Made by a program: the position numbers and the translations under genes. 40,220 nucleotides of DNA from the NCBI GenBank assembly GCA_903837555.1, contig CAILUV010000095.1:1-40220 (forward strand), given 5' to 3'. This DNA comes from an uncultured Alphaproteobacteria bacterium. Its GTDB lineage: Bacteria; Pseudomonadota; Alphaproteobacteria; Micropepsales; Micropepsaceae. The notes beneath the pieces are model-generated. The model was not told the origin of the DNA, searched no databases, and was given only the letters and a program-made list of their open reading frames with translations. The stretch's first letter is position 1; each line of letters starts with the position of its first letter. Below are positions 1 through 40,220 of the stretch, in pieces.

Positions 1-140
1 CCCGCACTCATCGTTGGGATACCGACCACCGGCACCGCAGGCCACAGTCTGGCCGCCAGATCAGCCGGCTAGCAACGGGATGGTGCAAATGATGCCCTTA
101 AACTAACATACCAACTGGGCCACTCAGTGGGGGCCGGTCA
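1..140. mobile_element. Terminal fragment of an unidentified insertion sequence
   Basis: On the minus strand this block begins at base 140 with TGACCGGCCCCCACTGAGTG, which looks like an insertion-sequence end, and it abuts the exact point where IS3-type orfB stops making sense. On the plus strand, frame 1 is open from base 1 to a TAG at 70-72 and could be the last 23 codons of a transposase, followed by about 68 bases of non-coding end. The family cannot be named from this fragment. The identification as an IS end is an inference from its position and the terminal TG...CA pattern. Confidence 0.45.
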
Positions 141-156
141 ATGCGGGATACCTCAT
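124..156 (-). pseudogene. IS3-family transposase OrfB, remnant of the first codons
   Basis: The ATG overlaps the orfA stop codon (ATGA), the usual orfA/orfB arrangement in this IS3 type. It reads MRYPA, matching the expected OrfB start (typically MRYPASEK), then runs into unrelated sequence and stops after ten codons. The break is at base 140/141, where another element begins. The DDE catalytic domain is absent, so this copy cannot transpose by itself. The comparison with the family start is from memory of the family. Confidence 0.6.
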
Positions 157-612
157 TCGGCGTCTTCCCCATCCGCAAGTATGCTTTTTTTAAGTAGGCG
201 GATTTCGAGCGCCTGGTCGGCGACAACCTCCTTCAACGCCGTGGATTCTCGGCGCAGGCCTTTTACCTCATCCGTGGTCGCAGCCCGTGCCGTGTCCCCA
301 GCCAGCCGGCGCTTGCCAGCCTCCAGGAACTCCTTGGACCAAACGTAATACATCGATTGGGCAATGCCCTCGCGCCGGCACAGCTCGGCTATGCTGTCCT
401 CCCCGCGAAGCCCATCCAGCACAATCCGAATCTTGTCCTCGGCAGAGTAATGCTTGCGGGTGGCCCGGCGGATGTCTTTCAAAACCCGCTCGGCTGGCGC
501 CTTAGGGCTTGGGGATTTCGTTCTCATCGGTAGTCCTTTCTCAAGGCGATGAGACCAAATTCCTCCCTTAGCTAAAACCCCTTTTCTGTCTCAGAGGCCC
601 TGACGGCGGACA
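141..612 (-). mobile_element. Truncated IS3-family insertion sequence
   Basis: The element holds an intact orfA, the first codons of orfB, and a probable left end on the minus strand starting at base 612 (TGTCCGCCGTCAGGGCC). Its right part has been lost or displaced by the element occupying 1-140. A run of seven A on the minus strand (bases 185-191) near the end of orfA is the kind of slippery site IS3 elements use for the -1 frameshift that fuses OrfA and OrfB. The position of the left end is a guess because the matching right inverted repeat is not in the window. Confidence 0.6.
153..527 (-). CDS. IS3-family transposase OrfA
   Basis: This 124-residue protein is the DNA-binding half of an IS3-type transposase. 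Residues 22-65 form the helix-turn-helix (YSAEDKIRIVLDGLRGE, then SIAELCRREGIAQSMYYVWS). Residues about 88-118 form a leucine-zipper-like coiled coil (LRRESTALKEVV, LEIRLLKKS) that mediates multimerisation in this family. The ATG at 527 is preceded by AAAGGA at a suitable distance. The length is normal for the family. OrfB, which carries the catalytic domain, is reduced to a stub, so OrfA is probably functionless here or acts only on related elements elsewhere. Confidence 0.9.
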   Translation of the reverse strand: MRTKSPSPKAPAERVLKDIRRATRKHYSAEDKIRIVLDGLRGEDSIAELCRREGIAQSMYYVWSKEFLEAGKRRLAGDTARAATTDEVKGLRRESTALKEVVADQALEIRLLKKSILADGEDAE

Positions 613-659
613 CCTTGAATAGCCAGGGCCACCCCTCCTTCAAGAGACCTCTGCCGCAC

Positions 660-860
660 ATGGAAATTGAACTCAACTGCGAGTGCGACCGTTGCGGAAA
701 GGCCGCTTATCACACCGTCCGCTGGCTGCACGAAAACACTTTCGTGCAGTGCGTCGGTTGCAACAACAAGAAGGCATCCATCGAAATTCTGCGCGCCAAC
801 ACCCGGCTGGTCCGCGATTCCGATGACGCAGAGCGCCGCAACAACGGCGCAGCGCGCTGA
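660..860 (+). CDS. Small zinc-ribbon-like protein, unknown function
   Basis: This is a 66-residue protein with two CxxC pairs (C9/C12 and C31/C34) separated by 18 residues, a spacing typical of a zinc ribbon, followed by a charged, probably disordered tail. ATG 660 is preferred over the in-frame TTG at 615, because the extra 15 residues are low in information and lie next to the presumed IS end. No clear ribosome binding site is visible. It sits directly beside the truncated IS3 element, so its original upstream context may be lost. The function is unknown; nucleic-acid or protein binding is possible. Confidence 0.55.
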   Translation: MEIELNCECDRCGKAAYHTVRWLHENTFVQCVGCNNKKASIEILRANTRLVRDSDDAERRNNGAAR

Positions 861-865
861 GGAGA

Positions 866-893
866 CGCGATGCCCGGCTAACAGGGCATCGCG
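866..893. terminator. Terminator-like hairpin between convergent ORFs
   Basis: CGCGATGCCC (866-875) pairs perfectly with GGGCATCGCG (884-893) across an eight-base loop. It lies between the stop of the zinc-ribbon gene (860) and the stop of the small minus-strand ORF (903), where a bidirectional terminator would be expected. There is no T-tract, so intrinsic termination is uncertain. Confidence 0.45.
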
Positions 894-902
894 CCACTGG
901 GC

Positions 903-1025
903 TTATCGATACGTCTTGTCGCCCACCCGGCTCAGGTCGGTTCCGTTCATCACGCCCACCATGAAGATGGCAGAGGTGAAGACTTCGGTTCCGGGCTCCA
1001 GATGTCCGGCGATGGCGGCGCGCAT
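903..1025 (-). CDS. 40-residue ORF coupled to the beta-propeller gene
   Basis: The ATG at 1025 shares one base with the TGA stop of the upstream propeller gene (TGATG), which suggests translational coupling. The peptide (start MRAAIAGHLEPGTEVF, end LSRVGDKTYR) has protein-like composition and GC-rich third positions like neighbouring genes. It ends at TAA just before the hairpin at 866-893. It may be a genuine small protein, or the surviving 3' end of a larger gene after a frameshift or deletion. I do not recognise a family. Confidence 0.4.
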   Translation of the reverse strand: MRAAIAGHLEPGTEVFTSAIFMVGVMNGTDLSRVGDKTYR

Positions 1026-2173
1026 CAGCGACTGTGCCGGGTGGCGATGGAGCCGGGACGCGACTGGAAGGCAATCGCTGCCTTGTCATCGCGTGTCAGG
1101 CTTTTGCCGTCGAAGCGATAGACCTCGATGGTGCGCTCGGTGGCGCATTGCGCCAGGATCAGCTTGCCGTCATCGCTCCAGGCCGCGCCTTGGTTCCAGT
1201 GGCAACTGCCGGTGCTGGCGACTTCCTTCAGCGTGCCGGCGCCTACCGCGAAAATCTTCAGGATACCGCGCACCTTGCCATAGGTTGGATCGGTTTTCGT
1301 GTAAGCCGCGCCATTGGCCAGCACCACCAGCAGATGCTTGCCATCCGGCGACAGCGTGGCGTGTTCGGGCGTCTTGCCCACCGGCAGCGACAGGACCTGC
1401 TTGAAGGACTTGAGGTCGACCATGGCGATGGTGCCGGTGCGGTCATCGCCCGTCATGGCACCGCCGACATTGGTGTTGATCAGCCAGTTTCCGTCCGGCG
1501 TCACCACCGCGCCATAGGACGAACGGCCGGTTGCGATCTGGCGGGTGCGCGTGACCTTGCTGCCGTCCACCGCCAGTTCGAACACCGCCGGCGCGGACCA
1601 GGCCGTGACATAGGCGCGGCGCCCGTCGGGCGAGAACACAACATCCGTGACTTCGGACCTGGCGCCGAGTTCGACCCGGCCGGCGCGCGTCAGCCTGTTG
1701 TTCGCAAGGGTGAAGACCGTCACGGCGCCATCGACGCGCGACGCCACCAGCACCAGATTCTCGGCCTTGTTCATTGCCACGCCACTGGCCTGGGGTCCGG
1801 CCTGCACCGTCTGCAACAGTTTGGGCTTTGCCGGATCGCTCAGATCGATCAGCGACACGCGGTCATCGGGCAGCGGCTTCATCGGGTCGGCGGGATTGAC
1901 CTTCTGCGCGGCGGTGACGATGGCGAACTTCTCGCTTCTGCTGACCACAATGGCGTTGGGCGACCCGATCATCGAGGCAGGGACATTCACGCTGCCGATC
2001 ACGCGGGGCGGATATTTGCCCAGATCGATCACGCTGACGCTGTCGGGCGTGACGCCGGTAGCCTCGGCCTTCTGAAGCTGCTTGCCGTCCTGCGAGGAAA
2101 TCGCCAGCCCGGCCCAGGCACCGGCGGGAACGAGTGACAAGGATGCCGCCAGAAGCGCGCTGCGAATTTTCAC
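1025..2173 (-). CDS. Exported YncE-like beta-propeller protein
   Basis: This 382-residue protein starts with a Sec signal peptide (KIRSALLAASLSLVPAGAWA, cleavage near residue 21). The rest is made of propeller-blade repeats with motifs such as VSVIDL, VFSPDGRRAYVT, VVTPDGNWLI and LSPDGKHLLVV, as in YncE/lactonase-type seven-blade propellers. The protein is expected in the periplasm. The precise role is unknown; relatives bind nucleic acid, act as lactonases or serve as scaffolds. A 40-residue ORF overlaps its stop codon by one base. The family call is firm and the function is not. Confidence 0.8.
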   Translation of the reverse strand: MKIRSALLAASLSLVPAGAWAGLAISSQDGKQLQKAEATGVTPDSVSVIDLGKYPPRVIGSVNVPASMIGSPNAIVVSRSEKFAIVTAAQKVNPADPMKPLPDDRVSLIDLSDPAKPKLLQTVQAGPQASGVAMNKAENLVLVASRVDGAVTVFTLANNRLTRAGRVELGARSEVTDVVFSPDGRRAYVTAWSAPAVFELAVDGSKVTRTRQIATGRSSYGAVVTPDGNWLINTNVGGAMTGDDRTGTIAMVDLKSFKQVLSLPVGKTPEHATLSPDGKHLLVVLANGAAYTKTDPTYGKVRGILKIFAVGAGTLKEVASTGSCHWNQGAAWSDDGKLILAQCATERTIEVYRFDGKSLTRDDKAAIAFQSRPGSIATRHSR

Positions 2174-2314
2174 GATTTATCCTCCCCATGTGCGTTGATC
2201 GCACCCTTTGCGCCAAGTGTGCGGCGGCGGGCGCGGAACGGCAAGGGCAACTGTCTCAAAACGGCGCAAGGCGCCTTGAAGGGGTGTTAAGGGATCACCC
2301 GCTAGCCTTGGCGG

Positions 2315-2884
2315 ATGACCGGCATCCTGACTAATTTCTCCGGGCGCGACGCGCTGCTCTGGGGTCACCAGCCCCTGAAAGTCACCCATGACCTGGGCGA
2401 CCAGGCGCTGTTTTCGCGCGCCGCCCTGGCGCGGCTGATCGAGACCTATCCGCGCGAGCATTACGGCCTGATCGCCATGGGCGGCACGGGCGACAGCAAG
2501 CTGTGGCAGGAAGGTGATCTGGGCGGCGCATCGGGCGAAGCCGTGCTGGACGCCATCGAAAAAGGACGCCTGTGGCTGAACCTGCGCAACGTGTCCGGCG
2601 TCAACCCGGCGCATGGCCTGTTGCTGGACACCATCTTCAGCGAACTGCGCCAGCGCCTGCCCGGTTTCGACGCCACCAAATGGCAGAGCGGCATCCTGAT
2701 CTCCTCGCCCGGCGACATCAGGTACAGCAGCAGATGGATCAGGCTGAGGCCCAGGCCGACCTGCAGCAGATCGGTGGTGCGCGACAGCAGCAGCGCCAGT
2801 GCGGCGCCATTGACGCAGACCAGGCCGACCGCGACGGCGGCGCGGGCCGCCATGCGGCCATGGACGAAAAACAGCTCGCCGTGA
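2315..2884 (+). pseudogene. Cupin/JmjC-like oxygenase, N-terminal fragment
   Basis: The first ~133 codons (to about base 2712) look like a real gene: MTGILTNFSGRDALLWGHQP through KWQSGILISSPG. They resemble the N-terminal part of cupin-like/2-oxoglutarate-oxygenase proteins, whose metal-binding His residues normally follow this point. After SSPG the frame runs into the antisense of the flippase gene and gives an arginine/serine-rich tail to a chance stop at 2884. The metal-binding core is therefore missing and the product is unlikely to work. The full-length relatives are recalled as about 300 residues. The start at 2315 is plausible but no strong ribosome binding site is seen. Confidence 0.6.
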
Positions 2885-3954
2885 AATTCCATCAGGTTGC
2901 GCAGCGCCGGCACGATCAGCATGGGCGCGAAAAGCTGCGCCGCGATGGCGACATTCGGGCCCAGCAGGTCCGGCCACAGCCACAGCGTCGCCGTCAGCCC
3001 CACGAATGCGAGCGTGGACAGGCCCAGGATCGCGCCTTCGACGGTCAGCGTGCGGGCAAGCGCATTGCCGGTCTTCCGGCCTTCGCCAAACAGCTTGCGG
3101 GTGTAGAGCGTGTAGAAAGACCGGAACGGCACGGCAGTGAAATCGATGATGCGGGTCGCAATGGCATAGACGCCCGCGAATTTTGCGTTGGTCAGCGACA
3201 GCACGATCAGCTTGTCGATCTGGCCCTGGGCGTTGAGCGCAAAGTAGCTCACCGCGAACATCAGGCCTTCCTTCAGGCGGCCCCGCAACAGGCGCGTGCT
3301 CCAGCGCGGCGTCACCGCAGGGCGCAGCCAGAACCAGACCGTCACAAGCGCAGCCACATTTGCGACGGCGTAGAAGATGGCCCATTGCTCGATGCCGCCA
3401 TCGCCCAGGAAGGCAAACAGCACCGCGCCGCCGGCGCGGATCGCCGAGGCGGCCGTGATGGTCATGGAGCCGGCGGTGAAATCGCCCATGCCGTTATGGA
3501 CGGTGGTGAACAATTCCACGATGCGCCACACCACCATTTCCACCAGCAAGATATCGATGAAGGCCGGCAGCGAGATCGCATGCGCAAACAGCGGATGGTA
3601 GAATGGCAGCGCGATCAACACGCCCAGCGGCGCGGTGAAGCAGAGCAGTCCGAAAAACAGGCCCATATAGCGGCCCAGCAGGCGCCGTCGGCTGGCAGCG
3701 GCGCGGAAGGCCAGACTGCCAAAGCCCAGCCCGGAGAAACTGGCCAGCATCAACCCCGCCGCCGAGACCGAAGCAAAGATGCCCATGGCCGACAGGCTGA
3801 GTGTGTTGGCGAGCACGAAGAAATAGACCGCCTGCAGGCCGACACGGCCTGCGGTGCCGGCCAGAAGCTGGCAGTAGCTGGTCACGGTTCCGCGCAGGCC
3901 TGGCCCGAAAAATCCCGGCGGGATCCTGTCACGCGTGATGGCGGCAAGAGACAT
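2461..3954 (-). CDS. Wzx-like polysaccharide flippase, native C-terminus lost
   Basis: About 414 native residues (3954 down to ~2712) form a polytopic membrane protein of the MATE/MOP flippase superfamily, with roughly 12-13 hydrophobic helices (for example VGLQAVYFFVLANTLSLSAM and AAVAVGLVCVNGAALALLL). Relatives move lipid-linked sugars across the inner membrane for O-antigen, exopolysaccharide or teichuronic-type polymers. After LIHLLLYLM the frame enters the antisense of the cupin-like gene and adds ~80 unrelated residues to a stop at 2461. A final helix or the tail may be missing, so activity is uncertain. No glycosyltransferase gene cluster is nearby, which is unusual for wzx. Confidence 0.7.
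   Translation of the reverse strand: MSLAAITRDRIPPGFFGPGLRGTVTSYCQLLAGTAGRVGLQAVYFFVLANTLSLSAMGIFASVSAAGLMLASFSGLGFGSLAFRAAASRRRLLGRYMGLFFGLLCFTAPLGVLIALPFYHPLFAHAISLPAFIDILLVEMVVWRIVELFTTVHNGMGDFTAGSMTITAASAIRAGGAVLFAFLGDGGIEQWAIFYAVANVAALVTVWFWLRPAVTPRWSTRLLRGRLKEGLMFAVSYFALNAQGQIDKLIVLSLTNAKFAGVYAIATRIIDFTAVPFRSFYTLYTRKLFGEGRKTGNALARTLTVEGAILGLSTLAFVGLTATLWLWPDLLGPNVAIAAQLFAPMLIVPALRNLMEFHGELFFVHGRMAARAAVAVGLVCVNGAALALLLSRTTDLLQVGLGLSLIHLLLYLMSPGEEIRMPLCHLVASKPGRRWRSSLKMVSSNRPCAGLTPDTLRRFSHRRPFSMASSTASPDAPPRSPSCHSLLSPVPPMAIRP
2706..2716. other. Junction truncating two convergent genes
   Basis: The plus-strand cupin-like gene loses sense after its codons for SSPG, and the minus-strand flippase loses sense after LYLM, at the same few bases (TCGCCCGGCGA). 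Each frame then runs into the other gene's antisense. This is what a deletion or inversion joining two gene interiors, or a chimeric assembly join, would leave. No IS end or target duplication is visible at the point. Confidence 0.6.
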
Positions 3955-4068
3955 TCAGGTTTGCGCTCCGTCGACCGGCGCAGTGTAGGGAGCGAGGCCT
4001 AAGGAATGCTTGCGCCGGCTGAGCAGCCGCAAGACGACCTTAAGAAGCTGTTTTTATTGGTATATTTC

Positions 4069-4614
4069 TCAGGGCCGGATGGTGAGAGCCGCGCCCGACA
4101 TATGGCCATTTCCCCACAGCGAAAAAGGGTTGGGTGGCGGGGCTTCACCGGCCCGGGGCGCCACGGCCGAAACCAGGGTCAAATCCATCACCAGGGCCTG
4201 GCCGGGCGGCACGGCCCCGCCCACCGCTGTGGCGGCGCCAAAACCCAGATTGGGCGGAATCACCACCTGCCAGCGGTCGCCTTCGCGCATCAGCGACAGA
4301 GCTTCGCCCAACCCCGCCAGCGAGATGCCGCCCAGCAGCACCGCCGCCGGCAGGCTGGGTGTAGTCGCATCCACCACCGTGCCGTTGATCAGTCGCATCG
4401 CATACTGGAGGCGCACCACATCGCTCCGGCCGGGCCGGCGGCCCACGCCGCTGCGCAGCACCTGATACTGCAAGCCGCTGGCGCGGGTGATGGTGCCGGG
4501 CTTTTTTGCGTGGGCGGCCAGATAGGCGGCGTTGGCCGCGGGGCTCAGCGTTTCGTCCGCCCGTACCGGCGATGCGCCTAAAACCAGGCACAGAAGCATC
4601 GCGCAAAACTTCAT
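4069..4614 (-). CDS. FKBP-type peptidyl-prolyl cis-trans isomerase, exported
   Basis: This 181-residue protein has a signal peptide (KFCAMLLCLVLGASPVRA) and an FKBP domain at about 45-150. Recognisable elements are GLQYQVL, the DVVRLQYAMRLINGTVVDAT strand/loop that corresponds to VHYTGTLIDGTVFDSS, LSLMREGDRWQVVIPPNLGFG and VPPGQALVMDLTLVS. It should catalyse proline isomerisation and assist folding in the periplasm, like FkpA/Mip proteins, though it lacks their long dimerisation helix. ATG 4614 was chosen because the signal peptide starts there. It is transcribed divergently from the nucleoside hydrolase gene, with 60 bases between starts. Confidence 0.85.
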   Translation of the reverse strand: MKFCAMLLCLVLGASPVRADETLSPAANAAYLAAHAKKPGTITRASGLQYQVLRSGVGRRPGRSDVVRLQYAMRLINGTVVDATTPSLPAAVLLGGISLAGLGEALSLMREGDRWQVVIPPNLGFGAATAVGGAVPPGQALVMDLTLVSAVAPRAGEAPPPNPFSLWGNGHMSGAALTIRP

Positions 4615-4674
4615 CGTATCTCGCAAGCCGCCGGGCGTTGTAGGGTCGCGCCCGATCATACCGGGGAGTGGATC

Positions 4675-5634
4675 ATGCGCAACGCATTGTGGGTCGTCAC
4701 GGCAATTGTTTTTCTCGGCCAGACCGCAACACAGGCGCAAACGCCGCGCGCGCCGGAAAAAATCATCATCGACACCGACATCGGCGATGACGTGGACGAT
4801 GCTTTCGCCGTGGCGCTGGCGCTGAAAAGCCCGGAGTTTGAGATACTGGGTTTCACCGCGCCGTTCGGCGACACCCGCACACGCGCCAAGATGCTGGACC
4901 GCATGCTGGGCGAGGCCGGGCGCGGCGACATTCCGGTGGCGATGGGCGCGTCCAGCAACGCCAACCTGCCGGGCTTCAACCAGCGGCGCTATGCCGAAGG
5001 GGGCACGCGCTATCGCGCCAGCTACCCGGATTCGACCGACTTCATTCTTGACCAGATCCGCCGTCATCCCGGCGAGATCACGCTGGTGGCGGTGGGGCCG
5101 CTGCCCAATGTCGGCGCGCTGATCGACCGCGACATCGCCACGTTCCGAAAGCTGAAACGCGTGGCGATCATGGGCGGCTCGTTCCAGCCCATCCCCAATC
5201 CCTATGGGTTGGGAGCGCCGACCCCGCCCATGCCGGAATGGAACATCAAGAACGACATCAAGAGCGCGCAGAAGCTGTTTGCGTCGGGCGTGCCGGTGGT
5301 GGTGATGCCGCTGGATTCCACCATCGGGCTGAAGCTGCATGAAGTGGCGCGCAACCAGCTTCTGGCGCAGGGCACGCATCTGACCGACATGCTGGGGACC
5401 GTCTATCACATGTGGCGCATGGGCACGAAGAACATCACGCCCACCTTGTTCGATCCCATGGTGCTGGCCTGGCTGGCGGACCCGACGCTGTGCCCGGTGA
5501 CACCCATGCATGTGCGGGTGCGGGACGACGGCATGACGGTGGCGGAAAACGGCGCGCCCAACGCGCAGGTCTGCCTGAAATCGGATAATGAGACTTTTTT
5601 GCGCTTTTACATGGGACGCGTTGGCAGCAAATGA
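4675..5634 (+). CDS. Exported inosine-uridine-type nucleoside hydrolase
   Basis: This 319-residue protein has a signal peptide (residues 1-21, ending TATQAQ). The family calcium-site motif follows: DTDIGDDVDDAFA, with D33, D35 and D38-D42 region. It also shows the VAVGPLPNVG and RVAIMGGSF segments and a late NDIKSAQKLF aspartate typical of IUNH enzymes. The enzyme would hydrolyse ribonucleosides to base and ribose in the periplasm. A concentrative nucleoside transporter is encoded about 9 kb away (15043-16293), which would fit nucleoside scavenging. Its stop overlaps the start of the following glycosyltransferase gene by four bases. Confidence 0.88.
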   Translation: MRNALWVVTAIVFLGQTATQAQTPRAPEKIIIDTDIGDDVDDAFAVALALKSPEFEILGFTAPFGDTRTRAKMLDRMLGEAGRGDIPVAMGASSNANLPGFNQRRYAEGGTRYRASYPDSTDFILDQIRRHPGEITLVAVGPLPNVGALIDRDIATFRKLKRVAIMGGSFQPIPNPYGLGAPTPPMPEWNIKNDIKSAQKLFASGVPVVVMPLDSTIGLKLHEVARNQLLAQGTHLTDMLGTVYHMWRMGTKNITPTLFDPMVLAWLADPTLCPVTPMHVRVRDDGMTVAENGAPNAQVCLKSDNETFLRFYMGRVGSK

Positions 5635-7553
5635 TGGATCTGGATCAGCTTTACGCCCAGGCGATCGCGGCGCAGAAAAGCGGTGACTTTGCGCAGGCCG
5701 AATTGCGCTACCGCGAAATCCTGGGCGCCGCCGCCATTCCCGAAGTGATGGTCAATCACGCCAATGTGCTGGTGATGATGAACCGCCAGGGCGAAGCGCT
5801 GGCCGGATACAACCGGGCGTTGGCGGCAAAGCCGAACCTGTTTGAAGGCCTCTACAATCGCGGCAACCTGCTGCTGGAAATGAAACAGGCCGATGCCGCG
5901 CTGGCCAGCTTCGATGCCGCGCTTTCCGTGCGCCAGGACATGGCCGGGGTGTGGAACAATCGCGGCACTGCGCTGCGTGACATGCGGCGGCAGGATGCGG
6001 CGCTGGCCAGTTACGACCGCGCCCTGGCGCTGGCGCCCGGCCACGTCAATGCCCTGACCAACCGCGCCATCACGCTGCTGGAAATGCGCCGGCTGGAGGA
6101 CGCGCTGGCCGCGGTGGATGCGGCGCTGCGCCTGCAGCCCGCATTCGCGGAAGGCTTGTATGTGCGCGGCAATATCCTGCGCGATCTGGGCCGCATGGCC
6201 GAGGCGCTGGACAGTCACGAGCAGGCGCTCGGCGCCAACCCCGCCCATCCCCATGCCCTGAATGGCATGGCGCAGGCGGCCGCAAATCTGTGCGACTGGC
6301 CGCGCACCGCCGCGCTGGCGCCGCGCCTGAAAGAGGGCATTGAAACCGGCCGCGCGCTGATCCAGCCCTTTGTGATGCTGGGCTATACCGACGACGCGGC
6401 CCTGCAGCGCCGCTGTGCCGAGAATTATGTCAGCCGCACCGTGCCGCGCCAGCCGCCGCTGTCCGACGGCAAGCGCTATGGCCATGACAAGGTCCGGCTC
6501 GCCTATCTGTCGGCGGATTTTCACCAGCATCCGACCTCGCAACTGATGATCGAACTGTTTGAAAAGCACGACCGCAGCCGGTTCGAAGTCTGCGCCATCG
6601 CGTTCGGTCCCGATGACGGCAGCGCCATGCGGGCGCGGCTGAAACAGGCCTTTGATCGTTTCGAGGATGTCCGGGAGAAGAGCGATGCAGAGGTGGCGCA
6701 AATGCTGCGCCTGCGCGAGACCGACATCGTCATCGACCTGAACGGCCACACCCATGGCGCCCGGCCCGGCATCTTTGCGTATCGCCCTGCGCCGGTGGCG
6801 GTGAATTATCTGGTCTATCCCGGCACCACCGGCGCGGCATTCATGGATGTGATCCTGGCCGATGCCATCGTGGCGCCCGCCGGGCAGCAGGAATTTTTCC
6901 GCGAAAAGATCATCCACCTGCCCGGCTGCTATCAGGCCAATGACGGATCGCGGGCCGTGGCGCCCGCGCCGCGCCGCGCCGATTGCGGCCTTCCCGAAAG
7001 CGGACTTGTCTTCTGCTGCTTCAACAACAACTGGAAGATCACCGCGCCGGTCTTCGACATCTGGATGCGGCTGCTGCAGGCGGTGCCGGGCAGCGTGCTG
7101 TGGCTGCTGGACGGACCCGGCAAGGAAAATTTGCGCAAGGAATCCGCCGCGCGCGGCATCGATCCCTCGCGCCTGATTTTCGCCGCCCATGCCGCGCCCG
7201 ATGCCCATCTGGCACGCCACCAGTGCGCCGACCTGTTTCTCGATACCCTGCCCTACAACGCCCACACCACCGCCAGCGACGCGCTGTATGCCGGCCTGCC
7301 GCTGGTGACGATGGTCGGCAAGGTGTTTCAGAGCCGCGTGGCCGCCAGCCTGCTGAACGCGCTGGACATGACCGAACTGGTGACCACATCGGCGGGCGAT
7401 TATGAAGCCCGCGCGCTGGAGCTGGCGTCCAATCCCGCACTGCTGAAAGCCACACGCGAAAAGCTGGCGCGCAACGTCAAATCCGCGCCGCTGTATGACA
7501 GCGCGCGGTTCGTGAAGGGCGTAGAGGCCACCTACGAGGCGATGCTGGCTTAA
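5631..7553 (+). CDS. TPR protein with O-GlcNAc transferase (GT41) domain
   Basis: This 640-residue protein has TPR repeats at about residues 5-235 (repeated units such as LYNRGNLLLEMKQADAALAS and ALTNRAITLLEMRRLEDAL). They are followed by a GT41/SPINDLY-type catalytic region at about 285-640. Family signatures include VRLAYLSADFHQHPTSQLM, the KITAPVFDIWMRLLQAVPGS nucleotide-sugar region, and DLFLDTLPYNAHTTASDALY. Relatives transfer a sugar from a UDP-sugar to Ser/Thr of proteins in the cytoplasm; the bacterial substrates are mostly unknown, with flagellin known in some species. ATG 5631 overlaps the previous stop (ATGA), suggesting co-translation with the nucleoside hydrolase. Confidence 0.88.
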   Translation: MMDLDQLYAQAIAAQKSGDFAQAELRYREILGAAAIPEVMVNHANVLVMMNRQGEALAGYNRALAAKPNLFEGLYNRGNLLLEMKQADAALASFDAALSVRQDMAGVWNNRGTALRDMRRQDAALASYDRALALAPGHVNALTNRAITLLEMRRLEDALAAVDAALRLQPAFAEGLYVRGNILRDLGRMAEALDSHEQALGANPAHPHALNGMAQAAANLCDWPRTAALAPRLKEGIETGRALIQPFVMLGYTDDAALQRRCAENYVSRTVPRQPPLSDGKRYGHDKVRLAYLSADFHQHPTSQLMIELFEKHDRSRFEVCAIAFGPDDGSAMRARLKQAFDRFEDVREKSDAEVAQMLRLRETDIVIDLNGHTHGARPGIFAYRPAPVAVNYLVYPGTTGAAFMDVILADAIVAPAGQQEFFREKIIHLPGCYQANDGSRAVAPAPRRADCGLPESGLVFCCFNNNWKITAPVFDIWMRLLQAVPGSVLWLLDGPGKENLRKESAARGIDPSRLIFAAHAAPDAHLARHQCADLFLDTLPYNAHTTASDALYAGLPLVTMVGKVFQSRVAASLLNALDMTELVTTSAGDYEARALELASNPALLKATREKLARNVKSAPLYDSARFVKGVEATYEAMLA

Positions 7554-8476
7554 AGGGCTTTTGGGCGCTTCTTGGGGTCGAAGCCGTAAAAGGCTTCCGC
7601 ATTCTCGACCAGGATCTTGTGGCGCAGCTTTTCGTCCGGCGCCCACCTGGTCGTCAGGTTCAAAAGCACCACGTCATCGGGCATCGCCACGGGATTGAGC
7701 GCCTTGGTTGCGTCGGGATGCGGCCAGTCGCTGCCCCAGATGCAGCGTTCCGGCGCCGCCGTGATGTAGCCGCGCGCCGCAGCGCTGGCACCGGGATAAT
7801 TCGGCGCCACGCCGCCCTGGTACAGGTAAGCACCCGACACCTTGACCCAGCCCTTGCCGCTGTCGAGCAGCTTGCGCACCGTCTTGTACTGCGGCGAGGC
7901 CGTGTCGATGGCGCGGCCCAGATGATCGATGATCACCGGTACCGGCAGGCTGAGCAGCAACCCCTCCATCTGCACGAGCTGCTCGGGCGGTATGTTGCAC
8001 TGGATATGCCAGCCCAGCTTGGCGATGCGCCTGGACAGCGGCAGGACTTCCTCGGCGCTGACCGGATTGCCCAGGCCGAACTGGATGCGCGCGCCCCGAA
8101 TGCCGCCGGCATGCAGCCGCTTGAGCTCCGCATCGCTGACGCTGGCATTGACGACGCAGACGCCGCGGGCGTCACCCAACTGCGCGATCGCATCGAGGGT
8201 GCAGCTATTGTCGGTGCCGTAGGTCGAGGGCTGCACCACCACCGCGCGGGTGATGCCCAGCTTTTTCTGCAGCGCCTTGTAATCGGCCACGGTCGCCAGC
8301 GGCGGCTTCAGCACCGCGTTTGGCATGTAGGGGAAGCGCGCATCATAGACATGCAGATGGCTGTCGCAGACGCCATCGGGCACCTTGAAACTGACGCGCT
8401 TGTCGGCGGCGAGCGCGGGCGTGGCGGCGAAGGCGAGCGCGGTGCCGATCACGGCGCGGCGATTGGGATGCGACAT
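7550..8476 (-). CDS. Exported amidohydrolase-2 family metal hydrolase
   Basis: This 308-residue protein begins MSHPNRRAVIGTALAFAATP with an RR pair and hydrophobic stretch, so Tat export is possible though the motif is not canonical. The TIM-barrel amidohydrolase signature HLH (H40, H42 in CDSHLHVYD) is present, with IIDHLGR and WGSDWPHP later, as in 2-pyrone-4,6-dicarboxylate lactonase-like and related decarboxylases. The substrate is unknown; lactone or aromatic-acid hydrolysis is likely for this group. ATG 8476 follows an AGGGGG ribosome binding site. Its 3' end meets the glycosyltransferase stop, with a four-base overlap of convergent genes. Confidence 0.82.
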   Translation of the reverse strand: MSHPNRRAVIGTALAFAATPALAADKRVSFKVPDGVCDSHLHVYDARFPYMPNAVLKPPLATVADYKALQKKLGITRAVVVQPSTYGTDNSCTLDAIAQLGDARGVCVVNASVSDAELKRLHAGGIRGARIQFGLGNPVSAEEVLPLSRRIAKLGWHIQCNIPPEQLVQMEGLLLSLPVPVIIDHLGRAIDTASPQYKTVRKLLDSGKGWVKVSGAYLYQGGVAPNYPGASAAARGYITAAPERCIWGSDWPHPDATKALNPVAMPDDVVLLNLTTRWAPDEKLRHKILVENAEAFYGFDPKKRPKAL

Positions 8477-8565
8477 TTTTATTCCCCCTGCTGTTTGCGC
8501 GGATGATGGCGGGGCTGCGGCGCAAAAACAATGGTGCGGCGCCTTGCGACCGGGTAAAAGCCCGC

Positions 8566-9432
8566 ATGGCCGATATGGAAATTCGCAAGCAGCAGGCGCG
8601 CGCATGGTTTGAAACCCTGCAGGGCCGCATCATGGTTGCGTTCGAAACACTGGAACGCAACGCGCCCGCAGCATTATATCCGGGTGAGGCGGGCCATTTC
8701 GAAAGAACACCCTGGACCCGCGCCAATAATGAAGGCGGCGGCGTCATGGGCATGATGCGCGGCCGGCTGTTCGAAAAAGTCGGCGTGCACACCTCCACCG
8801 TGTTTGGAGAGTTTTCGCCGGAATTCGCCAAACAGGTGCGCGGTGCGGACAAGGATCCGCGCTTCTGGGCCAGCGGCATCAGCCTGATCGCGCACATGAA
8901 GAATCCGCGCGTGCCCGCCGTGCACATGAACACCCGCATGATCGTGACGACGCAAGGCTGGTTCGGCGGCGGTGCCGACCTGAATCCCACGCTGGATGCC
9001 GCGCGGAGCGACGCGCATCCCGATACCATTGATTTCCATGCCCGGCTGAAACAGGCCTGTGACGGCTTCGAAGCGGGTTATTATGACAAGTACAAGAAGT
9101 GGGCCGACGAATATTTCTGGCTGCCCCATCGCGGCGAACCGCGCGGCGTGGGCGGCATCTTCTACGACCATCACGACAGTGGCGACTGGGACAAGGATTT
9201 CGCTTTCACCAAGGCGGTGGGCGAAGCCTTTCTCGAAATTCAGCCCGCCATCATCGCCCGCCGCATGGGCGAAAGCTGGACGGACGCCGAACGGCACGAA
9301 CAGGCCAAGTGGCGCGGTCGCTATGTCGAATTCAATCTTCTGTATGACCGCGGCACCACCTTCGGGCTGAAGACCGGCGGTAATGTCGAAAGCATCCTGT
9401 CATCCATGCCGCCGATTGCGGAGTGGAAATGA
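8566..9432 (+). CDS. hemF: Coproporphyrinogen III oxidase, aerobic
   Basis: HemF uses oxygen to decarboxylate two propionates of coproporphyrinogen III to give protoporphyrinogen IX in haem synthesis. The family blocks are all present: GGGVMGMMRGRLFEKVGVHT, the VHMNTRMI and WFGGGADLNP metal/substrate region, RGVGGIFYDH, and VEFNLLYDRGTTFGLKTGG near the C-terminus. From ATG 8566 the protein is 288 residues, normal for the family; an in-frame ATG at 8575 is an alternative and longer starts add poor sequence. The stop overlaps the hemC start by four bases, so the two haem genes form an operon. Confidence 0.95.
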   Translation: MADMEIRKQQARAWFETLQGRIMVAFETLERNAPAALYPGEAGHFERTPWTRANNEGGGVMGMMRGRLFEKVGVHTSTVFGEFSPEFAKQVRGADKDPRFWASGISLIAHMKNPRVPAVHMNTRMIVTTQGWFGGGADLNPTLDAARSDAHPDTIDFHARLKQACDGFEAGYYDKYKKWADEYFWLPHRGEPRGVGGIFYDHHDSGDWDKDFAFTKAVGEAFLEIQPAIIARRMGESWTDAERHEQAKWRGRYVEFNLLYDRGTTFGLKTGGNVESILSSMPPIAEWK

Positions 9433-10370
9433 TCAAGCTGGGATCACGCGGCTCGCCACTGGCGCTGACACAAAGCCGCCATGTCGCGGGCCTGCTGGCT
9501 GGCACCCAAGGCGCAGACATCGACCAGTTTCCGATTCAAAGCTTCATGACCAGCGGCGACAAGATTCAGGGCCGTTTGCAGGACCAGGGCGGCAAGGGCC
9601 TGTTCACCAAGGAACTGGATCAGGCGCTGCTGGACGGACGCATTGATGCCGCGATCCATTCGATGAAAGACCTGCCCACCCGCATGCCGCCCGGCATCGT
9701 GCTGGCCTGCGTGCCGCAGCGCGAAGACCCGCGCGATGGCTTCATCGCCCTCAAGGCGAAAAGCCTGATGGACCTGCCAGCGGGCGCCACGGTCGGCACT
9801 GCCAGCCTCAGGCGCCAGGCGCAGACGCTGCACCTGCGGCCCGATCTGAAGGTGGAACTGCTGCGCGGCCGCGTCGAAACCCGGCTGGCGAAAATCGAAA
9901 GTGGTGCGTTCGACGCCACCTATCTGGCGCTGGCGGGCTTGCGCCGCCTGGGACTGGAACGCCACGTGGCCAGCATCGTGGACGGCGAGGCGATGCCGCC
10001 CGCGCCCGCGCAAGGCGCGCTGGCCGTCACGGTGCGCGAAGGCGATGCGAAGACGCTGGCCTTGTTTGCACCGCTCGACATCACGGAGCACGCCATCGCC
10101 ACGACCTGCGAACGCGCCTTCCTGCAGGCGCTGGACGGCTCGTGCCGCACGCCCATCGCGGCGCTGGCGCGGATTTCCAACGACACCCTCGACTTTGTCG
10201 GCGAAGTTTTGACCCCGGATGGCAAACATCGCTGGCGGCGCCGACAAAGCGTCAGCCTGGGCGGCGATGCCAATGAGACCGCCCGCGCTCTGGGTGCGAA
10301 GCTGGGCGCGCAGATCGTGGCCGAAGCCGGGACGCTCTATAAGGCGCATTTCGGCGACAATGGCTGGTAG
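9429..10370 (+). CDS. hemC: Porphobilinogen deaminase (hydroxymethylbilane synthase)
   Basis: HemC joins four porphobilinogens into hydroxymethylbilane in the cytoplasm. Visible signatures are IKLGSRGSPLALTQ at the start, DAAIHSMKDLPT, VGTASLRRQAQ and LRGRVETRL. The cysteine that carries the dipyrromethane cofactor is C239 in LDGSCRTPIAA. The protein has 313 residues, standard length. ATG 9429 overlaps the hemF stop (ATGA) and is favoured over the GTG six bases upstream. Adjacent hemF-hemC pairing implies joint expression of an early and a late step of the haem pathway. Confidence 0.96.
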   Translation: MIKLGSRGSPLALTQSRHVAGLLAGTQGADIDQFPIQSFMTSGDKIQGRLQDQGGKGLFTKELDQALLDGRIDAAIHSMKDLPTRMPPGIVLACVPQREDPRDGFIALKAKSLMDLPAGATVGTASLRRQAQTLHLRPDLKVELLRGRVETRLAKIESGAFDATYLALAGLRRLGLERHVASIVDGEAMPPAPAQGALAVTVREGDAKTLALFAPLDITEHAIATTCERAFLQALDGSCRTPIAALARISNDTLDFVGEVLTPDGKHRWRRRQSVSLGGDANETARALGAKLGAQIVAEAGTLYKAHFGDNGW

Positions 10371-10439
10371 CCTCTTGCAAAAAGCCTGAATCGGCGCAGC
10401 ATCCCGGTCACAGCCATCAGAGCTGACGGGAGACACGCC

Positions 10440-11327
10440 ATGTTCAACAAACGCGACTTCATCACCGCCGCCCTTGCCCTCGCCGCCTCCAGCGCGGCCA
10501 ACGCGCAAACGCCGGCCCGGCGAAACGGCATGGCGCCGCCTCGCAAGATCGAACGCGGCATGATGAAGACCACGCGGATGTTCAAATCCCCGCCCGGTTA
10601 CGCCAACGGGCTGGCCGTTTCGCCGGAAGGTTTGTGGATCGCGGAGCAGAAGCTCTCCGGCCAGACGGCGAAGAATTACGGCGTTCCGGAACCGAAGGAC
10701 CTGCGCGAAGCCGCCTGGCTGGTGGACTGGAACGGCAAGCTGATCAAGACCGTCCATACCAACTCGCGCAACTGTTCGGGGATGGCGTATGGCAATGGCT
10801 GCGTCTGGATGATGGCCAATCAGGACCCCTTCGGCTGCTTCCAAGTGGACATGAATGGCAAACAGATCAGCCACCGCCAGATTCCGCTGGCCATGCCGGG
10901 CCAGAATGGCGGCGGCAGCCATGGCGCGCAGTGGCGTGATGGAAAATTGTGGATCGCGGCGCTGCGGCCCAAGCTCCTGATCCGCGTCGATCCCAAGACC
11001 TGGGCGCCGGAAGTAGCGATCTCGGCCGTCACCACGCCGGACAAGCCACGCACCCACGACCTGACCTTCGACGCCAATGGCGATATCTGGCTGGTGGTCG
11101 GCAGCGACAGCAGCAACTACAAGGAGAGCAAGCCGGGCCTGGTGAAATATGACGGCAAGACAGGCCAGCTGATCGGCACGTACGATTTCGTGCCGGGTTC
11201 CGCCGATCCGCACGGGCTGGAATTCCACAACGGAACGCTGATCAGCTGCGATGCCGGCATCCATCCGGGCTGGCCCAATGGCGACAGCCCGCATGCCGGC
11301 TGGGTGGTCAAGATCGAGCCCGCATAA
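10440..11327 (+). CDS. Exported SMP-30/Vgb-like beta-propeller protein
   Basis: This 295-residue protein has an export signal (FNKRDFITAALALAASSAANA). The mature part contains propeller-like blades: GLAVSPEGLWIAEQ, GMAYGNGCVWMMAN, HGAQWRDGKLWIAAL, HDLTFDANGDIWLVVG and HGLEFHNGTLISCD. Such periplasmic propellers include lactonases and virginiamycin B lyase-like proteins; nothing in the sequence fixes the substrate. The ATG follows GGGAGA at a good distance. It lies 69 bases after hemC on the same strand, but a shared role with haem synthesis is not evident. Confidence 0.75.
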   Translation: MFNKRDFITAALALAASSAANAQTPARRNGMAPPRKIERGMMKTTRMFKSPPGYANGLAVSPEGLWIAEQKLSGQTAKNYGVPEPKDLREAAWLVDWNGKLIKTVHTNSRNCSGMAYGNGCVWMMANQDPFGCFQVDMNGKQISHRQIPLAMPGQNGGGSHGAQWRDGKLWIAALRPKLLIRVDPKTWAPEVAISAVTTPDKPRTHDLTFDANGDIWLVVGSDSSNYKESKPGLVKYDGKTGQLIGTYDFVPGSADPHGLEFHNGTLISCDAGIHPGWPNGDSPHAGWVVKIEPA

Positions 11328-12503
11328 TCAGTCGACCCGGAAACCGGGGCGCAGCGCCACATAGGACGAGTCCACTTGGTTGATGCTGGAACAGCCCAGC
11401 AGCATCAGGGTGCGGATGATGTCGGCGCGGAAAATCTCGATGGCCCGTTCGACGCCGGCATCGCCCGCCGCGGCCAGGCCGTAGGCATAGCCGCGGCCCA
11501 GCAGCACCGCATCGGCGCCCAGCGCCTTGGCCCGCACCACATCGGCGCCGCGGCGGATGCCGCCGTCGAACAGAATCTCGGTCTTGCCTTTGACGGCTTC
11601 GACAATGCCCGGCAGCACGCGGAGCGACCCCGCCACGCCGTCAAGCTGACGCCCCGCATGGGTCGACACCACAATGCCCTGCGCGCCCTCGTCCACAGAA
11701 CGAAGCGCGTCATCGGCGGTCATGACTCCCTTGATCACAATGGGGCCGCTCCACAATTCGCGAATCCATTTCAGGTCGGTCCAGGAAACCTGCGCCGCCT
11801 GCAGCGCCGCACCGACATCTATGGCGGCCAGCGGACCGGAGCCCGGTACCACGATGTTGGGAAACGGACGCGACATGCCGTCCAGCATGTAACCGGCCAG
11901 CCAGCGCGGATGCATCAGGATGTTGGGAATATAAGGAATGCGGTGCAGCCAGTTGGACGACATCAACTGGCGCATGCCGTTGCGCACGTCGCGTTCGCGG
12001 TTGCCCGCCACCGGCGTGTCGATGGTGACGAACAGCGCCTTGTACCCGGCAGCCTTGGCGCGGGCGATCGCGCCTTCGGCAGCGCCGCGGCCCCCAGCGA
12101 GATACAATTGATAAAAGGTCGGCCCGCTGGACTCGGCCTTCACATCTTCGATCGTGTGGCCGGACATGGTGGACAGGATATAGGCGGTGCCGTGACGGCC
12201 CGCCGCCCTTGACGAGGCCAGCTCACCGCGCGGATGCATCAGGCGCGAATAACCGATGGGGCCCAGCAGGAACGGCAGCTCCAGCTTGTGACCCAGTACC
12301 GTGACGGACAGATCGCAGGCCGGCGTCGCCACCGCGAAGCGCGGCTTGAACAGCACTTCCTTGTAGGCCTGCTCGCTGTCCAGCAGCGTCACTTCATCGT
12401 CGGCCGCGCCGTCCAGATAGTCGAACACCGCGTCGGGCAGGCGCGCGCGCGCCAGGCGGCGCAGGTCCTTGACGTTGACGACCTTGGGGGCAGCGAGATT
12501 CAT
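11328..12503 (-). CDS. FMN-dependent alpha-hydroxy-acid oxidase/dehydrogenase
   Basis: This enzyme of the LldD/glycolate-oxidase family oxidises 2-hydroxy acids (lactate, glycolate, mandelate or similar) on FMN. Seen are VFDYLDGAADDE near the N-terminus, FYQLYL, TIDTPVAGNRERDVRNG, and the phosphate-binding ILFDGGIRRGADVVRAKALG. The active-site segment reads STHAGRQLDG where most members have SNHGGRQLDG; the catalytic His and Arg remain. ATG 12503 is preferred over ATG 12512, because GGA lies eight bases before it and the family usually starts there. The substrate cannot be assigned. Confidence 0.87.
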   Translation of the reverse strand: MNLAAPKVVNVKDLRRLARARLPDAVFDYLDGAADDEVTLLDSEQAYKEVLFKPRFAVATPACDLSVTVLGHKLELPFLLGPIGYSRLMHPRGELASSRAAGRHGTAYILSTMSGHTIEDVKAESSGPTFYQLYLAGGRGAAEGAIARAKAAGYKALFVTIDTPVAGNRERDVRNGMRQLMSSNWLHRIPYIPNILMHPRWLAGYMLDGMSRPFPNIVVPGSGPLAAIDVGAALQAAQVSWTDLKWIRELWSGPIVIKGVMTADDALRSVDEGAQGIVVSTHAGRQLDGVAGSLRVLPGIVEAVKGKTEILFDGGIRRGADVVRAKALGADAVLLGRGYAYGLAAAGDAGVERAIEIFRADIIRTLMLLGCSSINQVDSSYVALRPGFRVD

Positions 12504-12552
12504 GCAAAACATCCGGCGAAAGCGGGGCGTTTATGCCCCCAAACCGGCGGCT

Positions 12553-13731
12553 TTAAAAGGCAGAAATGCCTGTCTGGGCGCGGCCCAGCACCAGGGCATG
12601 GATATCGTGGGTGCCCTCATAGGTGTTCACCGCTTCCAGATTCAGCATGTGGCGCACGACATGGTAATCGTCGGCCACACCATTGCCGCCATGCATGTCG
12701 CGGGCCTCGCGGGCGATGGCCAGCGCCTTGCCGGCATTGTTGCGCTTGAGCAGGCTGATGGTTTCGGCGGCCAGCTTGCCGTCTTCCATCAACCGACCGG
12801 CCTGCAGGCAGGCCGTCAGGCCCAGCGTGATCTCGGTCTGCATGTCGGCCAGCTTTTTCTGGAACAGTTGGTTGGCGGCCAGCGGACGGCCGAACTGTTG
12901 CCGCTCCAGACCGTAAGCGCGCGCCGCATGCCAGCAGAACTCTGCCGCGCCCATCGCGCCCCAGGCGATACCGTACCGCGCATGGTTGAGACAGGCGAAA
13001 GCCGCTTTCAAACCCTGCGCATCGGGGAGGATGCGATCTTGCGGGATTTCGACATCATTCATCGCGATCTCGCCGGTGACGCCGGCGCGAAGCGAGAACT
13101 TGCCTTCGATTCTGTCCGTGGAAATCCCCTTGTCGCCGCGCTCCAGGATGAAGCCACGCACCTTGTCATCCAGCCGTGCCCACACCACGAACACGTTCGC
13201 GATGGGCGCATGGGTGATCCATATCTTGCTGCCCGACAACACAAAGCCGGCTTTGCTTTTGACCGCGCGGCTTTGCATCGAACCGGGGTCGGAACCGGAG
13301 TTGGGCTCGGTCAGGCCGAACGCCCCGATGCATTCCCCGCTGGCCAGAAGCGGCAGATATTTTTGCCGCTGTGCCTCGCTCCCAAATGCATGGATGGGAT
13401 GCATCACAAGACTGGATTGCACCGAAATGGACGAGCGAAAGGCGGAATCCGCCTTTTCGATTTCACGCGCGATCAATCCATACGCAACGGGCGATACGCC
13501 CGGGCAACCGTAATCCGTCAGCGTGCTGCCGAGCAGACCCAGCGCACCGAATTCTTTCATCAGAGCTGGGTCAAACGTCTCATGGCGATGCATGTCGCGC
13601 ACCAGTGGCATCAAGCGGTTTAGCGCGAAGGCGCGCGCGCTATCCCGCGCGAGTTTTTCCTCCTCGCGCAGCGAGGCTTCCAGAAGCAGCGGATCGGCCC
13701 AGTCAAATGCGGGCCAAGAAGCGGATGACAT
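12553..13731 (-). CDS. gcdH: Glutaryl-CoA dehydrogenase-like acyl-CoA dehydrogenase
   Basis: This 392-residue FAD enzyme oxidises and decarboxylates glutaryl-CoA to crotonyl-CoA in lysine/tryptophan/aromatic degradation. The acyl-CoA dehydrogenase signatures [15 protein letters not shown] and ARDMHGGNG are present. The catalytic glutamate is E372 in [20 protein letters not shown], a C-terminus typical of GcdH rather than short- or medium-chain enzymes. It lies 49 bases upstream of the alpha-hydroxy-acid oxidase gene on the same strand, so co-transcription is possible. The GcdH assignment over other acyl-CoA dehydrogenases is fairly secure. Confidence 0.9.
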
Positions 13732-13738
13732 GCCCAGC

Positions 13739-13769
13739 CAAAAAAACGGGGAGGCAAAATGCTTCCCGT
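13739..13769 (-). terminator. Intrinsic terminator after the 61-residue gene
   Basis: On the minus strand ACGGGAAGC and GCCTCCCCGT form a stem with one mismatch around a short ATTTT loop, followed by seven T (bases 13746-13740). This is a good rho-independent terminator for minus-strand transcription leaving the small gene at 13831-14016, and it separates that gene from gcdH. Confidence 0.75.
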
Positions 13770-13830
13770 GATGGAAAGCATATCGCCATCCCCGTGCCGC
13801 CTGAAAGGACGGACTTGGCCGGTTCGCGTG

Positions 13831-14016
13831 TTAGTTTGACTTGGTGACCTGGCCTTCGGCCACGCCAGCCTTGCTGCCGACACCCGGATTGACCGCATGC
13901 TGGCCACTGGGCGGCACCGGCATGATCTTGTCGTCATGGCCCGGCAACTGGGCCTCTGTGGTCGGCGCAATATGGGGTTTGCCGTCGCGCAGGTCAGGCT
14001 TGTTGGTGTTGGTCAT
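13831..14016 (-). CDS. Small Pro/Gly-rich disordered protein, unknown function
   Basis: This 61-residue, hydrophilic protein is rich in Pro, Gly, Asp and Lys (start MTNTNKPDLRDGKPHIAPTT), with no cysteine, membrane segment or recognisable domain, so it is probably disordered. It is credible as a gene: a CGGAG ribosome binding site lies before the ATG and an intrinsic terminator follows 60 bases after the stop. It lies between the lipoprotein hydrolase gene and gcdH on the same strand but appears to be its own transcript end. The function is unknown. Confidence 0.65.
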   Translation of the reverse strand: MTNTNKPDLRDGKPHIAPTTEAQLPGHDDKIMPVPPSGQHAVNPGVGSKAGVAEGQVTKSN

Positions 14017-14058
14017 GCCAATCTCCGAAAGGGTTCGAAGGGATAACGACCGGACGCG

Positions 14059-14997
14059 CTAATTGTTGCGCGTCAGAACCCAGTCGGCGACATCCTTGTG
14101 CACCACAGCGCGCTGCAGGTCGCGCAGCAGCATATGATAGCCCTTTTCATACTTGCGCGCCTCGACGCGGTTCCCAAGTTCCGCAATCACCGCCTGGGTG
14201 GGCTTGGCCGGGATCACCTGATCGTTGGCGCCATAGACCAGCAGGATCGGCGGCGCACCCGACAGACGCGTGGGCGATGTGCGCGCCTCGTCCATCAGAT
14301 TCACCAACCCATAAAGCGTGTCGGTGCGGGTGCGCTTCTGGAACAGGGGATCGCGGCCCAGCGCCCGCAGCATCTCGATATTGTCGGATGGCACGATGGT
14401 CACCACCTTGCTGGCGGCGCTGTTGGACAGGATCACGCCGGGGATCAGATGCGCCGCCAGGAACAGCGCCGCCCGGTATGTCAGCGGCATGCCGGCCCGC
14501 GACCATACCGCCGGCGCCACCAGGATCGCGCCGTCCACGCGCGGCGGCGTAGCTGAGGCCAGCGCGGTCAACACCACCGCCCCGCCCATGCTTTCACCCA
14601 GCGCGAAAACCGGAACGCCGGGATAGCGCTGCCGCGCCGCGTCCACCGCGTCCGACAGGTCGGCACGCATCGCGTCGGCCCCAGCCCAGATGCCGGGATT
14701 GGCATTCTTGCCGAAGCCGCGTTGGTCGTAAGCAATGGTGGTGATGCCGTCTTTGGCCCAGGCCTGCCCCGGCATGTCAAAGGCGTTGGAATAATCGCTC
14801 ATGCCATGCACCGCGACGATCACGGCTTTGGGAACGCCTTCAGCCTCCCAGCGGCGCAGCGCCAGTTCCTTGCCGTCGCGGGTCATCAGCACCTCATCGC
14901 CGATCACGGCGGAACGGCTGGCATCGCGCGGCGCGGAGTCGAAGCTTGGGGCGCAGGCCGCAAGACCCAGGACAAGAAAAACGGGAAGAAAGCGCAT
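14059..14997 (-). CDS. Lipoprotein alpha/beta hydrolase, monoacylglycerol-lipase-like
   Basis: This 312-residue protein has a lipoprotein signal (FLPVFLVLGLAAC, acylated Cys at residue 15), so it is probably anchored in the envelope. The body is a serine-aminopeptidase-S33/lysophospholipase-type hydrolase: oxyanion-side HGMSDYSNAF, nucleophile S136 in GESMGG, an acidic residue in YGANDQVIP, and the C-terminal histidine in KGYHMLL. Relatives cleave monoacylglycerols or lysophospholipids. The substrate is inferred only from the fold. The downstream neighbour is the 61-residue small gene, 42 bases away on the same strand. Confidence 0.85.
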   Translation of the reverse strand: MRFLPVFLVLGLAACAPSFDSAPRDASRSAVIGDEVLMTRDGKELALRRWEAEGVPKAVIVAVHGMSDYSNAFDMPGQAWAKDGITTIAYDQRGFGKNANPGIWAGADAMRADLSDAVDAARQRYPGVPVFALGESMGGAVVLTALASATPPRVDGAILVAPAVWSRAGMPLTYRAALFLAAHLIPGVILSNSAASKVVTIVPSDNIEMLRALGRDPLFQKRTRTDTLYGLVNLMDEARTSPTRLSGAPPILLVYGANDQVIPAKPTQAVIAELGNRVEARKYEKGYHMLLRDLQRAVVHKDVADWVLTRNN

Positions 14998-15042
14998 GCA
15001 TGGTGTCTGGCGGTTGAGGCCTGCGAGACTAGGGCGGCATGG

Positions 15043-16293
15043 CTAAAGCGGCAACAGGCCGATCATGGCGCCCGACAGGCAACTGGCCAGGACGCCCGCC
15101 ACCAGCGCCTTCAGCGCCAGGCCGACAATCTCGTCGCGCCGGTCCGGGATCAGCGCGCTCATGCCCGCGATCAGGAACCCGACGCTGGCGAAATTGGCGA
15201 AACCGCAAAGGGCATAGACCATGATGGTGGAAGAGCGCGGATCGAGCGTGCCGGCGGGGAGCGCCGCCATGCGCAGATACGCGATCAGCTCGTTCAGGAT
15301 CACCTTGACGCCCAGCAGTTCCCCCGCCGTCATCATCTGGCTGGACGGTACGCCCAGAAGCCAGACCAGCGGCGCGAACAGCCAGCCCAGCATCCTCTCC
15401 AGCGTCAGCGGCGCGCCCATCACACCCGGAAACTGCGCCAGAACGATATTGGCCAGCGCCACCAGCGAAGTCGTCACCACCAGCATGGCGATAATCTGCA
15501 GGTACAGCCGCAAGCCATCCTCGGTGCCTTTCGCCATGGCATCCATGGTCGAGCGGTAATGCACGCTGGCTTCCTTTTCGTTGAGATCGGTCTGGGCCGG
15601 GCCCGGCACCATCAGCCGCGCCATCAATATGCCCGCCGGCAACGACATGAAGGATGCCACCAGCAAATGCCCGAGCGCGCCGGGCAGCACATTGGCCAGG
15701 ATGGTGGCGTACAGCACGAACACCGTGCCTGCGATGACCGACAGACCCACCGTCATCAAAATGAAAAGCTCGGTGCGGGTCAGCCGCGCCAGATAGGGGC
15801 GGATCATCAACTGGCCTTCGATATTGCCCAGGAACACCATCGAGGCTGACGACAGGCCGACCACGCCGCCCAGGCCCAGCACCTTCTTCAGCCCCGCCGC
15901 CAATGTCTTCACGATGATGGGTGAGATTCGCCAGTACCACAGCAGCGCCGACAGCGCCCCGATCACGATGATCAGCGGCAGGATGGTGAAAGCCAGGTTG
16001 ATCATGTTGCCGGGATTGGTAACGGCAAACGGCGCGGGCGCCCCGCCCATGTAGCCAAACACGAAACCGGTGCCCGCCGCGGTGGCGGTGGAGATCGCCG
16101 TCACCACGCCATTGAGCGCCAGCAGCAGATCACGGGCCACGGGCGCCTTGAGCAGCAACAGCGCGATGGCCGCCTGCAACACCAGCGTGCCCGCCACCAT
16201 GCGCGTGTTGAAGGCCTTGCGATCTTCCGACAGCGCCCAGGCGATGGCGATGATGACCACAATACCCAAGGCGGATTGAAGATGCGGCACCAT
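15043..16293 (-). CDS. Concentrative nucleoside transporter (CNT/NupC family)
   Basis: This 416-residue inner-membrane protein should import nucleosides with H+ or Na+. Family features include an N-terminal helix set (ALGIVVIIAIAWALSE), the re-entrant loop region around GLGGVVGLSSASMVFLGNIEGQL, and the late NFASVGFLIAGMSALIPDRR block typical of CNT proteins. ATG 16293 is chosen because GGAGG lies just before it; an upstream TTG at 16320 has weaker support. It may work with the exported nucleoside hydrolase encoded at 4675-5634, but they are not co-transcribed. It is divergent from the acyltransferase gene. Confidence 0.9.
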   Translation of the reverse strand: MVPHLQSALGIVVIIAIAWALSEDRKAFNTRMVAGTLVLQAAIALLLLKAPVARDLLLALNGVVTAISTATAAGTGFVFGYMGGAPAPFAVTNPGNMINLAFTILPLIIVIGALSALLWYWRISPIIVKTLAAGLKKVLGLGGVVGLSSASMVFLGNIEGQLMIRPYLARLTRTELFILMTVGLSVIAGTVFVLYATILANVLPGALGHLLVASFMSLPAGILMARLMVPGPAQTDLNEKEASVHYRSTMDAMAKGTEDGLRLYLQIIAMLVVTTSLVALANIVLAQFPGVMGAPLTLERMLGWLFAPLVWLLGVPSSQMMTAGELLGVKVILNELIAYLRMAALPAGTLDPRSSTIMVYALCGFANFASVGFLIAGMSALIPDRRDEIVGLALKALVAGVLASCLSGAMIGLLPL

Positions 16294-16402
16294 TCGCCTC
16301 CAGCGAAAACGCCCCGCCAAGCTACACGATTCCGCGCGCGCCTCCCATGACAGATGGCCGCGCCCGCTTTAGTGTCGCCACCACGAACAAGCAGGCGGCA
16401 CT

Positions 16403-17587
16403 GTGACCGGCAACAAGGACAAGGGAGGAACGATCGGGGCGCTGGCGGGCGCGCGCGCCCTGCCGCCGTTGATGATCGTGCTCTATCACTTCAGCGAAGG
16501 ACATCATTATACCGGCGTGCTCTGGTTCGACCGCATCGCGGCGCGCGGCTATCTGTGGGTCGAGTTCTTCTTCGCGCTGTCCGGCTTTATTCTCACCTAC
16601 GCCTATGGCCACCGGCTGAAAGACCTTTTGCAGTGGCGCGGCTATCGCGATTTCCTGCGCGCCCGGCTCATCCGGCTCTACCCGCTGCACCTGTTCATGC
16701 TGCTGTTCATCCTGGGCATGGTGATCACGCTCCGGGCGCTGGCGGCGGCAGGCGGTTACGTCTCGATCTATGACCTGCCCTGGCACCAGGATGTCAGCCC
16801 CAAGGGCTTCGTGCTCAGCCTGTTTCTGGTGCAGGCCTGGGGCACCATGGACCGGCTCACCTGGAACGGCCTGTCCTGGTTCGTCAGCGTCGAATTCGCG
16901 CTCTGCCTGCTGTTTCCCGCCCTGCTCTATCTGTCGAACGGGAGGCCCTGGCGCGGCGCTGCGCTGATCGCGGCGGGCGTGGCCGGATTGCTGGCACTGC
17001 TGGCGAACTCCACCCACGGCCTCGACATTACCTTCGACTATGGTGTGCTGCGCGGCCTGTCGGTCTTCGTCATCGGCATGGGCATGGCGGTGCTGTTCCG
17101 CGCCGTGAAAGACCAGCGCATTCCCGAATGGACCCATTCGCTGATCCAGGCGCTGCTGATCCTGCTGCTGGTCTATGCCGTGACCCGCACCGGCTGGGCC
17201 CATACCGGCAACGACATCTATACCGTGCTGCCGCTGCTGGCGCTGATCTTCGCCCTGGCGTTCGACAAGGGCTTTTTGGCGCGGGCGCTGAACATGCGCG
17301 TGCCGCAGGTGATGGGCGAATGGTCCTATGCCATCTATCTGGGCCAGACCACCTGGCTGATGACGTTGCGCTTTCTCAAGCAGCGCGTCTGGCCGCCCGC
17401 CGACACGATGGTGCTGGGCATCCCCTTTGGCGACTGGATGTGGTGGATGGAACCGCTGGGCCTGGTGATCGTCTGCACCATCTGGGGCGCTTTGCTGGCG
17501 CGCTGGGTCGAATTTCCCGCCGCCGCATGGCTGCGCCAGCGGCTGGGCCGCCGCCTTGACCCGCCATCCATCCCCACTCCATCGTAA
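16403..17587 (+). CDS. Acyltransferase 3 family membrane protein (OafA-like)
   Basis: This 394-residue protein has about ten transmembrane helices and acyltransferase-3 signatures: ALAGARALPPLMIVLYHF near the N-terminus with the conserved His (H29), WVEFFFALSGFILTYAYG, and RARLIRLYPLHLFMLL. Relatives transfer acetyl or other acyl groups to surface or exported sugars at the inner membrane. The start is GTG 16403, with AGGCGG upstream. No periplasmic SGNH domain is fused. No polysaccharide gene cluster is adjacent, so the acceptor is unknown. Confidence 0.87.
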   Translation: MTGNKDKGGTIGALAGARALPPLMIVLYHFSEGHHYTGVLWFDRIAARGYLWVEFFFALSGFILTYAYGHRLKDLLQWRGYRDFLRARLIRLYPLHLFMLLFILGMVITLRALAAAGGYVSIYDLPWHQDVSPKGFVLSLFLVQAWGTMDRLTWNGLSWFVSVEFALCLLFPALLYLSNGRPWRGAALIAAGVAGLLALLANSTHGLDITFDYGVLRGLSVFVIGMGMAVLFRAVKDQRIPEWTHSLIQALLILLLVYAVTRTGWAHTGNDIYTVLPLLALIFALAFDKGFLARALNMRVPQVMGEWSYAIYLGQTTWLMTLRFLKQRVWPPADTMVLGIPFGDWMWWMEPLGLVIVCTIWGALLARWVEFPAAAWLRQRLGRRLDPPSIPTPS

Positions 17588-17614
17588 CAACCAGCACACA
17601 CAGGAGGATTCCCC

Positions 17615-18526
17615 ATGGCCATCTCGTTCAAGGACAAGGTCGTCATCATCACCGGCGCGGGCGGCGGCCTGGGCCGGGCGCATGCGCTGGAATTCGCCGC
17701 GCTGGGCGCAAAAGTCGTGATCAACGACCTGGGCGGTTCGCTGGACGGCACAGGTGGCAACTCCGCAGCCGCGGAAAAAGTGGTGGAAGAGATCAAGGCC
17801 AAGGGCGGCGAAGCCATCGCCAACGGCGCCTCGGTCAGCGATGACGCGGGCGTGGCCCATCTGGTCAAGCAGACCATGGACACCTGGGGCCGCATCGATG
17901 TGCTGATCGCCAATGCCGGCATCCTGCGCGACAAGAGCTTCGGCAAGATGGAGCTGAAGGATTTCACCGCCGTGATGGATGTGCACCTTCTGGGCACGGT
18001 GAAGACCGCCAAGGCGGTATGGGACATCATGAAGGCGCAAGGCTATGGCCGCATCGTGGTCACCACCTCCTCCACCGGCCTGTACGGCAATTTCGGCCAG
18101 ACCAATTACGGCGCCGCCAAGCTGAGCCTCGTCGGCTTCATGAATTCGCTGAAGCTGGAAGGTGCCAAGGACAATATCCGCGTCAACGCCATCTGCCCGG
18201 TGGCCGCCACGCGCATGACCGAAGCCTTGATGCCGCCCGCCGTACTGGAAATGCTCAAGCCCGAATTTGTGTCACCCGCTGTCGCCTATCTGGCAAGCGA
18301 AGATGCGCCCAACGGCATCATCATGACGGCGGCGGCGGGAGCCTTCGCCGCGGCACGGATCGTGGAGACCGATGGCGTGAATCTGGGCCAGAACGCCACC
18401 GCCGACGATGTCGCCGCGCACTTCGCGCAGATCACCGACTGGGATACCGCCAAGCCTTACGGCCAGGGCGGCGAACAGAGCGTGAAGTTCTTCGCGCGCG
18501 TGCAAGAGAAGCCGCTTTTGGGTTGA
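17615..18526 (+). CDS. Short-chain dehydrogenase, MFE-2-like hydroxyacyl-CoA type
   Basis: This 303-residue NAD(P)-dependent oxidoreductase has the Rossmann motif TGAGGGLG (residues 13-20), NAG at 100-102, Ser at 152-153, and catalytic Y165/K169 (NYGAAK). The VINDLGGSLDGTGGNSAAAE insert and the long C-terminal segment match the 3-hydroxyacyl-CoA dehydrogenase part of peroxisomal multifunctional enzyme 2. A role in fatty-acid or acyl-CoA oxidation is therefore likely. AGGAGG precedes the ATG. It follows the acyltransferase by 27 bases. A pair of strong hairpins lies after its stop. Confidence 0.87.
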   Translation: MAISFKDKVVIITGAGGGLGRAHALEFAALGAKVVINDLGGSLDGTGGNSAAAEKVVEEIKAKGGEAIANGASVSDDAGVAHLVKQTMDTWGRIDVLIANAGILRDKSFGKMELKDFTAVMDVHLLGTVKTAKAVWDIMKAQGYGRIVVTTSSTGLYGNFGQTNYGAAKLSLVGFMNSLKLEGAKDNIRVNAICPVAATRMTEALMPPAVLEMLKPEFVSPAVAYLASEDAPNGIIMTAAAGAFAAARIVETDGVNLGQNATADDVAAHFAQITDWDTAKPYGQGGEQSVKFFARVQEKPLLG

Positions 18527-18534
18527 ACCCCTCC

Positions 18535-18613
18535 GATTTCAGCTTTCGCGCGGCTGCGCCGCGCACGCTGAAATCACCTCCCCTTCTTATGCGCTTCGCG
18601 CATGAAGGGGAGG
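18535..18613. repeat. Two adjacent palindromic elements, REP-like
   Basis: Hairpin one: GATTTCAGC (18535-18543) pairs with GCTGAAATC (18567-18575), enclosing a second perfect stem GCGCGGC/GCCGCGC. Hairpin two: CCTCCCCTTC (18577-18586) pairs with GAAGGGGAGG (18604-18613), enclosing ATGCGC/GCGCAT. Neither has a T-tract. The nested perfect pairing suggests an intergenic palindromic repeat that could stabilise or end the mRNA of the SDR gene. Confidence 0.7.
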
Positions 18614-18732
18614 ATGACTTGTGCATCCCGACTGCGTCGCGCGCCTGTCAAGCGTAACAAGACGTCATAAATTTTTCGCCACGCGGCGAAATGACTCTTG
18701 CGAGGCGGCGCGGATCGGCGCACGCTTCGGAT

Positions 18733-19278
18733 ATGGACGACCTCGCGCTGAGTGTTCGGGTAGCGCGGCCAGAAGATGCCGCAGACCTTTCGCGCATCTA
18801 TATCGAGTCCTGGCAGGACGCCTATGCCGGCGTCATTTCCCATTCCCTGCTGGCTTCCATGTCGCCCAAAAAGCATGTCGCGCGCTGGCAGGCCGCCATC
18901 AAAGGCCCCGGCACGGTGCTGGTGGCGGAAGACGGTCAGTCTGGCGTGATTGGTCTTGTCAGTCTGGGCGCGGCGCGTGACGGCGCGTTGGGCCTGGAAG
19001 GCGAAATCTACACGCTTTATGTCGACCCCGCCTTTCTGGGGCGCGGCACCGGGCGCGCCTTGATGGCGGGCGCCTTTGACAGTTTCAAGCAACGCGGCTT
19101 GCGGTCCTGCCTTATCTGGGCCCATGCCAAGAACAATGCCTGCTTCTTCTATGAAGCGATGGGCGGCAAGCGCGTCGCCACCCGCACCACGCGACTGATG
19201 GGCGAACTGACGCCGGAGATCGGCTTTGGCTGGCGGCAACTGGTGACGCAGAAGCAGAAGCGATCGCTTCTGTCCTAG
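18733..19278 (+). CDS. GNAT-family N-acetyltransferase
   Basis: From ATG 18733 this is a 181-residue protein with one GNAT domain. The acetyl-CoA-binding motif is in IYTLYVDPAFLGRGTGRALM, and later AHAKNNACFFYEAMGGK matches the typical NxxAxxFYEk.GF segment. The N-terminus (VRVARPEDAADLSRIYIESW) is also standard. It should transfer an acetyl group to an unknown amine, perhaps a small molecule or a protein N-terminus. ATG 18691 would add 14 residues of poor quality. Its 3' end overlaps the convergent sixA stop by four bases. Confidence 0.85.
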   Translation: MDDLALSVRVARPEDAADLSRIYIESWQDAYAGVISHSLLASMSPKKHVARWQAAIKGPGTVLVAEDGQSGVIGLVSLGAARDGALGLEGEIYTLYVDPAFLGRGTGRALMAGAFDSFKQRGLRSCLIWAHAKNNACFFYEAMGGKRVATRTTRLMGELTPEIGFGWRQLVTQKQKRSLLS

Positions 19279-19793
19279 ATATCTTTGGGCCGGACGAAAT
19301 CTACCAGCTTGCCGCAGCCCTGCACCACGTCGCGCCAGCGGCCGACATCGAAATCCAGAATCGCCAAGGCGCAAGTGGGGAATTTTTCTTCCAGCGCCTC
19401 GTGCCTCGCGCGCTCCTTGCGCCGCACCGGCTCGCGCGCAAGGAGCGTGGCGCAGTCTTCCATGCCCGGATTGTGTCCCACCACCATCAGCGACGAGACG
19501 GAGACCGGAGCAGCCCGCACCGCCGCCAGGATTTTCGACGGATCGGCCAGATACAGATTGTCGCGATACTCGATATCGGCGGTCAGTTCGTGCAGCACCA
19601 GCTCGGCTGTCTGGGTGGTGCGGGCCGAAGACGAGCAGAGTATCTGATCGACCGCATAATCGTTCTTATGAAGGTACCGCGCCATGGCGGCAGCGTCCTG
19701 CATCCCGCTCAGCATCAGGGTGCGGTCGAAATCCTCGACACTCCCGTCGGCGGGCTGTGCCTTGGCGTGACGCAACAGAAACAGGCGCTTCAA
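19275..19793 (-). CDS. sixA: SixA-like phosphohistidine phosphatase
   Basis: This 172-residue histidine-phosphatase-superfamily protein has the RHAK motif (LFLLRHAKAQP, catalytic H9) and the second histidine in VVGHNPGMED. This is the short, single-domain form typical of SixA, which removes phosphate from histidine of HPt domains or from phosphotransferase-system proteins. The window also encodes a histidine phosphotransferase (ChpT) and a histidine kinase (PhoR), but a direct link is only speculation. It is convergent with the GNAT gene and divergent from metZ. Confidence 0.82.
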   Translation of the reverse strand: MKRLFLLRHAKAQPADGSVEDFDRTLMLSGMQDAAAMARYLHKNDYAVDQILCSSSARTTQTAELVLHELTADIEYRDNLYLADPSKILAAVRAAPVSVSSLMVVGHNPGMEDCATLLAREPVRRKERARHEALEEKFPTCALAILDFDVGRWRDVVQGCGKLVDFVRPKDI

Positions 19794-19900
19794 AGCGGTA
19801 TCGCCTCCTCGCGGACCCCTGCGAATCCCGCATAAAGCTTATGTTCTTGACCCCAAGGGGGCAACGGGGCCACAAAAACGGCCTTAAAGGACAAGGTGTT

Positions 19901-21094
19901 ATGGCGACCAACAAAAAGCCCGGCAATTGGCGCAAGCGCACCATCGCAGTGCGGGGCGGCCAGGTACGCACCGGTTTTCAGGAAACCTGCGAACCGCTGA
20001 TTTTCACCGCCGGCTATGCCTATGAGGCTGCCGAGGAGGCCGAAGCCCGCTTCAAGGGCGAAAGCCCCGGCTATCAGTACAGCCGCCTGTCCAATCCCAC
20101 CGTTTCGATGTTCGAAGAGCGCATGGCGCAGCTCGAAGGCGCGCCCGCGGCGCGCGCCACCGCCACCGGCATGGCCGCCGTCAGCGCCGTGTTCCTGGGC
20201 AGCCTGCAGACCGGCGATCATGTCGTGTCGGCCACCGCCCTGTTCGGCTCGTGCCGTTATGTCATGGAAAATGTGCTGCCGCGCTTTGGCATCACCACCA
20301 CCTTCGTCGATGGCAGTGACCTGTCGGCCTGGGCCGCGGCGATGACGCCGAAGACCAGGCTGCTGTTCGTCGAGACGCCGTCCAACCCCACGCTGTCGAT
20401 CGTCGACATCGCCGCCGTGGCCAAGATCGCCGAAAAGGGCGGCGCGCGCCTGGTCGTGGACAATGCCTTTGCCACCCCGGTGCTGCAGCGGCCGATGGAC
20501 ATGGGCGCGCATGTGGTGGTGCACTCCTCCACCAAGTTCATCGATGGCCAGGGCCGCGCCTTGGGCGGCATGATCCTGTGCCGTCAGGACCTGCTGGACG
20601 AAAACCTGAACCAGTATCTGCGCAACACCGGCCCCACCATCAGCCCCTTCAATGCCTGGCTGCATCTGAAGAGCCTGGAAACGCTGGAGCTGCGCATGAA
20701 GCAGCATTGCGAGAATGCGCAGATCGTCGCCGACTTCCTGGCGCAGCAGAAGAAGGTGCCGCGGGTGCTCTACCCGTTCCGTCCCGACCACCCGCAGCAC
20801 AATCTGGCCAAAGCACAGATGGATGGCGGCGGCGGCGTGGTGACGTTCGAAATGGAGGGCGGCAAGTCGTCCTGCTTCAAGCTGGCCAATGCGCTGGGCC
20901 TGATCGACATTTCCAACAATCTGGGCGACGCCAAGACGCTGATCACCCATCCTGAAACCACCACGCACCAGAAGATGACCCCCGAGGCGCGCGCCGCCGC
21001 CGGCGTCACCACCGGCATGATGCGCATTTCCGTGGGCCTGGAAGACGCGCAGGACATCTGCGACGACCTCGCCCAAGCCCTGAAGGTGGCGTGA
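19901..21094 (+). CDS. metZ: O-succinylhomoserine sulfhydrylase
   Basis: MetZ makes homocysteine from O-succinylhomoserine and sulfide in methionine synthesis. It belongs to the Cys/Met-metabolism PLP enzymes. Seen are SRLSNPTVSMFEERMAQLEG, D187 in VVDNAF, and the PLP lysine K212 in VHSSTKFIDGQGRALGG; the GQGR feature and the alphaproteobacterial N-terminus favour MetZ over cystathionine synthase. The length is 397 residues. ATG 19901 follows AGGACAAGG. A GC-rich leader lies upstream, but I could not fit it to a known SAM riboswitch. It overlaps the following OsmC gene by one base. Confidence 0.92.
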   Translation: MATNKKPGNWRKRTIAVRGGQVRTGFQETCEPLIFTAGYAYEAAEEAEARFKGESPGYQYSRLSNPTVSMFEERMAQLEGAPAARATATGMAAVSAVFLGSLQTGDHVVSATALFGSCRYVMENVLPRFGITTTFVDGSDLSAWAAAMTPKTRLLFVETPSNPTLSIVDIAAVAKIAEKGGARLVVDNAFATPVLQRPMDMGAHVVVHSSTKFIDGQGRALGGMILCRQDLLDENLNQYLRNTGPTISPFNAWLHLKSLETLELRMKQHCENAQIVADFLAQQKKVPRVLYPFRPDHPQHNLAKAQMDGGGGVVTFEMEGGKSSCFKLANALGLIDISNNLGDAKTLITHPETTTHQKMTPEARAAAGVTTGMMRISVGLEDAQDICDDLAQALKVA

Positions 21095-21528
21095 TGGCCG
21101 AGCATCGCATCCAGTTGCGCTGGAGCGATGGCGGCAAGCCTTTCACCTACGAAGCCTATCCGCGCGAACACGAAATCCTTTTCAAGGATGGCCAGCGCAT
21201 GACCGCCAGCGCCTCGCCCGCCTATCGCGGCGACGGCGTGCATGGCGATCCTGAAGACCTGCTGGTGGCGGCGCTGTCGTCCTGCCACATGCTCAGCTTC
21301 CTGGCGATCTGCGCCAAGAAGCGCATCACCGTGCAATCTTACGAAGATGATGCCGTAGGCTTTCTGGAAAATGACGGCGGAAAATTGTGGGTGACCCGCG
21401 TGATCCTGCGCCCCAAGATCGTGGCCAGCGTGGACGCGGCCGCGCTGGAACCCATTCACCATCTGGCGCACGATGCCTGTTTCATCGCCAATTCCGTGAA
21501 AACCAGCGTCAAAGTGGAACCGCGTTAA
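21094..21528 (+). CDS. OsmC-family peroxiredoxin-like protein
   Basis: This 144-residue protein has the OsmC/Ohr fold signature: C64 in ALSSCHMLSFLAICAK and C129 in HDACFIANS. Members use this cysteine pair to reduce organic hydroperoxides, or act on other thiol substrates. ATG 21094 overlaps the metZ stop by one base (TGATG), so it is probably translated with metZ; a sulfur/redox link is plausible. The subgroup (OsmC, Ohr or YhfA-like) is not certain. The LWVTRVILRPKI strand fits the YhfA/OsmC side rather than classic Ohr. Confidence 0.86.
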   Translation: MAEHRIQLRWSDGGKPFTYEAYPREHEILFKDGQRMTASASPAYRGDGVHGDPEDLLVAALSSCHMLSFLAICAKKRITVQSYEDDAVGFLENDGGKLWVTRVILRPKIVASVDAAALEPIHHLAHDACFIANSVKTSVKVEPR

Positions 21529-21583
21529 CCGCTGCGCCCAATTGCCGCTTGCGGGATTTGGCCCGCGGCCCGATACTTGCCCC

Positions 21584-22024
21584 ATGTACGACACCGACAG
21601 CCGTCTCGATCAAAGCATGCCGCGCGGTCACCAGTACGAGCTGGAAACCAAGCGCATCCGCGTGGCTGTGAAGCCGGCCTATCTGGACGACCAGTCCGAC
21701 CCGGAAGATGATCGTTACGTCTGGTCCTACACCGTCACCATCGAAAATCGCGGCGCCGAACCGGTGCAGCTTCTGTCGCGCTACTGGAACATCGTCGACG
21801 GCAGCGGCCGCATTCAGGAAGTGCGCGGCCCCGGCGTGGTCGGCGCCCAGCCGGTGATCGCCCCGGGCGAGAGCTTTCAGTACACGTCGGGCTGCCCGCT
21901 GGAGACCGCCTCGGGCACCATGCACGGCCATTACCAGATGATGAGCGCGTCGGGCGAAAGCTTCGAGGCCGAAATCCCCGCTTTCCTGCTGGAAAGCCCC
22001 TACGAACGCCGCCAGATTCACTAA
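21584..22024 (+). CDS. apaG: ApaG protein
   Basis: This 146-residue protein consists of one ApaG/DUF525 domain, a fibronectin-III-like fold. Characteristic blocks are YVWSYTVTIENRGAEPVQLL, SRYWNIVDGSGRIQEVRGPG, VVGAQPVIAPGESFQYTSGC and GTMHGHYQM. ApaG is linked to divalent cation effects and diadenosine tetraphosphate in enterobacteria, but its biochemical role is unclear. ATG 21584 is used because the extra 14 residues from a TTG at 21542 are not family-like. It lies 55 bases after the osmC-like gene. A short hairpin starts at its stop codon. Confidence 0.92.
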   Translation: MYDTDSRLDQSMPRGHQYELETKRIRVAVKPAYLDDQSDPEDDRYVWSYTVTIENRGAEPVQLLSRYWNIVDGSGRIQEVRGPGVVGAQPVIAPGESFQYTSGCPLETASGTMHGHYQMMSASGESFEAEIPAFLLESPYERRQIH

Positions 22025-22063
22025 ACCTTGTTATCGGCAAGGTTGAATAGTCCGCGCTTGCGG
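22024..22063 (+). other. Two short hairpins in the apaG-folE gap
   Basis: AACCTTG (22024-22030) pairs with CAAGGTT (22038-22044) across a seven-base loop, starting at the apaG stop. CCGC/GCGG (22052-22055 and 22060-22063) forms a second small stem with a GCTT loop. Neither is followed by a T-tract. They could attenuate transcription or affect folE translation, whose ATG is at 22077. Confidence 0.35.
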
Positions 22064-22076
22064 GCGAAACTTTGCC

Positions 22077-22667
22077 ATGACCAAGCCAACACGCGAAGAA
22101 GCCGAAAAGGCTGTCCATACCCTGCTACGCTGGGCGGGTGACGATCCCGCGCGCGAAGGCCTGCGCGACACCCCGGCCCGCGTCGCCAAGGCGTTTGAAG
22201 ACTGGTTCTCCGGGTATGACCAGGATCCCGAAGCCTATCTCGCCCGCACCTTCGAAGAGATCGAAGGCTATGACGACATGGTGATCCTGAAGGACATCCG
22301 TTTCGAATCTCATTGCGAGCATCACCTGGCGCCGATCATCGGACGCGCCCATGTCGGCTATCTGCCGACCAACCGCGTGGTCGGCATCTCCAAGCTGGCG
22401 CGTGTGGTGGAAGCCTATGCCCGCCGCCTGCAGGTGCAGGAGAAAATGAATTCGCAGATCGCCCACACGATTGAAAAAGTGCTGAAGCCCAAGGGCGTGG
22501 CGGTGGTGATCGAGGCTGGGCATCAGTGCATGACCACGCGCGGCGTGCACAAGACAGGCGTGACCATGGTGACTTCCAGCATGCTGGGCGCATTCCGTGA
22601 CAATTCCGACACCCGCCGCGAATTCCTCAACATGATCGGCAATCCGGCCAGCCGCGAAGACCGATGA
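22077..22667 (+). CDS. folE: GTP cyclohydrolase I
   Basis: FolE converts GTP to dihydroneopterin triphosphate, the first step of tetrahydrofolate (and of pterin and some queuosine) synthesis. The 196-residue protein has the zinc ligands C80 and H83 in [20 protein letters not shown] and C151 in HQCMTTRGV, and the RLQVQE segment of type I enzymes. The length is normal. The stop overlaps the argE start by four bases, which couples folate and arginine genes here although the pathways are unrelated. Confidence 0.95.
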
Positions 22668-23812
22668 CCGCGTCTGCGCTCGACCTGGTCAAGGCGCTGA
22701 TCGCCTTCGACACCACCAGCCGCGATTCCAACCTGGCGCTGATCGATTACGCGCAGGACCTGCTGGAAAAATCCGGGGCGCGCTGCCGCCGCACACTGGA
22801 TACGACCGGCACCAAGGCCAACCTGTTCGCCACCATCGGCCCAGAAGGCGATGGCGGGTATGTGCTGTCGGGCCATACCGATGTGGTGCCTGTCGATGGC
22901 CAGGACTGGACGCTCGACCCGTTCAAGCCGGAAGTGCGCGACGGCAAGCTGTATGGCCGCGGTGCCTGCGACATGAAGGGCTTTGTCGGCGCGGCGCTGG
23001 CGCTGGCGCCAGAAGTGGCAAAGGCGAAACTGACCCGCCCCATCCATTTCGCGCTGTCCTACGATGAAGAAGTCGGCTGCGTCGGCGTCAAGGGCCTGCT
23101 GGACGATCTGAAAGAACAGAATCTCAAGCCCGCGCTGGCGATCATCGGCGAACCGACCCTGATGAAGATCGTGGGCGCCCACAAAGGCGGCGCCAAGCTG
23201 ACCACCCGCTGCTGCGGCCGGGAACATCATTCCAGCCAGCCCGAACGCGGCGCCAATGCGGTGATGATGGCGGGCGACTTTGTCCACCTGATCGACAGCG
23301 TGTGGGATGAACTGCGCGCAGATGCCGACCCCCGTTTTGATCCACCCCATTCCACGGTGCAGGCCAATGTGATTGCGGGCGGCACAGCGGTGAACATTCT
23401 GGCGAAGGAAGCTGAGGTCACCTGGGAATATCGCTGCCTGCCGGACCGGGACGCGTCGAAGATCGTGGAGCGCGTCAAACAACGCGCGGCGGCTGAAGTG
23501 CTGCCGAAATACACTGCCCGCGCGCCCGAAGCGCGGCTGGAAACCACGCTGCATGCCCAGTATCCGGGCCTGGCGATGGATGAAGATTCTCCCGCCATCC
23601 GCCTGGCGCGCGAATTGACCGGCGCGAATCTGGTGGAAGCAGTGGCTTACGGCACCGAAGCCGGACACTTCCAGAATTACGGAATACCGGCCGTGATCTG
23701 CGGCCCCGGCTCGATCGAACAGGCGCACCGGCCCGATGAGTTCTGCGCCGTCAGCGAGATCGACGCCTGCACCGCGTTCCTGCGCAAGGTGATTGCGAAG
23801 GCTTCGACCTGA
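22664..23812 (+). CDS. argE: Acetylornithine deacetylase
   Basis: This is an M20-family metallohydrolase of 382 residues. Zinc-site motifs are [24 protein letters not shown] and [11 protein letters not shown], then GEPT and the YGTEAGHF block near the C-terminus. These and the architecture with a central dimerisation domain match ArgE, which releases acetate from N-acetylornithine to give ornithine. The overlap with folE (ATGA at 22664) is clear. argF and argD lie immediately downstream on the opposite strand, supporting the arginine assignment over succinyl-diaminopimelate desuccinylase. Confidence 0.92.
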
Positions 23813-23813
23813 T

Positions 23814-23938
23814 TGTCTTTCCCGGCGAGGATCGCGCGTCAGCGCGAGTCGAGGGAAGGGAATCCAGGCTGGTGCGAGTGAAATGCTTCCGACATGGATC
23901 CCCTTCCCTCGCGGCTGCGCCGCTCGCCGGGGATGACA
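23814..23938. repeat. Long imperfect inverted repeat between argE and hslO
   Basis: The left arm (from 23814, containing TTTCCCGGCGAGG then GAGGGAAGGGAATCC) is matched by the reverse complement of the right arm (ATCCCCGGCGAGC then GAGGGAAGGGGATCC). Each arm carries its own small hairpin (CGCG around CAG; GCGGC/GCCGC). The element fills the whole gap between the convergent argE and hslO stops. It resembles dispersed palindromic intergenic repeats of alphaproteobacterial genomes and may end transcription in both directions. Confidence 0.75.
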
Positions 23939-23945
23939 GTCAGAG

Positions 23946-24869
23946 TTAGGCCAAAGACTCCGGCCCAATTTCATGGGTCTTGCCGCAGAACTCGCATCTT
24001 GCCCGGATCACGCCGTCGGGATCGGCCAGGCCGGCGCGGTCTTGCGCGGCATAGCCCCTCAGCACCGTGACAATGCGGTCAGCATTGCAGTCGCAGCGAA
24101 AGATCACCGGTTCGGGCGGCTGCACCCGAACCTCGTCTTCGTTGAACAGACGCCAGAGCAGCGTTTCGGGCGCCAGCGTGGTGTCCACCAGCTCCAGGTC
24201 TTCCACCGTCTTGAGCAGCAATGTCAGCCGGTCCCAATCGTCGGACTTAGTCTCGATACCCTGCTTGGCGGATTCCGGCGTCATCTGCAGCATGATACCG
24301 CCGGCGCGCCAGTGCGGCTGCGGATCGCCCGCCACAAACAGCGGCGCCGCCGCCAGCTTGATCACGGTAGGAAGCTGCTCGGACTGCGCGAAATAGGTTT
24401 CCGCCGAGGCACTGATGCCATCCGGCGAAAGCTCGACAATGCCCTGATAGGTCTTGCCGCCGATACGCGGCTCGATGGTGATTGCCAGCGCGCCCGTGCC
24501 CGCAAGCTGCGCGAAATCCTTCTGGATCAGCGCCTCGAACCGCTCCGCATCCACCCGGGCATAGCCGCGCACGCCGCGGGCGCGGTTTTCATCGGCGCCG
24601 TAATAGTCAGCCGTCACAAGATCCAGCGGACCGTCGCCCTTGGTCTGGATGGTCAGACGCCCGTCCAGTTTCAGTGCTGTGCCCAGCAACGCGCCCAGCG
24701 CCACCACTTCACCGGCAACACGCGCGGCAGGCTCCGGCAGGGCATGGGCACTCAGGGCGCGTGCCGACGCGGCATCCAGACGGACCAGACGTCCGCGCAC
24801 GCCAACCTTGGCCATGTCGAACGGCAGGACGAAGTCGCCATACGGCGCAGGTTCCACTTTGTCAGGCAT
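23946..24869 (-). CDS. hslO: Redox-regulated chaperone Hsp33
   Basis: Hsp33 is a cytoplasmic holdase activated by oxidation of a zinc-bound cysteine cluster. The 307-residue protein ends with the cluster CDC (in FRCDCNADR) and CEFC (in RARCEFCGKTHEIGPE), the expected CxC-x(n)-CxxC arrangement. The N-terminal domain includes ALGALLGTALKLDGRLTIQT and GPLDLVTADYYG. It is probably the last gene of the argD-argF-hslO operon, 36 bases after argF; this order is familiar from other alphaproteobacteria. Confidence 0.94.
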   Translation of the reverse strand: MPDKVEPAPYGDFVLPFDMAKVGVRGRLVRLDAASARALSAHALPEPAARVAGEVVALGALLGTALKLDGRLTIQTKGDGPLDLVTADYYGADENRARGVRGYARVDAERFEALIQKDFAQLAGTGALAITIEPRIGGKTYQGIVELSPDGISASAETYFAQSEQLPTVIKLAAAPLFVAGDPQPHWRAGGIMLQMTPESAKQGIETKSDDWDRLTLLLKTVEDLELVDTTLAPETLLWRLFNEDEVRVQPPEPVIFRCDCNADRIVTVLRGYAAQDRAGLADPDGVIRARCEFCGKTHEIGPESLA

Positions 24870-24905
24870 GACCCGCTATATGGGGCGGCTCAGGCGGGAT
24901 TTCAA

Positions 24906-25844
24906 CTAAGCCAGCGACCAGGCTAGAATGGCTTTCTGCGCGTGCAGGCGGTTCTCCGCCTCGTCGAACACCACCGATTGCGGCCCGTCGATCACCTCAT
25001 CGGTCACCTCGTCGCCGCGATGGGCTGGCAGGCAATGCATGAAGATCGCGTCCTTCTTGGCGCGGGCCATCAGCGTGCGGTTGACCTGATAGGGCTTGAG
25101 CAGGTTCTGGCGCTTGGTGGCATTGTCGTCGCCCATCGACACCCAGGTGTCGGTGACCACGCAATCGGCATTCTCGGCCGCCGCCTGGGCATCGGTGGTG
25201 AAGGTCACCAGGCCGCTACTGGCCGACCAGTCGCGGGTTTCCTGATCGACCACCAGCTCCTTGGGGCTGGCCACGTTCAGCCTGAAGCCGAACTTCACCG
25301 CCGCATGGACCCATGAGGTCAGCACATTGTTGCCGTCGCCGCTCCAGCACACGGTGGCGCCGGCAATCGAACCCTTATGTTCTTCAAAGGTCATCACGTC
25401 CGCCATCACCTGGCAGGGATGGGACCATTTGGTCAGGCCGTTGATCACCGGAATGGTGGCGTTGGCCGCCAGCTCCTCGACCATCTCGTGATCCAGCAGG
25501 CGGATCATCACCGCATCGACGAAGCGCGACAGAACCCGCGCCGTGTCGGCGATGGTTTCCTCGCGGGCGAGCTGCATTTCGTTTCCGGTCAGCATCAGGG
25601 CGCTGCCGCCAAGCTGCCGCGCCGCCATGTCGAAGGAAATGCGCGTGCGGGTGGACTGCTTGTCGAAGATCATCGCCAGCGTCTTGCCGTCCAGCGGGCG
25701 GTCTGCATCAACCGTGCCCTTGGGCAGGCCGCTGCGCGCCTGCTTGCGCAGCCTCGCGTCCGCGATCAGCGCCTTCAAGGTGGCGCTGTCATGGTCCGAC
25801 AGGTCCAGAAAATGGCGGGGCATGTTCTTCAGGGGCGCGTTCAT
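24906..25844 (-). CDS. argF: Ornithine carbamoyltransferase
   Basis: ArgF makes citrulline from ornithine and carbamoyl phosphate. The 312-residue protein has the carbamoyl-phosphate motif STRTRISF, the [15 protein letters not shown] region, the ornithine loop-type SMGDDN, and [15 protein letters not shown] near the C-terminus. All are diagnostic for OTCase. Its ATG overlaps the argD stop by four bases, so the two are translationally coupled. argE on the other side completes a local arginine set of three genes. Confidence 0.96.
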
Positions 25845-27031
25845 TGGGCGGCGGCTTTCTGCGCGTCAAGCTGCGACGCGGTTTTGCTCAGCAATTCCAT
25901 GCCCTCGCGGGCTTCATCTTCGCTTAAGGTCAGCGGCGGCAACAGGCGCACGACATTGTCGCCCGCCGGCAGCACGATCAGGCCATTGGCGCGCGCCGCG
26001 GCCAAAAATTCCGCCGACGGCGTCTTCATCTTCAGGCCGATCATCAGCCCCTGCCCGCGCACGCCCTCGAACAGGTCCGGGTGACCGGCGACCAGCGCGC
26101 CAAGCTGCTGGTGCAAGTAGTTGGCGACCTTATTGACGTGATCCAGGAAGCCCGGCGCCAGCGCCAGGTCGATGGCGGCATTGCCCACCGCCATGGCCAG
26201 CGGATTGCCGCCATAGGTGGTGCCGTGGGTGCCGACCGTCATGCCGTCGGCGGCCTCCGCCGTCGCCAGCACAGCGCCCAGCGGGAAACCGCCGCCAATG
26301 CCCTTGGCCACCGTCATGATGTCGGGCTCCAGGCCCAGCCATTCATAGGCGAACAGCTTGCCGGTACGGCCGACGCCGGTCTGGATCTCATCGAAGATCA
26401 GCAGCATGCCGGTGTCGTCGCACAGCTTGCGAAGCGCGCGCAGGAATTCGGGCGCAACCGGGCGCACGCCGCCCTCACCCTGCAACGGTTCGATGATCAG
26501 CGCCGCGGTGTGCGGGCCGACGATTTTCTTCAGCGCGTCCAGATCACCGAGCGGCACCTGGTCGAAGCCCGCCATGCGCGGGCCGAAGCCTTCCAGATAC
26601 TTCTCGTTCCCGCCGGCATTGATCGCGGCCATGGTGCGGCCGTGAAAGGCGCCCTCGAAGCTGACAATGTGGAAGCGGTCGGGCTGGCCATTCACGAAAT
26701 GGTGGCGGCGCGCCATCTTGATGGCGAGCTCGATCGCCTCGGTGCCCGAATTGGTGAAGAACACCGTGTCGGCAAAGGTGCTGGCGACCAGCTTTTGCGA
26801 CAGGCTTTCCTGGCCCGGCACCCGGTAAAGGTTGGAGGTGTGCCACAGCAGCTGAGCCTGCTCGGTCAGCGCCTTGATCAGCGCCGGATTGGCATAACCG
26901 AAGGCGTTGACGGCGATGCCCGCCCCGAAGTCCAGGTATCGCTTGCCATCCTCGGCGAAGAGGTAAGAACCCTCGCCACGAACGAATGCGACATCCGTCC
27001 GGTTATAGGTGGGAAGCAAAGCCGGGAACAC
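25841..27031 (-). CDS. argD: Acetylornithine/succinyldiaminopimelate aminotransferase
   Basis: ArgD is a PLP class-III aminotransferase of the arginine (and possibly lysine) pathway. Motifs are [19 protein letters not shown]214 in [20 protein letters not shown], and the PLP lysine K243 in [14 protein letters not shown]. The start is GTG 27031, preceded by GGAG seven bases upstream; any longer start would add over 200 unrelated residues. From there the protein is 396 residues, normal for ArgD. It heads the argD-argF-hslO operon and is divergent from gcrA across 240 bases. Confidence 0.94.
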
Positions 27032-27271
27032 GGTCGGTCTCCTTTGGGGCTGGATTAGTGAAATAATATTACAATGGTGCGGCAGGAAGACCGGTTTATC
27101 CGATTTCCGCAGGGCCCAAACAACCCCGCCGCCCGCCGGCATGGCCGATATGCTTGTTGTGGACAAGGACTGGCGGCAGACCGGCAACGCTTGTGCGCCG
27201 CGATACCGGCGGTACTGTATCTTGTGACCGGGGGGCCACCACAGGCCGCCCACCCGCAAGGAGCTTTTCCC

Positions 27272-27736
27272 ATGACGCAGGCAAACTGGTCGGACGACCG
27301 GGTCGAGCAGCTCAAGACACTTTGGACCGAAGGGCTTTCCGCCAGCCAGATCGCCCGCGCCCTGGGCGGGGTGACCCGCAACGCCGTGATCGGCAAGGTT
27401 CACCGCCTGGGTCTGGCCGGCCGCGCCAGCCCGTCGCGCAGCGAACGCCCGCGCCTGCCCATGGCGCCCAAGGCCCCCAGCATCCGCAGCCATGTCCCCG
27501 CCGTCGCGGTGATCGAGGAGGATCCGCTGCAACTGGAAGACGGCAGCCACGCCACCGTGCTGACCATCAGCGACCGCATGTGCCGCTGGCCGATCGGCGA
27601 TCCCGCCGCGACCGAATTCCATTTCTGCGGCCATAGCCCCAAATCGGGTTCGCCATACTGCGAAGCCCATGCCCGCAAGGCCTACCAGCCGCAGCAGGCC
27701 CGCCGCAGCGACAACAAGGGTCGCATGACGGGCTGA
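27272..27736 (+). CDS. gcrA: Cell-cycle regulator GcrA
   Basis: GcrA works with sigma-70 RNA polymerase at promoters methylated at GANTC by CcrM, controlling cell-cycle genes in alphaproteobacteria. The 154-residue protein begins with the canonical [20 protein letters not shown] helix-turn-helix and [18 protein letters not shown] basic/proline-rich linker follows, then the conserved C-terminal [11 protein letters not shown] and [16 protein letters not shown] precedes ATG 27272. A 240-base gap to the divergent argD is the largest gene-free stretch here and should hold its promoter. No GANTC site was found in it by eye. A terminator follows. Confidence 0.95.
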
Positions 27737-27759
27737 CGCCGCGACGCATCTGTTTCGTG

Positions 27760-27790
27760 AAAAGCCGGCCCCTGAAGGCCGGCTTTTTGC
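27760..27790 (+). terminator. Intrinsic terminator after gcrA
   Basis: AAGCCGGCC pairs with GGCCGGCTT around a CCTGAA loop, followed by TTTTTG. It is a strong rho-independent terminator 25 bases after the gcrA stop, and it isolates gcrA from the glutathione peroxidase gene. Confidence 0.85.
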
Positions 27791-27822
27791 GTTATGGTGC
27801 CATGTCCGCGCAGGAGACGAGC

Positions 27823-28299
27823 ATGAGCATCTACAAATACAGCGCTGCTGCTTTAAGCGGCGAGGAAGTCTCGCTGGAGACCTGGCGCGGCCGGGTGTTG
27901 CTGATCGTCAACACCGCCAGCGAATGCGGCTTCACGCCCCAATATGCGGGGCTGGAAGAACTGTACCGCAAGCATGAAGCGGCGGGCCTGACCGTGCTGG
28001 GCTTTCCCTGCAACCAGTTCGGGGCGCAGGAACCGGGCGACGCGGCGCAGATCGGCGCGTTCTGCAGCAAGAATTACGGCGTCACATTCCCGATGTTCGC
28101 CAAGGTGGACGTGAAGGGCCCGAACGCCCATCAACTGTTCCAATACCTGACACAGGCCAAGCCCGGCATCCTGGGCACCGAGGCGATCAAGTGGAATTTC
28201 ACCAAGTTCCTGATCGACCGCAGCGGCGAGCCGGTGGCGCGCTACGCGCCCCAGACCAAGCCCGAAGAACTTGAGCAGCCAATTGTGAAACTACTTTAG
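27823..28299 (+). CDS. Glutathione peroxidase-family thiol peroxidase
   Basis: This 158-residue cytoplasmic peroxidase has catalytic C35 in [14 protein letters not shown]65 in [12 protein letters not shown] and the tryptophan of [10 protein letters not shown], the usual GPx triad. A cysteine in place of selenocysteine and the extra cysteines (C63 and the one in FCSKNYG) suggest a thioredoxin-dependent mode, as in most bacterial members. ATG 27823 follows AGGAGA; upstream codons overlap the gcrA terminator. It is convergent with phoB across a repeat element. Confidence 0.92.
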
Positions 28300-28309
28300 A
28301 CCCCGAGAA

Positions 28310-28397
28310 ATTTTGTGGCGTGAGCAGGAGCGTCGCGCGGAGCGGGCTTAAAGCCCGTGAGCACGCGCGACGAACTCACGACGCAAAAGGACCGCGG
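28310..28397. repeat. Dispersed intergenic palindromic repeat, copy 1
   Basis: The element starts ATTTTG, contains GAGCAGGAGC, then a strong stem CGTCGCGCG (28331-28339)/CGCGCGACG (28364-28372) with an inner stem CGGGCT/AGCCCG, and ends GCAAAAGGAC. It fills the gap between the glutathione peroxidase stop and the phoB stop and abuts the phoB stop codon. A related copy with the same start, GAGCAGGAGC block, CGCGCGACG and GCAAAAG end lies at 35863-35950. Confidence 0.75.
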
Positions 28398-29096
28398 TCA
28401 GGCGGCGGCGCTCTGGTCGAGCGAGTAGCCAGCCGACCGCACCGTGCGGATCGGATCGCCCGCGCCTTCCACATTCAGCGCCTTGCGCAGGCGGCCGACA
28501 TGCACGTCCACGGTGCGGGCTTCGACATAGACGTCGCTGCCCCACACCGCATCCAGCAACTGTTCGCGGCTGAAAACGCGGCCCGGATGCTGGATCAGGT
28601 GATCCAGCAGGCGGTATTCGGTTGGGCCCAGATGCACTTCCACGCCGCCGCGGCGCACGCGGTGGGCGGCGCGGTCCATTTCAATATCGCCGACCTGCAC
28701 CACATCCTCGGCCAGCGAAGGACGAATGCGGCGCATCACGGCGCGCAGGCGCGCCAGAAGCTCGGTCATCGAAAAGGGCTTGGTCAGGTAATCATCGGCG
28801 CCGGTATCCAGGCCGCGGATGCGGTCGGTTTCCTCGCCCCGCGCGGTCAGCATCAGGATCGGCACGTTGCGGGTTTCCTGACGGCTGCGCAGGCGGCGGC
28901 ACACTTCGATGCCCGAAAGCTGCGGCATCATCCAGTCAAGGATCACAAGATCGGGCTGTTCCTCGGCGGCGATCAGCAAAGCTTCCTCGCCGTCGCGGGC
29001 TTCCAGAACCCGGTATCCCTCGCGCTCCAGATTGTAGCGGAGCAGCGTGACCAGGGCGCTTTCGTCTTCCGCAACCAGGACGGTGGGCTTGCTCAT
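28398..29096 (-). CDS. phoB: Phosphate regulon response regulator PhoB
   Basis: This 232-residue OmpR-class regulator has a receiver domain with phospho-acceptor D54 (LVILDWMMPQ) and K in YLTKPFS. Its winged-helix DNA-binding domain at about 130-228 includes LGPTEYRLLDHLIQHPGRVF, REQLLDAVWG and RTVDVHVGRLRKAL, the pattern of PhoB. It activates phosphate-starvation genes at Pho boxes. Its ATG overlaps the phoU stop by four bases. A repeat element abuts its 3' end. Confidence 0.93.
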   Translation of the reverse strand: MSKPTVLVAEDESALVTLLRYNLEREGYRVLEARDGEEALLIAAEEQPDLVILDWMMPQLSGIEVCRRLRSRQETRNVPILMLTARGEETDRIRGLDTGADDYLTKPFSMTELLARLRAVMRRIRPSLAEDVVQVGDIEMDRAAHRVRRGGVEVHLGPTEYRLLDHLIQHPGRVFSREQLLDAVWGSDVYVEARTVDVHVGRLRKALNVEGAGDPIRTVRSAGYSLDQSAAA

Positions 29097-29809
29097 GCGT
29101 GGCTCTCATAGGGCAAAGCGGTTTCAGAGGTGGTGTCCGCCTTGGGACGGTTGTTGGCGAGATGGTCGGCGCGGACCATGTGGTACACGACCTCGGCAAT
29201 GTTGGTGCAATGGTCGCCGCTGCGCTCGATATTCTTGGCGACAAACAGAAGATGCGTGCACAGCCCGATCGTGCGCGGATCTTCCATCATGTAGGTCAGA
29301 AGTTCGCGGAACAGGCTGTTGTAAATTTCGTCGATCTCGCCGTCGCGGTTCCAGACGGTTTCGGCCTCTTCGGCATTGCGGTTCGAGAAAGCGTCCAGCA
29401 CCTGCTTGAGCTGGTTCTGCGCCGCCTTGCCCATGCGGGCCAGGCTCTGGGTCAGGCGGATCGGCGGCTCGCGGTTCAGCACCAGCGCGCGCTTGGCGAT
29501 ATTCTTGGCCAGATCGCCGATGCGCTCCAGTTCGGCGGCGGTCTTGATCGCCGCCAGGGTCTCGCGCAGGTCGACCGCCATGGGCTGGCGCAGCGCCAGC
29601 AATTTCAGGGCGCGTTCCTCGATCTGGGCCTGCATTTCGTCGATGCGGGCATCGCCGCCCACGGCGCGTTCGGCCGCCGCGCTGTCGCGCCGGGATATGG
29701 CCTCGATCGCGGAAGCGAGCTGGGCTTCGGTCAGTCCGCCCATCTGCGCCACCAGCGCCGACAAGGTTTCAAGCTGTTCGCCGAAGGATTTGACAGTGTG
29801 GTCAGTCAT
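29093..29809 (-). CDS. phoU: Phosphate signalling protein PhoU
   Basis: This 238-residue helical protein has two PhoU repeats, with motifs such as ADARIDEMQAQIEERALKLLA-like and DGEIDEIYNSLFRELLTYMM. PhoU links the Pst phosphate transporter to PhoR and keeps the kinase off when phosphate is plentiful. It sits between phoR and phoB, with phoB overlapping by four bases. The usual pstSCAB genes between phoR and phoU are not here, so they must be elsewhere if present. A Pho-box-like sequence precedes it. Confidence 0.93.
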   Translation of the reverse strand: MTDHTVKSFGEQLETLSALVAQMGGLTEAQLASAIEAISRRDSAAAERAVGGDARIDEMQAQIEERALKLLALRQPMAVDLRETLAAIKTAAELERIGDLAKNIAKRALVLNREPPIRLTQSLARMGKAAQNQLKQVLDAFSNRNAEEAETVWNRDGEIDEIYNSLFRELLTYMMEDPRTIGLCTHLLFVAKNIERSGDHCTNIAEVVYHMVRADHLANNRPKADTTSETALPYESHA

Positions 29810-29860
29810 CGCGGTCTTTCCGATCGTACAAGGCCCGGCTTACGGGCTTCACACCACTGC

Positions 29861-29880
29861 TATGCGACAATTTTATAACA
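29861..29880 (-). promoter_or_regulatory. Candidate Pho box upstream of phoU
   Basis: On the minus strand the sequence ATGTTAT-AAAA-TTGTCGC resembles two CTGTCAT half-repeats separated by four A/T bases; I count 9 of 14 half-repeat positions matched. It lies 51 bases before the phoU start and overlaps the phoR stop codon. If real, PhoB would drive phoU-phoB from inside the phoR 3' end. Confidence 0.35.
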
Positions 29881-31159
29881 TTTCCGTGACAGGCTCCGGG
29901 GTAGCCGGTTTTTCGCCATTCTCTTCCCGCGCGGCGGGCAGAAAGACCGTGAAAACGCTGCCTTCGCCCTGCCTGCTTTCGATGGCCAGCCGTCCCTGAT
30001 GCCGGTTGACGATATGCTTGACGATCGCCAGGCCGAGACCTGTGCCGCCGCGCTCGCGCGAGCGTTTGACGTCTTCACGGTAGAATCGCTCGGTCAGGCG
30101 GGGAATGGCATTGGGCGAGATACCTTCACCCTCGTCGCGCACCGCAGCCACCAATTGCCCATCCTGCAATCCCAGGCTTACCGTCACCTTGCCGTTTTCA
30201 CGGCCATATTTGATGGCGTTGTGCACCAGGTTCTGGAACAGCTGCACCAGTTCGTCATGATCGCCCAGCACCGGCGGCAATCCGGGAACGGAGTCCACCA
30301 CCATGGCAATGCCGTCTTCGGCCGCCAGGGGCATCAGCCCCGCCACCGCCTGGCGCACCACCCCGTCAAGCTCCACCCGCGCTTCGGGCGGCACATGCTC
30401 GTTCATCTCGATGCGGGTGAGGGACAGCAGGTCCTGGATCAGCCGGCGCATGCGGGCGGTCTCGGTCGCCATGATTTCGAGGAACTGTTCGCGCGCCACC
30501 TCGTCATCCTTGGCATGGCCGCGCAAGGTGTCGATGAAGCCGGTCACCGCTGCCAGCGGGGTGCGCAGCTCATGGCTGGCATTGGCGATGAAGTCGGTGC
30601 GCATCTGCTCGCTGCGGCGGACCATGGTGAGGTCGTGCAGCAGCAGCACCGTGACCGGCGGCGTGACGCTGACGCGCGCGGCATAGGCCTGGAAGTGCCG
30701 TTCCACCGGCACCGGCAACGTGAACGGCACGTTGGAGGCTTCGCCATGGCCCGCACCGGTGATCGCCAGCAGCACTTCGGGATTGCGCAGCACCGTGCTC
30801 ACCCGCTTGCGATCCAGCCCCGGTCCCAGCACATCACGCATGAACTGGTTGGCGAACAGCACCCGCTGGGTGCCATCCAGCAGCATCACCGGCATGGGCA
30901 ACTGTTCCAGCAGCAGCCGCGTTTGCGGCGGCAACAACCCCAATGGATCGTCCGGCGTCGGTACGGCCGGACGCAGCACGGGTTCCTGGAAGGTGATAAA
31001 CTGGGTGATCAGCGCGACCGCCAGCGCCAGCGTCACCGCACCCCAGAACAGGCCGGAACCGCCCAGCAGCACGGCCGCGCCGCCGGCAATGGCGCCGAGC
31101 AGCAGAGGCCAGATTTTACCACGCAGCCAGGGAAGAGATTCACGCATCGCGGGCATCAT
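29873..31159 (-). CDS. phoR: Phosphate regulon sensor histidine kinase PhoR
   Basis: This 428-residue kinase has two N-terminal membrane segments (about 18-36 and 38-56), a PAS-like region (MPVMLLDGTQRVLFANQ), a HisKA domain with H196 in ASHELRTPLAAVTG, and HATPase motifs VHNAIKYG, RDEGEGI and GGTGLGLAIVKHIV. With phoU and phoB next door it is confidently PhoR, which phosphorylates PhoB in phosphate limitation. The start is the first of two adjacent ATG codons at 31159 and 31156. It is 63 bases upstream of phoU. Confidence 0.92.
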   Translation of the reverse strand: MMPAMRESLPWLRGKIWPLLLGAIAGGAAVLLGGSGLFWGAVTLALAVALITQFITFQEPVLRPAVPTPDDPLGLLPPQTRLLLEQLPMPVMLLDGTQRVLFANQFMRDVLGPGLDRKRVSTVLRNPEVLLAITGAGHGEASNVPFTLPVPVERHFQAYAARVSVTPPVTVLLLHDLTMVRRSEQMRTDFIANASHELRTPLAAVTGFIDTLRGHAKDDEVAREQFLEIMATETARMRRLIQDLLSLTRIEMNEHVPPEARVELDGVVRQAVAGLMPLAAEDGIAMVVDSVPGLPPVLGDHDELVQLFQNLVHNAIKYGRENGKVTVSLGLQDGQLVAAVRDEGEGISPNAIPRLTERFYREDVKRSRERGGTGLGLAIVKHIVNRHQGRLAIESRQGEGSVFTVFLPAAREENGEKPATPEPVTEML

Positions 31160-31192
31160 ACAAGCGTTTGTGATGAAACGGTAACGGCGTGG

Positions 31193-31606
31193 TCACTCGG
31201 TCCGGCTGCGGTCCTGCTTGATGCGGGCGCGGTGCTTCTTTCCGTCCAGCCGCTTTTTCTTGCTGGACTTGGGAATCTTGGTTGGCCGCCGTGTTTTTTG
31301 AGGGAAGGCGGCGCGGCGGATGATCTCCACCAACCGTTCCCGCGCGTCGGTGCGATTCCTGTCCTGCTCGCGGAAACGCTGGGCGGTGATCACCAACACG
31401 CCGTCGCGCGTCAGCTTCTCGCCCCGCAGCAGTCCCTCGCGGGCCCAGTCGGTCAGGTTGAGAGAAGTGAGCACATTGAAGCGCAACTGCACCGCGCTGG
31501 AGACTTTGTTGACGTTCTGCCCGCCGGGGCCGGAGCTGCGGATGAAGCTTTCCTCCAGCTCATTCTCGGGAATGGTGATCCGATGGTTCACAAAGAGCCC
31601 GGTCAT
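31193..31606 (-). CDS. arfB: Peptidyl-tRNA hydrolase ArfB
   Basis: This 137-residue release-factor-like protein rescues stalled ribosomes by hydrolysing peptidyl-tRNA. The GGQ motif is at residues 28-30 (SSGPGGQNVNKVSSAVQLRF). The C-terminal tail is very basic (KKKRLDGKKHRARIKQDR), which in ArfB inserts into the empty mRNA channel. These two features distinguish it from full release factors. Its ATG overlaps the stop of the AMP-forming ligase gene by four bases, so it is co-expressed with it. Confidence 0.95.
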   Translation of the reverse strand: MTGLFVNHRITIPENELEESFIRSSGPGGQNVNKVSSAVQLRFNVLTSLNLTDWAREGLLRGEKLTRDGVLVITAQRFREQDRNRTDARERLVEIIRRAAFPQKTRRPTKIPKSSKKKRLDGKKHRARIKQDRSRTE

Positions 31607-33300
31607 GCGCTGAACGCCTTGCGCAGGTCGCTCTTGACCAGCTTGCCGCCCGCGTTGCGCGGCAAAGCGGTGTCGGAAATCACCACCTCCACCGGCACCT
31701 TGAACGCGGCCAGCCTTTCGCGCACGAACGCCTGCAACGACGCGGCATCAACCGTCATGCCGGGCCGCGCCTGCACCAGCGCGGCGGGCACTTCGCCCAG
31801 CACCGGATGGGGCAGGCCGACCAGCGCGGCCTCGGCCACTGCTGGATGCTCCGCCAGGACATTCTCCACCTCGATGCAATAGATGTTCTCGCCGCCGCGG
31901 ATCACCATGTCGCGATCGCGGTCGAAGATGGTGCAGAAGCCTTCCGCATCCAGACTGGCGAGATCGCCGGTCTTCAGCCAGCCGTTATCAAACGTTTCCG
32001 CCGTCGCTTCCCACTGGTTCCAGTAGCCCTTCACGACATTGGGACCGAAGGCCCACAATTCGCCCACCACGCCCGGCGGGGCTTCCACGCCATCGCACAG
32101 GATTTTCAATTTTCCTACTGGCAATACCGGGCCGCAGCTTGCGGGACGATTGAGGAAATCCTCCGCCGCATGGGTGGTGCAGGTCGCCGAAGTCTCTGTC
32201 ATGCCCCAGCCCTGCCCCGGCATGGCGCCCAGTTCGGCGCGCACCCGCATGGCCAGCACCGGCGGCGATGGCGCCCCGCCATAGGTGACAAGCTGCAACG
32301 AGGACAGGTCATACCCTTGCGCCTGTTCCAGCAGCGCCAGCGCGATCGCCGGCACGCCGCCGGTGACAGTGACCCGTTCACGTTCGATCAGGCGCAGCGC
32401 TTCCTGCGGTTCGAACTTGCGCATCATCACCAGCGTGCCGCCCGCCGCCATGTTGGGCAGCAGGATCGAAAGGCTGCCGATGACGTGAAAGAAGGGCACC
32501 GCGATCAGGGTGGTGCGCCTTGCATCCTGTGGCGGCTGCGCCCCGCGCCGCAGCGCGTTGCGCGCATTGGAGAAAGGCATGGCGAAAATGTTGGTGGTCA
32601 GCGAGCGATGCGTGCCCAGCGCGCCTTTCGGGGCGCCGGTGGTGCCGGAGGTGTAGAAAATCGCGGCATCATCTTCCGGGATGAGCGCCACATCCGGCAA
32701 CGTCACGTCCGGCAAGTCTTTCCAGCTTGCCGGAGCGCCAATGACATCTTCCAGCGAAGCCGCGCCTTCGCCGCGCGTCACATAGATTTTTTCCACTGTG
32801 GGCGGCAGGTTCGTCAGCCGCGCCAACCGCTCGCTGTCGGCAAAGACGAACCGCGCGCCGCAATCCGCCAGGCCGTATGCCAACTCCGCGCCGCTCCACC
32901 AGCCATTGAGCGGCACGATGATCGCACCCGCCACCAGGCTGGCCATGAACACCACCGGCCATTCGGGAAGGTTGCGCATCACCAGCGCAATACGGTCTCC
33001 CTTCCCGATGCCCTGTTCGCGCAGATGCGCCGCCAGCTTCGCGGTGGCCCGCGTGAAGGCGTCATAGGTGATCCGCTCGTCCTGATAGATCAGGAATTCC
33101 CGCGCGCCATGGGTTTGCGCCTGTTCAAAGGCCTCCCGCGCCGTGGCGGGGACATGTTTCCATACCCGCATCGTCACGCCGCGGATCGTCGCATCCACCG
33201 TCTCGAACCGCGCGCCCGGCGCGGTAAGCCGCGCGTGCGCTTCTTCCAGCGACAGCGCAGGCCAGTTTTTGGGCCAGTCATTTTTGACAATGTCATTCAT
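31603..33300 (-). CDS. AMP-forming acyl-CoA synthetase/ligase
   Basis: This 565-residue ANL-superfamily enzyme should activate a carboxylic acid with ATP and join it to CoA. Motifs are the P-loop YTSGTTGAPKGALGTHRS, GWGMTETSAT, LKTGDL with DRDRDMVIRGGENIY, and the C-terminal catalytic lysine in PRNAGGKLVKSDLR. Medium- or long-chain fatty acids are the usual substrates for this layout, but specificity cannot be read. ATG 33300 is chosen; longer starts run into the divergent gene's promoter. It is divergent from the serine hydrolase gene, with only 25 bases between starts. Confidence 0.88.
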   Translation of the reverse strand: MNDIVKNDWPKNWPALSLEEAHARLTAPGARFETVDATIRGVTMRVWKHVPATAREAFEQAQTHGAREFLIYQDERITYDAFTRATAKLAAHLREQGIGKGDRIALVMRNLPEWPVVFMASLVAGAIIVPLNGWWSGAELAYGLADCGARFVFADSERLARLTNLPPTVEKIYVTRGEGAASLEDVIGAPASWKDLPDVTLPDVALIPEDDAAIFYTSGTTGAPKGALGTHRSLTTNIFAMPFSNARNALRRGAQPPQDARRTTLIAVPFFHVIGSLSILLPNMAAGGTLVMMRKFEPQEALRLIERERVTVTGGVPAIALALLEQAQGYDLSSLQLVTYGGAPSPPVLAMRVRAELGAMPGQGWGMTETSATCTTHAAEDFLNRPASCGPVLPVGKLKILCDGVEAPPGVVGELWAFGPNVVKGYWNQWEATAETFDNGWLKTGDLASLDAEGFCTIFDRDRDMVIRGGENIYCIEVENVLAEHPAVAEAALVGLPHPVLGEVPAALVQARPGMTVDAASLQAFVRERLAAFKVPVEVVISDTALPRNAGGKLVKSDLRKAFSA

Positions 33301-33325
33301 GCTGGGTCCAAGTATAACCCAGCCC

Positions 33326-34525
33326 ATGACTGCACAATCGGGATTTTCGGACGAAAAGCTGGCGCGCATTCCACGCTTCCTGGAAGGCAAGGTCGCGGGT
33401 GGCGAGCTGCCGGGCGCGCAGACCCTGATCTGGCGACGGGGCAGGATCGTCCATCACAGCCTGGTGGGACTGTCCGACATCGCGCGCGGAACGCCGCTGC
33501 GCGAAGACGCGGTCTTCCGCATCTACTCCATGACCAAGCCGGTGACGCTGGTGGCCTTGCTGATGCTGCTGGAACAGGGCCGCATCGCGCTGGACGATGC
33601 CGTGAGCAAGTATATTCCGGGCTTTGCCAGATTGCGGCTGGCGGACGGCCGCGCGCCCGCGCGGATGCCCACCCTGCTGGACCTGGCGCGGCACACCGCC
33701 GGCTTCACCTACGGCTTTCACAATCGCACGCCGATTGATGCGCTGTACCGCCAGAAAAGGATCGGCGAGTTCGATACCGAAGGTGGCCTGGCCGCCATGA
33801 TGACCGCGCTGGAAGACATTCCGCTGGAATACAGCCCTGGCGACGCCTGGATTTATTCGGTGGCGACCGACGTGCTGGGCTATGTGGTCGAAGCCGTGTC
33901 GGAACGAAGCTATGCCGACTTCGTGCGCGAGAATATCCTGGCGCCGCTGCAGATGGCGGATACCGATTTCTGGGTGCCACCCGGCAAGCAGAACCGCTTC
34001 ACCGCCTGTTACGGTCAAAAAGACCGGCTGGAACTGTTCGACGACGCGCAAGCGTCGACATGGTTCGCGCCGCCGAAACTGGAATCGGGCGGCGGCGGGC
34101 TGGTGGGCACGGCGGCGGATTATCTGCGCTTCGCCCGCCTGCTGCTGAACAAGGGCGAACTGGATGGCGTGCGGCTGCTCAAGCCCGACACCGTGGCGCT
34201 GATGACCCGCAATCACCTGCCCGGCGGCAAGGAGATCGCGGATCTGACGCCATCCGCCGACGCCTTCAACGAAAGCGGCTATCGCGGCATCGGCTTTGGC
34301 CTGGGCGTGGCGGTGACGCTGGACCCCGCGCGGGTGGGCATTCCCGGTTCGGCCGGAGAGCTTGCCTGGGGCGGCATGGCGTCCACCACCTTTTTTGTCG
34401 ATCCCCAAGAGGACATGGCGGTGGTATTCATGACCCAGGTGATCACGGATACGGCGCGGCGGGTGAAGCTGCGGCGCGACCTGCGCACCCTGGTGTACGA
34501 AGCGATGACGGAGCGTGCGGCTTGA
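33326..34525 (+). CDS. Beta-lactamase-family serine hydrolase
   Basis: This 399-residue protein has a class-C beta-lactamase/esterase-VIII fold. The nucleophile motif SxxK is S68-M-T-K71 (IYSMTKPVTLV). The second motif is Y177-S-V rather than the usual Y-x-N, and HTAGFTYGF matches the common HTSGL-type segment. No signal peptide is evident, so a cytoplasmic esterase or lactone hydrolase is more likely than a beta-lactamase. Its stop overlaps the TTG start of the Kdo hydroxylase gene. ATG 33326 is close to the divergent ligase start. Confidence 0.82.
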   Translation: MTAQSGFSDEKLARIPRFLEGKVAGGELPGAQTLIWRRGRIVHHSLVGLSDIARGTPLREDAVFRIYSMTKPVTLVALLMLLEQGRIALDDAVSKYIPGFARLRLADGRAPARMPTLLDLARHTAGFTYGFHNRTPIDALYRQKRIGEFDTEGGLAAMMTALEDIPLEYSPGDAWIYSVATDVLGYVVEAVSERSYADFVRENILAPLQMADTDFWVPPGKQNRFTACYGQKDRLELFDDAQASTWFAPPKLESGGGGLVGTAADYLRFARLLLNKGELDGVRLLKPDTVALMTRNHLPGGKEIADLTPSADAFNESGYRGIGFGLGVAVTLDPARVGIPGSAGELAWGGMASTTFFVDPQEDMAVVFMTQVITDTARRVKLRRDLRTLVYEAMTERAA

Positions 34526-35385
34526 TCGAAGAACTGCCGATTTCCAAATGGCGTGGCCCGTTCGACACGGATGTGAAGGCGCGCGCGCTAGACGCGCTGG
34601 AATCCGGAAGCGTGCTGTATTTCCCGCAGCTTCCGTTTTTGCTGCTGGAGTCCGAAATCGAATTTCTCGACGCCAAGGTCGCGGACGGCAAATCCAAGAA
34701 TATCAGCCTGGATCACACCAGTGGCAAGATGCAGGCCTCGTCGCTGACTGGCGAACGCGCGGCCCGGCTGGCGGCCATGATCGAGCGCTTCGGCAGCAGT
34801 GCCGCCGGGCTGGTGCGCGATCTTCTGCCCTATAACCATGTCGAACGCGCCCGCACATCGTTCCGCCCGGTGCAGGTGAAGGGCCGCAGCTATTCGAAGA
34901 TCAGCGACGACCGGCTGCTGCATATCGATGCCTTCCCGACCCGCCCGATGCATGGCCGCCGCATCCTGCGTTTTTTCGCCAATGTCGCGCCCACCTCGCC
35001 GCGCCACTGGCATGTCGGCCAGCCGTTCGAGGAATTCGCGCAGCGCTTCCTGCCCAGGGTCGGCCCGCATTTTCCGGGCAAGTCCTGGCTGTATGGAAAG
35101 CTGGGCGTCACGCGCGGCCAGCGCAGCCTGTATGACGAGCTGATGCTCTCGATGCATGACGCGGGCAAGCTGGACAATGATTTCCAGAGCACCAGTCCCC
35201 ACCGCAATGTGATCTTTGCGCCGGGTTCCTGCTGGCTGGTCTATACCGACCAGGTGCTGCATGCGGCGCTGGGCGGCGAGTTCGCGCTGGAGCAGACCTT
35301 CCATCTGGATGTGGCGCAAATGGCCAGCCCGGAAAAAGCGCCGGTCAGGATTCTGGAAAGACTGAGCGGAAAAGCGCTGGTCTGA
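34522..35385 (+). CDS. Kdo hydroxylase-like 2-oxoglutarate oxygenase
   Basis: This 287-residue protein matches the Kdo hydroxylase family (KdoO-like), Fe(II)/2-oxoglutarate enzymes that 3-hydroxylate the Kdo sugar of lipopolysaccharide to make Ko. The metal triad is visible as H134-x-D136 (LLHIDAFPTRP) and H247 (QVLHAAL). The start must be TTG 34522, because in-frame upstream codons belong to antisense or the previous gene; TTGA overlaps the serine hydrolase stop, a coupled start. The protein would modify the inner core of lipid A in the cytoplasm. The family call is good; activity is inferred. Confidence 0.83.
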   Translation: MIEELPISKWRGPFDTDVKARALDALESGSVLYFPQLPFLLLESEIEFLDAKVADGKSKNISLDHTSGKMQASSLTGERAARLAAMIERFGSSAAGLVRDLLPYNHVERARTSFRPVQVKGRSYSKISDDRLLHIDAFPTRPMHGRRILRFFANVAPTSPRHWHVGQPFEEFAQRFLPRVGPHFPGKSWLYGKLGVTRGQRSLYDELMLSMHDAGKLDNDFQSTSPHRNVIFAPGSCWLVYTDQVLHAALGGEFALEQTFHLDVAQMASPEKAPVRILERLSGKALV

Positions 35386-35399
35386 CGCGCGCGTCAGAC
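35380..35399. other. Perfect 20-base palindrome holding both convergent stops
   Basis: GTCTGACGCG followed by its exact reverse complement CGCGTCAGAC. The Kdo hydroxylase TGA (35383-35385) and the CheY-like gene's TGA (complement of 35394-35396) sit symmetrically in it. It may act as a short bidirectional terminator, though it has no loop or T-tract. Confidence 0.7.
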
Positions 35400-35762
35400 G
35401 CGCACGCCGATTTCGGCCAGCTTGTTGCGAACGGCAAAACTGTCGAACGGCTTCATCACATATTCGTTGGCGCCCGCCGCCATGGCATGGGCGACTTCGG
35501 TGGCGTCATTCTCGGTGGTCGCGAACAGGATCACCGGATGGCCGCCATCGGCCTGGCCGCGCACGCTCTTGACGAATTCCACGCCCTTCATGGTGGGCAG
35601 ATTCCAGTCCAGGAAAATCAGGTCGGGCATCTTTTCGCGCACGGCGCGCAGGGCCGCCATGCCATCCTCGGCTTCGGCCACCGAGTAATCCAGGTCTTCC
35701 ATGATGCGGCGCGCGACCGTGCGGATCACGCGGCTGTCGTCCACGACCAGGCAATGTTTCAT
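35394..35762 (-). CDS. CheY-like single-domain response regulator
   Basis: This 122-residue receiver domain has phospho-acceptor D52 (LIFLDWNLPTMKGVEFV), acidic pocket D8/D9 (LVVDDS), T in FATTEND and K in MKPFDSF. There is no output domain. It lies 188 bases downstream of the ChpT gene on the same strand, so it may take part in the ChpT phosphorelay or sense-and-sink phosphate from it, but single-domain regulators in alphaproteobacteria also serve motility. A dispersed palindromic repeat fills the gap to chpT. Confidence 0.88.
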   Translation of the reverse strand: MKHCLVVDDSRVIRTVARRIMEDLDYSVAEAEDGMAALRAVREKMPDLIFLDWNLPTMKGVEFVKSVRGQADGGHPVILFATTENDATEVAHAMAAGANEYVMKPFDSFAVRNKLAEIGVRV

Positions 35763-35862
35763 CGGCAATATTTCCGGGCGAACCCCAGAAGCGGCAGTTC
35801 GCGGGCGGAAATCTTCGCCAGGCAAGGTAAACGCGACCTTACTTTTGGACTGACGCGCAGGG

Positions 35863-35950
35863 ATTTTGGCTGCCGAGCAGGAGCAAGGAGCGATGTGGCC
35901 GCATAGCCCATGAGCGACGCGCGACGCACGCGGCGGGCAAAAGACGCGCG
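35863..35950. repeat. Dispersed intergenic palindromic repeat, copy 2
   Basis: It shares with copy 1 (28310-28397) the start ATTTTGG, the block GAGCAGGAGC, AGCCCATGAGC (AGCCCGTGAGC in copy 1), CGCGCGACG and the end GCAAAAGAC. As with copy 1, it ends against a minus-strand stop codon, here that of chpT. The central stem is weaker than in copy 1. Confidence 0.6.
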
Positions 35951-36565
35951 TCAGCCGGCGGTGATTTCCACCGCGCCTTCCAGCGGGGCGATGGTGATGG
36001 CGGCGTTGACGGCCCGCGACAGCTTGTGGGTCAGGAAGGGCTGAACATGGCGGGCGTCCACATTCTCGTCTTCGCCGCGCAGGGCCCTGGCGACTTCCTC
36101 TGTAACGCGGGCGTTCAAGCCTTCTGCACGAATCTTGAAGCTGGGCGCAGCCTGATCGGGACCCGACTCGACCGTGACGATGCCGCCGCGCGGCAGGCAG
36201 TCGGCCGCCAGCAGCGTGGCGTTCATGATCAGCTTGGCCCAGTCCTTGCCCCAATACATGCGGGGCACATTCCAGACGAGTTGAACCTTGCCGCCTTCCA
36301 GCAGGCCCGTGATCAGCCGTCCGATCTCGCCCAGATCGAGCTCCGCGCCCGCCGAACCGGCGGCGCCGAAGGCGATGCGCATGAACTGGATGCGAGCCAG
36401 CGCCTGGTCGGCGCTCATGGTCACCAGCTTGATGGCGTCGGCCCGCATGGCGGGATCGCGCTCGTCTTCCAGCAATTCCATGCCGTTGACCACGGCACCC
36501 AAAGGCCCGACAAGGTCGTGGCAAACGCGGCTGACCATCAGGGCGGCAAATTCGATCTCTGTCAT
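35951..36565 (-). CDS. chpT: Histidine phosphotransferase ChpT
   Basis: This 204-residue protein has the ChpT layout: a helical DHp-like domain with phospho-accepting H16 (MVSRVCHDLVGPLGAVVNG), then a degenerate ATPase-like domain (LDLGEIGRLITGLLEGGKVQ, WGKDWAKLIMNATLLAADCL). ChpT passes phosphate from CckA to CtrA and CpdR in the cell-cycle relay. It is divergent from cysQ, with a GANTC site (36570-36574) and a TTAA-N7-TTAA sequence in the 70-base gap. No strong ribosome binding site is seen at ATG 36565. Confidence 0.9.
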   Translation of the reverse strand: MTEIEFAALMVSRVCHDLVGPLGAVVNGMELLEDERDPAMRADAIKLVTMSADQALARIQFMRIAFGAAGSAGAELDLGEIGRLITGLLEGGKVQLVWNVPRMYWGKDWAKLIMNATLLAADCLPRGGIVTVESGPDQAAPSFKIRAEGLNARVTEEVARALRGEDENVDARHVQPFLTHKLSRAVNAAITIAPLEGAVEITAG

Positions 36566-36619
36566 AAGAGACTCAATGAAGTCCCAATGGTTACCAACTG
36601 GTTAATTTTCCGGCGCGGC

Positions 36620-36634
36620 TTAAGGAATTCTTAA
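36620..36634. promoter_or_regulatory. CtrA-box-like TTAA-N7-TTAA next to cysQ and chpT
   Basis: The sequence TTAAGGAATTCTTAA, followed by C, fits the CtrA consensus TTAA-N7-TTAAC exactly. It lies in the chpT-cysQ divergent gap and one base before the cysQ ATG, so it also contains the cysQ ribosome binding site (AAGGA). Another TTAA occurs at 36602. CtrA control of chpT would be a feedback loop; chance occurrence in an AT-rich gap is possible. Confidence 0.4.
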
Positions 36635-36635
36635 C

Positions 36636-37397
36636 ATGACCCCGACGCTCTCCTCCCGGCTGCAGACGCTGGTGCGCATCGCGCAGGCGGCGGGCGTGGT
36701 GGTCATGCGCCATTACGCGGCGGGGGCGCAGGCGCGGGTCAAAGCCGACTGCTCGCCCGTGACCGACGCCGACGAGGAAGCCGAAAGGCTGATCCTGGCC
36801 GAGCTAGCGGCCGCCTTCCCCGGCGTGCCTCTGGTGGCCGAAGAAGAAGCCGCCGCAGGCCGTATCGCCGGCGTGGCTGCCCATTTCTTCCTGGTCGATC
36901 CAGTGGACGGCACCAAGGAATTCATCAAGCGCACCGGCGAATTCACCGTGAACATCGGCGAAGTGCAGGACGGCGTTCCGGTCGCCGGCGTGGTGTTCGC
37001 GCCCGCCATCGAGCGGCTGTTTGTCGGCGCCCTCGGCGAAGGCGCGTTTGAACTGTCCGGCGGCGTTCTCAAATCCATCGCCGCGCGCAAGCCGCCTGAT
37101 GACGGCCTGATCGCGGTCAGCAGCAAGTCGCATCCCGATGCACAGACCGATGCGCTGCTGGGAAGCATGAATATCAAGGGCCGCATCAATGCCGGCTCAT
37201 CGCTGAAATTCTGCCTGGTGGCGGCGGGCGAAGCCGACATCTATCCACGTGCCGGACGCACCATGGAATGGGATACGGCCGCCGGCGACGCGGTGCTGCG
37301 CGCGGCAGGCGGCGATGTCAGCAACTGGGACTATACGCCCTTCACCTATGGCAAGCCCGAATTTGAAAATGGGCCGTTCATCGCACGCGGGCGTTGA
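36636..37397 (+). CDS. cysQ: 3'(2'),5'-bisphosphate nucleotidase CysQ
   Basis: This inositol-monophosphatase-family enzyme of 253 residues removes the 3' phosphate from PAP/PAPS, a by-product of sulfate assimilation. Metal-site motifs are EEE (residues 69-71 in VAEEEAA), D88-P-V-D91-G-T93 (VDPVDGTKEFIKRTGEFTVN) and the late EWDTAAGDAVLRAAGG. The KEFIKR segment distinguishes CysQ from SuhB-type enzymes. The ribosome binding site lies within a CtrA-box-like sequence. It is divergent from chpT and convergent with the small two-helix membrane gene. Confidence 0.92.
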   Translation: MTPTLSSRLQTLVRIAQAAGVVVMRHYAAGAQARVKADCSPVTDADEEAERLILAELAAAFPGVPLVAEEEAAAGRIAGVAAHFFLVDPVDGTKEFIKRTGEFTVNIGEVQDGVPVAGVVFAPAIERLFVGALGEGAFELSGGVLKSIAARKPPDDGLIAVSSKSHPDAQTDALLGSMNIKGRINAGSSLKFCLVAAGEADIYPRAGRTMEWDTAAGDAVLRAAGGDVSNWDYTPFTYGKPEFENGPFIARGR

Positions 37398-37419
37398 TTG
37401 CCCGTATCCGTGCGCGCCG

Positions 37420-37662
37420 CTACCGATCCATGTCGTGGCGTGAGGAATAGAAAACCAGCGCCATCAGTCCGCCGCCCAGCGCGATGGTGACCACCACGCC
37501 CAGGATCATGAACGTCCAGCCCCAGCCGCTCATGTGCACGCCAGACATCGCGGTCCAGACCTTCGCGGCATACCAAAAGGATGCACCGAACAGGCCAAGC
37601 AGGACCACCAGCGTCAGCCAGCCGGCGGCAGAGAGCTTGTTGCGCGGTTCGTTGTCCATCAT
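37420..37662 (-). CDS. Small two-helix membrane protein, unknown
   Basis: This 80-residue protein has two transmembrane helices (about 13-36 and 47-71; WLTLVVLLGLFGASFWYAA and FMILGVVVTIALGGGLMALV), short charged ends and no known domain. AAGG with suitable spacing precedes the first of two adjacent ATG codons. Both ends probably face the cytoplasm. It is divergent from eipA across 134 bases, so it could share a regulatory region with that envelope gene. Confidence 0.7.
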   Translation of the reverse strand: MMDNEPRNKLSAAGWLTLVVLLGLFGASFWYAAKVWTAMSGVHMSGWGWTFMILGVVVTIALGGGLMALVFYSSRHDMDR

Positions 37663-37796
37663 CTCGCCTTGTTCGTTACCCTCATTCTTTCAAGCCGTTA
37701 ATGCAACGGGCTGTAAAAATGCCCCAATCTGGGCAAAGCTTGCGCGCGGTTGGGCAAGTGATTCGGCGCAAGGCTTTGGCCGCGCAAGGAGCGAAC

Positions 37797-38420
37797 ATGA
37801 ACCGCAAGAAATTCATCTCGGGACTTCTGGCCGTGGGCGCAACGCCCGCCGCGGTGGGCAGCCTTCTGAGCATCGGCGCCGCGCGTGCCGCGGACCAGAC
37901 CGCTTCCGCGCCGCTGGCCAGGGAACGCGCGTCCAGCAGCACCTACACCGCCGATGAAATCACCCAGGCCGGCGCCGACTTCTTCGGCATCACCTCCGAA
38001 GCCATGGCCAAGGGCGTGCAGCATGTGTTCGGCGACCTGGGGCAGCCCGACGGCTACATCAAGGGCGATGAAGGCGGCGGCGCGGTGGTGGTGGGCTTCC
38101 GCTACGGCTCGGGCTGGCTGATCCGCAAGGGCGCTGATCCCAAGCAGGTTTACTGGCGCGGCCCGTCGGTCGGCTTCGACCTTGGCGCCAATCTCTCCAA
38201 GTGCTTCACGCTGATCTACAACCTGCGTGAGGAACGCCGCCTGTTCCAGCGATTCCCCAGCGTGGAAGGCAGCATCTATTTCGTGGCGGGTCTGGGCATC
38301 AACTACCAGCGCAGCGGCGGCGTCACCCTGGCGCCGATGCGCACCGGCGTGGGCCTGCGCGCGGGCGTCAACGCCCAGTATCAGGTCTATACCGACCGCC
38401 GCGACTGGTTCCCGCTTTAA
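37797..38420 (+). CDS. eipA: EipA/DUF1134 envelope-integrity protein
   Basis: This 207-residue protein has a signal peptide (residues 1-31, with a KKFISGLLAVGATPAAVG core). The DUF1134 domain follows: EITQAGADFFGITSEAMAKG, GYIKGDEGGGAVVVGFRYG and GPSVGFDLGANLSKCFTLIY. It is the family of Brucella EipA, a periplasmic beta-barrel protein needed for cell-envelope integrity and division. AAGGAG precedes ATG 37797. It is followed after two bases by a 73-residue repeat protein, so the two genes are probably an operon. Confidence 0.92.
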   Translation: MNRKKFISGLLAVGATPAAVGSLLSIGAARAADQTASAPLARERASSSTYTADEITQAGADFFGITSEAMAKGVQHVFGDLGQPDGYIKGDEGGGAVVVGFRYGSGWLIRKGADPKQVYWRGPSVGFDLGANLSKCFTLIYNLREERRLFQRFPSVEGSIYFVAGLGINYQRSGGVTLAPMRTGVGLRAGVNAQYQVYTDRRDWFPL

Positions 38421-38422
38421 GC

Positions 38423-38644
38423 ATGCGCAAGCGCCCCGCCACATCCGTGGGCGCGGTGGCCGTCGGCACCTTCGCGCTGGGCAGCCTTGCCCTGGGCGCG
38501 ATTGCGATCGGCGCGGTGGCGGTTGGCGCGATGGCGATAGGGGCGCTGGCCATCAAGCGGTTGAAGATCAAAAGCGCCCGCATCCAGAGACTGGAAATCG
38601 ACGAGCTGGTGGTGCGCAAGATCACGCGCCCACCGGAAGCGTAA
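38423..38644 (+). CDS. 73-residue period-5 repeat protein, unknown
   Basis: Residues 8-67 divide without interruption into twelve five-residue units: SVGAV, AVGTF, ALGSL, ALGAI, AIGAV, AVGAM, AIGAL, AIKRL, KIKSA, RIQRL, EIDEL, VVRKI. Position 2 is always V, I or L; position 5 is nearly always hydrophobic; position 3 is Gly in the first seven units. The first part could cross or lie on a membrane; the later units are charged. A pentapeptide-like beta-solenoid or glycine-zipper assembly is conceivable. The ATG is two bases after the eipA stop, implying coupling. Confidence 0.75.
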   Translation: MRKRPATSVGAVAVGTFALGSLALGAIAIGAVAVGAMAIGALAIKRLKIKSARIQRLEIDELVVRKITRPPEA

Positions 38645-38648
38645 GCGG

Positions 38649-39611
38649 CTAGGCCACCGCTTCTTCGGTTTTGCTCGTATCGGTCTTGCCGCCCACTTCC
38701 GGCATGTACAGCAGCAGCATCGACGCGACATAGGTGGACGAGAAGGTGCCCACCACGATGCCGAACAGGATGGCGATGCTGAAATTCTGCAGCACATGGC
38801 CGCCGAACAGCAGCGGGATCACCGAGGTCGCGGTGGCGACCGACACCAAAGTGGTGCGGGTGGCGATCTGGTTGGTCGACAGGTTGATCATGTCAATCAA
38901 AGGCATGCGCTTGTACTTTCGCCGGTTCTCGCGGATGCGGTCGAACACCACCACGGTATCGTTGATCGAATAGCCCGCCAGCAGCAGCAGGGCCGCCACC
39001 GTGTTGATGTTAAAATCCAGTCCCATGATGGAATAGAATCCGGCCGTCACGAACACGTCATGGCCGGTGGCGATCAGCGCGCCAACGCCATACTGCCATT
39101 CAAAGCGCACCGCGACGTATATCGAGATCATCGCCACTGCCAGGATGGTGGCGATGATGCCGTCATCCAGCAGCTCGCCCGACACCTTCGGCCCCACCAC
39201 TTCGGTGCGGCGATATTCGTAGGACGGTCCCAGCTTGCCGCGCACCGCCTGCACCACTGCCTGGTCGGCCTTTTCCTGGTCGCCGCCCTGCGCCAGCGCC
39301 TTGGGCTGCACGCGGATCATCACGCAACTGTTGACGGGGCGTTCGCACTCGCCGCCGCCGAAATACTGCAGATGACTTTCGGGGAAACCCAGACTGTCCA
39401 CGTCGGCGCGCATCTTGCCGATGTCGATGGTTTGCCGGGACTTCACTTCCATCAGCACGCCGCCGGTGAAGTCGATGCCCAGGTTGAAACCGTACCAGAG
39501 GATCGACACCACCGCGATCACCAGCAGCAGCCCGTCCACGGCGAAGGCGGCGAAGCGGTATTTGACGAAATTGACGTTGGTCGTTTCGGGAATAAACCGC
39601 AGCAACGGCAT
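38649..39611 (-). CDS. secF: Protein translocase subunit SecF
   Basis: This 320-residue membrane protein has an N-terminal helix, periplasmic P1 domain, then five further helices, as in SecF. Motifs are GFNLGIDFTGGVLMEV, GPKVSGELLDDG, DVFVTAGFYSIMGLDFN, and GYSINDTVVVFDRIRENRRK. SecF with SecD uses the proton gradient to pull exported proteins through SecYEG. secD usually lies just upstream, but here a divergent cupin gene does. The P1 domain carries two cysteines, C89 and C96 (GGGECERPVNSC). Its stop is a few bases from the period-5 gene's stop. Confidence 0.94.
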   Translation of the reverse strand: MPLLRFIPETTNVNFVKYRFAAFAVDGLLLVIAVVSILWYGFNLGIDFTGGVLMEVKSRQTIDIGKMRADVDSLGFPESHLQYFGGGECERPVNSCVMIRVQPKALAQGGDQEKADQAVVQAVRGKLGPSYEYRRTEVVGPKVSGELLDDGIIATILAVAMISIYVAVRFEWQYGVGALIATGHDVFVTAGFYSIMGLDFNINTVAALLLLAGYSINDTVVVFDRIRENRRKYKRMPLIDMINLSTNQIATRTTLVSVATATSVIPLLFGGHVLQNFSIAILFGIVVGTFSSTYVASMLLLYMPEVGGKTDTSKTEEAVA

Positions 39612-39749
39612 GGGATGCTCAATGTGGCAGAATTCTGGCGGAACCTACGCGCGGCAACGCCAGCGAACAAGCGAGACAAAAGCGCCCAAGCCGACCTTGC
39701 GGGCGCCGCGGTTTGCGGGGAACCTTACAGTTCTGACAGGGAGATCCAC

Positions 39750-40202
39750 ATGTCACGCAAACTGCTTTTGATCCCGGCTTTTCTGGCCGCAACGGCCCCC
39801 GCCTTCGCCCAACCCAGTGTCGATCCCAAAAGTACCATGGCGCTGAAGCCCGACGAGATTCAATGGACCAAAGGCGAGCGCAACGACCAGGCCTGGGTGG
39901 TCGGCGATCCCAAGCAGAAAGGCCCTTGCCTGCAGCTTATCCGCTGGAAAGCGGGCAACTTCAGCCGGCCGCATTACCACGAAAGCCCGCGCTATGCGGT
40001 GGTGCTGTCGGGCACCTGGTGGCTGTCCACCAGCAATGTCTATGACCCGATGAACAACACCGTGGCCTTTCCGGCCGGATCGGTGCTCACCAACCTGGTG
40101 GGCGGCGTGCATTATGACGGCGCCAAGCACGAGACCGGCGACGCGGTGGTCGCCATCTGGATGGACTGTCCGCTGACCGGCGTGCCCGCCGAAAAGAAAT
40201 AA
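39750..40202 (+). CDS. Exported cupin-domain protein
   Basis: This 150-residue protein has a signal peptide (SRKLLLIPAFLAATAPAFA, cleaved near residue 20). One cupin domain follows: motif 1 around FSRPHYHESPRYAVVLSGTW and motif 2 around FPAGSVLTNLVGGVHYDGAK, with His residues able to bind a metal. A small periplasmic dioxygenase, isomerase or sugar binder is possible; no substrate can be given. GGGAGA precedes the ATG. It is divergent from secF across 138 bases. The last 18 bases of the window hold no gene. Confidence 0.82.
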   Translation: MSRKLLLIPAFLAATAPAFAQPSVDPKSTMALKPDEIQWTKGERNDQAWVVGDPKQKGPCLQLIRWKAGNFSRPHYHESPRYAVVLSGTWWLSTSNVYDPMNNTVAFPAGSVLTNLVGGVHYDGAKHETGDAVVAIWMDCPLTGVPAEKK

Positions 40203-40220
40203 TCAGCGCTTCGCCACGGC

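Follow-up and report, generated by a model that had tools for sequence, protein, structure and literature searches.

The short gene that lies directly behind eipA in the analyzed window (the whole stretch of 40,220 nucleotides) encodes a protein whose five-residue period is far beyond chance. By record titles, this protein belongs to an apparently unnamed family that is scattered across several phyla. The pentad gene is under purifying selection, and its coupling to eipA is real in this genome but local. We tentatively favor the explanation that the product is a small membrane protein of beta-type pentads, which would be a facultative passenger of eipA and would assemble with itself; we hold this explanation at somewhat less than an even chance. 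The features of the locus are listed in Table 1. They bear out the preliminary description of this DNA in identifying the upstream gene as eipA and in placing the pentad start codon two bases past its stop.

Table 1. Features of the eipA and pentad gene locus (positions in the window)
Feature	Position	Strand	Details
AAGGAG, Shine-Dalgarno-like	37786..37791	+	5 nt 5' of the eipA ATG; read from the sequence
eipA (DUF1134, envelope integrity protein A), 207 aa	37797..38420	+	PF06577, E 8.7e-63
Junction TAA-gc-ATG	38418..38425	+	eipA TAA at 38418-38420, pentad ATG two bases on
Pentad-repeat protein gene	38423..38644	+	ORF of 73 aa
Uncharged Gly/Ala/Val/Leu/Ile stretch, residues 6-44, probable membrane segment	38438..38554	+	39 residues without D, E, K, R, N, Q, H, P; KD19 maximum 2.38; AlphaFold2 helix 10-45
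Charged pentad zone, residues 45-67	38555..38623	+	mostly Leu/Ala-x-Ile/Val pairs every five residues; contains the anchor LEIDELVV, residues 57-64
Weak terminator-like hairpin	38643..38662	+	at the end of the pentad gene, overlaps the secF end
secF, convergent neighbor	38649..39611	-	TIGR00966, E 7.7e-81

Residues 8-67 can be split without interruption into twelve pentads (SVGAV, AVGTF, ALGSL, ALGAI, AIGAV, AVGAM, AIGAL, AIKRL, KIKSA, RIQRL, EIDEL and VVRKI), and the five columns across these units read SAAAAAAAKREV, VVLLIVIIIIIV, GGGGGGGKKQDR, ATSAAAARSREK and VFLIVMLLALLI. The preliminary description had proposed this division, with seven uncharged units followed by five charged ones, and both points hold; the switch falls inside unit eight (AIKRL). 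The lag-5 hydropathy autocorrelation of the protein was 0.54, a value matched by 0 of 5000 shuffles, and 25 lag-5 identities were observed compared with 6.2 expected. In the charged part alone (residues 45-73), the hydropathy period was kept (0.48, p 0.001) and the lag-5 identity was not significant (4 vs 1.8, p 0.11). At the DNA level, only imperfect 15-bp tandem repeats with 75-84% matches were present.

A scan of a genome contig collection returned at least 302 relatives, and 80 of them were kept as loci. The alignment consisted of the window protein and 69 of these loci; the other 11 were omitted because they were near-duplicates or had ends that were unclear or odd. The relatives were retrieved by two pentad-type patterns, which favors the period itself, not a register that array and tail share across many units. 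With the tail anchor as the reference point, 70 of 70 sequences share one dominant glycine phase, which holds 562 of 619 glycines; these counts come from related sequences and do not represent independent events. The period on which the preliminary description was built is therefore retained in the aligned relatives. Within residues 25-64 (window protein numbering), the other 69 sequences have no deletion, and all nine of their insertions are exactly five residues long; gaps of other lengths are present closer to the N-terminus. The anchor itself varies, and exact IDEL is found in 36 of the 70 members.

Three pentad zones were assigned by simple ad hoc rules. A polar N-terminal zone, present in some members only, has the form Gly-Ala-polar-Ala-Thr/Val. 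The five columns of the uncharged zone (403 pentads) are Gly (358), Ala (299), Leu/Val/Phe, Ala (345) and Ile/Val/Leu, and those of the charged tail zone (301 pentads) are x-Arg/Glu/Lys-Leu/Ala-x-Ile/Val. By these rules, at least eight contiguous units were present in 66 of the 70 sequences, with twelve in the window protein. In some relatives, column 3 of the N-terminal arrays holds polar residues, but in the tail this column is Leu/Ala, so no one common face runs through all three zones. Long polar arrays of the GAKATGAEAVG type lie ahead of the uncharged zone in four relatives (L057, L088, L109 and L060).

Because a stretch of 19-45 residues (median 31) without D, E, K, R, N, Q, H or P was found in 70 of 70 sequences, the pentad-repeat protein is probably membrane-directed, as the preliminary description had supposed. 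With at least 19 residues, the stretch is long enough to span a membrane in every member, and the KD19 maximum was at least 1.88 in all 70. Uncharged stretches rich in Ala and Leu are commonly transmembrane helices. The 20 residues that follow the stretch had a net charge of 0 to +5. A rough 21-mer insertion sum, with approximate scale values and no length correction, was near zero (median -0.0), so membrane insertion would be marginal.

AlphaFold2, run on the 70-row alignment, gave the window protein the helix listed in Table 1, with a pLDDT of 87 for residues 21-30 and 94 for residues 31-40. The tail was without DSSP structure at a block pLDDT of 81-86 from residue 41, and the mean pLDDT of the model was 79.0 with a pTM of 0.40. 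For the long relative L088, a helix was predicted at residues 57-95 (mean pLDDT 61.4, pTM 0.26). Neither strands nor a solenoid appeared in the models of these two proteins, both of low pTM, and a Foldseek search with the window protein model gave no PDB match at E ≤ 10. One long helix is the outcome that the preliminary description itself had named as contrary to its beta-solenoid proposal.

The periodicity of the sequence does not fit this helix. In the 20 residues past the uncharged stretch (70 of 70 sequences), the mean hydrophobic moment was 1.96-2.06 at 144-148 degrees (2.06 at 148) and 0.36 at 100 degrees. The side-chain volume moment over at most the last 25 residues of the uncharged stretch was 24.8 at 144 degrees compared with 7.7 (sd 4.1) for shuffled sequences, and 2.9 at 100 degrees compared with 7.8; a strict five-residue period forces such maxima to 72 or 144 degrees. 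Thus, at 144 degrees per residue large and small side chains fall on different sides, but at the helical 100 degrees they are spread evenly. The strong component is at 144 degrees, the one closer to an extended strand, and the pattern therefore argues against a helix, which would be without a packing face. We regard the moments as an argument for beta-type units and not as a structure. The ordinary long helix of AlphaFold2 and the beta-type units suggested by the sequence pattern contradict each other, and this conflict is the interesting point.

The preliminary description had also suggested a glycine zipper, which has a GxxxG-type spacing of four. This assembly was ruled out, as the 70 sequences contain 7 Gly pairs at lag 4 compared with 368 at lag 5, and the window protein contains 0 and 6, respectively. 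Inspection of the sequence showed Ala-xxx-Gly pairs in most uncharged units.

In the explanation that we favor, the gene would encode a small protein, probably of the inner membrane, whose family is widespread but patchy and found no clear model in the libraries searched, and the whole chain would be arranged in strict five-residue beta-type units. Each unit of the uncharged zone would have one small side (Gly/Ala) and one large side (Leu/Val/Ile), and the charged tail would keep to this register with Leu-x-Ile/Val pairs that are separated by charged residues. The uncharged zone would enter the membrane, the positively charged tail would stay on the cytoplasmic side, and the units of adjacent molecules, or successive units of one molecule, could stack to form protein patches. 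In the lineage of the window, the position directly behind eipA and coupled translation would lead to expression together with the envelope protein; in other genomes the gene would be a passenger behind other genes, and its product would not be an obligatory partner of EipA. This explanation draws on the register common to all 70 sequences, the insertions of five residues only, the long uncharged stretch with a net charge of 0 to +5 behind it, the moments at 144 degrees, the low dN/dS, the eipA junctions and the varied genomic contexts. Against it stand the low-pTM AlphaFold2 models, with a helix and no strand in both proteins, the lack of a PDB match by Foldseek, the marginal insertion sum, the polar column 3 of the N-terminal arrays and the usual helical character of uncharged Ala/Leu-rich stretches. 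Moreover, the five-residue indels could come from 15-bp slippage, and the retrieval patterns favored the period.

A plain single-span anchor is a serious possibility, which we consider only slightly less probable. The protein would then be one long alpha-helix followed by a short positive tail, unstructured or extended, and the period would have no structural meaning and be left over from 15-bp duplication. The helices predicted for the window protein and L088, the uncharged stretch of sufficient length in every member and the imperfect 15-bp repeats in the DNA are consistent with such an anchor. Against it stand the register fixed to the tail anchor in all 70 sequences and the Gly at column 1 in 358 of the 403 counted pentads; small and large residues would be spread evenly on the helix, and the tail keeps the same period without helical amphipathicity.

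We consider it unlikely that the five-residue units build a beta assembly within the membrane, with one Leu/Ile/Val face, one Ala/Gly face and a charged beta tail in the same register, and that this arrangement occurs in several phyla and was missed by AlphaFold2. The program may default to helix for pentad sequences of this kind. If true, this would be a membrane protein architecture without a match in the libraries searched. The extended, two-faced five-residue units predicted from the sequence contradict the structure predictor, and the conflict would reflect either a new membrane-associated architecture or a strict period within an ordinary helix.

The libraries searched contained no clear model for a family that turns up in many environmental genomes. 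For the window protein, no Pfam or NCBIfam model scored above its cut-off. Over the 70 aligned members, the best E was 0.0081 in Pfam and 0.027 in NCBIfam, the latter library matching mostly single members. In PHROGs, the best E was 0.00062 for a tail-fiber family (PHROG 7660), which matched 10 of the 70 members; the window protein reached only E 0.066 and 0.099. These weak matches likely reflect a resemblance of repetitive composition. Sequence searches against the PDB gave chance-level matches only (best E 0.5 and 1.6). Plasmids and phages gave no match, a result of little weight since the low-complexity filter may hide such a query. Viral contigs gave four loci. In one of them, the tail and array of L103, the Methylorubrum copy, are repeated; two others resemble L103, and the fourth is doubtful. 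Among the titles listed by a literature search of open-licence papers, none concerned the pentad-repeat family.

The pentapeptide repeat proteins (PF00805) are similar in their five-residue period, their runs of at least eight contiguous units and the hydrophobic pair spaced by two within each unit. The consensus given for them in one account is [ACSVTLI][DNSKEIR][LF][STREQKVD][GDENRQK] (PMC8145042). Unlike these proteins, the pentad family has Ile/Val in place of Leu/Phe at the center of 287 of 341 tail pentads, and the uncharged part takes up over half of the window protein. Where pentapeptide repeat proteins form a right-handed quadrilateral beta-helix, the two low-pTM AlphaFold2 models showed a helix, a tail without DSSP structure and no strands. 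A classic pentapeptide repeat was rejected: only 2 of the 341 tail pentads fit the consensus in the best phase, and the uncharged pentads of the window protein match 0-3 of the 5 positions in any phase. The statement in the preliminary description that the pattern differs from the classic motif was thus correct. The profile matches, of PF00805 to 1 of the 70 members (best E 0.035) and of PF01469 to 2 (best E 0.028), do not support membership either. The LapA domain (PF06305) shows a weak profile resemblance in 26 of the 70 members, covering residues 14-53 of the window protein; membership was ruled out, as the window protein scored 15 bits against a cut-off of 28, and the best member had an E of 0.0083. 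The polar N-terminal arrays of L057 and L088 look similar to YadA head repeats (PF05658) and phage tail-fiber families. YadA head membership was ruled out, with YadA_head in 1 of the 70 members at E 0.3.

Homologues exist far outside this genome. Of the 96 genomes of this bacterial family, 47 contained relatives in a protein search at E ≤ 0.001, the window's own genome among them, and the order-level search covered the same 96 genomes. The 70-row profile found 49 of the 96 at 0.001, two of them weak, and 47 at 1e-6. Among 200 genomes drawn evenly from the phylum, three were carriers, one of which was the window's own, so the profile is not merely catching Ala-rich proteins and the family is patchy. 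The record titles of the relatives, in which the taxon labels of metagenome-assembled genomes may be wrong, include alpha-, beta- and gammaproteobacteria, Acidobacteria, Actinobacteria, Chlorobium, Hymenobacter, assemblies labelled Cyanobium and Chloroflexi, and others. Strains by title are Terriglobus roseus (complete), Hymenobacter ginkgonis, Micromonospora parva and Peristeroidobacter soli. Copies in cultured relatives include those of Terriglobus roseus DSM 18391 and Methylorubrum rhodesianum DSM 5687. In genome G027, four profile matches lie on contigs C294, C218 and C153, two of them close together on one contig, which suggests longer or duplicated arrays. For six eipA-linked copies, dN was 0.04-0.37 and dS 0.36-1.30; in the 15 pairs dN/dS was 0.09-0.35, and the third codon position changed most in every pair.

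EipA is described as a periplasmic DUF1134 envelope protein with a novel fold, encoded near ctrA and chpT in Rhizobiales, and its molecular function is given there as undetermined (PMC10787603). It is a different protein from the pentad-repeat protein and has no repeat. In the window, eipA lies by cysQ and secF (36636-39611), unlike the ctrA/chpT neighborhood reported in that paper. The gene is present in 91 of the 96 genomes and adjoins the pentad gene in ten, all of the window's genus. The gap is two bases in G000, G083, G075 and G078, 9 bases in G018 and 15 in G072; the genes overlap in G081, G025 and G034, and G058 is uncertain. An in-frame ATG, GTG or TTG, located between an overlap with the stop and 15 nt past it, is therefore kept in nine of the ten. 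This closeness of the pentad start to the eipA stop suggests coupled translation. By inspection, no Shine-Dalgarno sequence comparable to the AAGGAG of eipA was seen ahead of the pentad ATG. The secF end lies four bases downstream of the pentad gene end. Two terminator-like hairpin sites were found in the scanned region compared with 0.8 (sd 0.8) in shuffles, no sigma-70-like promoter was found there, and Rfam gave no match in 37000-40220.

The preliminary description had linked the protein to EipA, and conservation beside DUF1134 genes was not supported. Only 10 of the 47 carriers have eipA adjoining, and 81 of the 91 eipA genomes are without a pentad gene alongside. EipA lies alongside in 4 of the 80 relative loci (tblastn with the window EipA at 1e-5, flanks of up to 4 kb, some shortened by contig ends), all four within the ten (G083, G018, G025 and G078), and not in the other 76. 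On large contigs of G017, G066, G067 and G068, the two genes are far apart on the same contig. A close relative with an 87% identical EipA (G074) is without the pentad gene, and a conserved partnership was ruled out by these results. At 18 unlinked eipA loci, taken from the 81 unlinked genomes and not a random draw, convergent secF was next in 18 of 18, with aligned ends 3-228 bases apart, so the pentad gene has been inserted into, or lost from, a stable neighborhood. In a 28-row tree of EipA, in which 10 rows were linked and 18 were not, the linkage requires a minimum of four changes compared with a shuffled mean of 8.4; it is thus clustered but without one simple origin. A soluble or surface-bound pentapeptide-type beta-solenoid that works with EipA in envelope integrity, which comes close to the preliminary reading, agrees with the period, the spaced hydrophobic pair, the twelve units and the immediate eipA linkage in ten genomes. 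We nevertheless judge it improbable, given the tail pentads, most of which fit neither the consensus nor its center residue, the lack of a good Pfam match or an AlphaFold2 solenoid, and a linkage that is not conserved. The linkage offers a small extra lead on the molecular function of EipA.

An 80-aa probable membrane protein without a Pfam match above cut-off is encoded on the opposite strand between cysQ and eipA (37420-37662). Its relatives are present in 8 of 8 eipA-linked loci and in 18 of 20 loci of a second eipA set, mostly directly 5' of eipA.

The neighbors of the pentad gene were surveyed over the 80 loci. With seven near-duplicates set aside, candidate frames were picked by distance and length, 61 of them upstream and 62 downstream. 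After omission of the eipA loci and of spurious-looking, mostly overlapping frames, 52 were scanned on each side; the ORF picks were greedy and some are surely spurious. GcpE (ispG) matched 7 of the 52 upstream frames and 1 of the 52 downstream frames. Each other family among the best 25 of 52 upstream and the best 25 of 48 downstream matched one or two frames, and a general functional neighborhood was rejected. A second neighborhood in the same bacterial family, with a convergent creatininase downstream, was found at 7 of 22 unlinked loci (L008, L016, L023, L025, L026, L029 and L030). Both downstream genes tested there are creatininases; two of three upstream frames tested contain GNAT domains, one of them also DUF3224, and the third had no match. 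Five frames from other neighborhoods (L005, L007, L013 and two from L021) had no Pfam match. A low-complexity ORF of little function, kept or spread by repeat expansion, would suit the repetitive sequence, the patchy distribution (3 of 200) and these varied contexts, but it is very improbable in view of the purifying selection and of a register, tail and zone layout common to record titles from several phyla.

In seven sphingomonad-type loci (L065, L066, L077, L080, L089, L095 and L107), the pentad gene lies 3' of a common gene of about 380-430 aa, which, judging by the number of GcpE matches upstream, is probably ispG.
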